In this document: one piece after another, positions 1 to 41,307 of the stretch
Layout of the letters: each line of letters opens with the position of its first letter
Numbering within the stretch: the first letter of the stretch is position 1
Assembly (NCBI GenBank): GCA_017516765.1
Contig: JAFXBE010000081.1
Span: forward strand, 1-41,307
Length of the DNA: 41,307 nt
Source of the DNA: Clostridia bacterium
GTDB taxonomy: Bacteria > Bacillota > Clostridia > Christensenellales > Aristaeellaceae
Direction: 5' to 3'
Translations under genes and position numbers: made by a program
Notes under the pieces: model-generated
Told to the model about the DNA's origin: nothing
What the model saw: only the letters and a program-made list of their open reading frames with translations
The model's database searches: none

Positions 1-175
1 ACGGCTCCCCGGGCGGCAAACGGCGATAGGAACCCCTTGCTACGCAAGGGTTCCGAAACCACCGTACACGCCGCTGGTTTCGGATTGACAATCGGAGGGC
101 TGCGGCCCTCCGATACCTCTGGGACTTCTTTGACAGTCTGACGCCATGTTTTCGTTCGAGAACATGGCGTTTTTT
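1..175 (+). repeat. Family C hairpin element, copy 1 (cut by window start)
   Basis: This non-coding stretch matches the segment at 24305-24586: both carry a proline-rich looking GC block (ctccccgggcggcaaacggc), a hairpin around ccccttgc/gcaagggtt, the string acgccgctggtttcgg, and the linker ttTGACAGTCTGA at 129-141. The linker is followed here by a strong hairpin terminator. The same linker plus a different hairpin ends the copy at 31320-31520. The first part of the element lies outside the window. Seen directly; no function is known to me. Confidence 0.7.
141..175 (+). terminator. Rho-independent terminator
   Basis: A perfect 10-bp stem (acgccatgtt at 141-150, aacatggcgt at 161-170) is followed by six T. 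It closes a gene to the left of the window and insulates the sigma-factor operon that starts at 316. It is also the terminal variable hairpin of the family C element. Confidence 0.85.
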
Positions 176-224
176 CAGTTGATGCAGCTTCTCCGGGCAG
201 GATACCGAAAAAATTTTTTCTCCG

Positions 225-251
225 GCAAACCAAAAGCACATCTCGTGCGTC
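225..251 (+). promoter_or_regulatory. ECF-type (probably autoregulated) promoter
   Basis: GCAAACC at 225-231 and CGTCTG at 248-253 are separated by 16 bases. This fits the AAC / CGTC pattern with 16-17 base spacer known for ECF sigma promoters of Bacillota (SigW, SigX, SigV class). It lies about 65 bases before the ECF sigma gene, so the sigma factor probably drives its own operon. No sigma-A promoter is evident here. Confidence 0.6.
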
Positions 252-315
252 TGATAATCGGAAGCAGATCCCGCATGCCTTCGGGCGATGCGGAAAAGGG
301 GAGGGAAGTGATGCC

Positions 316-792
316 GTGAATGCCGTCACCTTTCAGGCAAAGGCGAAGCAGCTGGAAAAGCTGCTGTACCGGATCGCCTGGAGCTATCTGGGCAACAACC
401 AGGATGTGGAGGATGTGGTGCAGGACGCCTTGATGAAGGCGTGGGAAAAAAGAGATACCCTGCGCAATCCTGACCGTTTTCAGCCGTGGCTTGCACGGAT
501 CCTTGTGAATCAGTGCAGGAATGTGCTGCGCAAACGCAAGAGAGTCAGCTTTTTCCCGCTGGAGGAACAGACTGCCGTCGCCGGGAGCGATCCGGCTGCC
601 GCAGCGGTCCATACGGCTGTGCTCAGCCTGAAGCCGGAACAGCGTATGGCGGTTACGCTGTTTTATCTGGATGGGTATTCGGTCAACGAGATCGCCGAAA
701 CCCTCGGCAGCCCTGCCGGCACGGTCAAAACGCGGCTGCATGCGGCCAGAAAGCAGCTCAGAAAGCTCCTTGAGGCGGATTGGGAGGAATAA
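316..792 (+). CDS. ECF subfamily RNA polymerase sigma factor
   Basis: A 158-aa sigma-70 family protein of the extracytoplasmic-function group, which directs core RNA polymerase to a small regulon. Region 2 spans about residues 10-75 (LGNNQDVEDVVQDALMKAWE, then a basic stretch RNVLRKRKR) and region 4 about residues 100-152 (LKPEQRMAVTLFYLDGYS, EIAETLG, GTVKTRLHAARK helix-turn-helix). The start is GTG at 316, chosen because GGGGAGG lies about 10 bases upstream; an ATG at 311 is out of frame. It is followed after 4 bases by a DUF4179-type membrane protein, the usual place of an anti-sigma regulator. An ECF-like promoter at 225-251 suggests autoregulation. Family assignment is secure; the inducing signal is not known. 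Confidence 0.93.
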   Translation: MNAVTFQAKAKQLEKLLYRIAWSYLGNNQDVEDVVQDALMKAWEKRDTLRNPDRFQPWLARILVNQCRNVLRKRKRVSFFPLEEQTAVAGSDPAAAAVHTAVLSLKPEQRMAVTLFYLDGYSVNEIAETLGSPAGTVKTRLHAARKQLRKLLEADWEE

Positions 793-796
793 AGCA

Positions 797-1984
797 ATGA
801 AGAAAGAAGATTTCAGCCGGTATCTGGCTTCGGTCGTTCCCGAACCCCCCGCGGGCTTTTCCGACCATATGGACCGTGTGCTGGGGCAGATCGTCCGGCA
901 GGAGGAAAACGCCCGCGGCACGGAACCCCGGAACGGCGGAACAGGTTTCAACAAGCGGGTGTTTGCGCTTGCGCTTGCAGTATTGGTTCTGCTTTGCTCC
1001 GCAGCATGGGCGGCGGCGCATTGGGGCATTTTCGATTCCCTCGGCTTTCTCTTCGGCAGACCGGAAAGCGGCGTGCAGCTTCAGAAGATCATGCACAGGG
1101 AAACTATCAATGATGTGAAGATCAGCATTCTGGAGGCCGGTTACGACGGGCGCACGCTGCTTTTGCAGTACAGCTACCGTCTGCCCGGCGAAACGCAGGC
1201 CTGGGCATCCGCCGAAGACGGGCTGCCCCCGGAGGCGATGGAGCAGCTGAACAGCCGACGGGTGGGCTGGTGGATCGATCATTTCTGGATCGACGGGCAG
1301 TGTGTGGATATGGCAGCCAATTCCGGCTCGGTGACAGAGGGCACGGAGAACCCCGGCGAGATCCTGATCACGGAATACTGGCGGCTGGATCATCTGGAGA
1401 TCGCTCTGGACGGCAGGGTGACCATCGCCCTGCCCATTGGCGAAAAGCAGCCGCTGGAGCAGTATTCGTTGGCAGAGCATCCGGAAAAATACGATGCAGA
1501 CGGTATGCTCAGGCAGCCGCAGCAGGGCGTGGTCGTCTTTTCCTTTGATGCGGGCGATGTGCGCAGGCAGATCACCACCTTGCACCCCGGCACGGAGACC
1601 GTTGTCGATGAAGGCAGGGTAACCGTTGCCGAAGCCGCCTTTTCGCCCCTGATGACCTACATCACCCTTGCGCTGGAGGGCGACCCCCGGGCGCTGGAGG
1701 CTTACAAGGCGGCGAACGGGGAAGGGCTTTGCGACGAACAGGGCAACGTGCTCTGGCCGTACACCGCAGCAGATGTACACTATGCCTATATTACCTCCCT
1801 TACGCTGGTGGATGGCGAGGGCAACGAGCTGTTCCCGGAGCATCACGGCTGCAACGGCGTCGGGGATGAGGATGCGGAATTCCTGTATCCCGCCATCCCT
1901 GCGGAGCGGATGCCGGAGGAATTGTGGCTGGCGCCGAAGAAGGACGGCATCATCTCGATGCAGGAGGCAGTACAGATCCGGTAA
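797..1984 (+). CDS. DUF4179-like membrane protein, probable anti-sigma factor
   Basis: A 395-aa protein with a short cytoplasmic N-terminus (residues 1-53), one membrane segment (about 55-75, FALALAVLVLLCSAAW) and a large extracytoplasmic part. The GIFDSLGFLFGR segment just after the membrane and the immunoglobulin-like region rich in acidic and aromatic residues resemble DUF4179 proteins, which commonly follow ECF sigma genes in Clostridia and are thought to hold the sigma factor at the membrane. ATG at 797 is 4 bases after the sigma stop, with GGGAGGAA inside the end of the sigma gene as ribosome binding site. The anti-sigma role is inferred from gene order and topology. Confidence 0.75.
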   Translation: MKKEDFSRYLASVVPEPPAGFSDHMDRVLGQIVRQEENARGTEPRNGGTGFNKRVFALALAVLVLLCSAAWAAAHWGIFDSLGFLFGRPESGVQLQKIMHRETINDVKISILEAGYDGRTLLLQYSYRLPGETQAWASAEDGLPPEAMEQLNSRRVGWWIDHFWIDGQCVDMAANSGSVTEGTENPGEILITEYWRLDHLEIALDGRVTIALPIGEKQPLEQYSLAEHPEKYDADGMLRQPQQGVVVFSFDAGDVRRQITTLHPGTETVVDEGRVTVAEAAFSPLMTYITLALEGDPRALEAYKAANGEGLCDEQGNVLWPYTAADVHYAYITSLTLVDGEGNELFPEHHGCNGVGDEDAEFLYPAIPAERMPEELWLAPKKDGIISMQEAVQIR

Positions 1985-2181
1985 TGGACGGAATATTCAG
2001 GCGCGTGTACCGATGGTTTGCCTGCGGTCGTGCTCAGGTTCCCCGGGCGTTCCACCTTGCGTTCCTGCGCACGCTGGAACAGATCGGGGAACGGGAGCGC
2101 ATCCGGCAGCAGTGGCAGGCGGTCAGAAAGGTAACCCCTGCGCCGGATCGGGACTGTGAAAAAACCAACCAATCATCGTAA
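1984..2181 (+). CDS. Small conserved-looking protein, 65 aa, coupled to the DUF4179 gene
   Basis: The start codon shares bases with the preceding stop (TAATG), which suggests translational coupling. The product is short, basic and predicted helical (AFHLAFLRTLEQIGERERIR, no signal peptide, no cysteine motif apart from a single CGR). I do not recognise a family. It lies between the probable anti-sigma gene and the SGNH hydrolase and reads in the same direction, so it belongs to the operon if it is translated. It could be a soluble adaptor of the regulator or a non-coding leftover; coupling and the absence of a gap favour a real gene. Confidence 0.5.
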   Translation: MDGIFRRVYRWFACGRAQVPRAFHLAFLRTLEQIGERERIRQQWQAVRKVTPAPDRDCEKTNQSS

Positions 2182-2198
2182 TACGGGGTGATCCTTTC

Positions 2199-2936
2199 GT
2201 GAAACAGCGGGCTTTGGCGCTGCTTCTGCTGCTGGCATGCCTTTTTGCCTGCCCCGCAGCGGCGCAGGCGACGGATGAAGCGGTTTACGATTCGTTTTTT
2301 GACCAACAGGTGTTTGTGGGGGATTCCATCACCCGGCATTTGAAGATCTATCTCAAAGAGCAGGCAGCCAAAGGGATCTCCGTACCCGAACCCGTCTTCC
2401 TGACAGCGCAGAGCTACATGCTCTACACAGCCAGCCGCAGAAATCTGCTGGAGCGGCATACCAACATCCTCTGGCGCGGGCGGGAGGTGCCGCTGCGGGA
2501 GGCGGTTGCGGAAATAAAGCCCGGGCGGGTGTTCATCCTGCTGGGGGTCAACGATTATGCGGGAGAGGATATTCCCAAGCATATCGGCTACTGCGAGCGT
2601 ATCGTGGATCTGCTGGCGACCCCCGATACCCGGCTGTATTTCTTCTCGCTCACGCCGGTCACGCGCCGGTTCAGCGGCTCCGGCGACCGGCGCACCCAAT
2701 GGGACGAATACAATCTTGCGCTGGAGGAGATGTGCCGGCGAAAGGGCGCGTTCTATATCGACATCGCCACCCCGCTGAAGGACGGGGAGGGGTATCTGAA
2801 GGAGGAATACTGTTCCGACGGGCTCTACCACCTGTCGCCCGCAGGGCTGCGGGTCTGGCTGGATACCCTGCGGGATTATGCCCGGCAGCAATACGAACAG
2901 GGGCTTTGGAGCCCCGAAAAGGAGGCTCTGCAATGA
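2199..2936 (+). CDS. Secreted SGNH/GDSL-family hydrolase
   Basis: A 245-aa protein with a signal peptide (residues 1-24, ending AAAQA). SGNH blocks are visible: FVGDSIT with candidate nucleophile Ser43, GVND at 116-119, and SDGLYHLS with Asp207 and His211. The family removes acyl or acetyl groups from sugars, lipids or cell-wall polymers outside the membrane. GTG at 2199 is chosen because GGGGTG precedes it by 8 bases and gives a complete signal peptide. Its stop overlaps the start of the DUF4358 lipoprotein (ATGA), so the two are co-translated. In this class of bacteria SGNH and DUF4358 genes often sit together near polysaccharide O-acetylation genes; none is present here. Confidence 0.85.
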   Translation: MKQRALALLLLLACLFACPAAAQATDEAVYDSFFDQQVFVGDSITRHLKIYLKEQAAKGISVPEPVFLTAQSYMLYTASRRNLLERHTNILWRGREVPLREAVAEIKPGRVFILLGVNDYAGEDIPKHIGYCERIVDLLATPDTRLYFFSLTPVTRRFSGSGDRRTQWDEYNLALEEMCRRKGAFYIDIATPLKDGEGYLKEEYCSDGLYHLSPAGLRVWLDTLRDYARQQYEQGLWSPEKEALQ

Positions 2937-3409
2937 CTCGGCTGAGAAAAAGCGGTCTTGTGCTGCTGCTTGCGATCATCCCGCTGCTGCTCGGCGCATG
3001 CGCCGCCCCGGCTGCACAGCCGGACAGCCCAGCGCGCCCCCTGCAGGAAACGGTGGGGGAGGCGCTGGCGGGCTATACGGGGCTTGTGCCGGTGGAACTG
3101 ACCGACCTTGTCGGGCTTACCGGGCTTGATGAAACCATGATCGGTGACTGGGTGTATCTGGTCTCTGCCGACGGTCTGTCTGCCGAAGAAGTGATCGCCC
3201 TGCGCTGCACGGAGGAAAACCATGTTCCCGCGGTGAAGGAACGGCTGGAGATCTATCTGGAGCAACGGCTTCGGGAGACCCGGAACTATCTGCCCGATGC
3301 GTATGCATGTCTGCAGCAGGCAGCGGTGCAGACGGAAGGCAGGCTTGTGCTGCTGGTAACGGGCAGCAGGGCGGAGGCGTGGGCAGAAACCATACTGGCG
3401 GGGGAATAG
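2933..3409 (+). CDS. DUF4358 lipoprotein
   Basis: A 158-aa protein with a lipoprotein signal (hydrophobic residues 8-22, lipobox LGAC with Cys23). The mature part (about residues 50-155) has the DUF4358 layout: a hydrophobic strand pair, a Glu-rich centre with EEVIALRC, an amphipathic helix with ERLEIYLEQRLRETRNYLP, and a C-terminal LLVTG strand. The start ATG overlaps the SGNH stop by four bases (ATGA). It is the last gene before a terminator at 3416-3452. The function of DUF4358 is unknown; the pairing suggests that it works with the SGNH hydrolase at the outer face of the membrane. Confidence 0.8.
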   Translation: MTRLRKSGLVLLLAIIPLLLGACAAPAAQPDSPARPLQETVGEALAGYTGLVPVELTDLVGLTGLDETMIGDWVYLVSADGLSAEEVIALRCTEENHVPAVKERLEIYLEQRLRETRNYLPDAYACLQQAAVQTEGRLVLLVTGSRAEAWAETILAGE

Positions 3410-3415
3410 CCCCCA

Positions 3416-3452
3416 TCCCTCTCTGTGCAATACGCACGGAGGGGGATTTTTT
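3416..3452 (+). terminator. Rho-independent terminator of the sigma operon
   Basis: An arm at 3416-3428 (ccctctctgtgc) pairs with gcacggaggggg at 3433-3446, with G-T pairs, and is followed by six T. It begins 7 bases after the DUF4358 stop. The 215 bases from here to the purR terminator hold no convincing gene. Confidence 0.8.
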
Positions 3453-3600
3453 CATGCCCCGGAAAGATTCATATTTCAGAAACATATCGCAGATAAATCG
3501 GAAACCATCCTCCCGTAGAATAGCCATCGTCGGTTGGAACAGATCAGCCGCAATGAAGGAGGATGACGGGCATGAAGAAAAAGAGATGCAAATGCATACA

Positions 3601-3630
3601 AAGAGCCGCACCGTTTCCGGTGCGGCTCTT
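3601..3630 (-). terminator. Terminator after purR
   Basis: A 13-bp perfect stem (aagagccgcaccg / cggtgcggctctt) with loop tttc. It lies 38 bases beyond the purR stop on the minus strand. It is nearly symmetrical and could act in both directions. Confidence 0.75.
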
Positions 3631-3667
3631 TCATCAAATATACTATGCAGGTTTTTGTCAGCCCCGA

Positions 3668-4489
3668 TCAGCCCTTCAGCCAGTCGGCGGGGCGTACGCT
3701 CAGGTTGGAGGGGTCGGCGGGATCCACGTCCATCACCATCAGGGAGCGGTCGTTGTCGATCTGCTTCTTCTGGGGGGTGGCGGTGCTCATCACGAATGCG
3801 GTGCCGATCACATCCACGTGGAACTCGGCCATCAGGTCGATCATGCCCTTGGCGGTGCCGCCCGCCTTGAGGAAATCGTCCACGATCAGCGCACGGGTGC
3901 CCTCGGTCACGGCGCGGCGGTTCAGGCTCATGGTCTCGATGTGCCCGCCGGAGCCGGATACATAGTTGATGTTCACCGCAGGGCCTTCGTACACCTTGCT
4001 GGATCGCCGGGCAATCACCAGCGGCAGCCCCATGGCTTCGGCGGTCATCAGTGCAACGGGGATGCCCTTGGTCTCCATGGTCAGCACGAAATCGGGCTGC
4101 TGGTCGTAGTACTGCTGGGCGATGATGGTGCCCATGGTGGATACCAGCTCGTGCTGGCTCAGGATGTCACTCAGGTAGAGGAAGCCGCCGGGCAGCACCC
4201 GGGAGGTGGTGGCCAGCTGGCTGCACAGGTCGCTCACAAAGCCCAGCGCCTTTTCCCGGCTGATGGCGCGGCGATAGCGCACGCCGCCCGCCGCACCGGT
4301 GACCGTTTCCAGCTGCCCCAGCTCAAAGCGGGTAAAAACGCCCTTGAGCAGGTCGATATCCTCGCTCAGGGTGGATTTTGCCGCATTGAACAACTCGCAG
4401 AAATGGGACAGGGTAAAGATGCGGTTGGGTGCGGAGGTGAGCAGCTTGGTAAGCGCAGCCATGCGCTCGTTGCGGCGGATGTGATCCAA
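3668..4489 (-). CDS. purR: Purine operon repressor PurR (Bacillus type)
   Basis: A 273-aa protein with an N-terminal winged helix (about residues 1-70, FTLSHFCELFNAAKSTLSEDI) and a C-terminal phosphoribosyltransferase fold. The PRPP-binding motif LIVDDFLKAGGTA is at 201-213. In Bacillus subtilis the homologue represses purine synthesis and PRPP releases it. The start is TTG (minus strand, 4489-4487): AAAGGA lies upstream, and the next ATG would remove part of the DNA-binding domain. Length matches the family (about 270-285). It is a single-gene unit between terminators, with its own promoter at 4615-4642. Confidence 0.95.
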   Translation of the reverse strand: MDHIRRNERMAALTKLLTSAPNRIFTLSHFCELFNAAKSTLSEDIDLLKGVFTRFELGQLETVTGAAGGVRYRRAISREKALGFVSDLCSQLATTSRVLPGGFLYLSDILSQHELVSTMGTIIAQQYYDQQPDFVLTMETKGIPVALMTAEAMGLPLVIARRSSKVYEGPAVNINYVSGSGGHIETMSLNRRAVTEGTRALIVDDFLKAGGTAKGMIDLMAEFHVDVIGTAFVMSTATPQKKQIDNDRSLMVMDVDPADPSNLSVRPADWLKG

Positions 4490-4614
4490 TTGGGTTCAGT
4501 CCTTTCGTGGCAGGGCGAAGGTTCGGAAAAACGCCTTCGGCGGGGTGTGAAGGGGAAGAAAATGGCGATTTTGCATGGCCTGCGTGGATCGCAGGCGCAA
4601 AATGCACTCCGCAT

Positions 4615-4642
4615 AGTATACCATAAAAGCTGAATAATTCAA
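4615..4642 (-). promoter_or_regulatory. Promoter of purR
   Basis: On the minus strand TTGAAT (4642-4637) and TATACT (4620-4615) are 16 bases apart. The leader would be about 115 bases and contains a 7-bp hairpin gcctgcg/cgcaggc (4578-4596) with no T-run. Two GTTCG strings just upstream (4661-4665 and 4673-4677) resemble the core of PurBoxes. Confidence 0.6.
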
Positions 4643-4858
4643 GGCACATTTTGCACGAATGTTCGGCTGCACGTTCGACCCGCCCTTCGGCGGGTCGCCC
4701 GCGCTCATAGGGGACAGCAGTTCCGCGGCGCTTATGGGCAGGGTCCCTTCCCTGCCCGCGCCGCTTGCTTGGTCGCCTCCTCGAGCCTACGGCTCTGCGG
4801 GGGCGCCCCCGGTTCGTGGGGCTTGGCTGCGGGGGTGGGGGGTGGGCTATTGAGAAGG

Positions 4859-5041
4859 CTCCTTCCGTTAGGAGGGAGCTGTCGCCGTAAGGCGACTGAG
4901 GGTGTTTGGAGTAGGGGCGGTGTGCCGGTTCGAGCTGGACGATGCCCGGGCAAAAGACCACCATCCCCAACGCCTTGCAAATCCCCCACCATCAGGCACT
5001 ACGTGCCAGCTTCCTCCCCGTAGGGGGAAGAAGCCTTTGCT
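4859..5041. repeat. Family A palindromes and left arm of an inverted repeat pair
   Basis: 4859-4906 is a plus-oriented family A unit: ggctccttcc / ggagggagct hairpin, a second hairpin gtcgcc/ggcgac, then gagggtg. 4896-5005 matches the reverse complement of 6055-6160 on the far side of the SDR gene. 5007-5041 holds a minus-oriented family A unit (cttcctcccc / gggggaag). The whole gap between purR and the SDR gene (4490-5185) otherwise has only the purR promoter and a GC-rich stretch with no gene that I can support. Confidence 0.7.
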
Positions 5042-5136
5042 GTTGGCTTTCTGCCATGGTAACAGCCAACCCACAAGGCTCCTTCTGAGGGTGCTTGGAG
5101 CAAGGGCTGCATACCCATTTCCTTGCCAGCCCCATC

Positions 5137-5168
5137 AAAAATCCCCGGAGCATCAAACAGCTCCGGGG
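5137..5168 (-). terminator. Terminator of the SDR gene
   Basis: Nine-bp perfect stem (ccccggagc 5143-5151, gctccgggg 5160-5168) with a T-run on the minus strand from aaaaat at 5137-5142. It begins 17 bases after the SDR stop codon. Confidence 0.85.
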
Positions 5169-5185
5169 TTCTGCTATTCTGTTCC

Positions 5186-5902
5186 TCACTCCCCGAACCC
5201 GCCGTCCACCCCGAGCACCTGTCCGGTGACAAAACCTGCCCCGTCCGCTGCCAGCCAGCATACGGCGTTGGCAACGTCCTCCGGGGTGCCCAGACGGCAC
5301 AGGGGCGTTTCCTCCGCAAGGGCGGCCAGATCCTCTTCGGTATAGCAGGAAAGCATATCCGTGCGGATCACGCCGGGGCACAGGCAGTTGACGGTGATGC
5401 CGCTGGGGCCCAGCTCTTTGGCGAGGGCTTTGGTCAACCCGATCAGCCCGGCTTTGGCGGCGGAATAGGCTGCCTCGCAGCTGGCTCCCACCCGCCCCCA
5501 GATGCTGGAGATGTTGATGATGCGCCCGCTTTTGCGGCTCACCATACCGGGGATCACCTCCCGGCAGGCGTAGAAAGCGGCGGACAGGCTGGTATCCAGC
5601 ACGGTGTGCCAATCGGTATCGGTCATGTCGGTAAGCAGCCCCTGCCATGCGACCCCGGCATTGTTCACCAGCAGGTCGATGTGCCCAAGCTGCCGCATCG
5701 CAGCTTCCACCATCTCCCGCACCTGCCCGCTGTGGCAGACATCGCAGCGGATGGGCAAAGCCCCGGTCTCCAGTGCCAGCTGCTGTGCGGCGGCATCGCT
5801 GCTGCGGTAGCAGAACGCCACCCGCCAGCCCTTCCCGGCAAGCCCACGGACAATGGCAGCCCCAATCCCCCGGCTGCCCCCGGTGATGAGTGCGGTTTGC
5901 AT
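5186..5902 (-). CDS. SDR-family oxidoreductase (FabG-like / YmfI-like)
   Basis: A 238-aa short-chain dehydrogenase. The NADP(H) site TGGSRGIG is at 7-14, NNAG at 80-83, and the catalytic Ser132/133, Tyr146 and Lys150 (YSAAK) are present, so an active ketoreductase is expected. The start ATG at 5902 has AAGGAGG eleven bases upstream; the longer open frame has no such site. The segment ISSIWG..GASCE is, from memory, typical of YmfI-type proteins that reduce the 5-aminopentanone modification of elongation factor P, rather than fatty-acid FabG. There is no fab cluster nearby, which also argues against a fatty-acid role. It is a single-gene unit flanked by inverted repeats. Confidence 0.88.
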   Translation of the reverse strand: MQTALITGGSRGIGAAIVRGLAGKGWRVAFCYRSSDAAAQQLALETGALPIRCDVCHSGQVREMVEAAMRQLGHIDLLVNNAGVAWQGLLTDMTDTDWHTVLDTSLSAAFYACREVIPGMVSRKSGRIINISSIWGRVGASCEAAYSAAKAGLIGLTKALAKELGPSGITVNCLCPGVIRTDMLSCYTEEDLAALAEETPLCRLGTPEDVANAVCWLAADGAGFVTGQVLGVDGGFGE

Positions 5903-6009
5903 GGTAGGAACCTCCTTATAAGACAGGTCGTGTCTGATGATGATCGCGTTCCGGCACCCTCCGGGAAGGAGCCTCGTGGGGCTGGCTGTCACCAATGCAG
6001 CCACCCGCC

Positions 6010-6180
6010 CCAAGGCTTCTTCCCCCAGCGGGGGAGGAAGCTGTCAGGCGCAGCCTGACTGATGGTAGGGGAATTTGCAAGACGATGGGGACGGTAGTCT
6101 TCTGCCCCGGGCGGTGAACAACCCGAACCGGCATACCGCCACTACTCCAAGCACCCTCAGTCGCCTGACGGCGACAGCCT
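6010..6180. repeat. Family A palindromes and right arm of the inverted repeat pair
   Basis: 6010-6065 is a family A unit (ggcttcttccccc / gggggaggaagc, second hairpin caggc/gcctg). 6055-6160 matches the reverse complement of 4896-5005, sharing strings such as tgccggttcg, gcccgggca and ttgcaaat. 6151-6180 is a partial minus-oriented family A unit. The pair encloses the SDR gene. Confidence 0.65.
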
Positions 6181-6184
6181 ACGG

Positions 6185-6326
6185 CCCGCACCCTCAGTCG
6201 GCGTACAGCCCACTAACCGTGGTCTGTACTTGCTTCGGTTGTCGACTGCGGGTCGCTAACGCCTTCGGCGTTGTGCGCACTGCGCACGCGCTTCCCGACC
6301 TCGCCCCTTGCACAGGGGAGGCTCTT
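6185..6326 (-). repeat. Family B multi-hairpin element, copy 1
   Basis: Read on the minus strand the copy runs from a family A type hairpin (cctcccctgtgcaagggg) through gtgcgcagtgcgcac, the acgccgaaggcgt hairpin, gcgacccgcagtcg, the long hairpin with constant ACGGTTAGT loop, to gactgagggtgcgg. It ends against another family A unit. Together with 6010-6180 it fills the gap between the SDR gene and the GerC-like gene. Confidence 0.8.
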
Positions 6327-6429
6327 TCCGCAGGTGTGGGGCGCGCAGCCCCACCCAGTCCCTCGCAGCGGCCCTGCGGATATCCTATACCCCAGCCCGC
6401 GCAGCGAAAAAACCGAAAGGAAGATCACC

Positions 6430-7491
6430 ATGAAACACCCCCTGCAGGCGGCAGCCTGCGTCCTTATGTGCCTCCTGCTGTGCAGCTGCAGCGCATCCTC
6501 CGGCGAAAAACAGATCTTCCCCATCTGCATGAGCCTGGACCGGCTGCCGGACGGGCGGCTGCAGCTGGGGGTACAGGTGAGCAGCATGGATCCGGCGCAG
6601 GGGTATGCGGTATTCTCCGCCGCCGGTGCCGACTTCGACCAGGCGCTGGAGATCCTTGGAGCATCGATGCCCTACCCGCTGCATTTCGGGCAGCTGCGCC
6701 TGTGCATGCTGGGCTACGCTCTGGCGGCGGAGCAGCCCCTGCGCACGCTGCTGGAACCTGTGGCCGCCCTGCGCACCCTGCGCCCCGATGCAGCGGTAAC
6801 GGTCGCCATGGGCAGCGCACTGGAAACCATGACCGCCCAGCAGCCCGATCTGGGGGTGCGGCTGAGCACCTATCTGGATCAGCTGCTGGCAAGGCTGCGG
6901 CAGGAACGGCTCGCCCCGCAGGAAACCCTGACCGATGTGCTGTCCATGCTGGGCAGCGATCGGGGCGACCCGGTGCTGGGGCTGTGCGCCGTCAACCAAA
7001 ACGCAGCCGGGGACAGCTCCGGGAAGGACAAATCCTCCGGCGGGCAGGAGGGAGAGAAGGCACAGAGCGTGTTCCACGCCTCGGGGAGCATCGCCATCGG
7101 CGAGCCGTCCCCCGGCAGCGATCTGCCCCCCGCCCTCACGGCGGGCGCAATGCCCCGGCAGGGCGGCAACCCTGTGGAATACGTGGGCTGCATCACCACC
7201 GGCGGCGGACGGCTCACCGGCTCCCTCACCGCCGCCCAGACCCGGCTGTTTCTGCTGCTGCGGCAGGAGGCAAGGGTTACATCGTCCTCCCCACAGGAGG
7301 CGATCATCCGCATCCCCAAACAGATCCCCCTGACGGATGCTTCAGAACTTGTAACAACGCTTCGACAGATGGACTGCGACGGTCTGGGCGTTGGCGCAGC
7401 CCTTGCAAGGCAATACTTGGATATCCCCTCCCAGCACGCCGCGCAGCCGGATGATCCTTTCCGTTCCACACATTTGACAATTACATATTGA
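6430..7491 (+). CDS. GerC-like spore-germination lipoprotein (orphan)
   Basis: A 353-aa lipoprotein: hydrophobic residues 4-18 and a lipobox-like LCSC with Cys20. Residues about 28-165 follow the N-terminal domain of Ger(x)C proteins: a DGRLQLGVQV strand, ALEIL, LHFGQLRLCMLGYALA, and a long helix ending at LRQERL. A low-complexity Ser/Gly/Lys linker follows (about 193-213), then a shorter C-terminal domain. In Bacillus, GerC is the lipoprotein of a three-part germinant receptor with membrane proteins GerA and GerB; neither is in the window, so this gene is an orphan or works with receptor genes elsewhere. ATG at 6430 follows AAAGGAAG and gives a complete lipoprotein signal. Confidence 0.7.
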   Translation: MKHPLQAAACVLMCLLLCSCSASSGEKQIFPICMSLDRLPDGRLQLGVQVSSMDPAQGYAVFSAAGADFDQALEILGASMPYPLHFGQLRLCMLGYALAAEQPLRTLLEPVAALRTLRPDAAVTVAMGSALETMTAQQPDLGVRLSTYLDQLLARLRQERLAPQETLTDVLSMLGSDRGDPVLGLCAVNQNAAGDSSGKDKSSGGQEGEKAQSVFHASGSIAIGEPSPGSDLPPALTAGAMPRQGGNPVEYVGCITTGGGRLTGSLTAAQTRLFLLLRQEARVTSSSPQEAIIRIPKQIPLTDASELVTTLRQMDCDGLGVGAALARQYLDIPSQHAAQPDDPFRSTHLTITY

Positions 7492-7502
7492 TGCTGTAAA
7501 AT

Positions 7503-7534
7503 ACAGATGCGGTGTAACCATACGCCGCATCTGT
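7503..7534 (+). terminator. Hairpin after the GerC-like gene
   Basis: A stem acagatgcgg (7503-7512) / ccgcatctgt (7525-7534), extended inward by four weaker pairs. It lacks a T-run directly after it; T5 occurs only at 7556-7560. Possible terminator. Confidence 0.5.
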
Positions 7535-7564
7535 TCCGCGCTTTGTGCTGGAATATTTTTACAC

Positions 7565-7593
7565 TTGCTATTCCGCCTGACCTTTGCTATAAT
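7565..7593 (+). promoter_or_regulatory. Sigma-A promoter of the diguanylate cyclase gene
   Basis: TTGCTA at 7565-7570 and TATAAT at 7588-7593, 17-base spacer. The start codon of the next gene is 52 bases downstream. Confidence 0.75.
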
Positions 7594-7645
7594 TATGCGG
7601 ATGTATCGTCGTTAGTCCAATAGTGATTGCCGAGGTGATTGACCC

Positions 7646-8830
7646 GTGAAAGCTCTGCGCAGATTGTTTTACAACTGGGCTTTTTTGGACATCAATCACA
7701 CCTGCAGCTACAAACAGACGTTTTTTGCCACCTTCGAGGATGACAACTGCATGCTCAACCAGGAGATGATCTCCCGCCTGTCGCTGCTGCTTTCGCTGGT
7801 ATCGGCGTATGTGCTGTTTTTCCTGATGCGCACCGCCCCCGGCTCCCCCTCCAACGTATTCCATCTGGTGATGATGATCATTCTGCTCATCTTCCTCTAC
7901 ACCAGCAAAATGATGACCTTCCGCTACTCCGCGCCGCTGCTTTCCAACACGGTAACGGTGCTGTTCATCTGCCTGCTCTACGGCATTACGCTGATCAATC
8001 AGGTAATGGATTTCGATCTGCCCAGGGTGCTGTTCTTTATCGTAATGGCATTGGTGCCGGTGGCCTTTGTGCTGCCCCCCGTGCTTTTTGCCGTGCTGAA
8101 TATCGCCTTCGGCATCGCCTATCTGGTGATCGTGTACAAACAGGTGGGTCAGGCGGGCTTCTACGACGAGACCCTTGCGGTGACCATCGTCTTCGCCGTT
8201 TCCACGGTGCTGGGCTGGTACATCGGGCGCACCCGCGCCGAGCAGGCGTTTGCCGACCAGAAGAACCACGCCCTTACCAAGACCCTGCAGATGACCAGCC
8301 TGACCGACCAGCTGACCGGGCTGCTCAACCACCGCAGCTTCCAGAACGATTACTACGAACTGTTCAAAAACAGCCAGCAGAACAACCGCCGCATCGGCGT
8401 AATCATGATCGACATTGACAAATTCAAGCTCTTCAACGACTATTACGGTCATCTGGAGGGCGACCGGTGCCTGAACCTGATCGGCAGCGCCATCGGTGAG
8501 TTCGGGGGCGAAGAGATCAACACCTACCGTTTCGGCGGCGAGGAATTTGTGCTGCTGCTCTACGGCGCATCCGCCAAGCGCACCATCGCCGTTGCCGAGA
8601 GCCTGCGCCAGAAGGTGTATGATATGCAGATCACCCACGAATACAGCCCCACCGCACCGGTGGTCACCGTCAGCGTGGGCGTGCATCTGGGCACCCCGCC
8701 CGGGCACGAAAAGCCCATGAATTTCTTCGACCATGCCGATCAGGCCATGTACGTGAGCAAACGCAACGGCGGCAATCAGGTAACGGTATACCACGAGCCC
8801 GGCAAAGAAGAGGGCGAGGAAGAGGAATAA
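7646..8830 (+). CDS. Membrane-bound diguanylate cyclase (GGDEF domain)
   Basis: A 394-aa protein with about five to six membrane segments between residues 45 and 195 and a C-terminal GGDEF domain (about 215-380). It would make the second messenger c-di-GMP from two GTP. The active-site loop reads GGEEF (297-301), compatible with activity, and the metal-binding DIDKFKLFNDYYGH segment (256-269) is intact. The inhibitory RxxD site is absent: the matching positions (288-291) read GEEI. GTG at 7646 follows GAGGTGA. No effector or phosphodiesterase is nearby. The sensing part is a plain multi-helix membrane domain with no named ligand fold that I can identify. Confidence 0.9.
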   Translation: MKALRRLFYNWAFLDINHTCSYKQTFFATFEDDNCMLNQEMISRLSLLLSLVSAYVLFFLMRTAPGSPSNVFHLVMMIILLIFLYTSKMMTFRYSAPLLSNTVTVLFICLLYGITLINQVMDFDLPRVLFFIVMALVPVAFVLPPVLFAVLNIAFGIAYLVIVYKQVGQAGFYDETLAVTIVFAVSTVLGWYIGRTRAEQAFADQKNHALTKTLQMTSLTDQLTGLLNHRSFQNDYYELFKNSQQNNRRIGVIMIDIDKFKLFNDYYGHLEGDRCLNLIGSAIGEFGGEEINTYRFGGEEFVLLLYGASAKRTIAVAESLRQKVYDMQITHEYSPTAPVVTVSVGVHLGTPPGHEKPMNFFDHADQAMYVSKRNGGNQVTVYHEPGKEEGEEEE

Positions 8831-8848
8831 CGACCGTCAAATGCAGCA

Positions 8849-8882
8849 CACCCCCAACGCCATAGGCGTTGGGGGTGTTTTT
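8849..8882 (+). terminator. Terminator of the diguanylate cyclase gene
   Basis: 13-bp perfect stem (cacccccaacgcc / ggcgttgggggtg), loop ata, then five T. Strong. Confidence 0.92.
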
Positions 8883-8906
8883 CGATACCGCACAGCAGGA
8901 TAAACC

Positions 8907-8945
8907 AAAACCGGGAGCCGCTTGCACAGGCAGCTCCCGGGTTTT
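8907..8945 (-). terminator. Terminator of the alpha-galactosidase operon
   Basis: Stem ccgggagc (8911-8918) / gctcccgg (8933-8940) with an A4 run before it (T-run on the minus strand) and T4 after it, so it can work in both directions between converging genes. Confidence 0.8.
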
Positions 8946-8963
8946 CCCTGTGGGCGGCGATCC

Positions 8964-9167
8964 CTACCGGAACAGGGTGCATTCCCCGCTTTCCCGGTAG
9001 TAGGCGATCAGCCGGTCGATCTTCTCCCGGGTGCAGCCGAATTGCTTCGCCAGACAATCCCGGCAGAGAAATTCCTCCGCCGCCCGGTACACCAGCTTGC
9101 GGTAGATGGCGATATCATCATCCAGCAGGGGTTGGGCACAATCCTTGCAGGTCTGGTAATTGCTCAT
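8964..9167 (-). CDS. Small CxxC (zinc-ribbon-like) protein, 67 aa
   Basis: The product carries two CxxC pairs (CKDC at 7-10, CRDC at 35-38), so a single zinc or metal site is likely. The C-terminal part (about 43-67) is helical and basic-aromatic (REKIDRLIAYYRESGEC). It looks like a conserved clostridial hypothetical family; I know no function. The ATG overlaps the stop of the alpha-galactosidase (TGATG on the minus strand), so translation is probably coupled. It could be a small regulator or a stand-alone gene that by chance follows the glycosidase. Confidence 0.72.
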   Translation of the reverse strand: MSNYQTCKDCAQPLLDDDIAIYRKLVYRAAEEFLCRDCLAKQFGCTREKIDRLIAYYRESGECTLFR

Positions 9168-10336
9168 CAGCGTTTGACCACCTTGGCGCGGAACATGAGG
9201 CAGTCGTGGGAATCGATCTGGGCAGCGTACCGCTCGCTGAATTTGCCGATGGTCTTGTGGGCATAGCAATCGTACAGCTCCAGCCCGTAGCCGCTGCTGT
9301 AGGGCAGACCGATGTCGTAGAACTGCAGGCTCATCTCGCTCTTCCGGTCGCCGAAATTGAAGAAGCCGATGGCGTAATCGCCGCCGTAAAGGGGCTTGAT
9401 GAGGGCAAACACCTTCTCCGGGTTGTTCCACTGGCGGATGCAGAAGGGGCCGCGGCACTCGATATCCTGATTGATGGCGATCACATCCGGGTTCATGAGG
9501 ATCTCTTTGGTGGAATCGCTCATTTTTCGGATGTCGCAGCCGATCATCAGGGGAGAGTTCATGATCGCCCAAAGGGCGAAGTGGGTCTTGTATTCGGTCG
9601 CCGTGCAGCCGCCCGCCACCTCGGCGATCCAGCTGTTGTCGCTGTTGCCGTGCATGCCCACCACCAGCATATCCATATCGTTGTGGCAGTAGGGGCCGCC
9701 GTAGCATTCCTTGCCCAGCTGGGAGCGCACCAGCCGCTCGATGCTCTGCCAGCTGTCCTGAATATCGCCGGTGGATCGGAACAGGTTCGCCCCCGTCTGG
9801 CGGATCCAGTCATGCACGCCGTCCGCGCCCCAGTTGCAGGCAGAGAAAACGATATCCCGCCCGCAGTTGCGCAGCGCCATGCCCATGCGGCGGTACAGGT
9901 TTGCACCGTCCGCTGCGCCGGGCTTGTAGCAGTAGTCGTACTTCAGATAGTCCACGCCCCAGGAGGCAAAGGTTCTGGCATCCTCGTACTCATGCTCGAA
10001 GCTGCCGGGGTAGCCCGCACAGGTGTGGGTACCGGCGCAGGAGTACATACCGAACTTGAGACCCTTGGAGTGGACGTAATCCGCCACATCCTTCATGCCG
10101 TCGGGGAACTTTTCCGGGTCGGGCACCAGCTTGCCCTTGACGCGATCCCGCAGGCTCCAGCAGTCGTCGATAACGATGTACCGGTAGCCCGCATCCCGCA
10201 GACCGGTCTCCACCATGGCATCGGCAGAGGTCTTGATCAGATCGGCGTTGATGTTCCAGCTGAAGGTATTCCAGGAGTTCCAGCCCATGGGCGGGGTAGG
10301 CGCCAAGGGCGCGGCGGGCAGGGTTTTCTTTTTCAT
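9167..10336 (-). CDS. GH27 alpha-galactosidase
   Basis: A 389-aa cytoplasmic glycoside hydrolase of family 27, which releases alpha-linked galactose (melibiose, raffinose-type sugars). The family opening PPMGWNSWNTF is at 15-25, VIDDCW at 55-60, catalytic nucleophile Asp134 in YLKYDYC and acid/base Asp191 in STGDIQDSW. No signal peptide. The start is ATG at 10336, nine bases after AAGGAG; an upstream in-frame TTG would include the ribosome binding site. It has its own strong promoter (10386-10414). No sugar transporter or regulator lies beside it, which is unusual for a raffinose-type utilisation gene. Confidence 0.93.
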   Translation of the reverse strand: MKKKTLPAAPLAPTPPMGWNSWNTFSWNINADLIKTSADAMVETGLRDAGYRYIVIDDCWSLRDRVKGKLVPDPEKFPDGMKDVADYVHSKGLKFGMYSCAGTHTCAGYPGSFEHEYEDARTFASWGVDYLKYDYCYKPGAADGANLYRRMGMALRNCGRDIVFSACNWGADGVHDWIRQTGANLFRSTGDIQDSWQSIERLVRSQLGKECYGGPYCHNDMDMLVVGMHGNSDNSWIAEVAGGCTATEYKTHFALWAIMNSPLMIGCDIRKMSDSTKEILMNPDVIAINQDIECRGPFCIRQWNNPEKVFALIKPLYGGDYAIGFFNFGDRKSEMSLQFYDIGLPYSSGYGLELYDCYAHKTIGKFSERYAAQIDSHDCLMFRAKVVKR

Positions 10337-10385
10337 GTTTTCTTTCTCCTTCAAGCCCGGAAAAAACCGGGTATTCTATGGAGAT

Positions 10386-10414
10386 ATTATAGGACGGGCG
10401 GGGAAGTGCGTCAA
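10386..10414 (-). promoter_or_regulatory. Promoter of the alpha-galactosidase gene
   Basis: On the minus strand TTGACG (10414-10409) and TATAAT (10391-10386) with a 17-base spacer; start codon about 50 bases downstream. Near consensus, so expression may be constitutive unless a repressor acts. Confidence 0.8.
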
Positions 10415-10480
10415 TGGGGAACCATGGGCGGCAGCGCGAACCGGCGGCTACGGCTGAAGCCAAGACCCTGTACCCATGCA

Positions 10481-10509
10481 AAAAACCGCCGCGCACAGGC
10501 ACGGCGGTT
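10481..10509 (-). terminator. Terminator for leftward transcription from nadE
   Basis: Stem aaccgccg (10484-10491) / cggcggtt (10502-10509), T5 on the minus strand at 10485-10481. It lies about 270 bases past the nadE stop, so the nadE transcript would run through the family B copy at 10631-10750. Confidence 0.7.
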
Positions 10510-10630
10510 CGAATGGCTGACAAACCCATACTTTTCGATCAAAGTCGCACATCCTGCGCCTTCGGCGCTCGCTGTGCTTGCAAAAAACGCTGCGGCGTAG
10601 GGATTGTGGGCTCTGCCCACACCCGGCATG

Positions 10631-10750
10631 GGCGACGAAAGGAAGTGCGTGCGCAGTGCGCACAACGCCAAAGGCGTCAGCGACCCGCAGTCTCGGGCCG
10701 AAGCAAGTACAGACCACGGTTAGTGGGCTGTACGCCGACTGAGGTTGCGG
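10631..10750 (+). repeat. Family B multi-hairpin element, copy 2
   Basis: Contains gtgcgcagtgcgcac, aacgccaaaggcgt, gcgacccgcagtc, the long hairpin gtacagaccac / gtgggctgtac with loop ggtta, and gactgaggttgcgg. One stem pair is mismatched (A opposite G). It fills the gap between nadE and the alpha-galactosidase promoter. Confidence 0.8.
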
Positions 10751-10776
10751 AAATGATCCCCCTGCACCCCGCATTG

Positions 10777-12663
10777 TTACTTCAACTGTCCCTTCCACAG
10801 CGCATAGACCATATCGCTGGGCATCTGCCAGTCGCCCCGGGGGCTGAGACCCACCGTACCCACCTTGGGGCCGTCGGGCACGCAGTTGCGCTTGAACTGC
10901 TGGGTGTAGAACTTCTTTACAAAGGTGGAAAGCTGCTTGTCCACCACATCCTCGCCGTACACGCCGTCAAAGGCCTGCAAAGCCAGCATGCGCAGCTTGT
11001 CCGGGCTTGCGCCGCTGCTCTGCTGGTGGTAGAGGAAGAAATCGTGGAGGGCATAATCGCCCAGAATATCCTCGGTGCGCTGGGTCAGCTCGCCGGTGAT
11101 GTTGGGCAGCAGCTCCGGGCTGACCGGGGTATCCAGAATGTCTGCACAGACCTGCTTTACCGCACCGCCGAAGCAGTTCTCGCTCATGTACTTCACCAGC
11201 CCCCGCATCAGGGTCTTGGGAATGGTGCAGTTGGGGTTGTACATGCTCATGTGGTCGCCGTTGTAGGTGCAGAAGCCAAGGGCTTCCTCGCTCATGTCGC
11301 CGGTGCCCAGCACGATGCCGTTCACCTTGTTGGCGTAATCCATCAAAATCTGGGTGCGCTCCCGCGCCTGACAGTTCTCATAGGTGGTATCGTGCAGATC
11401 CTCCGGCTGACCGATGTCCTTGAAATGCTGCAGCACCGCAGGCTTGATGTCGATCTCCAGCGCATGCACGCCGAGAGCCTCCATCAGTCGGTCGGCGTTG
11501 CTCTTGGTGCGCTTGCCCGTGCCCATGCCCGGCATGGTGATGGCGTGGATGCCCGTGCGGGGCAGGGAAAGCCCGTCAAAGGCGCGGGCGGCGATCAACA
11601 CCGCCATGGTGCTGTCCAGCCCGCCGCTGATGCCGATGGTGATATCCTTGCACCAGATGGCCTTGAGCCGGGTCATCAGTGCGGTGGTCTGGATGTTGAT
11701 GATCTCCAGCATCCGCTGATCCGCATCCTTGCCCTCGGGCAGGAAGGGCACGGGATCGATGGGGCGCATCAAAGGCAGGCGGAAGGGGGTGGGATCGGCA
11801 AGGGCGGTGACCGGTACCGGACAGCGGCGGGCAGCCATGCCGCCCCGGGCATTGCGGAAGCCCGCATCCCGCTGCCGCTTGAAGCGCAGCCGCTCAACAT
11901 CGATATCTGCGATCACATGGCTGTCGGTCATGCCGAAACGCTTGCCCTCTGCCAGCAGCTTGCCGTTCTCGGCAACGCCGCACCAGCCGTCAAACACCAG
12001 ATCGGCGGTGCTTTCGCCAAAGCCTGCACAGGCGTATACGCAGCCGGTGTGGGCGGCGGCGGTAAAGCTGCAAAGCTGCTGCACCCGTGCCTGATGCCCA
12101 CCCGCCAGCGCATTGACCGCATCGGGGCAGAGGATCACCTCCGCGCCGGACAGGGCGGCGGCATTGGCGATGCCCAGCGGGGATGCCAGATCGCTGCCGA
12201 AGACCACGGCAAAGGTGCACTCGCCCAGCCTGAACAGCCTGCGGCTTGCCGGGGCAAGGGGATCCTGCTGGGGTTCGCTGCCGGGGGTGAACCAACGGTC
12301 GTCCCCCAGTGCGCCGCCGGGGCAGCTCTTGGATACAAGCCCTGCGATCCTGCCGCCCTGCAAAACCGCAGCGCAGTTTTCCAGCCGGTCGCCGTTCTGT
12401 ACGGGCAGACCCACCACCACCGTCATATCGCCCACCTTCCCGGCCAGCCGCTTGGCGGCAGCCATGCAGGCATCGGTCACCATGGGCTGCAAAAGCAGGT
12501 CGCCCAAGGTCGCGCCGCACAGGCACAGCTCCGGGAACACCGCCAGCTGAACGCCCTGCATGCGCAGCGCTTCAATGGCAATGGAAATCTCGGTCTCGTT
12601 GGCGTTCACATCGCCCAGATGCATGGGAAGGGATACAGCAGCCGTGCGGATAAAGCCTTTCAT
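10777..12663 (-). CDS. nadE: Glutamine-dependent-type NAD+ synthetase, glutaminase site altered
   Basis: A 628-aa two-domain protein. The N-terminal nitrilase-like domain (about 5-275) would normally release ammonia from glutamine; the C-terminal domain (about 310-628) adenylates nicotinate adenine dinucleotide and amidates it to NAD+. The ATP site SGGLDS (346-351) and GTGDMSEEALGF are intact. In the glutaminase domain Glu45 (FPELCLCG) and Lys112 are present, but the segment that normally reads ICED with the nucleophile Cys reads FGSD (155-158), so Gly156 replaces the Cys. The start ATG at 12663 has AAGGAGG. The synthetase should work with free ammonia; glutamine use is doubtful. Confidence 0.92.
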   Translation of the reverse strand: MKGFIRTAAVSLPMHLGDVNANETEISIAIEALRMQGVQLAVFPELCLCGATLGDLLLQPMVTDACMAAAKRLAGKVGDMTVVVGLPVQNGDRLENCAAVLQGGRIAGLVSKSCPGGALGDDRWFTPGSEPQQDPLAPASRRLFRLGECTFAVVFGSDLASPLGIANAAALSGAEVILCPDAVNALAGGHQARVQQLCSFTAAAHTGCVYACAGFGESTADLVFDGWCGVAENGKLLAEGKRFGMTDSHVIADIDVERLRFKRQRDAGFRNARGGMAARRCPVPVTALADPTPFRLPLMRPIDPVPFLPEGKDADQRMLEIINIQTTALMTRLKAIWCKDITIGISGGLDSTMAVLIAARAFDGLSLPRTGIHAITMPGMGTGKRTKSNADRLMEALGVHALEIDIKPAVLQHFKDIGQPEDLHDTTYENCQARERTQILMDYANKVNGIVLGTGDMSEEALGFCTYNGDHMSMYNPNCTIPKTLMRGLVKYMSENCFGGAVKQVCADILDTPVSPELLPNITGELTQRTEDILGDYALHDFFLYHQQSSGASPDKLRMLALQAFDGVYGEDVVDKQLSTFVKKFYTQQFKRNCVPDGPKVGTVGLSPRGDWQMPSDMVYALWKGQLK

Positions 12664-12730
12664 GGGGGTGACCTCCTTGTGTGGTGGTTTTTTTGGGGGG
12701 GAGACGGTGGGAGGCGCTGCCTCCCACACC

Positions 12731-13136
12731 CTCTGCTCAAGGGGCAATGCCCCTTGAGAATCCCGTTGCTGCGCCGCTTTGCGTCGCAGGGGAGGATTGC
12801 ATGGGGATAGGGTTGCTAAACGGGTCGGGAAAAAATGGTTGGGCGGGGCGGGCGGAATCCGTTATCACTCCTTGCCCAGCACCTGAATGAGCATACTCTT
12901 CTGCTCGTCCAGTTCCACCTTGACCAGCTTTTCCTCTGCTCAAGGGGCAATGCCCCTTGAGAATCCCGTTGCTGCGCCGCTTTGCGTCGCAGGGGAGGAT
13001 TACATGGGGATAGGGTTGTGAAACGGATCGGGAAAAGATTGTTGGGCGGGGCGGGCGGAACCCGTTATCACTCCTTGCCCAGCACCTGAATGAGCATGCT
13101 CTTCTGCTCGTCCAGTTCCACCTTGACCAGCTTTTC
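12731..13136. repeat. 203-bp tandem direct duplication covering the 3' end of the NYN gene
   Basis: 12731-12933 and 12934-13136 are the same sequence with about eight differences. Unit 2 includes the true C-terminus of the NYN protein gene; unit 1 carries a stranded copy of its last ~70 bases (12864-12933). Each unit starts with the palindrome ctcaaggggcaatgccccttgag. The string TCAAGGG occurs at 12737, 12940 and 13141, so slippage or unequal crossing over at this short homology could have made it. The gap between nadE and the NYN gene holds nothing else. Confidence 0.92.
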
Positions 13137-14069
13137 CTTCTCAAGGGCTTTCAAAAGATCGCTGAAACGCTTGAAGCCAAGGGCTTTTTCGGAAAAATCG
13201 GGGAAGGATGCCTGCAAATCGGCCTTGAGGATGCTGGGGTTGATGCGGTCGAAGCCGTCGTCCTTGTACCGCTGCAGCTGGTCTGCAAGAATGCTCACCC
13301 AGTTATCTTTCGTCAGCGAGGGGGCGGATTCCTTGCCGGTAAGGGCAAGACCCACCATCACGTTGAAATTGTCGTTGCGGATGCGCAGGCTGCCGTATTT
13401 TTTCACCAGCTGATCCAGCAGCTTAAAGAAGGTGGCGCAGCCGAAATCCTTCTCGTTGAAATCGGGGCGCAGGCGCAGCAGGATGCCCTTGAGCTCGCTG
13501 GCGTAAAGCTCGTCCTTGTCGGTCTGCTCCTCCAGAATGCCGCAGAGCAGCTTGTTGAGCTCCTGCAGATCCAGCGGCTCCTTATCGGCGGCGGGCTTTT
13601 TCTTGCCGGATGCCTTGCCGCTGGAGCGGGGCGCAACGTTCTCCAGGAACTGGAACTCGTTGCAGGCGTTGATGAAGATATTGCTGGCGGCCTCGCTGCG
13701 GCTGATGCCCAGCACGAACTTGCCCATGCTCTTGAGCCGACCCACCAGCGGGGTGTAGTCACTGTCGCCGCTGACGATGCAGAAGCTGTCAATGAGGGGG
13801 TTGGTGAAAGCCACCTCCAGCGCATCCAGCACCAGCAGGATGTCGGCGTTGTTCTTCTGGCTGATGCCGTGGCGCAGGCTGGGCACAACGGTAAAGGTGT
13901 TGGAAAGCAGCACTTCCTTCAGGTCGCTGTAGCGGTCGGTGTAGCCGTACACCTTGCCCAGCAGAATGTCGCCGCGCATCTTGACCTTCTCCAGCACGCT
14001 CTGGAGCGTAGCCACCTTTGCGCCGCAGTTTTCCAGATCCACAAACAGGGCGAATTTGGATGTGTTCAA
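13068..14069 (-). CDS. NYN-domain (PIN-like) protein with two OST-HTH/LOTUS domains
   Basis: 333 aa if TTG at 14069 is used. Residues about 5-145 form a NYN domain: FALFVDLENCG at the N-terminus, ADILLVLDAL, and FCIVSGDSDYTPLVGRL carrying the acidic metal-binding residues of a nuclease. After a Lys/Ala linker, two LOTUS-like helical domains follow (LQELNKLLCGIL... and WVSILADQLQRY...), which are thought to bind RNA or protein. This architecture suggests a regulated ribonuclease; no target is known. GGAGG lies 8 bases before TTG 14069, while ATG 14084 has no upstream site and itself contains the GGAGG, so I prefer TTG. The last 23 codons lie in the tandem duplication. Confidence 0.85.
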   Translation of the reverse strand: MNTSKFALFVDLENCGAKVATLQSVLEKVKMRGDILLGKVYGYTDRYSDLKEVLLSNTFTVVPSLRHGISQKNNADILLVLDALEVAFTNPLIDSFCIVSGDSDYTPLVGRLKSMGKFVLGISRSEAASNIFINACNEFQFLENVAPRSSGKASGKKKPAADKEPLDLQELNKLLCGILEEQTDKDELYASELKGILLRLRPDFNEKDFGCATFFKLLDQLVKKYGSLRIRNDNFNVMVGLALTGKESAPSLTKDNWVSILADQLQRYKDDGFDRINPSILKADLQASFPDFSEKALGFKRFSDLLKALEKEKLVKVELDEQKSMLIQVLGKE

Positions 14070-14111
14070 TGTTGATACCTCCATGGGATAATGTTGGGTG
14101 AGGGGTGGGAA

Positions 14112-14284
14112 GCACCCTCAGTCAGGCTGCGCCTGCCAGCTCCCTCCAAGGAGGGAGCCTTTGGGGTGGGCTGCCTGTGCAGGGGTCGGCGTACCCAAAC
14201 CCGGAATCGTTCACCGGTTGGGGCAAAGCCAGCGACGCAGGCTCCTTCCGAAGGAGGGAGCTCCCGCCGTAGGCGGGTGAGGGT
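14112..14284. repeat. Family A inverted pair
   Basis: A minus-oriented family A unit (14112-14165: caccctcag, agctccctcc / ggagggagc) and a plus-oriented unit (14233-14284: ggctccttcc / ggagggagct, cccgcc/ggcggg, gagggtgcc) enclose a 67-base centre. The same arrangement, centre included, occurs at 14728-14873. Confidence 0.8.
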
Positions 14285-14309
14285 GCCGAAAACAGTTGCT
14301 GCCAAATCA

Positions 14310-14675
14310 CTACCGGCTGTAGTCGCTGTTGCCGTTCAGCACCGCATCAATAGTGCGGCACACATCCTCAAATTGCAACCAAATCTGACGGTTGGTAAAA
14401 CGGATCACCCGCAGCCCCTGCTGCTGTAAAAATTCGCTTCGCCGCTCGTCTGCCCGGAGCGCATCTTCGTCGAAATGCTGGGAGCCGTCCAGTTCGATAA
14501 CCAGCTTGGCTTCGGGACAATAGAAATCAACGATATAGGCACCGATCATTTTTTGGCGCAGAAAGCGCATGGAATGCCTTTGCAGGAAATCATACCAGAG
14601 ATGTCTTTCTTCTTTGGTCATGTTCCGCCGCAGTTCCCGGGCGAAGGTGCGCTTCTTCAGGTAATTGGCAGGCAT
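14310..14675 (-). CDS. DUF559 / Vsr-like endonuclease-domain protein
   Basis: A 121-aa protein with the DUF559 layout: basic N-terminus, MTKEERHLWYDFL helix, then the restriction-endonuclease-like core IVDFYCPEAKLVIELDGSQH (about 52-71) followed by RVIRF. This core is related to very-short-patch-repair nucleases; the biological role of DUF559 is not settled. The start ATG at 14675 follows AAAGGAG. It lies between two copies of the family A inverted pair and is a paralogue of the gene at 17826-18266. Confidence 0.85.
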   Translation of the reverse strand: MPANYLKKRTFARELRRNMTKEERHLWYDFLQRHSMRFLRQKMIGAYIVDFYCPEAKLVIELDGSQHFDEDALRADERRSEFLQQQGLRVIRFTNRQIWLQFEDVCRTIDAVLNGNSDYSR

Positions 14676-14727
14676 GGGATACTCCTTTGGAATGGCATGA
14701 AAGTTGGATGTTTCTGGAACAGAAAGC

Positions 14728-15012
14728 ACCCTCAGTCAGGCTTCGCCTGCCAGCTCCCTCCAAGGAGGGAGCCTTTGGGGTGGGTTGTTTGCGGGGGTGG
14801 TCGGCGTACCCAAGCCGGAAAAAGCCCGCCGGTTGGGGCAAAGCCAACGGCGCAGGCTCCTTCCGAAGGAGGGCGAGGTCGGGAAGCGCGTGCCCAGTGG
14901 GCACAATGCCGAAGGCATTAGCGACCCGCAGTCGTCAACCGAAGCAAGTACAGACCACGGTTAGTGGGCTGTACGCCGACTGAGGTTGCGGGCCGTAGGC
15001 GGGTGAGGGTGC
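14728..15012. repeat. Family A inverted pair interrupted by family B copy 3
   Basis: 14728-14873 repeats the arrangement at 14112-14284. In the right-hand unit, the family A sequence breaks after ggaggg at 14873, continues as a complete family B element (14874-14991: gtgcccagtgggcac, atgccgaaggcat, gcgacccgcagtcgtc, long hairpin with ACGGTTAGT, gactgaggttgcgg), and resumes with gccgtaggcgggtgagggtgcc (14992-15012). The missing piece is agctccc. No gene lies in 14676-15083. Confidence 0.85.
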
Positions 15013-15044
15013 CGATCCCCCTCAAAAGAAACACCCCGCGCAGA

Positions 15045-15065
15045 AAAGCGGGCATCGCCCGGCTT
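15045..15065 (-). terminator. Weak terminator of the GntR gene
   Basis: On the minus strand a short stem cgggc/gcccg (15061-15049) is followed by gcttttc. Short, so tentative. Confidence 0.4.
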
Positions 15066-15083
15066 CCTGTGCAGGGTGGCTGC

Positions 15084-15797
15084 CTACATGCGGAAAGTGT
15101 ATTTGTCCCCCCGAATCCATTGGCGGCTCAGGTGCAGGGGCGCACCGTGCTGATCCAGCACCGTTTCGTCCAGCAAAAGCAGGGCATCGCCCACGTCTGC
15201 GCCCAGATGCTTGCTGACAAAGGGGGTAGCATGCCCGAGGGAAATGTCGCGCCGGGCGGAAGAGGGGATCACGCCGTGGCGGTTGAGACAGGCGTAGAGG
15301 GATGCGTCGGCAGCCTCGTCCCGCAGGTAATCGTAAGCGGCGGGAAAACGGGCGATCTCCAGCAGTACGGGTTCGCCGTCGCACAGGCGCAGACGGCACA
15401 GCTCCAGCACACGGGCATCCTGCGGCAGCCCCAGAAGCAGGGCATCCTCGGCGGATGCGGGGATCAGCTGGGCGGTGATGAGCCGGGTATCCGGCTGATG
15501 CCCGCAGGCGGTGCAAGCATGGGTAAAACCGGTCACAGAACGCAGATCCCGGCGCAGCCGCTGCCCGGCAACAAAGGTGCCCTTGCCCTGACGGCGCACA
15601 AGCAGTCCTTCCTGCACAAGATCCAGAATGGCCTTGCGCACGGTGACCCGGCTGACGCCGTAGGTTTCGCACAGCTCCTGCTCGGAGGGGATGCGCCCGC
15701 CCGCAGGATAGACCCCCGCGCCGATGTCGTTGCGGATGCGCTGCATCAGCTGCAGATAAAGGGGGCTCCGGCTGGTTTTTTCAAGGTATTGATTCAT
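15084..15797 (-). CDS. GntR-family regulator, HutC/UTRA type
   Basis: A 237-aa regulator: winged-helix DNA-binding domain at residues 10-75 (GRIPSEQELCETYGVSRVTVRKAI, then LVRRQGKGTFV) and a UTRA ligand domain at about 90-235. UTRA regulators sense small molecules such as sugars phosphates, amino-sugar derivatives or histidine intermediates. The start ATG at 15797 has AAAGGAG. No catabolic or transport genes are adjacent, so its target is unclear; it sits downstream of typA in the same direction with a 144-base palindrome-rich gap. Confidence 0.92.
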   Translation of the reverse strand: MNQYLEKTSRSPLYLQLMQRIRNDIGAGVYPAGGRIPSEQELCETYGVSRVTVRKAILDLVQEGLLVRRQGKGTFVAGQRLRRDLRSVTGFTHACTACGHQPDTRLITAQLIPASAEDALLLGLPQDARVLELCRLRLCDGEPVLLEIARFPAAYDYLRDEAADASLYACLNRHGVIPSSARRDISLGHATPFVSKHLGADVGDALLLLDETVLDQHGAPLHLSRQWIRGDKYTFRM

Positions 15798-15856
15798 TTG
15801 TACTCCTTTTGTGGATCACTGCGCATTCCGACGTTGCCGAAATACGCTTTCCCTGC

Positions 15857-15941
15857 CAAAGGGCAGGATACGCTCCCACTGCCCGACCGGGGTGCAGGGG
15901 ACTTCCCCTGCCAGTCCGGGGTGCAGGGGCACTGCCCCTGC
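15857..15941. repeat. Tandem GC-rich palindromes after typA
   Basis: Two near-identical palindromes (gcaggggacttcccctgc at 15894-15911, gcaggggcactgcccctgc at 15923-15941) with ccggggt spacers, and a third weaker one. They begin at the typA stop codon. Related CAGGGGC palindromes occur at 12737, 12940, 21814 and 40264. They could slow or end transcription, but no T-run follows. Confidence 0.65.
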
Positions 15942-17768
15942 TTAGCCCTTGGCGCGGTAGGCGGCACGGGCGCGCTCTTCGTGACCGAGGATGCGCTTGC
16001 GCATGCGCAGGTTCTTGGGGGTGATCTCCAGCAGCTCGTCGTCGTCGATGAATTCAAGGCATTCCTCAAGGGTGAGGGGATGGACGGTGATGAGGCGGAG
16101 GGAATCTTCGCTGGCGGAGGCGTTGCGCATGTTGGTAACATGCTTCTGCTTGCAGACGTTGACCACCAGATCGTCCGGGCGGGCGTTCTGACCGCAGATC
16201 ATGCCCTTGTAGACGGGGGTCTGCACGCCGATGAAGAGGGTACCGCGCTCCTGGGTGTTGAACAGACCGTAGGAGGTGGTTTCGCCGTCCTCGTGGCAGA
16301 CGAGGGCGCCCAGATTGCGGTGGGGGATATCGCCCTTGACGGGCTCGTAGCGTTCAAAGACGGAGGACATGATGCCTTCGCCGCGGGTATCGGTCATAAA
16401 CTCGCTGCGGTAGCCGAAAAGTCCGCGGGAGGGCACGAGGAACTCCAGGCGTACGCGCTCCATGCCGTGCATGCTCTCCAGAATACCGCGGCGGCGACCC
16501 AGCTTTTCAATAACGGCACCGGCGTAGGCCTGGGGCACGTCGGCGACCATGCGCTCGACGGGCTCGCACTTAACGCCGTCGATCTCCTTGTAGAGCACCT
16601 GGGGCTTGGATACCTGGAACTCGTAGCCCTGACGGCGCATGTTCTCGATGAGGATGCTCAGATGCAGCTCGCCGCGACCGCGTACCTCGAAGGCATCGGG
16701 GCTGTCGGTCTCGTTGACGCGGAGGCTGACATCGGTCTGCAGCTCCTTGAACAGGCGGGCGCGCAGGTGGCGGCTGGTCACGTACTCACCCTCGCGGCCG
16801 GCAAAGGGGCTGTTGTTGACGGAGAAGGTCATGGTAACGGTGGGCTCGGAAATGCGCACGAAGGGCAGGGCTTCGGGGGCTTCGGGGGCGCATACGGTGT
16901 CGCCGATGCTCAGGTCTTCGATGCCGCTCATGGCAACGATATCGCCCATGGAGGCCTCGGTGGCGGGCACACGCTTGAGCCCGTCGAACACATACAGCGC
17001 GCTCAGGCGGATTTGGGGGCTGACGACGCCCTCCTTTTCGTAGTTGGTCTTCACGACCATCATGCCCTCTTTGAGGGTGCCGCGGGTGACGCGCCCGATG
17101 CCGATGCGACCCACATATTCGCTGTAGTCGATGGTGGAGATCTGCGCCTGGGCAGGGCCGTCGGGATCGCCCTCGGGGGCGGGGATGTACTCAAGGATGG
17201 TATCGAAGAGGGGCTTCAGGTTCTCGCCGGGCTTGTCCGGGTCGAGGGTGGCAATGCCCTTGCGTGCGCTGGCATAGATCACGGGGCGGTCGAGAGCGGA
17301 TTCATCCGCACCCAGTTCGATAAAGAGATCCAGCACCTCGTCGATCACCTCGCTGCAGCGGGCATCGGGGCGGTCGATCTTGTTGACCACCACCAGCACG
17401 GGCAGCTTGAGGGAGAGCGCCTTTTTGAGCACGAAGCGGGTCTGGGGCATGGGGCCTTCGAAGCTGTCCACCAAGAGAAGCACGCCGTCCACCATTTTGA
17501 GCACGCGCTCCACCTCGCCGCCAAAATCGGCGTGGCCGGGGGTATCGACGATGTTGATCTTGGTATCGCCGTAACGGATGGCGGTGTTCTTGGCAAGGAT
17601 GGTAATGCCGCGCTCGCGCTCGATATCGCCGGAGTCCATGACGCGGTCGGCGACCTGCTGGTTCTCGCGGAATACGCCGCCCTGCTTGAGCATTTCGTCA
17701 ACAAGGGTGGTCTTGCCGTGGTCAACGTGGGCAATGATGGCAATGTTGCGGATGTCGTTACGGATCAT
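15942..17768 (-). CDS. typA: Translational GTPase TypA/BipA
   Basis: A 608-aa ribosome-associated GTPase related to EF-G, involved in ribosome assembly and stress growth. G1 [15 protein letters not shown] begins near residue 13, the G3 motif [14 protein letters not shown] and G4 NKIDRPDA are intact, and the length is typical. The start ATG at 17768 has AAGAAGG upstream. It lies 57 bases after the DUF559 gene and downstream of prfC on the same strand, so two translational GTPases are neighbours here. Confidence 0.97.
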
Positions 17769-17825
17769 AGCGTGGGATTCCTTCTTTCTTAACTTAAGGG
17801 ATATGACCCTGATGGGGTGAGTTGA

Positions 17826-18266
17826 TCATTCGTGGGGGATGGGGAAAGGCTCCCTTGTGCAAAGGGAGCTGTCAGCGCTTGCGCTGACTGAGGGATTGTC
17901 CGCTTTCTTTTTCAAAGCCTGCTTGACTGCTGCATCGATGTAGAGACAAACGCCCTCAAAATTCTGGTTGATCTGATTGTTGGAGATTCGCAACACTTGT
18001 AGATCGTACCCTTCCAAAAAGCGGGTGCGTTCTGCATCCTTGAGCAGGTTTTCGTCGGTGTAGTGCTGGGAACCGTCCAGCTCCACCACCAAATGTGCTT
18101 TGGCACAATAGAAATCGGCGATGTAGTGTCCCAGAACCTTTTGCCGCATGAAACGCACCGGATAGCTGCGCAGGTAATCGTACCAGAGATGGCGTTCTTC
18201 CTTCGTCATATCGGAACGCAGCTGCTTTGCCAGAGGCACCAGCTGCCTGTTGTGCTTGCGCTGCAT
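17826..18266 (-). CDS. DUF559 / Vsr-like endonuclease-domain protein, second copy
   Basis: 146 aa. The core matches the protein at 14310-14675 (MTKEERHLWYDYL, IADFYCAKAHLVVELDGSQH), so they are paralogues. The C-terminus after residue about 122 is translated from a family A palindrome (17847-17900): SVSASADSSLCTREPF is simply the hairpin read as protein. The original stop codon was probably lost when the palindrome arrived. The start ATG at 18266 follows GGAGG by 8 bases. It may be co-transcribed with typA. Confidence 0.82.
   Translation of the reverse strand: MQRKHNRQLVPLAKQLRSDMTKEERHLWYDYLRSYPVRFMRQKVLGHYIADFYCAKAHLVVELDGSQHYTDENLLKDAERTRFLEGYDLQVLRISNNQINQNFEGVCLYIDAAVKQALKKKADNPSVSASADSSLCTREPFPIPHE
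17847..17900 (+). repeat. Family A palindrome (attgtcc subtype) inside a coding end
   Basis: ggctccctt / aagggagct hairpin with loop gtgca, then gtcagcgc/gcgctgac hairpin, then tgagggattgtcc. It differs from the gagggtgcc subtype in its last bases. It supplies the last codons of the DUF559 gene. Confidence 0.75.
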
Positions 18267-18295
18267 TTGAAGATCCTCCGACGGGGTGGTTTTTT

Positions 18296-18545
18296 GCGGC
18301 TCCCTTGTGCAAAGGGAGCTGCCCCGAAGGGGCTGAGGGATTGTACCCTGCTCAGACATGCGAGCCGGGGAACAACCCTTCCGTCACGGCTTCGCCGTGC
18401 CACCGGCCCGGTCGTTCAATCGTCGCAGAGCGCACTAACCGTGCCCTCTGCTCGTTTCACTCCCCACCTGCGGGTCGCTTTGCACTTCGTGCAAGTGCCC
18501 ACTGGGCACGCGCTTCCCTCCGGTGCCTTGCACAGGGGAGGCTTT
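18296..18545 (-). repeat. Family A unit and family B copy 4
   Basis: 18296-18345 is a family A unit of the ggattgt subtype. 18405-18545, read on the minus strand, is a family B element of the second subtype: gtgcccagtgggcac, ttgcacgaagtgcaa, gcgacccgcag, gtggggagtgaaacgag, long hairpin gcagagggcac / gtgcgctctgc with loop ggtta, then gacgattga. It fills the gap between prfC and the DUF559 gene. Confidence 0.8.
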
Positions 18546-18579
18546 CTCCGGGTGTCCGGGGCATCCTTTCCATCCGCCG

Positions 18580-20181
<1,602 letters not shown>

Positions 20182-20238
20182 TGGAATGGCTTCCTCGCTT
20201 CCTTACATTTGGTTCTGTAATGATTGATACAACTCTAA

Positions 20239-20268
20239 ATTGTACTATAACGATATATGATGTGTCAA
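20239..20268 (-). promoter_or_regulatory. Promoter of prfC
   Basis: On the minus strand TTGACA (20268-20263) and TACAAT (20244-20239), 18-base spacer, start codon about 58 bases downstream. Confidence 0.75.
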
Positions 20269-20460
20269 CATGGACGTTCTGCCCGCCGAAGGCGGACCGC
20301 TCGCCCCGGGAGTGGACAACAGGAGCCGCAGCTTAAAGGGGAAGGGGCCCTGCCCTTCCCCACGCTGCTTGCGTGTGGGCCCGTCCTCGCCCCTTCGGGG
20401 CTGCGTTGCGGGCCCCGCTGGGCGGGGCGGGGATATGAAAAAGCCTCCCTTGAGTAAAGG

Positions 20461-20840
20461 GCGACGAAGGGAAGTGTGTGCCCGGTGGCGACGAAGGGAA
20501 GTGTGTGCCCGGTGGCGACGAAGGGAAGTGTGTGCCCGGTGGGCACAACGGCGAAGCCGTTAACGACCCGCAGTCGTCAACCGAAACGAGTGTAGGCTAC
20601 GGCAGTAGCCTGCACGACGATTGAGGTTGCGGAACACAACGGCGAAGCCGTTAACGACCCGCAGTCGTCAACCGAAACGAGTGTAGGCTACGGCAGTAGC
20701 CTGCACGACGATTGAGGTTGCGGAACACAACGGCGAAGCCGTTAACGACCCGCAGTCGGGGAGCGAAACGAGGGCTGGGCACGGTAGTGCCCAGAACGAC
20801 GATTGAGCGATCGGGGGGTGGCTCGCCGCAAGGCGAGACG
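20461..20840 (+). repeat. Family B tandem array (copies 5-7)
   Basis: A 27-base unit (gcgacgaagggaag...cccggtg) occurs three times in a row at 20461-20541. Then a 91-base unit starting cacaacggcg occurs at 20544, 20635 and 20726. The first two 91-base units are practically identical; the third switches after cccgcagtcgg to the second subtype (ggggagcgaaacgag, hairpin ggctgggcac / gtgcccag). The array ends in a family A tail (cggagggattgtcc). A GC-rich stretch without genes (20270-20460) precedes it. Confidence 0.92.
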
Positions 20841-20892
20841 GAGGGATTGTCCCTGCGATCCCCATTGGGCGGGGGATAGATACCATTCCCCC

Positions 20893-20923
20893 AAAAAAAG
20901 AAGGCCGACACACAGTCAGCCTC
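20893..20923 (-). terminator. Terminator of the secreted protein gene
   Basis: On the minus strand aggctga (20922-20916) pairs with tcggcct (20908-20902), followed by T7 (20899-20893). It begins 8 bases after the stop. Confidence 0.8.
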
Positions 20924-20930
20924 CAATGGG

Positions 20931-21518
20931 TCAATATTCGTTGGCAATGGCTTCTTCCCGCCACTCCTGCACCAGCTGGTATACATCATAGAGATTCAGC
21001 CGTGCATGAACATAGCTGTACACTTCCCAGAACTCATCGCCGATGGGCATGTAGCCGCCCTTTTTCAAAATCGGCACGGGGTTGGGCTTGGCATCGGTAT
21101 ACAGGGTGATGTAGTAAGAGGTGCCGTCGCACACATCCCAATCCTCCCGCACCTGGAGACTGGCGATCCGCTCCGGGCTGGCAAAGGCGGCCACTCGGTC
21201 GTAGTTGTGTTGGCTCATCTGGAGGGTTGCGATGGTGACTTCCCCCTCATCAGGCAGGATGTCAGCAGCCGCATTCCCGGAGGAAGCCGGAGCAAACTCG
21301 GCGGGTACCGTAATGCGGATGGTGCCGTCGGTGTACAGATAGACCTCCGCATCGGCGCACATGGCAGGCGTGCCGTAGCCATCACCCGGGTAGTTGATGG
21401 AAAGCAGGATGGTTTCGCTCAGGGGCAGATCGTCCGGTAGGCCACCGTCGGGTTGGCTGCCAGTCAGCGGCATCAGCAGGGAAAAGAGGGCGAAAAGGAT
21501 GGCAATGAGTTTGGACAT
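20931..21518 (-). CDS. Secreted hypothetical protein, 195 aa
   Basis: Signal peptide at residues 1-20 (LIAILFALFSLLMPLTG) without a lipobox Cys. The mature protein is mostly beta-strand in appearance (ETILLSINYPGDG, AEVYLYTDGTIRITV, EGEVTIATLQM, SYYITLYTDA) with a C-terminal helix (YVHARLNLYDVYQLVQEWREE). Two cysteines only. I do not recognise a family. The ATG at 21518 has AAGGAGG. It is a single-gene unit with its own terminator. Confidence 0.75.
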   Translation of the reverse strand: MSKLIAILFALFSLLMPLTGSQPDGGLPDDLPLSETILLSINYPGDGYGTPAMCADAEVYLYTDGTIRITVPAEFAPASSGNAAADILPDEGEVTIATLQMSQHNYDRVAAFASPERIASLQVREDWDVCDGTSYYITLYTDAKPNPVPILKKGGYMPIGDEFWEVYSYVHARLNLYDVYQLVQEWREEAIANEY

Positions 21519-21670
21519 GGGTGGCCTCCTTGGAATGGAAAAATATTCTGAGATCAGTGTACCATAATCTGTCACAAAAAAGAAAGGCAGTCCTGCAACA
21601 AAGAAAGTCAATCCAAATAAAAACCCACCCCTTGCGCTCCTGAAAGGAGCACAAAGAGCGGGATTCTTAA

Positions 21671-21790
21671 GGGCGACGGAGGGAAGTGTGTGCCCGGTGG
21701 GCACTTGCGCTAAGCGCAAAACGACCCGCAGTCGTCAACCGAAACGAGTACAGGCTACGGCAGTAGCCTGTACGACGATTGAGGTTGCGG
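21671..21790 (+). repeat. Family B multi-hairpin element, copy 8
   Basis: Contains gtgcccggtgggcac, ttgcgctaagcgcaa, cgacccgcagtcgtc, an 11-bp perfect hairpin gtacaggctac / gtagcctgtac with loop ggca, and gacgattgaggttgcgg. It is enclosed by cttaagggc (21666-21674) and gcccttaag (21799-21807), the two halves of a split palindrome. The gap 21519-21854 holds otherwise only the palindrome tcaggggcaggcccctga (21814-21832). Confidence 0.85.
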
Positions 21791-21854
21791 ACACTTGGCC
21801 CTTAAGCGGGGTTGTCAGGGGCAGGCCCCTGACCCCTGCGGAGCAGAAAAGCGT

Positions 21855-22277
21855 TTACCCGTCCTGACGGGCGCCGAAGTTGACGGCGGTATCGCCCTGC
21901 TGGTTGGCGCCGAACTCATAGTCCTTGCCGGGCAGCACAGCGTTCATGAAGATACCCACCAGAGCGGCCACAGCCAGACCGGACAGGCTGATGTTCACCT
22001 TGCCGATGGTGAAGGCGATGGGAGCGGTGTAGTGGATGCCGATGGCCAGCACCAGAATAACGGCGGCAACCAGCACGTTGCGGCTCTTGGTGAAGTCCAC
22101 CTTGTTTTCCACCACGTTTCGCACACCCACGGCAGAGATCATGCCGTAGAGCACCATGCTGACGCCGCCCATGGTGGCGGTGGGCATGGCAACGATGAGA
22201 GCGGCGAACTTGGGGCAGAAGCTGAGCAGGATGGCGAACACGGCAGCCAGACGGACCACCATGGGATCGAATACCTT
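21855..22277 (-). pseudogene. C-terminal remnant of an NCS2 uracil-permease-type transporter
   Basis: About 140 residues match the C-terminal third of uracil/xanthine permeases: KVFDPMVVRLAAVFAIL, CPKFAALI, TATMGGVSMVLYGMI, SRNVLVAAVILVLAIG, then the last two membrane helices. The normal protein has about 420 residues and twelve or more helices; the first two thirds are missing. The reading frame breaks exactly where the terminator of the next gene (22281-22323) begins. There is no start signal, so this is a deletion remnant. It may still be read from the upstream transcript if the terminator leaks. Confidence 0.85.
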
Positions 22278-22280
22278 GCT

Positions 22281-22323
22281 AAAGAAAAGCGCCGGTTCCC
22301 CTTTGATCGGGGAAACCGGCGCT
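22281..22323 (-). terminator. Terminator of the CxxC repeat protein gene
   Basis: A stem of about 14 bp (agcgccggttcccc / ggggaaaccggcgct, one bulge) followed on the minus strand by ttttcttt. It begins 16 bases after the stop. Confidence 0.88.
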
Positions 22324-22338
22324 CCGGGTTGTTTGGGT

Positions 22339-24024
22339 TTATTCGGCGGCAGGCATAAAGGCGTAGGTGCCGGCGGCGGTGAGGGTGAAGGTCAGCTTTC
22401 CATCTTCCATGACATAGGGCAGCTCGGTGAGGGTGCCATCCTCCATGAGCATGACCAGTCTGGTACCGGTCAGCATGGCTGTGGTCTCCTCATCGCAGGT
22501 CAGCTGTACTTCCACTGCGCAGGGCAGCTCCGCTTCTTCGCCGTTCAGCGTCATGACGGTACGGTATACGCTGATGGCATTCTCAAGGGCAGCATCGAAT
22601 GTCCGGCGGTTCAGACATTCCTCCAGCACCAGCTGAGCGCCTTCGGGAATGTTCTCCTCCGTGAAGGTAAGTGTCGCTGCTTCGTAGAAGGCAGCCTTTT
22701 CGCACACGGTGCAGATGCCGTCCGTGTATTTGTGACCGGCAGGTGCCGGGTAATCCACATAGGAATGGCCGCAGCTGCTGCAGGTGAAGCGACGCTTGCC
22801 TTCCTCGGTGCAGGTACGGGCCTTGAGCACCTCCTTCTGGTACTGGTGACCGGGAGAGGGCAGAACCTGCACGTAGCTGTCGCCGCAGTTGTAGCAGGTG
22901 AAGCGGAGCACGCCGTCCTCGGTGCAGGTGGGCTGGGAGGTGATATCCTCGCCGTAGTCATGCCCCGTGGCGTCAACGGATTCTTCCGCCAGCACAGCGC
23001 CACAATCGGAGCAGATCTGCTGCTGCTTGCCATCGGTGCTGCAGGTGGGGCTCTGTGTCTCCTGCCAGGAGCTGTTGGCGTGGGCGCAGGAGCCGGCACC
23101 GCAAACGGTGCAGATGCCGTTGACGGTGTTATGTCCGGGGGATGCGATCACATCGCTGTAGGTATCGCCGCAGTTGTAGCAGGTGAAGCGGACAACGCCA
23201 TCCTCGGTGCAGGTGGGCTGGGAGACGATATCCTCGCCGTAGTCATGCCCCGGGGCGGCAACGGAGTCTTCCGCCAGCACAGCGCCGCAGTCGGAGCAGA
23301 TCTGCTGCTGCTTGCCATCGGTGCTGCAGGTGGGGCTCTGGGTCTCCTGCCAGGAGGCATTGGCGTGGGCGCAGGAGCCGGCACCGCAAACGGTGCAGAT
23401 GCCGTTGACGGTGTTATGTCCGGGGGATGCGATCACATCGCTGTAGGTATCGCCGCAGTTGTAGCAGGTGAAGCGGACAACGCCGTCCTCGGTGCAGGTG
23501 GGCTGGGAGACGATATCCTCGCCGTAGTCATGCCCCGTGGCGGCAACGTAGTCTTCCGCCAGCACAGCGCCGCAGTCGGAGCAGATCTGCTGCTGCTTGC
23601 CATCGGTGCTGCAGGTGGGGCTCTGGGTCTCCTGCCAGGAGGTGTTGGCGTGGGTGCAGGAGCCGGCACCACAAATGGTGCAGATGCCGTTGACGGTGTT
23701 GTGTCCGAGGGATGGGATCACAACGCTGTAGGTATCGCCGCAGTTGTAGCAGGTGAAGCGCTCAACGCCGTCCTCGGTGCAGGTGGGCTCGGAGGCGATA
23801 TCCTCGCCGTAGTCATGCCCCGTGGCGTCAACGTATTCTTCCATCAGCACAGCGCCGCAGTCGGAGCAGATCCGCTGCAGCTTGCCATCGGTGCTGCAGG
23901 TGGGGCTCTGTGTCTCCTGCCAGGAGCTGTTGGCGTGTGCGCAGGACTCCTCGCCCAAAGCACAGGTCGTACCTGCTGTTACAAGCAGGCAAACAACAAA
24001 AAGAACAGAGAGCAGTTTTTTCAT
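22339..24024 (-). CDS. Secreted CxxC repeat protein, 561 aa
   Basis: Signal peptide at residues 1-24 (LLSVLFVVCLLVTAGTTCALG). Residues 27-406 hold four repeats of 95 residues, each with CSTDG, ICSDCG, GHDYG, CTEDG, FTCYNCG and ICTVCG, that is three CxxC pairs per repeat plus single Cys-Thr and GH motifs. Two short further modules follow (CTEEG, TCSSCG, ICTVC), then a C-terminal beta-rich domain (about 430-561) without Cys pairs. Similar CxxC/GH repeats are common in surface proteins of gut Bacillota; binding of metal is likely, function unknown. The ATG at 24024 gives the signal peptide. A consensus promoter lies upstream. Confidence 0.85.
   Translation of the reverse strand: MKKLLSVLFVVCLLVTAGTTCALGEESCAHANSSWQETQSPTCSTDGKLQRICSDCGAVLMEEYVDATGHDYGEDIASEPTCTEDGVERFTCYNCGDTYSVVIPSLGHNTVNGICTICGAGSCTHANTSWQETQSPTCSTDGKQQQICSDCGAVLAEDYVAATGHDYGEDIVSQPTCTEDGVVRFTCYNCGDTYSDVIASPGHNTVNGICTVCGAGSCAHANASWQETQSPTCSTDGKQQQICSDCGAVLAEDSVAAPGHDYGEDIVSQPTCTEDGVVRFTCYNCGDTYSDVIASPGHNTVNGICTVCGAGSCAHANSSWQETQSPTCSTDGKQQQICSDCGAVLAEESVDATGHDYGEDITSQPTCTEDGVLRFTCYNCGDSYVQVLPSPGHQYQKEVLKARTCTEEGKRRFTCSSCGHSYVDYPAPAGHKYTDGICTVCEKAAFYEAATLTFTEENIPEGAQLVLEECLNRRTFDAALENAISVYRTVMTLNGEEAELPCAVEVQLTCDEETTAMLTGTRLVMLMEDGTLTELPYVMEDGKLTFTLTAAGTYAFMPAAE
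22807..23946 (-). repeat. 285-bp coding tandem repeat, four units
   Basis: Markers such as cttgccatcg recur at 23026, 23311, 23596 and 23881, exactly 285 bases apart. The two middle units are nearly identical at the base level; the outer two have drifted more, and the last ends early. This points to recent unit duplication or gene conversion. Confidence 0.95.
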
Positions 24025-24070
24025 CGCAAGTTCCCTCGCTTTTTGATATGATCGGTTTTCGACCAATTTC

Positions 24071-24099
24071 ATTATAGTGTCTATGTGTCTGGCTGTCAA
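24071..24099 (-). promoter_or_regulatory. Consensus promoter of the CxxC repeat protein gene
   Basis: On the minus strand TTGACA (24099-24094) and TATAAT (24076-24071) with a 17-base spacer, both perfect. Start codon 47 bases downstream. High expression is expected. Confidence 0.88.
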
Positions 24100-24193
24100 T
24101 CTGTATGAAAGTATAGGGCAAGCCGCATATCCTGCAACCTCCGGCGCAGCCGACTGATGGCAGGGTGCCCTTTGCCCATTGTCTGTACACCAC

Positions 24194-24586
24194 AAGCCCC
24201 CTCCCGGCTTGGGAGGGGGCTTCAGGTCGTCAAAAAACACGCCTGCGGCGGCTTTTTTGACGAGACTACCGTCATCTGCATTGCACCGTTTGCCTACGAG
24301 CCCTTGGCTCCCCGGGCGGCAAACGGCGGGCTACCGCCTTCCTTTCTGAACCCCTTGCTGCGCAAGGGTTCCGAAACCATCGGAAGGGTGAACGCAGTGA
24401 ACCGAGGCGTGAGGACAGCGCGATAGCGCTCCCACAGCGCCGAAGCCCAAAGCCGACCACAGGTCGGCTTTGGGCCGCAATGCACGCCGCTGGTTTCGGT
24501 TTGGCAATTGGAGGGCCGCGGCCCGACCACACCTCTGAAGTTTGTCAACAGTCTGAGCCGCAGGGAACAAATCCCCCGCGGCTCCT
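24194..24586 (+). repeat. Family C hairpin element, copy 2 (longest)
   Basis: Order: hairpin gccccctccc / gggagggggc (24196-24220); linker tcaggtcGTCAAAAAA with partner TTTTTTGACgagac (24229-24276); the block ctccccgggcggcaaacggc shared with copy 1; hairpin ccccttgc/gcaagggg; an extra ~115 bases absent from copy 1, with an imperfect hairpin cccaaagccgacc / ggtcggctttggg; acgccgctggtttcgg; and the linker tttgtcaaCAGTCTGA with a final hairpin gagccgc/gcggctc. Fills the gap between the CxxC protein promoter and the antiporter gene. Confidence 0.8.
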
Positions 24587-24603
24587 GACTTGGAAAGAGC
24601 AGT

Positions 24604-25899
24604 TTACTGCCCCAATGCTTTCTTTGCAATATGCTCGTCTCTTGCGCTGATGCGCCCCTCTTCCCGGATATCGCCCGCCTTGGTCAGCGCCACCTTGGTC
24701 AGGTAGGGGCCGACGATCTCGTAGATCAGCACGGCAAACAGGGTGATGTTGCGCACGATCGCCCCATCCGGCCCCAGCTCGATGGCCTTGATGGCCATGC
24801 CCAGCGCAACGCCCGCCTGCGGCAGCAGGGTGATGCCCAGATATTTGACGATGTTGGGGTCGCACTTGGTGGCTTTGGCGCTGATGTTTGCGCCGAAGCA
24901 CTTACCCACAGAGCGGGCGATGATGTATACCAGACCGATGATCACCACCGCCCAGTCGGCAAAGACCGAAAGCTCCAGCTCTGCGCCGCTGATCACGAAA
25001 AACAGGATCAGGATGGGCGCCGTCCAGCGGTCGGCTCTGTCCATCAGCTCCTCGGATACCTCGCACATGTTGCAGAACACGGTGCCCAGCATCATGCATG
25101 CCAGCAGGGAGGAAAAGGCGATGTGGATGCCCCCCACATGAAATTGGAGGCAGGAGAGGGCGACGGTCATCATTACAAAGGTAACGGACACCGCCATACG
25201 CTTGGAGCGGGAGTGGAAATGCTTTTCGCACTGGGTGAACAGCACGCCCATGAGAAAGCCCAGCCCAAGGGAGAGCACCACCTCCAGCAGCGGCTCAAGG
25301 ATCACCGACAGCACATCCACCGTGCCCGTGCTGATGGATTTTGCCACCCCGAAGGAAATGGCGAACACCACCAGACCCACGGCATCGTCAAGGGCGACGA
25401 CGGGCAGCAGGATATCGGTAACGGGGCCCTTTGCCTTGTACTGCTTAACCACCATCAGGGTGGCGGCGGGGGCGGTGGCGGTGGCAACGGATGCCAGCAC
25501 GATGGCCGCAGGCAGGGACAGCCTGTCGGGCATGATGAAGTGCAGGGCGATGAGCACCACATCCACCACAATGGTGGTGATCAGCGCCTGGGCAACACCG
25601 ATCACGGTGGCCTGTTTGCCGATCTTCTTCAGCTGTGCCAGCCGGAACTCGTTACCCATGGCAAAGGCGATAAAGCCCAGCGCCAGATCGGAGATGAGAC
25701 CGAAACCCTCGATCTGGTCGGCGGTGATGCCGATACCGGGCACGCCCAGCGCACCCAGCATGAACGGGCCGATCAGCACACCGGCGATCAGGTAGGCGGT
25801 AACGGCAGGCAGCTTGATCTTCTTGACCAGCCGGGACAGCAGAAGCCCCGCCAGCAGCGCAACGGAGAGACTCAAAAAGGTGCTTGCGGTTTGAGTCAT
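24604..25899 (-). CDS. Cation:proton antiporter (CPA2 family)
   Basis: A 431-aa membrane protein with about 12-13 helices, including KLPAVTAYLIAGVLIGPF near the N-terminus, the conserved core GFIAFAMGNEFR, LPVVALDDAVGLVVFAI with the ion-binding acidic residues (DDA), and LPQAGVALGMA. It would exchange Na+ or K+ for protons across the membrane. It lacks the C-terminal TrkA-N domain of KefB/KefC, as in GerN/NapA-type antiporters. The ATG at 25899 follows AAGAAGG by 8 bases; an in-frame TTG two codons earlier is less likely. Confidence 0.9.
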   Translation of the reverse strand: MTQTASTFLSLSVALLAGLLLSRLVKKIKLPAVTAYLIAGVLIGPFMLGALGVPGIGITADQIEGFGLISDLALGFIAFAMGNEFRLAQLKKIGKQATVIGVAQALITTIVVDVVLIALHFIMPDRLSLPAAIVLASVATATAPAATLMVVKQYKAKGPVTDILLPVVALDDAVGLVVFAISFGVAKSISTGTVDVLSVILEPLLEVVLSLGLGFLMGVLFTQCEKHFHSRSKRMAVSVTFVMMTVALSCLQFHVGGIHIAFSSLLACMMLGTVFCNMCEVSEELMDRADRWTAPILILFFVISGAELELSVFADWAVVIIGLVYIIARSVGKCFGANISAKATKCDPNIVKYLGITLLPQAGVALGMAIKAIELGPDGAIVRNITLFAVLIYEIVGPYLTKVALTKAGDIREEGRISARDEHIAKKALGQ

Positions 25900-26026
25900 G
25901 GTCAATGCCTTCTTTCAGAACAGATGATTTGACTACATCAGAGTACAATCATTCAGACGTGAGGTGAGAACCGCTTGCGGTCTCTCAGAAGACTTCCAAT
26001 GGTTTGGCTCTTTTCATCAGTGATGC

Positions 26027-26055
26027 ATTATACAACTTTCCCGGGGCAGAAACAA
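26027..26055 (-). promoter_or_regulatory. Probable promoter of the antiporter gene
   Basis: On the minus strand TTGTTT (26055-26050) and TATAAT (26032-26027), 17-base spacer. The leader would be about 120 bases. Divergent to the aroC promoter; the 300-base gap holds no gene. Confidence 0.55.
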
Positions 26056-26108
26056 GAACCGGCAGGGCAAAATGGGTCTCCCGCCGCTGAATATTCTCTG
26101 TTTTGGTG

Positions 26109-26137
26109 TTGCTGAAGCTTTCGGTTTGTAGTATGGT
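26109..26137 (+). promoter_or_regulatory. Possible promoter of aroC
   Basis: TTGCTG (26109-26114) and TATGGT (26132-26137), 17-base spacer, 62 bases before the aroC start. The -10 box is imperfect. Confidence 0.45.
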
Positions 26138-26199
26138 AAACGGGGTATGAAAAAAACGTACCCTCCAAAACCCAGCAAGCAAAAAGGACTGAACATACC

Positions 26200-27297
26200 A
26201 TGAGCAGCAATATCGGGCGTGCCTTCAAGGTGCAGATTTTCGGCGAGAGCCACGGCAAAATGATCGGCGTTACCATCGACGGTCTGCCTGCGGGCATCGG
26301 GATCGACGAGGAATGGCTCAACGCCTATGTGCAGCGGCGCGCCGCCAAGGGCAGCGCCATCGCCACCCCCCGCCGGGAGAGCGATATTCCCCACATCATC
26401 AGCGGTGTAAACGAGAATGGACGCAGCACGGGCTATCCCCTGACAGCAATCTTTGAGAACAGCAACACCCACTCCGGCGACTACAGCTTCCTGCCCGACC
26501 GCCCCCGTCCGGGGCATGCGGATTATCCCGCCATCACCCGCAGCCTCGGGGAGGACGATCTGCGCGGCAGCGGGCATCACTCCGGGCGGCTGACGCTGCC
26601 CCATGTGTTCGCGGGCGGCATTGCCATGCTGCTGCTCAAGCAGCTGGGGGTGGAGATCGCCGCCCACATTCTGCAGGTGGGGGATGTGCGGGATCGCTCC
26701 ATCGATCCCGTGGAGCCGGATCTGGAAGCCCTGCGCCTGTGCCACACCCGGGAGGTGCCTGCGCTGGATGAAGCGGCGGGCGAAAAAATGATGCAGACCA
26801 TTCTGGATGCCAAAGCCCAGCTGGATTCGGTGGGCGGCATCGTGGAGGTGGTGGCGGCGGGCATGCCTGCGGGCATCGGCGCACCGTATTTCGACGGCGC
26901 AGAGGCCGCCATCGCCCAGCAGCTGTTTTCCATCCCCGCGGTGAAGGGCGTGGAGTTCGGCGCGGGCTTCGGCTGCGCCACCATGCCCGGCAGCGAGTAC
27001 AACGATCCCTATTATGTGGAGGACGGCGAGATCCGCACCGAGCGCAACGCTGCGGGCGGTCTGCTGGGCGGCATCACCAACGGTATGCCCATCATTGCCC
27101 GGTGCGCCTTCCGCCCCACCGCATCCATCGGCAAGGAGCAGCAGACGGTGTCCCTGTCTGCCGCCGCCATCGGCAAGGATGCGGAAACGACTTTGACCGT
27201 GAAGGGTCGCCACGATCCCTGTGTAGCCATCCGCGCCGTACCGGTGGTGGAGGCTGCCGTGGCCATTGCCCTGGCAGATCTGTACCTGCAGGGGTAA
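26200..27297 (+). CDS. aroC: Chorismate synthase
   Basis: A 365-aa enzyme for the last step of the shikimate pathway, 5-enolpyruvylshikimate-3-phosphate to chorismate, with reduced FMN. Family motifs are intact: FGESHGKMIGVTIDGLPAG at the N-terminus, RPGHADYPAI, and RGSGHHSGRLT with the catalytic His. Length is typical. The other shikimate genes are not in the window. The next gene, rlmD, starts 90 bases later and may share the transcript. Confidence 0.97.
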   Translation: MSSNIGRAFKVQIFGESHGKMIGVTIDGLPAGIGIDEEWLNAYVQRRAAKGSAIATPRRESDIPHIISGVNENGRSTGYPLTAIFENSNTHSGDYSFLPDRPRPGHADYPAITRSLGEDDLRGSGHHSGRLTLPHVFAGGIAMLLLKQLGVEIAAHILQVGDVRDRSIDPVEPDLEALRLCHTREVPALDEAAGEKMMQTILDAKAQLDSVGGIVEVVAAGMPAGIGAPYFDGAEAAIAQQLFSIPAVKGVEFGAGFGCATMPGSEYNDPYYVEDGEIRTERNAAGGLLGGITNGMPIIARCAFRPTASIGKEQQTVSLSAAAIGKDAETTLTVKGRHDPCVAIRAVPVVEAAVAIALADLYLQG

Positions 27298-27386
27298 CGC
27301 CGCTTTTGCGCAGCCCTGTGTCCGTGCCGGGCAGCCGTCCGGCGGGGAAGTCTGACCAATCAACGATGTAAGGAGAGTCCGTCCTC

Positions 27387-29018
27387 ATGCTCACCAAGAA
27401 TCAACTGCTCACCACCGAATGCCTGCGCCTTGGCGCAGAGCTGGAAGGCGTCTGCGATGCGGAGGGCATGCCCCTGTTTGTGCCCGGCGCGCTGCCCGGC
27501 GAGACCGTGGAGGCGCTGGTGGTCAAGGCTCAGCCCCGGTACGGCTTCGGGCGGCTGATGAAGATCGTCGCCCCGTCGGCAGACCGCACCGAGCCCCGCT
27601 GCCCGGTGTACAAGCACTGCGGCGGCTGTTCCGGGCAGCACATGAGCTACGAAGCCACTCTGCGCGCCAAGCGGGCGCAGGTGCTGGACTGCCTCAACCG
27701 CATCGGCGGGCTGGGGCTCAGCGAAGATCAGGTGCCGCCGGTGCTGGGGGCGGAGGATCCCTGGCGTTTCCGCAACAAGACGGCTCTGCCGGTGCAGGGC
27801 ACGGCGCAGGAGCCGCAGATCGGCTTCTACCGCCGCCGCAGCCATCAGATCGTGCCGGTGGAGGATTGCCCCATCACCATGGGCCCCCTTTCGGACGTGC
27901 TTGCCGCCGTGCGGGGGTGGATGCGGGAAAACCGGGTGCAGCCCTACAACGAGGAGACCGGCAAGGGGCTTTTGCGCCATGTGGTGGTACGCACATCCCG
28001 CAGCGGCGCGCTGATGGTGCTGCTGGTGGCCACCCGTTCCGACCTGCCGGGTACGGACGCCCTCATTGCCCGGCTGAAGCAGATCCCCGGCTTCTGCACG
28101 CTGGTGGTGAACATCAACAAAGCCCGCAGCAATGTGATCCTTGGCAACGAATGCCGGACCCTCTTCGGCGACGGCGTGATCTTTGAGACCCTGCTGGGGC
28201 TTAGCTTCGAGGTCTCGCCCCTTTCCTTCTTTCAGGTCAATCCCCCTCAGACCGAGCGGCTCTACCGCACCGCCATCGATTTTGCCGCCCTGACCGGAAC
28301 GGAGCTGGTGGTGGATGCCTACGCCGGTGCGGGCACCATTGCCCTGTGCATGGCGGGCAAGGCCAAGCAGGTGATCGGCATCGAGATCGTCGCCCCGGCG
28401 GTGGAGAGCGCAAAGCGCAACGCACAGCGCAACGGCATCACCAACGCCCGGTTCCACACCGCCGCCGTGGAGGATCTTCTGCCCAAGCTGGTGGCAGACG
28501 GCCTCCGCCCGGATGTGATCATGCTGGATCCGCCCCGCAAGGGCGTGGAACCCCAGGTGATCGAAGCTGTCCTCAAGGCCGCCCCCCGGCGGGTGGTCTA
28601 TGTCAGCTGCCATGTGCCCACCCAGGCGCGGGATCTGCAGCTGCTGGCCCAGGGCGGGTATGTGTTTGAGAAGTGCCAGCCCGTGGATATGTTCTGCTAT
28701 GCGGGCGGGGTGGAGAATGTTGTGGTTTTGTCCAAAATAAATACCCCTCAACATATCGACATCGATCTGGATCTCAGCGAGCTGGATGTGACCCGTGCGG
28801 AAAGCAAAGGAACTTATCAGGAGATCAAGGATTATGTGCTGGAGCACTTCGGGCTGAAGGTGAGCACCCTGTATATCGCCCAAGTGAAGCAGAAGCACGG
28901 GATCATTGAGCGGGAGTGCTACAATGCGCCCAAGACGGAGGGTGGAAGAGTGCCGCAGTGCCCCAAGGAGAAGATGGAGGCGATTGAGGAGGCATTAAGG
29001 TTCTTCAAGATGATATGA
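27387..29018 (+). CDS. rlmD: 23S rRNA (uracil-C5)-methyltransferase RlmD/RumA type
   Basis: A 543-aa SAM-dependent RNA uracil methyltransferase of the TrmA/RumA family. An N-terminal TRAM-like domain is followed by an iron-sulfur motif CPVYKHCGGC (Cys72, 78, 81) with a fourth Cys in VEDCPI; the SAM motif DAYAGAGTIALCMA and LDPPRKG are intact, and the catalytic Cys lies in VYVSCHVPTQARDL. A C-terminal extension of about 95 residues (from QHIDIDLDLSEL on) is common in clostridial members. AAGGAG precedes the ATG. The gene is the last GC-rich one: the AT-rich accessory region starts at its stop codon. Confidence 0.93.
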   Translation: MLTKNQLLTTECLRLGAELEGVCDAEGMPLFVPGALPGETVEALVVKAQPRYGFGRLMKIVAPSADRTEPRCPVYKHCGGCSGQHMSYEATLRAKRAQVLDCLNRIGGLGLSEDQVPPVLGAEDPWRFRNKTALPVQGTAQEPQIGFYRRRSHQIVPVEDCPITMGPLSDVLAAVRGWMRENRVQPYNEETGKGLLRHVVVRTSRSGALMVLLVATRSDLPGTDALIARLKQIPGFCTLVVNINKARSNVILGNECRTLFGDGVIFETLLGLSFEVSPLSFFQVNPPQTERLYRTAIDFAALTGTELVVDAYAGAGTIALCMAGKAKQVIGIEIVAPAVESAKRNAQRNGITNARFHTAAVEDLLPKLVADGLRPDVIMLDPPRKGVEPQVIEAVLKAAPRRVVYVSCHVPTQARDLQLLAQGGYVFEKCQPVDMFCYAGGVENVVVLSKINTPQHIDIDLDLSELDVTRAESKGTYQEIKDYVLEHFGLKVSTLYIAQVKQKHGIIERECYNAPKTEGGRVPQCPKEKMEAIEEALRFFKMI

Positions 29019-29199
29019 TAAGTTCCTCATCTACTCTGCATATATCGGTTATTGCTACTCACTCTGGATGGATGACATGAATACAAGATCATTTAGCCTT
29101 AGATATGTATGGTTGGTCAACTTTTAGCGGAAGCAATTGCTTTTCATTGGTAACTATGTGATAAGCGCAATATTGCCGATTTAGGGAGTTTGTCAAATT

Positions 29200-30258
29200 A
29201 TGAAACGATTGTCACATAAGCAGCAGCAATGGTTACTGAATAAAAGTCGAAGAGAACTTCTACGTCGCAAGAAGAGAAATAAACATAAAGCGCGTAACTC
29301 ATTGACCAATAAATCAACAGTTTTACAGAAAGATAGCGTTAGTTGCGGAAATACATATATAGCTACAGCACCTAATAATTTCAGCATTCGGAATAATTCC
29401 GATGAGACAGTAAAATACTTTTCGTTGGTTCATAGTTTGATTGCTAAAGCAAATCCAAAAGACCAGATTTTCTTTGATTTTTCGCATGTTGAAAATCTGA
29501 CAGCAGATGCTATTATGTACATCATTGCGTTAATGAACAACGATAAGAAACTGAATGCTTTCGATATCCGTTGCTCAGGAAATATACCAGCATCCGATGC
29601 AGCCAAACGTCTGATGGAGGAATGTGGTTTTTATCAGTATGTTAGATCCCGAAGATTTATCAACCGCTCTACCACTAATGATAGAATCAAAATTCATCGT
29701 GGTCAGCAGCCTGAAAATGATTTTGCAAAAGAATTATGTGAGTTTGTTTGGGATAAGTCACAAGGAGTGATAGATAGGCTTAGTACAAAACGCTTATTTG
29801 CCGTCATTATTGAAATGATGTATAACGCATGCCAACATGCTTATGATATTCATAGTAATCCAAGCATGTTTGGAAATTGGTATTCTTACGCAGAGGATTT
29901 GGATGGCATCGTTCGTTTTGTCTTTTTTGATACTGGTCTTGGCATTCCAAGCACTATCAAAAAGACTTTGCTTGAAAAGGCAAAAGATATTATTTGGGAT
30001 AATGATAGCGGGTACATCGCTTCAGCCTTACGTGGCGAACACAGAACACAGACAGGAAATAACTATAGGGGAAAAGGGTTGCCGGAAATTCTGGAAAGTG
30101 TTACTGATGGATCTATGCGTTCGCTACAAATCTTTTCAGGGAAAGGGGTGTGCTACGTAGAGGCAGATGGAAATATCATTGAACAAAATCTTGAATATAC
30201 TTTTAAAGGTACTATGTATGTTTGGGAAATAAGTAAAGGAGGAGTAACTACATGTTGA
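29200..30258 (+). CDS. STAS-like / HATPase (GHKL) two-domain protein
   Basis: A 352-aa protein in three parts: a very basic N-terminus (1-40); a STAS-like half (about 55-150, IFFDFSHVENLTADAIMYI, as in anti-anti-sigma proteins); and a GHKL ATPase half (about 170-345). ATP-binding boxes are visible: N-box EMMYNACQHA (205-214), G1 DTGLGIP (244-250), G2 GKGLPEI (291-297) and a final FKGTMY. There is no His-phosphorylation domain and no membrane segment. Fused STAS plus ATPase domains recall the SpoIIAA/SpoIIAB partner switch, here in one chain. It overlaps the next gene by 7 bases. AGGGAG precedes the ATG by 11 bases. Strongly AT-rich, unlike rlmD: probably acquired. Confidence 0.8.
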   Translation: MKRLSHKQQQWLLNKSRRELLRRKKRNKHKARNSLTNKSTVLQKDSVSCGNTYIATAPNNFSIRNNSDETVKYFSLVHSLIAKANPKDQIFFDFSHVENLTADAIMYIIALMNNDKKLNAFDIRCSGNIPASDAAKRLMEECGFYQYVRSRRFINRSTTNDRIKIHRGQQPENDFAKELCEFVWDKSQGVIDRLSTKRLFAVIIEMMYNACQHAYDIHSNPSMFGNWYSYAEDLDGIVRFVFFDTGLGIPSTIKKTLLEKAKDIIWDNDSGYIASALRGEHRTQTGNNYRGKGLPEILESVTDGSMRSLQIFSGKGVCYVEADGNIIEQNLEYTFKGTMYVWEISKGGVTTC

Positions 30259-30569
30259 TTCGAATTGCTGATGAATTTACAAAAATTCCGGGTGGACGAC
30301 ACATTTCAGATGGTCCTCATTCGGGTGAGGAGTTCCGTGAAAAAATGTTGAAACCAGCTTTCTATGATGCAAAGATGAGGAAAGAAAAACTCGTTGTTGA
30401 TCTTGATGGTGGTTTTGGGTATGGTACTTCTTTTCTTGATGAAGCATTTGGAGGACTTGCTCGAGTAACTAAAGACCCAGAAGTGCTGAATATTCAGATC
30501 ATTTCAATAGAGGAACCAACGCTGGTCGAACGAGTAATGTCGTTTATGAAAAGTGGTCTGGGGAGGTGA
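30252..30569 (+). CDS. DUF4325 STAS-like protein, 105 aa
   Basis: A short single-domain protein: IRIADEFTKIPGGRHISDGPHSGEEFREKML, then KLVVDLDGGFGYGTSFLDEAFGGLAR, which is the DUF4325 signature, and a C-terminal helix. DUF4325 is a STAS-like fold found beside HATPase proteins; the exact role is not known. Its start lies inside the preceding gene (7-base overlap), with AAAGGAGGAG upstream, so the two are translated together and probably form a pair. No STAS phospho-serine can be named with confidence. Confidence 0.82.
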   Translation: MLIRIADEFTKIPGGRHISDGPHSGEEFREKMLKPAFYDAKMRKEKLVVDLDGGFGYGTSFLDEAFGGLARVTKDPEVLNIQIISIEEPTLVERVMSFMKSGLGR

Positions 30570-30575
30570 CTTATA

Positions 30576-31097
30576 GTGAACTCACTAATGAAGAAAATTG
30601 TTTATATAGCGCTTGGCATAGTAGCGTTGGGAATTATTGCTCTCTGTATATACAATGGAATAATGAATCAAAGCTTTTGGAATATCAGTGTTTTCAACGG
30701 TATTACAATGCTATGGACAATAGGAGTTTCCTTTATACTAACACAACAGTTTGGACGGTATAATAAACAAGTAGACGTTGTGCATAGGATTTTGGATAAA
30801 TTACTCGAATTGATCAATGAATCAGAGACGTGTCGAATTCATCCCACTACTGAATCTGAAAACTTACTTATGAGAAACCGTCAGATTCATAACCAATTAG
30901 GTTCTTTGTCTTCATGTGCTGACAAATTTGGGATCAAAAACGATATTGAGTTTTTGGAGAAAATGTTCAATGAATATGAGGAAATCATTGGTGAACACAT
31001 CCGAGATATTGATTATCTATCAAAATCAGAAAGCACTCTTTCAAGGCCGATTAATAACATGAGAGATAAGATATATGCTATTATGCTCAAGCTATGA
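30576..31097 (+). CDS. Two-TM membrane protein with helical cytoplasmic tail
   Basis: A 173-aa protein: membrane segments at about 8-26 (VYIALGIVALGIIALCIY) and 38-58 (FNGITMLWTIGVSFILTQQ), then a charged, predicted helical/coiled region of about 110 residues (VVHRILDKLLELINE, IEFLEKMFNEYEEIIGEHIRDIDYL). GTG at 30576 is preceded by GGGAGGTGA, 6 bases before, within the end of the DUF4325 gene; the three genes therefore form one tight operon. I recognise no family. As the only membrane part of the module it could be the sensor or the effector. AT-rich like its neighbours. Confidence 0.75.
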   Translation: MNSLMKKIVYIALGIVALGIIALCIYNGIMNQSFWNISVFNGITMLWTIGVSFILTQQFGRYNKQVDVVHRILDKLLELINESETCRIHPTTESENLLMRNRQIHNQLGSLSSCADKFGIKNDIEFLEKMFNEYEEIIGEHIRDIDYLSKSESTLSRPINNMRDKIYAIMLKL

Positions 31098-31142
31098 ATT
31101 TGTTTTGCTGGGTCATCCAATAAAGGGGGCGAGCATCCCTGT

Positions 31143-31200
31143 TGGCACACAATTAGGCATGCAAAGTGTAGTGTGCTATACTTTTTGTGGGCACTACTGC
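31143..31200 (+). repeat. 58-bp direct repeat, left copy
   Basis: Matches 40318-40375 over 58 bases with about eight differences; the core gcatgcaaagtgtagtgtg is identical. The sequence holds a TGnTATACT-like extended -10 (31176-31182). Copies lie at the two ends of the 31-40 kb accessory stretch, in the same orientation. Confidence 0.8.
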
Positions 31201-31319
31201 CTTTAAACAGGATGGTAAGCTCTTCGAAGGTGGTAGATTGCCAATCGCCTTAATGGGGCAATTTAAGCCAAGCGGATCAGGATTGCCCCCGACGGTAAAC
31301 GTTCGTTTGTACAAAACAA

Positions 31320-31520
31320 AGCGTTCGGATCCTATTGGTTCCGAACGCTCAGCCTGTCAAAAAAGGCCGCTACTTGCGACCTTTTTTGACAGGCTGTCGC
31401 CATCCACAAGTGGATGCGCTTGCTTGTTTCTTCGATTTTTCACATGATTGAAGCCACTTTGCTACACGACAAAGTGGCTTCTTTGACAGTCTGAGGGGAT
31501 GAGCATGCTCATCCCCTTTT
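31320..31520 (+). repeat. Family C hairpin element, copy 3
   Basis: Hairpin agcgttcgga / tccgaacgct; linker cagcctGTCAAAAAA with TTTTTTGACaggctg (31350-31408); 12-bp hairpin gaagccactttg / caaagtggcttc (31450-31481); linker tTGACAGTCTGA; and a final 12-bp palindromic terminator aggggatgagc / gctcatcccct with T4. From 31521 to 31805 I see nothing beyond AT-rich sequence. Confidence 0.82.
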
Positions 31521-31805
31521 AGCCTATAACAGCATCATAAAGTACGAGCTCTCAAAAAAGTATACTATTTCCGTCTTGAAGAATCAATATATCATTATAA
31601 AGAATGCTCTTATGTATTCCGGACTGAGGAAGGCCGGCCTTAGCCGCTAATTTCATTTGTGTGCATTAGACTGAGCCTAACGGAGGCTTTCTACTGTGTT
31701 AACAGTGCGAAATGTCCAAACAAGCACCATCTGATGTTACACTGTTTAGACACGACTACAGCGTATTGTTGGAGCCGGTGTCAAACCACTGATTGCCTTA
31801 ATGAA

Positions 31806-32564
31806 TCATTGATATGTTTCTAACGCATGATCTTTTGCTCGCTCTAAGCTCGTCAGAATTGAAGGATAAGCATTTAGAACAAAATTAACATGCTCATCTT
31901 CTATAGGAACACCGTGGATTGCGCTATTAGCTATTCTGATTGTTTGAACTATCATATCACATTCTACACCAGAAATCATTTCTGCTTTCAAAAGTTCATA
32001 CACTGCTCGCGTAAGATGAATTCTAATAGGCGCATTGGGATATACAATGTTGTAGATTTCTCCGAGCAGTTGCTCGAGTTTCATACGCACTTTCAGTAAA
32101 TAAGCAGGAGTATCTTCAGGGAATTGGTTGTCTTGAGATTGGCTGTTAGTAGGCAGAATTTTCTCCAAAGTCTCCATTTCGGTAGTCGTTGGCAAAGTAC
32201 CGATATGAAAGTTGTTCGCAACGTTGGTTGACACCTTTAAATCTAACATTTGAATCTTTAGTTCTTTTATACTTTCCATAACTTCAGCATTCGCTTTCTC
32301 GATAGCCCTTTTGAATTTCACACCCAAAAACTCCATTTCTGAAAAAAGCGGTAACAGTAACAAAGCAATCCAGATAAAAAAGATAATGTTTTTGGGGCTA
32401 AGCTGACTTATGTTGTGAAAACATGTCCTGTTATTCCAAACATAAAACGAGCTTAATGAGAGCAAGAAGAGATACCACCCTCTTTTTTGTAAAAACATTT
32501 TTATATTGCTTAAGAAGTTTACCAGACATATCTTACATTTTTTCGTTTGAGTCTTATTATCCAT
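31806..32564 (-). CDS. Two-TM protein with C-terminal helical, HEPN/DUF4145-like domain
   Basis: 252 aa from ATG 32564 (an in-frame GTG at 32576 is possible; neither has a strong ribosome site). Membrane segments at about 28-46 (GWYLFLLSLSSFYVW) and 58-76 (NIIFFIWIALLLLPLF), then a coiled stretch (FKRAIEKANAEVMESIKEL), and a C-terminal helical domain (about 150-250) with LRKVRMKLEQLLGEI-like and IRIANSAIHG strings. The R/N...HG pattern is reminiscent of DUF4145/HEPN-type domains of defence proteins, but this is a weak, memory-based match. It is AT-rich and stands alone on the minus strand between the STAS module and the toxin-antitoxin pair. Confidence 0.65.
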   Translation of the reverse strand: MDNKTQTKKCKICLVNFLSNIKMFLQKRGWYLFLLSLSSFYVWNNRTCFHNISQLSPKNIIFFIWIALLLLPLFSEMEFLGVKFKRAIEKANAEVMESIKELKIQMLDLKVSTNVANNFHIGTLPTTTEMETLEKILPTNSQSQDNQFPEDTPAYLLKVRMKLEQLLGEIYNIVYPNAPIRIHLTRAVYELLKAEMISGVECDMIVQTIRIANSAIHGVPIEDEHVNFVLNAYPSILTSLERAKDHALETYQ

Positions 32565-32759
32565 GCAGAATCTCACATCGCTTTCATATATTTTGTATTA
32601 TTATACCATATCATCATTTTTTGGAACACAATATATGATGTTGCTTCTCATACCTTTGTTGGCATCAAGCTATAAAGCCATATACATAGCTTTCGTGTAG
32701 CAGCTGCATGCACATAACCAATATTACCTAATACATAAAGATAGTTTTCTAACTCTTGA

Positions 32760-32794
32760 AATGTATTGCACTTCGCAATACATTCGCATATAAT
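32760..32794 (+). promoter_or_regulatory. Promoter and operator of the toxin-antitoxin operon
   Basis: A perfect 10-bp inverted repeat aatgtattgc (32760-32769) / gcaatacatt (32775-32784) with 5-base centre. The -35 box TTGCAC (32766-32771) lies inside it and TATAAT follows at 32789-32794, 17-base spacer. Binding of the antitoxin or the complex would block the promoter, the usual autoregulation of such pairs. Confidence 0.85.
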
Positions 32795-32818
32795 TAAACC
32801 AAGAAAGGAGTGAACCCC

Positions 32819-33115
32819 ATGGCAAAGAGTTCCAATGTTATGGCTCGCGTCGAGCCGGAGATCAAAGAGCAGGCAGAAGGGATCCTGGCACAGCTTGGTC
32901 TGCCTGTATCCGTCGTGATCAATTCCCTTTATCGTCAGATTATCATGCGAAAGGGGCTGCCCTTTTCCATGACTGTACCTGCGGGCATTCCTACCCGCGA
33001 CACCATGAGCGATGCTGACTTCAATGCCATGATGAGCCATGGTCTCACGCAGGCCAAGCAGGGAGAGTCTGTCCCGTTGGAGGATGCCATGGCGGATCTG
33101 CTTCGCGGAGAGTAA
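32819..33115 (+). CDS. RelB/DinJ-family antitoxin
   Basis: A 98-aa protein with the RelB/DinJ N-terminus (VMARVEPEIKEQAEGILAQLGLPVSVVINSLYRQII), a ribbon-helix-helix DNA-binding dimer domain, and a C-terminal tail that would wrap the toxin. ATG at 32819 follows AAAGGAG by 10 bases; an in-frame GTG nine bases earlier is less likely. The toxin gene begins 2 bases after the stop. The gene represses its own promoter by family precedent. Base composition is higher in GC than the flanking genes, so it may have come separately. Confidence 0.92.
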   Translation: MAKSSNVMARVEPEIKEQAEGILAQLGLPVSVVINSLYRQIIMRKGLPFSMTVPAGIPTRDTMSDADFNAMMSHGLTQAKQGESVPLEDAMADLLRGE

Positions 33116-33117
33116 GC

Positions 33118-33444
33118 ATGGAGTACGAAGTTAGAGTCACTACACAGGCGCAGGAGCAGCTGCGGGAGATCAGAGACTATATCGCCAATGAGCTGTTCGC
33201 ACCTGATGCCGCACAGAACACACTACGGCTGCTGGCTTCCGCAATGGCATCTCTCGCCCATATGCCTGGGCGTGTCCGTTTGGTAGACGAAGAACCCTGG
33301 CGCAGCGAAGGCGTGCGGATGAAAGCCATTAGGAATTACCTGATGTACTTCTGGATTGATGAGGAGAAAAAGCTGGTACAGGTCTTTGCGGTCATCTACG
33401 CCCGGAGAGATCAGGTCAGTGTGCTTACAAGTATGGAGATGTAA
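33118..33444 (+). CDS. RelE/ParE-superfamily toxin
   Basis: A 108-aa protein with the ParE-like fold: N-terminal YEVRVTTQAQEQLREIRDYIANEL, a helix pair, and the C-terminal strands GVRMKAIRNYLMYFWIDEEKKLVQVFAVIYARRD. The pattern R-x-x-Y-x-I/M-x-F/Y near residues 72-79 and the final VIYARRD are typical of ParE/RelE toxins. RelE members cut mRNA on the ribosome, ParE members poison gyrase; the sequence alone does not decide. Neighbour of its antitoxin and ended by a strong terminator. Confidence 0.9.
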   Translation: MEYEVRVTTQAQEQLREIRDYIANELFAPDAAQNTLRLLASAMASLAHMPGRVRLVDEEPWRSEGVRMKAIRNYLMYFWIDEEKKLVQVFAVIYARRDQVSVLTSMEM

Positions 33445-33448
33445 AGGA

Positions 33449-33483
33449 ACCGTCTTGCCGGGTTTTGGCAAGGCGGTTTTTTT
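33449..33483 (+). terminator. Terminator of the toxin-antitoxin operon
   Basis: Stem accgtcttgcc (33449-33459) / ggcaaggcggt (33467-33477), one G-T pair, then T7. Confidence 0.9.
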
Positions 33484-33528
33484 GTTTCAGTATCTGTTGA
33501 TATCGAAAAACAATACTGTCAAGTGGAG

Positions 33529-33635
33529 TTCTTTCGTTATTTCTTTCATTAATGATACTTTTCTTTTGATATTTAATAAAACAACGAAAGAAACATCAGA
33601 AATAACAAAAGAAAATTGAGAATAACGAAAGAGAA
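33529..33635. repeat. Cluster of AACGAAAGA-type motifs in both orientations
   Basis: ttctttcgttat at 33529-33540 and aataacgaaaga at 33621-33632 are inverted copies; further copies or near copies are at 33541-33549 (ttctttcat), 33583-33593 (aacgaaagaaa) and 33602-33614 (ataacaaaagaaa). AT-rich non-coding DNA between the toxin terminator and the CotH promoter. It could be a binding site for a regulator or a recombination-related iteron group. Confidence 0.6.
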
Positions 33636-33762
33636 GTTAACAAAGCCTTATAGCAACACAAATACGCCATGAAGAACAAAAGCAACTACTGGATGAGATG
33701 AGCAAATTAGGATTACATTTGATAGAGGGCATCTCTATTCTTGTAACAATATTCTGAATTCG

Positions 33763-33791
33763 TTGATATGGCATATACCCCATGATATAAT
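33763..33791 (+). promoter_or_regulatory. Promoter of the CotH-kinase gene cluster
   Basis: TTGATA (33763-33768) and TATAAT (33786-33791), 17-base spacer; start codon 46 bases downstream. Confidence 0.75.
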
Positions 33792-33836
33792 TCAATCGCA
33801 TAGCACCGGTAAATAACTGTAATGTGAGGAAAAATT

Positions 33837-36800
33837 ATGCGGAAAGTCTATAACGATATGAATGACTCGCACCATTTGAACAAGCATTCTTTTTTATCGG
33901 AAAGACAAAATAAATATATCAATGCCATTTATATCATTTTGTTTTCAGTGTTATTAGTACTACTGTATTTAGTATTCCCTAAAGAACCTGTAAACAGAAA
34001 AAGTCATGAACAATATTCTGGTTTGGTTTTCAGTGAAGCGATGAGTGCAAATAGTGTTGCAGTACCTGATGAAAACGGCGAGTTTTGCGATTGGCTTGAG
34101 ATCTATAACGGTACTGGAGCAGATTTAGATCTGGAGGGCATAATGCTCACCAACCGGAGTGATCGAATCACTTTTTATTTTCCCAGCTATATTTTAGCAG
34201 CAGGGGAACGTGTGATTGTTTTTTGCTCCGACAGTTATCAGGTAGCCCCTTCTCAACCTTTTCATGGCAAGTTTAAGCTTTCTTCTGCCGGTTCACATGT
34301 GTACATGTATGATCCTGATATGCAGCTGATTGATGATATGGCGATTCCCACCATGTCGGCAAATTGCAGCTACATTCTTGCAGGCATTGATGAAAACGGT
34401 CAAAAGAAATATGAAGTCACAGATTATTACAGCCCTGGATATGAGAATACTCATGCGGGTTTTTTGTCATACCGTGCAGTCACTGTGGCAGAAGGCAGCC
34501 TTCTGAAAATCAATGAAGTGTGTCCAGATCCAAAAATCGGTATTCCTGATCAAAATGGGGAAATCAATGACTGGATTGAGTTGCATAATGGTAGTGACAA
34601 GCCAATCAATCTTGGCAACTACTATCTCAGCGATAAAGAAAACAAACCGCTCAAGTGGCGTTTCCCAGAATCGGCGATTATTCCCGCTGGCGGTTACTAT
34701 CTTGTTTTCTGTAGCGGTAAAGATATGCTTCAGTCAAATGGGATCCCCCATACCAATTTCTCTATAAGCGCAACGACAGAAACGCTGGTGCTAAGTGATG
34801 ATCAAAGCCGTATAGTTGATCGTATCAGCATTGAGAATATTCCAGAAGATTTTTCCCTTGCTCGCACTAACAATGGTGAATTAGCATTATTCCAATTATC
34901 TACTCCCGGTCATAGTAATGACACTACGGGTCAGGCAAAGACAGATGAACTTTTTCGTGCTTACAATCCTACCGGTGTATACATCAGCGAGGTACTTGCC
35001 TCCAATGATGTGATCGCCGTTGGCGAAACGGCTGCACTGACCGACTATGTGGAATTGTACAATTCCAGTGCTCAAACCGTAGACCTATCCGGCTACGGTC
35101 TGAGCGATTCTCTCAAGCGTCCCCGCCGCTGGCAGTTTCCTCAGGGGGCTGTGATCCAGCCGGGCGAGTTTATGATCGTTTATCTGGATGCAAATCCCCA
35201 AGCCTCTACCACTACAGAACACCATACCAATTTCAGCCTTACCCGCAACGGTGGTGAAACCATGACCTTCTGCGATCCAACTGGTAGGGTGTTGGATCGT
35301 ATTCCTCTTGCCCTGATTCCCACCGACCATAGCTATGGTCGTACCATCGGCTCTAATGAATTTTATTATTATGATTCTCCCACGCCCGGGGCTGCCAATC
35401 AGTCGGGCTACTATGGCTATGTAAGCACTCCTGCTTTTTCTCTTCCCGGCGGAGAATATAAAGGCAATGTGCAGGTGACCATTTCGGTGCCCGCCAATTC
35501 CCATGTATATTACACCATGGATGGTTCCATCCCCACTCAGGAAACCGGTTCCCGCTATGAGCCAGGAACAGTGTTTGACCTGTCCCATGTGACGGTGCTG
35601 CGTGCCCGCGCCTTTGATCCCTCCGGTAGTTTGCAGCCAAGCGATATTATCACCCAGTCCTACATGATGAATCTGTACCACGCTTTCCCGGTGGTCAGCC
35701 TTGTAACCGACCCGGATGTGCTCTGGAACCCGGAAACCGGTATGCTGGTAGCTGGTGGTGAGTTGAACAAGGAAGAATTGCCCTTCAAGCTGCTGGATGG
35801 ATCCGAACCCAACTATCGCGATGATGGCATCGGTAAAGCACCTCACGAAGGGCACGTGGAGATCTACGAAAAAGATGGCACCCAGCTGGTCAGTCAAGCA
35901 GTGGATTTCAGCCTGCAGGGACAGTTCAGTCTGGATATGCCGCAGAAGTCTTTTAAGATCCGTGCAAAGGCCAAGTACGGCAGTAAATACTTCGAAGCTG
36001 CTCTGTTTGTGGATCGTCCCTTTACTCAGTACAAAAGTTTCGTACTCCGTATCTCCGGTAATGACAGCGCTTGGACGCGCCTGATCGATGGTTTTCAATC
36101 TCATCTGATTGATTGCTTCAATGAGTACAGCAACACACCCTCTACACTAATCTATCAAGCATGGAAACCTGTAGTGGTCTATCTGAATGGTAACTATTGG
36201 GGTCATTACAATATGCGCGAGCGAGTAGATCGATACTTTGTTGCGCAACATGAAGGAATACCTTTAGAAGAAGCGGATAACATGGATATTCTGGAAGCCA
36301 GTGGACGTACTGTGGTATGGGGTTCCAGCAAGGACTACCGTAATATGATTGAAAGGGTTGAGGCATCTTCCCCAGGTACCAACGAGGCAGATTTACAGTA
36401 TATCCTTGATCATATTGATGTAGACAATTATTTTGACTACATGGCCTTTGAAATGTTCTTTGGAAATTCCGACCCTGGCAATATACGATTTTATAAACTA
36501 AAAAGCCCAGGTGCAAAATGGAAATGGATTGTTTATGATTTGGACTACGGCTTGTTTAATAGTGGATTCAACAGTCCATATAGTTACATGAAGGAGAAGG
36601 GTGCTGGCGATAAACTGATCAACAACACACTGATCCGAAAGCTTCTGGAAAACGAACAGATGCGCAATAAGTTTTTCACGCGTTTGGGAGAAATATATCA
36701 ATTTTTGACTACCGACTATATGATCAGCGAATTTGATACTATGGTCGCAAGAATTGAGCCTGAGATGCCATTGCATTTTGCTCGTTGGGCCGAGGAGAAC

Positions 36801-37034
36801 GATAAAGCTATTAGCTACGATAATCCCACTACCCCAGAAGGTGCTTTGCGCTATTGGTATACTCGCTTGGATAGAGCCAGAAATGTTCTTAAGAAACGTC
36901 CAACCTATTTCTATGAGATGGTACAAAAACAGTTCCAACTTACTGATGAACAGATGCTTTTGTATTTTGGGCCGAAACCACCTCTTCCTGAAGACGCCGA
37001 TGCTGACTACATTGAAGGGGAAAGATGGAAATAG
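33837..37034 (+). CDS. Lamin-tail and CotH-kinase surface protein, 1065 aa
   Basis: One membrane segment at about 28-48 anchors the protein; the rest is outside. Three lamin-tail domains (LTD) follow: about 61-200, 222-360 and 382-520, each with the D-W-x-E-L/I-Y/H-N motif (CDWLEIYNGT, NDWIELHNGS, TDYVELYNSS). A chitobiase/hexosaminidase C-terminal-like domain (about 540-610, VYYTMDGSIPT) precedes a CotH kinase domain (about 615-960) with GNSDPGNIRFYK and the metal-binding YDLDYG (900-905). CotH proteins are atypical extracellular or spore-coat kinases. GAGGA precedes the ATG. First of four genes for exported proteins; lower GC than the core genome. Confidence 0.9.
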   Translation: MRKVYNDMNDSHHLNKHSFLSERQNKYINAIYIILFSVLLVLLYLVFPKEPVNRKSHEQYSGLVFSEAMSANSVAVPDENGEFCDWLEIYNGTGADLDLEGIMLTNRSDRITFYFPSYILAAGERVIVFCSDSYQVAPSQPFHGKFKLSSAGSHVYMYDPDMQLIDDMAIPTMSANCSYILAGIDENGQKKYEVTDYYSPGYENTHAGFLSYRAVTVAEGSLLKINEVCPDPKIGIPDQNGEINDWIELHNGSDKPINLGNYYLSDKENKPLKWRFPESAIIPAGGYYLVFCSGKDMLQSNGIPHTNFSISATTETLVLSDDQSRIVDRISIENIPEDFSLARTNNGELALFQLSTPGHSNDTTGQAKTDELFRAYNPTGVYISEVLASNDVIAVGETAALTDYVELYNSSAQTVDLSGYGLSDSLKRPRRWQFPQGAVIQPGEFMIVYLDANPQASTTTEHHTNFSLTRNGGETMTFCDPTGRVLDRIPLALIPTDHSYGRTIGSNEFYYYDSPTPGAANQSGYYGYVSTPAFSLPGGEYKGNVQVTISVPANSHVYYTMDGSIPTQETGSRYEPGTVFDLSHVTVLRARAFDPSGSLQPSDIITQSYMMNLYHAFPVVSLVTDPDVLWNPETGMLVAGGELNKEELPFKLLDGSEPNYRDDGIGKAPHEGHVEIYEKDGTQLVSQAVDFSLQGQFSLDMPQKSFKIRAKAKYGSKYFEAALFVDRPFTQYKSFVLRISGNDSAWTRLIDGFQSHLIDCFNEYSNTPSTLIYQAWKPVVVYLNGNYWGHYNMRERVDRYFVAQHEGIPLEEADNMDILEASGRTVVWGSSKDYRNMIERVEASSPGTNEADLQYILDHIDVDNYFDYMAFEMFFGNSDPGNIRFYKLKSPGAKWKWIVYDLDYGLFNSGFNSPYSYMKEKGAGDKLINNTLIRKLLENEQMRNKFFTRLGEIYQFLTTDYMISEFDTMVARIEPEMPLHFARWAEENDKAISYDNPTTPEGALRYWYTRLDRARNVLKKRPTYFYEMVQKQFQLTDEQMLLYFGPKPPLPEDADADYIEGERWK

Positions 37035-37114
37035 TTTTGCCGCCAAATCATTATGTGATAACATAGGTTAGAACATTTATCCTCCATAACTCTGATGTGA
37101 AAGGAAGTATCATG

Positions 37115-37819
37115 ATGAAACGGAATCTCCTTGTTTGTCTGATGATTACTATCGTATGTTTTGCCTTTCCTGCCTTTGCTACTGCCTATCGTTTTCCTGT
37201 AGATCCGGCTCCTGTTTCGGAGGGTGAACTGACCATGGAGGCGGCCCTCTCCCTTGCACAGAACGAGATGATGCAGCGGGAAGGAATGCCGGAAATCCAG
37301 TTGGAAAACTTCAAAATCAAAGCCAATTGTGTCTGGCTGGATAACGGCGAGAAGGCTTGGGTAGTTATGCTGGACGAGCTGGGTTATGGCACCGATGCGC
37401 TGGTAACCCTCTCTGTGGCAGGCGGTCATGTGATTCATTATCATGCCACCAATTCCGAAATCACCATGTACCTCGTTGAGCAGTGGACAGCTGAGAAGGG
37501 AAAGATGAAGACATGGTCTGTAAAGGACACAGCTTTGTTCAACTGGCTGTTCGGAAATGATGAGCAGTATGTTGTTCCTGATGAAAGCTACATCGCACAG
37601 GAAGATGCGGAGGAAATTGCAATGGCTGCGGTCAGTCAGCTGGTTGCTTCTCCCACTGCTTCCTCCACCTTTCTGTACATGACGTATCCCGACAAGCAAT
37701 ATGAATGTTATGTCTGGAGTGTAACGATCTGGGAAAACGGACAAGAGGTTTATCTGGTGCACGTCAACGCAGAGACCGGAGCAGTAGTCGAGACATATCA
37801 GCTGTACGGAAATGGTTGA
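37115..37819 (+). CDS. Secreted PepSY-like protein, 234 aa
   Basis: Signal peptide at about 1-24 (LLVCLMITIVCFAFPAFATA). The mature part contains two alpha/beta units of PepSY type: MEAALSLAQNEMMQREG followed by an AWVVML strand and VTLSVAGGHVIHYHA, and later QEDAEEIAMAAVSQL with CYVWSVTIWENGQEVYLVHVNAETGAVVE. PepSY-like domains often act as inhibitors or binding modules outside the cell. AAGGAAG lies 7 bases before the ATG at 37115; ATG 37112 directly before it is an alternative. It is 80 bases after the CotH gene and probably in its operon. Confidence 0.75.
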   Translation: MKRNLLVCLMITIVCFAFPAFATAYRFPVDPAPVSEGELTMEAALSLAQNEMMQREGMPEIQLENFKIKANCVWLDNGEKAWVVMLDELGYGTDALVTLSVAGGHVIHYHATNSEITMYLVEQWTAEKGKMKTWSVKDTALFNWLFGNDEQYVVPDESYIAQEDAEEIAMAAVSQLVASPTASSTFLYMTYPDKQYECYVWSVTIWENGQEVYLVHVNAETGAVVETYQLYGNG

Positions 37820-37867
37820 TTGGACAGGCCCATGTTACTGAAAGCGTTTTGATCAGGAGGGATTGTA

Positions 37868-39013
37868 ATGAAAAAAACCGCGATTGGTTTGTTGATCATT
37901 TCGATATGTCTGTGTATGCCATGGCTATCGATAGCCATGGCAGATGTTCAGTACACAGCCGAACCCTCTGCAACAGATCTATCAAAACAAGATGCAATTG
38001 ACATAGCCAGAGATACACTCTGTGCAAGTTATGTAGATGTGCAACAAGAGATCGATCATTCAACTGTGGAAGCTGAGTTCGGCAATTTCCTCGTTGACGA
38101 GGAAGAACTGGTTTGGCGTATCATTTTCACAAATCCGGCTGAATACTATGGAAGCTATTGTGTTTTGATAACCGGTGGCGGCGAAGTGCGTATGCATGGT
38201 GCACCCGCCACAGCTCCTTACTACGCTGGAGAAGACGAATTATCGGGTGTTACATATGTTGTTCCCAGTGAACATGACATTTCAGAAGAAAAGGCAGTCC
38301 AGATAGCATTCGATTGCATTAATGAAATTGCTGATTATGAAAAAAGGCTCGATCAATTACGTACAGAAGCACATTTTGTTTGTGGCAACCGATATAATAA
38401 TGGCTTTGAACCCGTCTGGATTATCTATTTCTACCAAGACGACATCTTGCAACAAAAAATGTTACTTGCATATGATGGAACCTACATGGATACGGTGCCT
38501 GCGGAATGCTATTTTACGAAAACTGTTCGCCCATTCAAAGCATTTGATGAAATTTTCGACTATCGCTTTGACACTATGACCTTTGAAGAGAAAGCGGCTT
38601 TTTCTGCCCAATGGATTCCTGTTATGGATGAGTATCTTCAGGACGAACCCTATTGTCCTGACAGACGAGCCCATATGTTCTACAATGCCACAAGACAAGT
38701 GTTTGGTTTACCCGGCGAGCAGCATATTTCGAAGGAAGATGCTACAAGGTCAGCATTCGATGCCATTGTCACATTGGGAGCTTCTGTTGACAGTTTGAGT
38801 GCAAGGCATATTGGTTACTCTTTTGATGTTACTGATCCTGAGAATCCCCTTTGGGTCTTGGTTATTTATAGGGCAAAACTGAACGATGGAGTGAACGAAT
38901 ATCTGCCAGAACACGCAGGCGTATATGAAGTAAAGATCAACGCATTCACCGGTGATGTTGTCAAGATCGTCCCATATGAAGGCGAAGGCTCATTTGATGG
39001 GTACTATTATTGA
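37868..39013 (+). CDS. Secreted PepSY-like protein, 381 aa
   Basis: Signal peptide at about 1-25 (AIGLLIISICLCMPWLSIAMA). The mature part holds three PepSY-like units: SKQDAIDIARDTLC ... WRIIFTN ... VLITGGGEV; SEEKAVQIAFDCINE ... WIIYFY ... MLLAYDGTYMDTV; and SKEDATRSAFDAIV ... WVLVIYRA ... YEVKINAFTGDVVKI. The same alternation of helix, central strand and final strand is seen in the protein before it, so these two arose from a common repeat. The ATG has AGGAGGG about 6 bases upstream. A 26-bp perfect palindrome (37917-37942) lies in the signal-peptide codons. Confidence 0.75.
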   Translation: MKKTAIGLLIISICLCMPWLSIAMADVQYTAEPSATDLSKQDAIDIARDTLCASYVDVQQEIDHSTVEAEFGNFLVDEEELVWRIIFTNPAEYYGSYCVLITGGGEVRMHGAPATAPYYAGEDELSGVTYVVPSEHDISEEKAVQIAFDCINEIADYEKRLDQLRTEAHFVCGNRYNNGFEPVWIIYFYQDDILQQKMLLAYDGTYMDTVPAECYFTKTVRPFKAFDEIFDYRFDTMTFEEKAAFSAQWIPVMDEYLQDEPYCPDRRAHMFYNATRQVFGLPGEQHISKEDATRSAFDAIVTLGASVDSLSARHIGYSFDVTDPENPLWVLVIYRAKLNDGVNEYLPEHAGVYEVKINAFTGDVVKIVPYEGEGSFDGYYY

Positions 39014-39073
39014 TGTTATGACGAACCAATAGGAAGATCCCTGTTTGCAATACAGCCAGATGGAGGTAAAGTC

Positions 39074-40225
39074 ATGAAAAGATTTCTCGCCGGACTTCTG
39101 ATATTTCTGTTACTTGTGCTTCCTGCTTTTGCAGAAGAAAGAATCGATTTGAGTACACCTGGTTCTGACAATCTGACCCCTTATACGCTCCCAGATGGAC
39201 GCATCATTTTTGCCGGTAGTGCGGGAGAAAAAGGAGACTATCAAAACAGAAAAGCACGACTTGTATGTCTGAATTCAGATGGAACGATTGCCTGGGATTA
39301 TCTTCATCCAGCAGAAGGAAGCTGCAATTTCAGCAATGTTCATCTGCTTCTGGACGGACAGCTTGGTGTGGTGTTTAAAAACTCACCGGATCAAACAACG
39401 GTAGAAGCTGCTATTTACAAATTCTCTTTGGATGGCGAGATACTTGCAGAGCCGATCAGCATTTTCACCGAGCGTATGCTTTTGTTAGATTCTACGGATG
39501 CCTGCATCTCTTATCTGGTGTCATCGCCGGAGGGGCAGATCGCAAGTTACCATTTTGTAGACTGGGATGGACAGCAGCTTTTCCAATTGCCAGCTGACAG
39601 CATCATAGGAGGCGGGTTTCAAACCTTGCCTGCAGACGATGGTGTTCTTCTGATCGGAAATGAAACTGGTTTTCCTGCCCTTGGGAAGTTGATGAAGCTG
39701 GATATGGCTGGCAATATTGTCTGGTCACAAACCCTTGAGCCTTCGTTGCCGAATGCGAACCATGCAAACTTCTCGCCGGTTTTTCCTTTGAGAGATGGCG
39801 GATTTGCCGTTGTTCTTTACGAGGAAGTATATGATTCTTCTACTCCCTCTGCATCTGAAGGGTATCTGCTCCGGTTTGACAAAGAGGGTTCGCTGCTCTG
39901 GAAAACATCGTTGCAGCAAAGTGGCATTCCAGAAATCACGATGATGGACTGCATCGAATACGAAAACTGTCTTGTTGCCGCAGAAGATCTTTCCTTTGGG
40001 ACGGAACAAGTTTGGAAGTATGACTGGTTTGATCTCAATACCGGGGCACTGATCAAACGCACCGAGCAGGCAATGCCTGATGGAATCACCAATTACAGCA
40101 GCGATTTCGTTGTTCTGGACAGCGGCCTGTGGATTCAGCGGAATATTCGCCAGAACATCAAGGAAGATCGCTTGGCAGAACTGAACAGCAGGGATGAAGT
40201 CTTGATAAGAGTGCCCGAGCGCTAA
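39074..40225 (+). CDS. Secreted beta-propeller-like protein, 383 aa
   Basis: Signal peptide at about 1-20 (LAGLLIFLLLVLPAFA). The mature part has repeating beta-blades of the PQQ/WD type: LVCLNSDGTIAWDYLHP, IYKFSLDGEILAEP, LMKLDMAGNIVWSQTL, LLRFDKEGSLLWKTSL, each ending in a G-x-I/L-x-W pattern. Such propellers bind proteins or sugars; no catalytic residues are evident. GGAGG precedes the ATG by 9 bases. It is the last gene of the exported-protein set; the gap before it (60 bases) has no terminator. No homologue with a name comes to mind. Confidence 0.75.
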   Translation: MKRFLAGLLIFLLLVLPAFAEERIDLSTPGSDNLTPYTLPDGRIIFAGSAGEKGDYQNRKARLVCLNSDGTIAWDYLHPAEGSCNFSNVHLLLDGQLGVVFKNSPDQTTVEAAIYKFSLDGEILAEPISIFTERMLLLDSTDACISYLVSSPEGQIASYHFVDWDGQQLFQLPADSIIGGGFQTLPADDGVLLIGNETGFPALGKLMKLDMAGNIVWSQTLEPSLPNANHANFSPVFPLRDGGFAVVLYEEVYDSSTPSASEGYLLRFDKEGSLLWKTSLQQSGIPEITMMDCIEYENCLVAAEDLSFGTEQVWKYDWFDLNTGALIKRTEQAMPDGITNYSSDFVVLDSGLWIQRNIRQNIKEDRLAELNSRDEVLIRVPER

Positions 40226-40317
40226 GGATCATCCTTACAATAAGAATTTGTTTTGGCAACACCCCAGGGGCTCCGCCCCTGTAATGCAGGAAGAATCCAA
40301 AGAAACCGGCGGTTTCG

Positions 40318-40375
40318 TGGCACACAACTTTGCATGCAAAGTGTAGTGTGTTATACCTTTTGTGGGCGCTGCCGC
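40318..40375 (+). repeat. 58-bp direct repeat, right copy
   Basis: Same sequence as 31143-31200 with about eight differences, same orientation. In this copy ttTGCATGCAAA is palindromic. The rest of the 40226-40578 gap has a short GC palindrome (aggggctccgcccct, 40265-40279) and an imperfect hairpin gcaggaatgcct / aggcatcctgc (40502-40539) that may end leftward transcription. Confidence 0.8.
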
Positions 40376-40578
40376 TGGAAAGGTGCCGTCCCCGGGGCGG
40401 GACATGGCCTATCCAGCGGCATGAGGGCAGGCGGGTTTTGTGGACAAGTGCCACGAAAACACAGGGCTTTTCAAAAGCCGCCTGACCGGGAAGAGTTGGG
40501 GCAGGAATGCCTGCAGCCATGCGGAAGGCATCCTGCCTCAACGTCCCACAAAAGGGATACTCACCCCGCCGCAGCGGA

Positions 40579-41301
40579 TCACTCCCACGAGTCGAGGGCG
40601 AGCAGGGTTTCCTTCGGCAGCTTGTCGTTATCACAGTCCAGAAGATACGCAATGGCTTTCCCGGCAAACATGTTGGTGCGGATGGTATCCCCGTCAGCAA
40701 GCCGGATGATCCGTGCGGTTCCGTTCTCAAAATCGAATACGATCTCGCCCCATTCGCCGTCGCAGTCTGCCTGATACAGGTAGGTAGCGGCGGCGATTTT
40801 CTTTTTGCGTTTGATCTTGTTGGTCTGCTTCAGACGAATGGCATGCAACGCTCCGTCGGCCACCAGATGCTCCGTCAGATGTTCCACGGCTTTCCGGTAA
40901 GCACGTTCCGCTCCGCTGGCGCTGCTGCCCTCAAACAGGATGGCAAGCTCCTCAAAGGTGGGCCGCTTCTCCCACGATCCTACCCGTCCGCAGTTCATAC
41001 AGATAGACAGCCGCTTCTCCAGCAAAGTCTGTTCCCGGTAGTTCAGTCTGTCAAAAGCACGCTCCACCCGACTGGCTCGCATGCCGTTCCAGAGTCTCTC
41101 CGTGTAGTCCCAATGATCGTCCCGGGTCACATCCATCTGGGTGCGTTCACTGTCATCATCACGAACTGTTTTGAAAAACGAATGACGGTTCCGGAGTCCA
41201 CGGACAGTATCCAGATACTCCTGAGCAAGCGAAGGATCGCAGTTGTATTTTTGCGAAAACACTGCAACCGGATCCGATTCATTGTGCCACATCCACGCCA
41301 T
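40579..41301 (-). CDS. Sigma-region-4-like protein of mobile-element type, start near window edge
   Basis: At least 240 aa. The middle part (about 78-150) looks like sigma-70 region 4: ERAFDRLNYREQTLLEKRLSICM ... RPTFEELAILFEGSSASGAERAYRKAVEHLTEHL. A CxNCG pair lies inside it (CMNCG). A basic stretch (RLKQTNKIKRKKK) follows and then a beta-rich tail with VFDFENGTARIIRLADGDTIR. Such proteins occur in integrative elements and prophages of Clostridia. ATG at 41301 is only 6 bases from the window edge, so the true start may be farther right. No ribosome site can be seen. Confidence 0.65.
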   Translation of the reverse strand: MAWMWHNESDPVAVFSQKYNCDPSLAQEYLDTVRGLRNRHSFFKTVRDDDSERTQMDVTRDDHWDYTERLWNGMRASRVERAFDRLNYREQTLLEKRLSICMNCGRVGSWEKRPTFEELAILFEGSSASGAERAYRKAVEHLTEHLVADGALHAIRLKQTNKIKRKKKIAAATYLYQADCDGEWGEIVFDFENGTARIIRLADGDTIRTNMFAGKAIAYLLDCDNDKLPKETLLALDSWE

Positions 41302-41307
41302 GGTGCG

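Follow-up and report, generated by a model that had tools for sequence, protein, structure and literature searches.

Element B in the window

The window, a stretch of 41,307 nucleotides from a Clostridia bacterium (source genome G000), carries several copies of a non-coding element of about 117 nt, here called B, of which the source genome holds some fifty. Scanning the window with the covariance model R2 gave eight matches on both strands (E values 9e-30 to 3.2e-10), corresponding to six complete copies and two 3′ parts (Table 1). R2 was built from 51 copies, window sequences among them; these matches therefore serve to locate the element and are not an independent discovery. Direct reading together with the R2 matches showed that all eight places named in a preliminary description of this DNA are real, and that the copies indeed lie in both orientations. 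The same description had placed the copies always in intergenic space; none of the eight overlaps a called gene (home-made gene caller), and the genes adjoining them are ordinary chromosomal ones where named. It had also recognised no named family that fits, and Rfam 15 likewise gave no family at the gathering cut-off in the window and none at E up to 1 in 20400-21860.

In the source genome, BLAST with one copy as the query returned 51 matches, fragments counted. An anchor scan of the fetched stretches gave 51 rows, two of which are by eye chance hits in coding sequence. Many B matches sit at contig ends of the source assembly, as would be expected of a repeat that breaks the assembly. A synteny comparison at 21672 found no match on the left side.

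Table 1. Copies and parts of element B in the window, with the host repeat of the array
Feature	Position	Strand	Evidence
Complete copy, within A-type palindromic repeat	6186..6302	-	R2 116.1 bits; flanks read
Complete copy, within C-type palindromic repeat, left arm GGCATGGG, right arm ATCCCCCTGC	10634..10750	+	R2 106.5 bits; flanks read
Complete copy, within A-type repeat (GAAGGAGGG|B)	14875..14991	+	R2 121.7 bits; flanks read
Complete copy, second subfamily (ACCGG...ACCGGG), within A-type repeat downstream of prfC	18408..18524	-	R2 118.6 bits
Left half of array's A-type host repeat (AAGCCTCCCTTGAGTAAAGGG)	20441..20461	+	sequence
5′ part, outermost nested copy	20463..20488	+	sequence
5′ part, middle nested copy	20490..20515	+	sequence
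Complete innermost copy	20517..20632	+	R2 133.5 bits
3′ part, middle nested copy, resumes at CAC of hairpin 1	20635..20723	+	R2 match 20641-20723, 65.5 bits
3′ part, outermost nested copy, domain II of second subfamily	20726..20814	+	R2 match 20732-20814, 50.6 bits
Right half of array's A-type host repeat	20815..20850	+	sequence
Complete copy, within palindrome TTAAGGG|B|CCCTTAA	21675..21790	+	R2 134.2 bits; flanks read

The array at 20461-20840

This array had been described as three copies. It is not a tandem of three: three 5′ parts are followed by three 3′ parts (the last ending at about 20814; Table 1), so that two lone 26-nt 5′ parts precede a complete copy and two further 3′ parts come after it. 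Each split lies in the first hairpin, at GTGCCCGGTGG|, and the outermost 3′ part differs in subfamily from the inner 3′ parts. Judged from the sequence, this arrangement is best understood as a set of nested copies, and such nested arrays may record the order of insertion.

The break in hairpin 1 is found again in further genomes of the genus; in genus g14 there are 2+2 and 3+3 arrays, with junctions of their own. Fourteen arrays have both ends visible, leaving aside the truncated L129, L157, L191 and L199 and the mixed arrays; eight have equal numbers of 5′ and 3′ parts and six unequal numbers, the latter perhaps through losses between the 27-bp or 91-bp direct repeats. Pair 13-51 (columns of the alignment described below) agrees with nested order in 10 of 11 scored arrays and with sequential order in 8 of 11, 13 loci with mixed or neighbouring elements having been set aside and arrays of like pattern merged, L111 among them. 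The pair discriminates between the two orders in only two arrays, L156 and L111, where outer pairs with outer. A second self-site, CCGMAGGTG|C, is present in some copies, Candidatus Limiplasma among them.

Predicted fold and covariation

Minimum-energy folds of six copies had z-scores from -2.5 to -5.5. Five of the six single-sequence folds pointed to a better model than that of the preliminary description or our first fold, S1; the minimum-energy structure of the window copy at 10634-10750, in which CAACC is replaced, has a closure resembling that of the preliminary description. The comparative analysis used alignment A1, which comprises 51 copies below 94% identity, selected from 92 distinct copies at the fetched loci. 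Mutual information calculated on A1 with no structure assumed was highest in the second hairpin, in the long hairpin and at 75-111; the non-canonical pair 77-107 also scored highly (G·A in 26 copies, A·C in 22).

The fold S2 is predicted to have two domains with conserved G·A contacts. Domain I (columns 1-63) is closed by a GAC/GTC helix, ACC/GGT in the second subfamily, followed by an internal loop with G4·A60 in 51/51 and A6·G58 in 50/51 copies. Further in are a GGG/CCC helix, a loop with A11·G53 in 51/51, a GY/RC helix and then a junction bearing two hairpins. Domain II (columns 67-119) consists of a CAACC/GGTTG helix, tandem G·A contacts (G72·A114 in 51/51, A73·G113 in 50/51) and then the long hairpin. 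On A1, S2 leaves 94.0% of cells paired, with two-sided changes within the genus in 31 of its 39 pairs; pair 31-49, for example, is changed on both sides in 25/51 rows and pair 81-103 in 19/51. Its covariation score is 0.430 against a shuffled mean of 0.141, and none of 500 shuffles reached the observed values. Sliding the partners by 1-3 columns reduced the score to at most 0.064.

Related sequences inflate covariation scores, and changes were therefore counted on FastTree trees. The genus tree gave 85 concerted pair-keeping events in variable pairs, compared with 4.6 on average, and never more than 28, for re-dealt partners; the tree of other genera gave 107 (re-dealt mean 5.5, maximum 26). 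The other-genera alignment, A3, retained 44 of 71 matches (75 bits or more, repeated loci removed). RNAalifold, applied to a MAFFT alignment of 44 other-genera copies, recovered the same core fold de novo, without the GAC/GTC helix, and each of the 32 pairs that it predicted showed a two-sided change in one copy or more. The other-genera alignment fitted to R2 also agrees with the fold, but leans to the model. Helix 1-3/61-63 is weaker, with 88.2% paired in the genus and 74.4% outside. In L247, L250, L255 and L318 the stem GG-AA-G/C-GA-CC has its two arms exchanged, as read from the alignment. G·T outnumbers A·C by 35 to 16 in the genus and by 47 to 33 outside it; this excess points modestly to the given strand and does not distinguish RNA from single-stranded DNA.

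These sequence comparisons support selection on structure in element B. The preliminary description had proposed exactly this, that pairing is kept while sequence changes, and the second hairpin and the long hairpin do vary on both sides, above the shuffled, slid and re-dealt controls. Its covarying hairpins stand; its exact fold was partly wrong, and S2 differs in having two domains. The closure that it drew, CCGCA/GAGGTTGCGG (CCGCA/TGCGG), has no pair with a two-sided change, and GGTTG pairs with CAACC instead; its base CAGTCG/CGACTG likewise contains no such pair. Both this closure and S1 were dropped in favour of S2.

Insertion sites and junctions

A feature absent from the preliminary description is the setting of the copies, which lie 3′ of GG and often within another hairpin. 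GG occurs at most 4 bases to the left of B in 54/57 non-redundant genus flanks (121 before reduction), against a background of 0.24, and at the left flank in 42/44 copies outside the genus. The two flanks can form a stem with each other of at least 6 bp in 26 of 65 cases (90 before flanks at least 75% alike were dropped), compared with a mean of 9.8 and a maximum of 21 in 10,000 right-flank permutations; 39 of the 65 flank pairs have no 6-bp stem. Outside the genus such a stem is found in 10/44 (permuted 2.4, maximum 9), although some of these hosts are one repeat family, and 64 of 10,000 permutations reached the observed mean. A looser test by duplex energy was not significant (p 0.11).

Host palindromes were found whole in the fetched DNA in 9 E-type, 18 K-type, 3 C-type, 3 A1-type and 8 A2-type contexts; the count of “interrupted” E-type sites mixes in A1-type sites and was left unused. 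A given host site is thus known both intact and split by B, as in a non-autonomous mobile element. Downstream of prfC (a gene with RF3 domains), the A repeat is unsplit in the relatives G005 and G009 and is split by B in the source genome. Both relatives share the neighbouring small gene with the source genome, at 73% DNA identity, and their A repeats may be the same insertion as that of the source genome. Among 14 relatives compared over 330 bases downstream of prfC (G008 and G012 left out), a B anchor was present in G007 only, in another setting. The palindromic repeat families A, C, D, E and K (window 67-121, 24483-24537, the 4855 region and many other loci) host B and also occur without it. 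Near position 1832 of L032, the B site of an A-type repeat is occupied by another small insert (CGACAGAGCCTC...).

The cleanest junctions, obtained by comparison with whole A repeats, are L080 (AAAGGG|C GACGA...ACCGG|AGGTGGC) and L094 (AAGGGG|TT GACGG...TTGCGG|AGCTGTC). Sites in hairpin 1 and K-type sites have A or C in place of the third G, and AA after TTGCGG; A-type sites of the source genome have GCCGTAG at the right end instead. The variable junction bases are M at the left and AA, AG, GT, AC or GCCGTAG at the right. Inspection of the ends of A1 and of whole/split pairs revealed neither terminal inverted repeats nor target duplication.

Distribution and gene context

Of 300 genomes sampled from the family, 112 had R2 matches, and these represent 19 of 50 genera. 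An order-wide R2 scan found matches in 15/396 genomes, 14 of them of the same family, and the match in G367 is borderline (E 9.2e-4). Within the genus, G002, G003 and G014 have no R2 match. The titles of a pattern scan name, among the matches listed, Candidatus Limiplasma and gut Clostridia; four of the matches listed are in unrelated groups and look like chance. Phages, plasmids and E. coli were searched for B with no match, and searches of the open-licence PMC literature brought up no printed description that we recognised as B. A B-like element is present at L256:6760-6870 on a contig of a viral collection (IMGVR_UViG_3300010163_002686), which may be bacterial.

The 88 parsed matches divide into 55 that could be placed relative to genes, 29 too near a contig or locus edge and four overlapping called genes; three of these four are from unrelated genomes and likely chance, and the fourth is L187. 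The placed matches run against both neighbours in 21 cases and with both in 15, with 12 between convergent and seven between divergent genes, a split that gives B no fixed orientation; the count takes array members singly and includes one likely chance hit, L154. In a complete g26 genome, two copies (L317:18554-18672 and 18723-18843) lie between AAGGAGGG and an ATG, as if inserted into a ribosome-binding site.

Search for a mover

The preliminary description had regarded a linked transposase as the mark of a mobile element. We found no linked enzyme, and the case for mobility rests on the insertion sites and the nesting. Y1 transposases are absent from the source genome and present in 8/17 genus genomes, the B-rich G001, G009, G010 and G012 not among them; ten fetched Y1 loci had no B copy nearby. 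Reverse transcriptase (RVT_1) was not found in the source genome and matched in 4/17 genus genomes, three over the cut-off. IS110 transposase gave one match in the source genome and matches in 4/17 genus genomes, and was absent from G001, G005, G006, G010 and G012. RAYT/IS200, reverse transcriptase and IS110 were accordingly rejected as movers, being absent from, or not tracking with, B-bearing genomes. TnpB over the cut-off was found in none of 17 genus genomes (one sub-threshold match in G014), and a guide-RNA reading of B, in which the G-run on the left would be the TAM and the right flank the guide, was dropped on that ground. IS607 transposase over the cut-off was found in 0/300 family genomes; weaker serine-recombinase matches were absent from the B-rich G005, G006 and G010.

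An autonomous form of B with a gene between its domains was sought in the fetched stretches of DNA, and none was seen there; the “alone” tokens of that scan (5/118 and 57/171) are by eye divergent copies or chance. The 5.6-kb gap between two g14 arrays was considered as a composite element and set aside, the array flanks being alike; its ORFs were listed only.

Comparison with known systems

TnpB guide RNAs (omega RNA, RAGATH-18-derived RNA) are mobile, structured and non-coding, and end at the right border of the element. B is like them in general features and unlike them in that TnpB is missing at the cut-off from all 17 genus genomes. Group IIC introns insert at hairpins and are far longer than B; a further difference is the lack of a reverse transcriptase in the source genome. 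B is also unlike a classical MITE, having no terminal inverted repeats and no target duplication.

The bcr1-type repeats of the Bacillus cereus group are small, non-coding, confined to one lineage and present in tens of copies per genome, with mobile features, a mover that is unknown and, for bcr repeats, a tie to a TTTAT motif (PMC6542083); bcr1 is listed as a structured family in a second report (PMC2267715). B resembles bcr1 as a small dispersed, lineage-confined non-coding repeat with tens of copies per genome and mobile features, and differs in having GG at its left border (54/57) instead of TTTAT, in nesting in itself and in its fold. The REP/BIME repeats associated with RAYT are described in PMC3733652 as palindromic intergenic repeats that form composite arrays and are likely read as folded single strands. 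B is likewise palindromic, intergenic and found in composite arrays, and is likely read as a folded single strand; unlike REP/BIME it has about 117 nt in two domains, its source genome lacks Y1, and no GTAG or CGTC tag was seen at its ends.

For IS607, PMC6188088 reports (G)GG targets, a terminal GG, no inverted repeats and no duplication. The target features of B are IS607-like, both in the flanks (54/57 and 42/44) and at the L080 and L094 junctions; its covarying fold, and the lack of IS607 transposase (0/300) and TnpB (0/17) over the cut-off, set it apart. Structured-RNA candidates mined from human microbiomes, covarying intergenic motifs, comprise 3161 intergenic candidates in PMC8040213, and B may already be an unnamed entry among them.

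Interpretation

We consider B to be a structure-conserved non-coding repeat and, probably, a non-autonomous mobile element that an enzyme recognises as a folded single strand and inserts 3′ of GG. This draws on what is observed: covariation, GG to the left of B, palindromes split by B, a split point that recurs among the arrays, an A repeat left unsplit in two relatives, and spread through the family. The structure-conserved element is well supported, and the evidence of insertion and self-nesting is good. The splits would then mark places where B had inserted into another B or into a different repeat, and a trans-acting enzyme would move B by reading its folded strand, be it RNA or ssDNA; apart from insertion next to GG, the mechanism is something we infer. 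An enzyme outside the tested families would read the folded single strand of B and place it 3′ of GG, often in hairpins, the first hairpin of B included, and insertion of B into B would yield the nested arrays. We file B as a further case of the non-autonomous dispersed mobile repeats, outside every family tested. In a bolder version, which we hold only tentatively, B is a selfish family-wide element. Its substrate would be the two-domain folded strand, as RNA or ssDNA, recognised more by shape than by sequence, and its enzyme would belong to none of the five tested families. It would home to G-runs in hairpins, including its own, and build up like a Russian doll.

The fold could instead be kept for a cellular role, with B a functional structured RNA family (a small RNA or untranslated-region element) whose copies are spread by duplication or by other elements. 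The conserved G·A contacts are RNA-like, G·T is commoner than A·C on the given strand and some g26 copies sit in leaders, between AAGGAGGG and the start codon (L317); yet the 55 placed matches have no fixed orientation to genes, roughly 50 copies in each genome, with nesting among them, are not what such a family would show, and Rfam has no match, so that we regard this reading as rather unlikely. Replication slippage or unequal crossing-over, in place of self-insertion, would account for unequal part numbers in 6/14 arrays, and the 27-bp and 91-bp direct repeats invite it. Tandem arrays of 5′ parts and of 3′ parts would, however, have to arise adjacently, at the same break, at many loci and in two genera; the differing subfamilies of outer and inner parts and the outer-with-outer pairing at 13-51 in L156 and L111 also count against slippage, to which we give little credence.

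Less probable again is a cruciform or hairpin repeat acting at the DNA level, like REP/BIME arrays, and kept for chromosome or termination roles. B is always accompanied by other palindromic repeats and its hosts are G-runs and hairpins, but a cruciform needs less than a strand-specific two-domain fold with internal loops, the source genome has no Y1 transposase and presence is lineage-specific. As for a miniature IS607-type derivative, in which element and target would have a GG in common and be joined across it by a serine transposase, the (G)GG target, the GG at the right end of B and the absence of inverted repeats and target duplication are as reported for IS607 (PMC6188088), and the L080 and L094 junctions fit X-GG-[B]-GG-Y. 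We nevertheless think this very improbable: the transposase is over the cut-off in none of 300 genomes, weaker serine-recombinase matches are missing from B-rich G005, G006 and G010, the source-genome junctions carry extra bases and an enzyme reading a duplex leaves the covarying fold unexplained.

Taken as a mobile repeat, B represents a widespread family of elements (112/300 sampled genomes) with a defined predicted fold and target, for which no mover was found among the tested families. The enzyme, if found, would show how a transposition system reads fold over sequence.

Other repeats and ORFs in the window

Four direct repeats of 300 nt at 285-nt spacing occupy 22847-24001, inside an ORF (22339-23958) that has only weak Pfam matches. 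The window also contains a 203-nt tandem duplication, 96% identical, at 12730-13135, and two pairs of dispersed direct repeats: one of 158 nt (14464-14621 and 18052-18209; 72% identical, 3.6 kb apart) and one of 58 nt (31143-31200 and 40318-40375; 86% identical, about 9 kb apart). The ORF at 21855-22262 matches the last fifth only of the xanthine/uracil permease family (profile 311-385 of 389), and DNA similar to it is found in several relatives.
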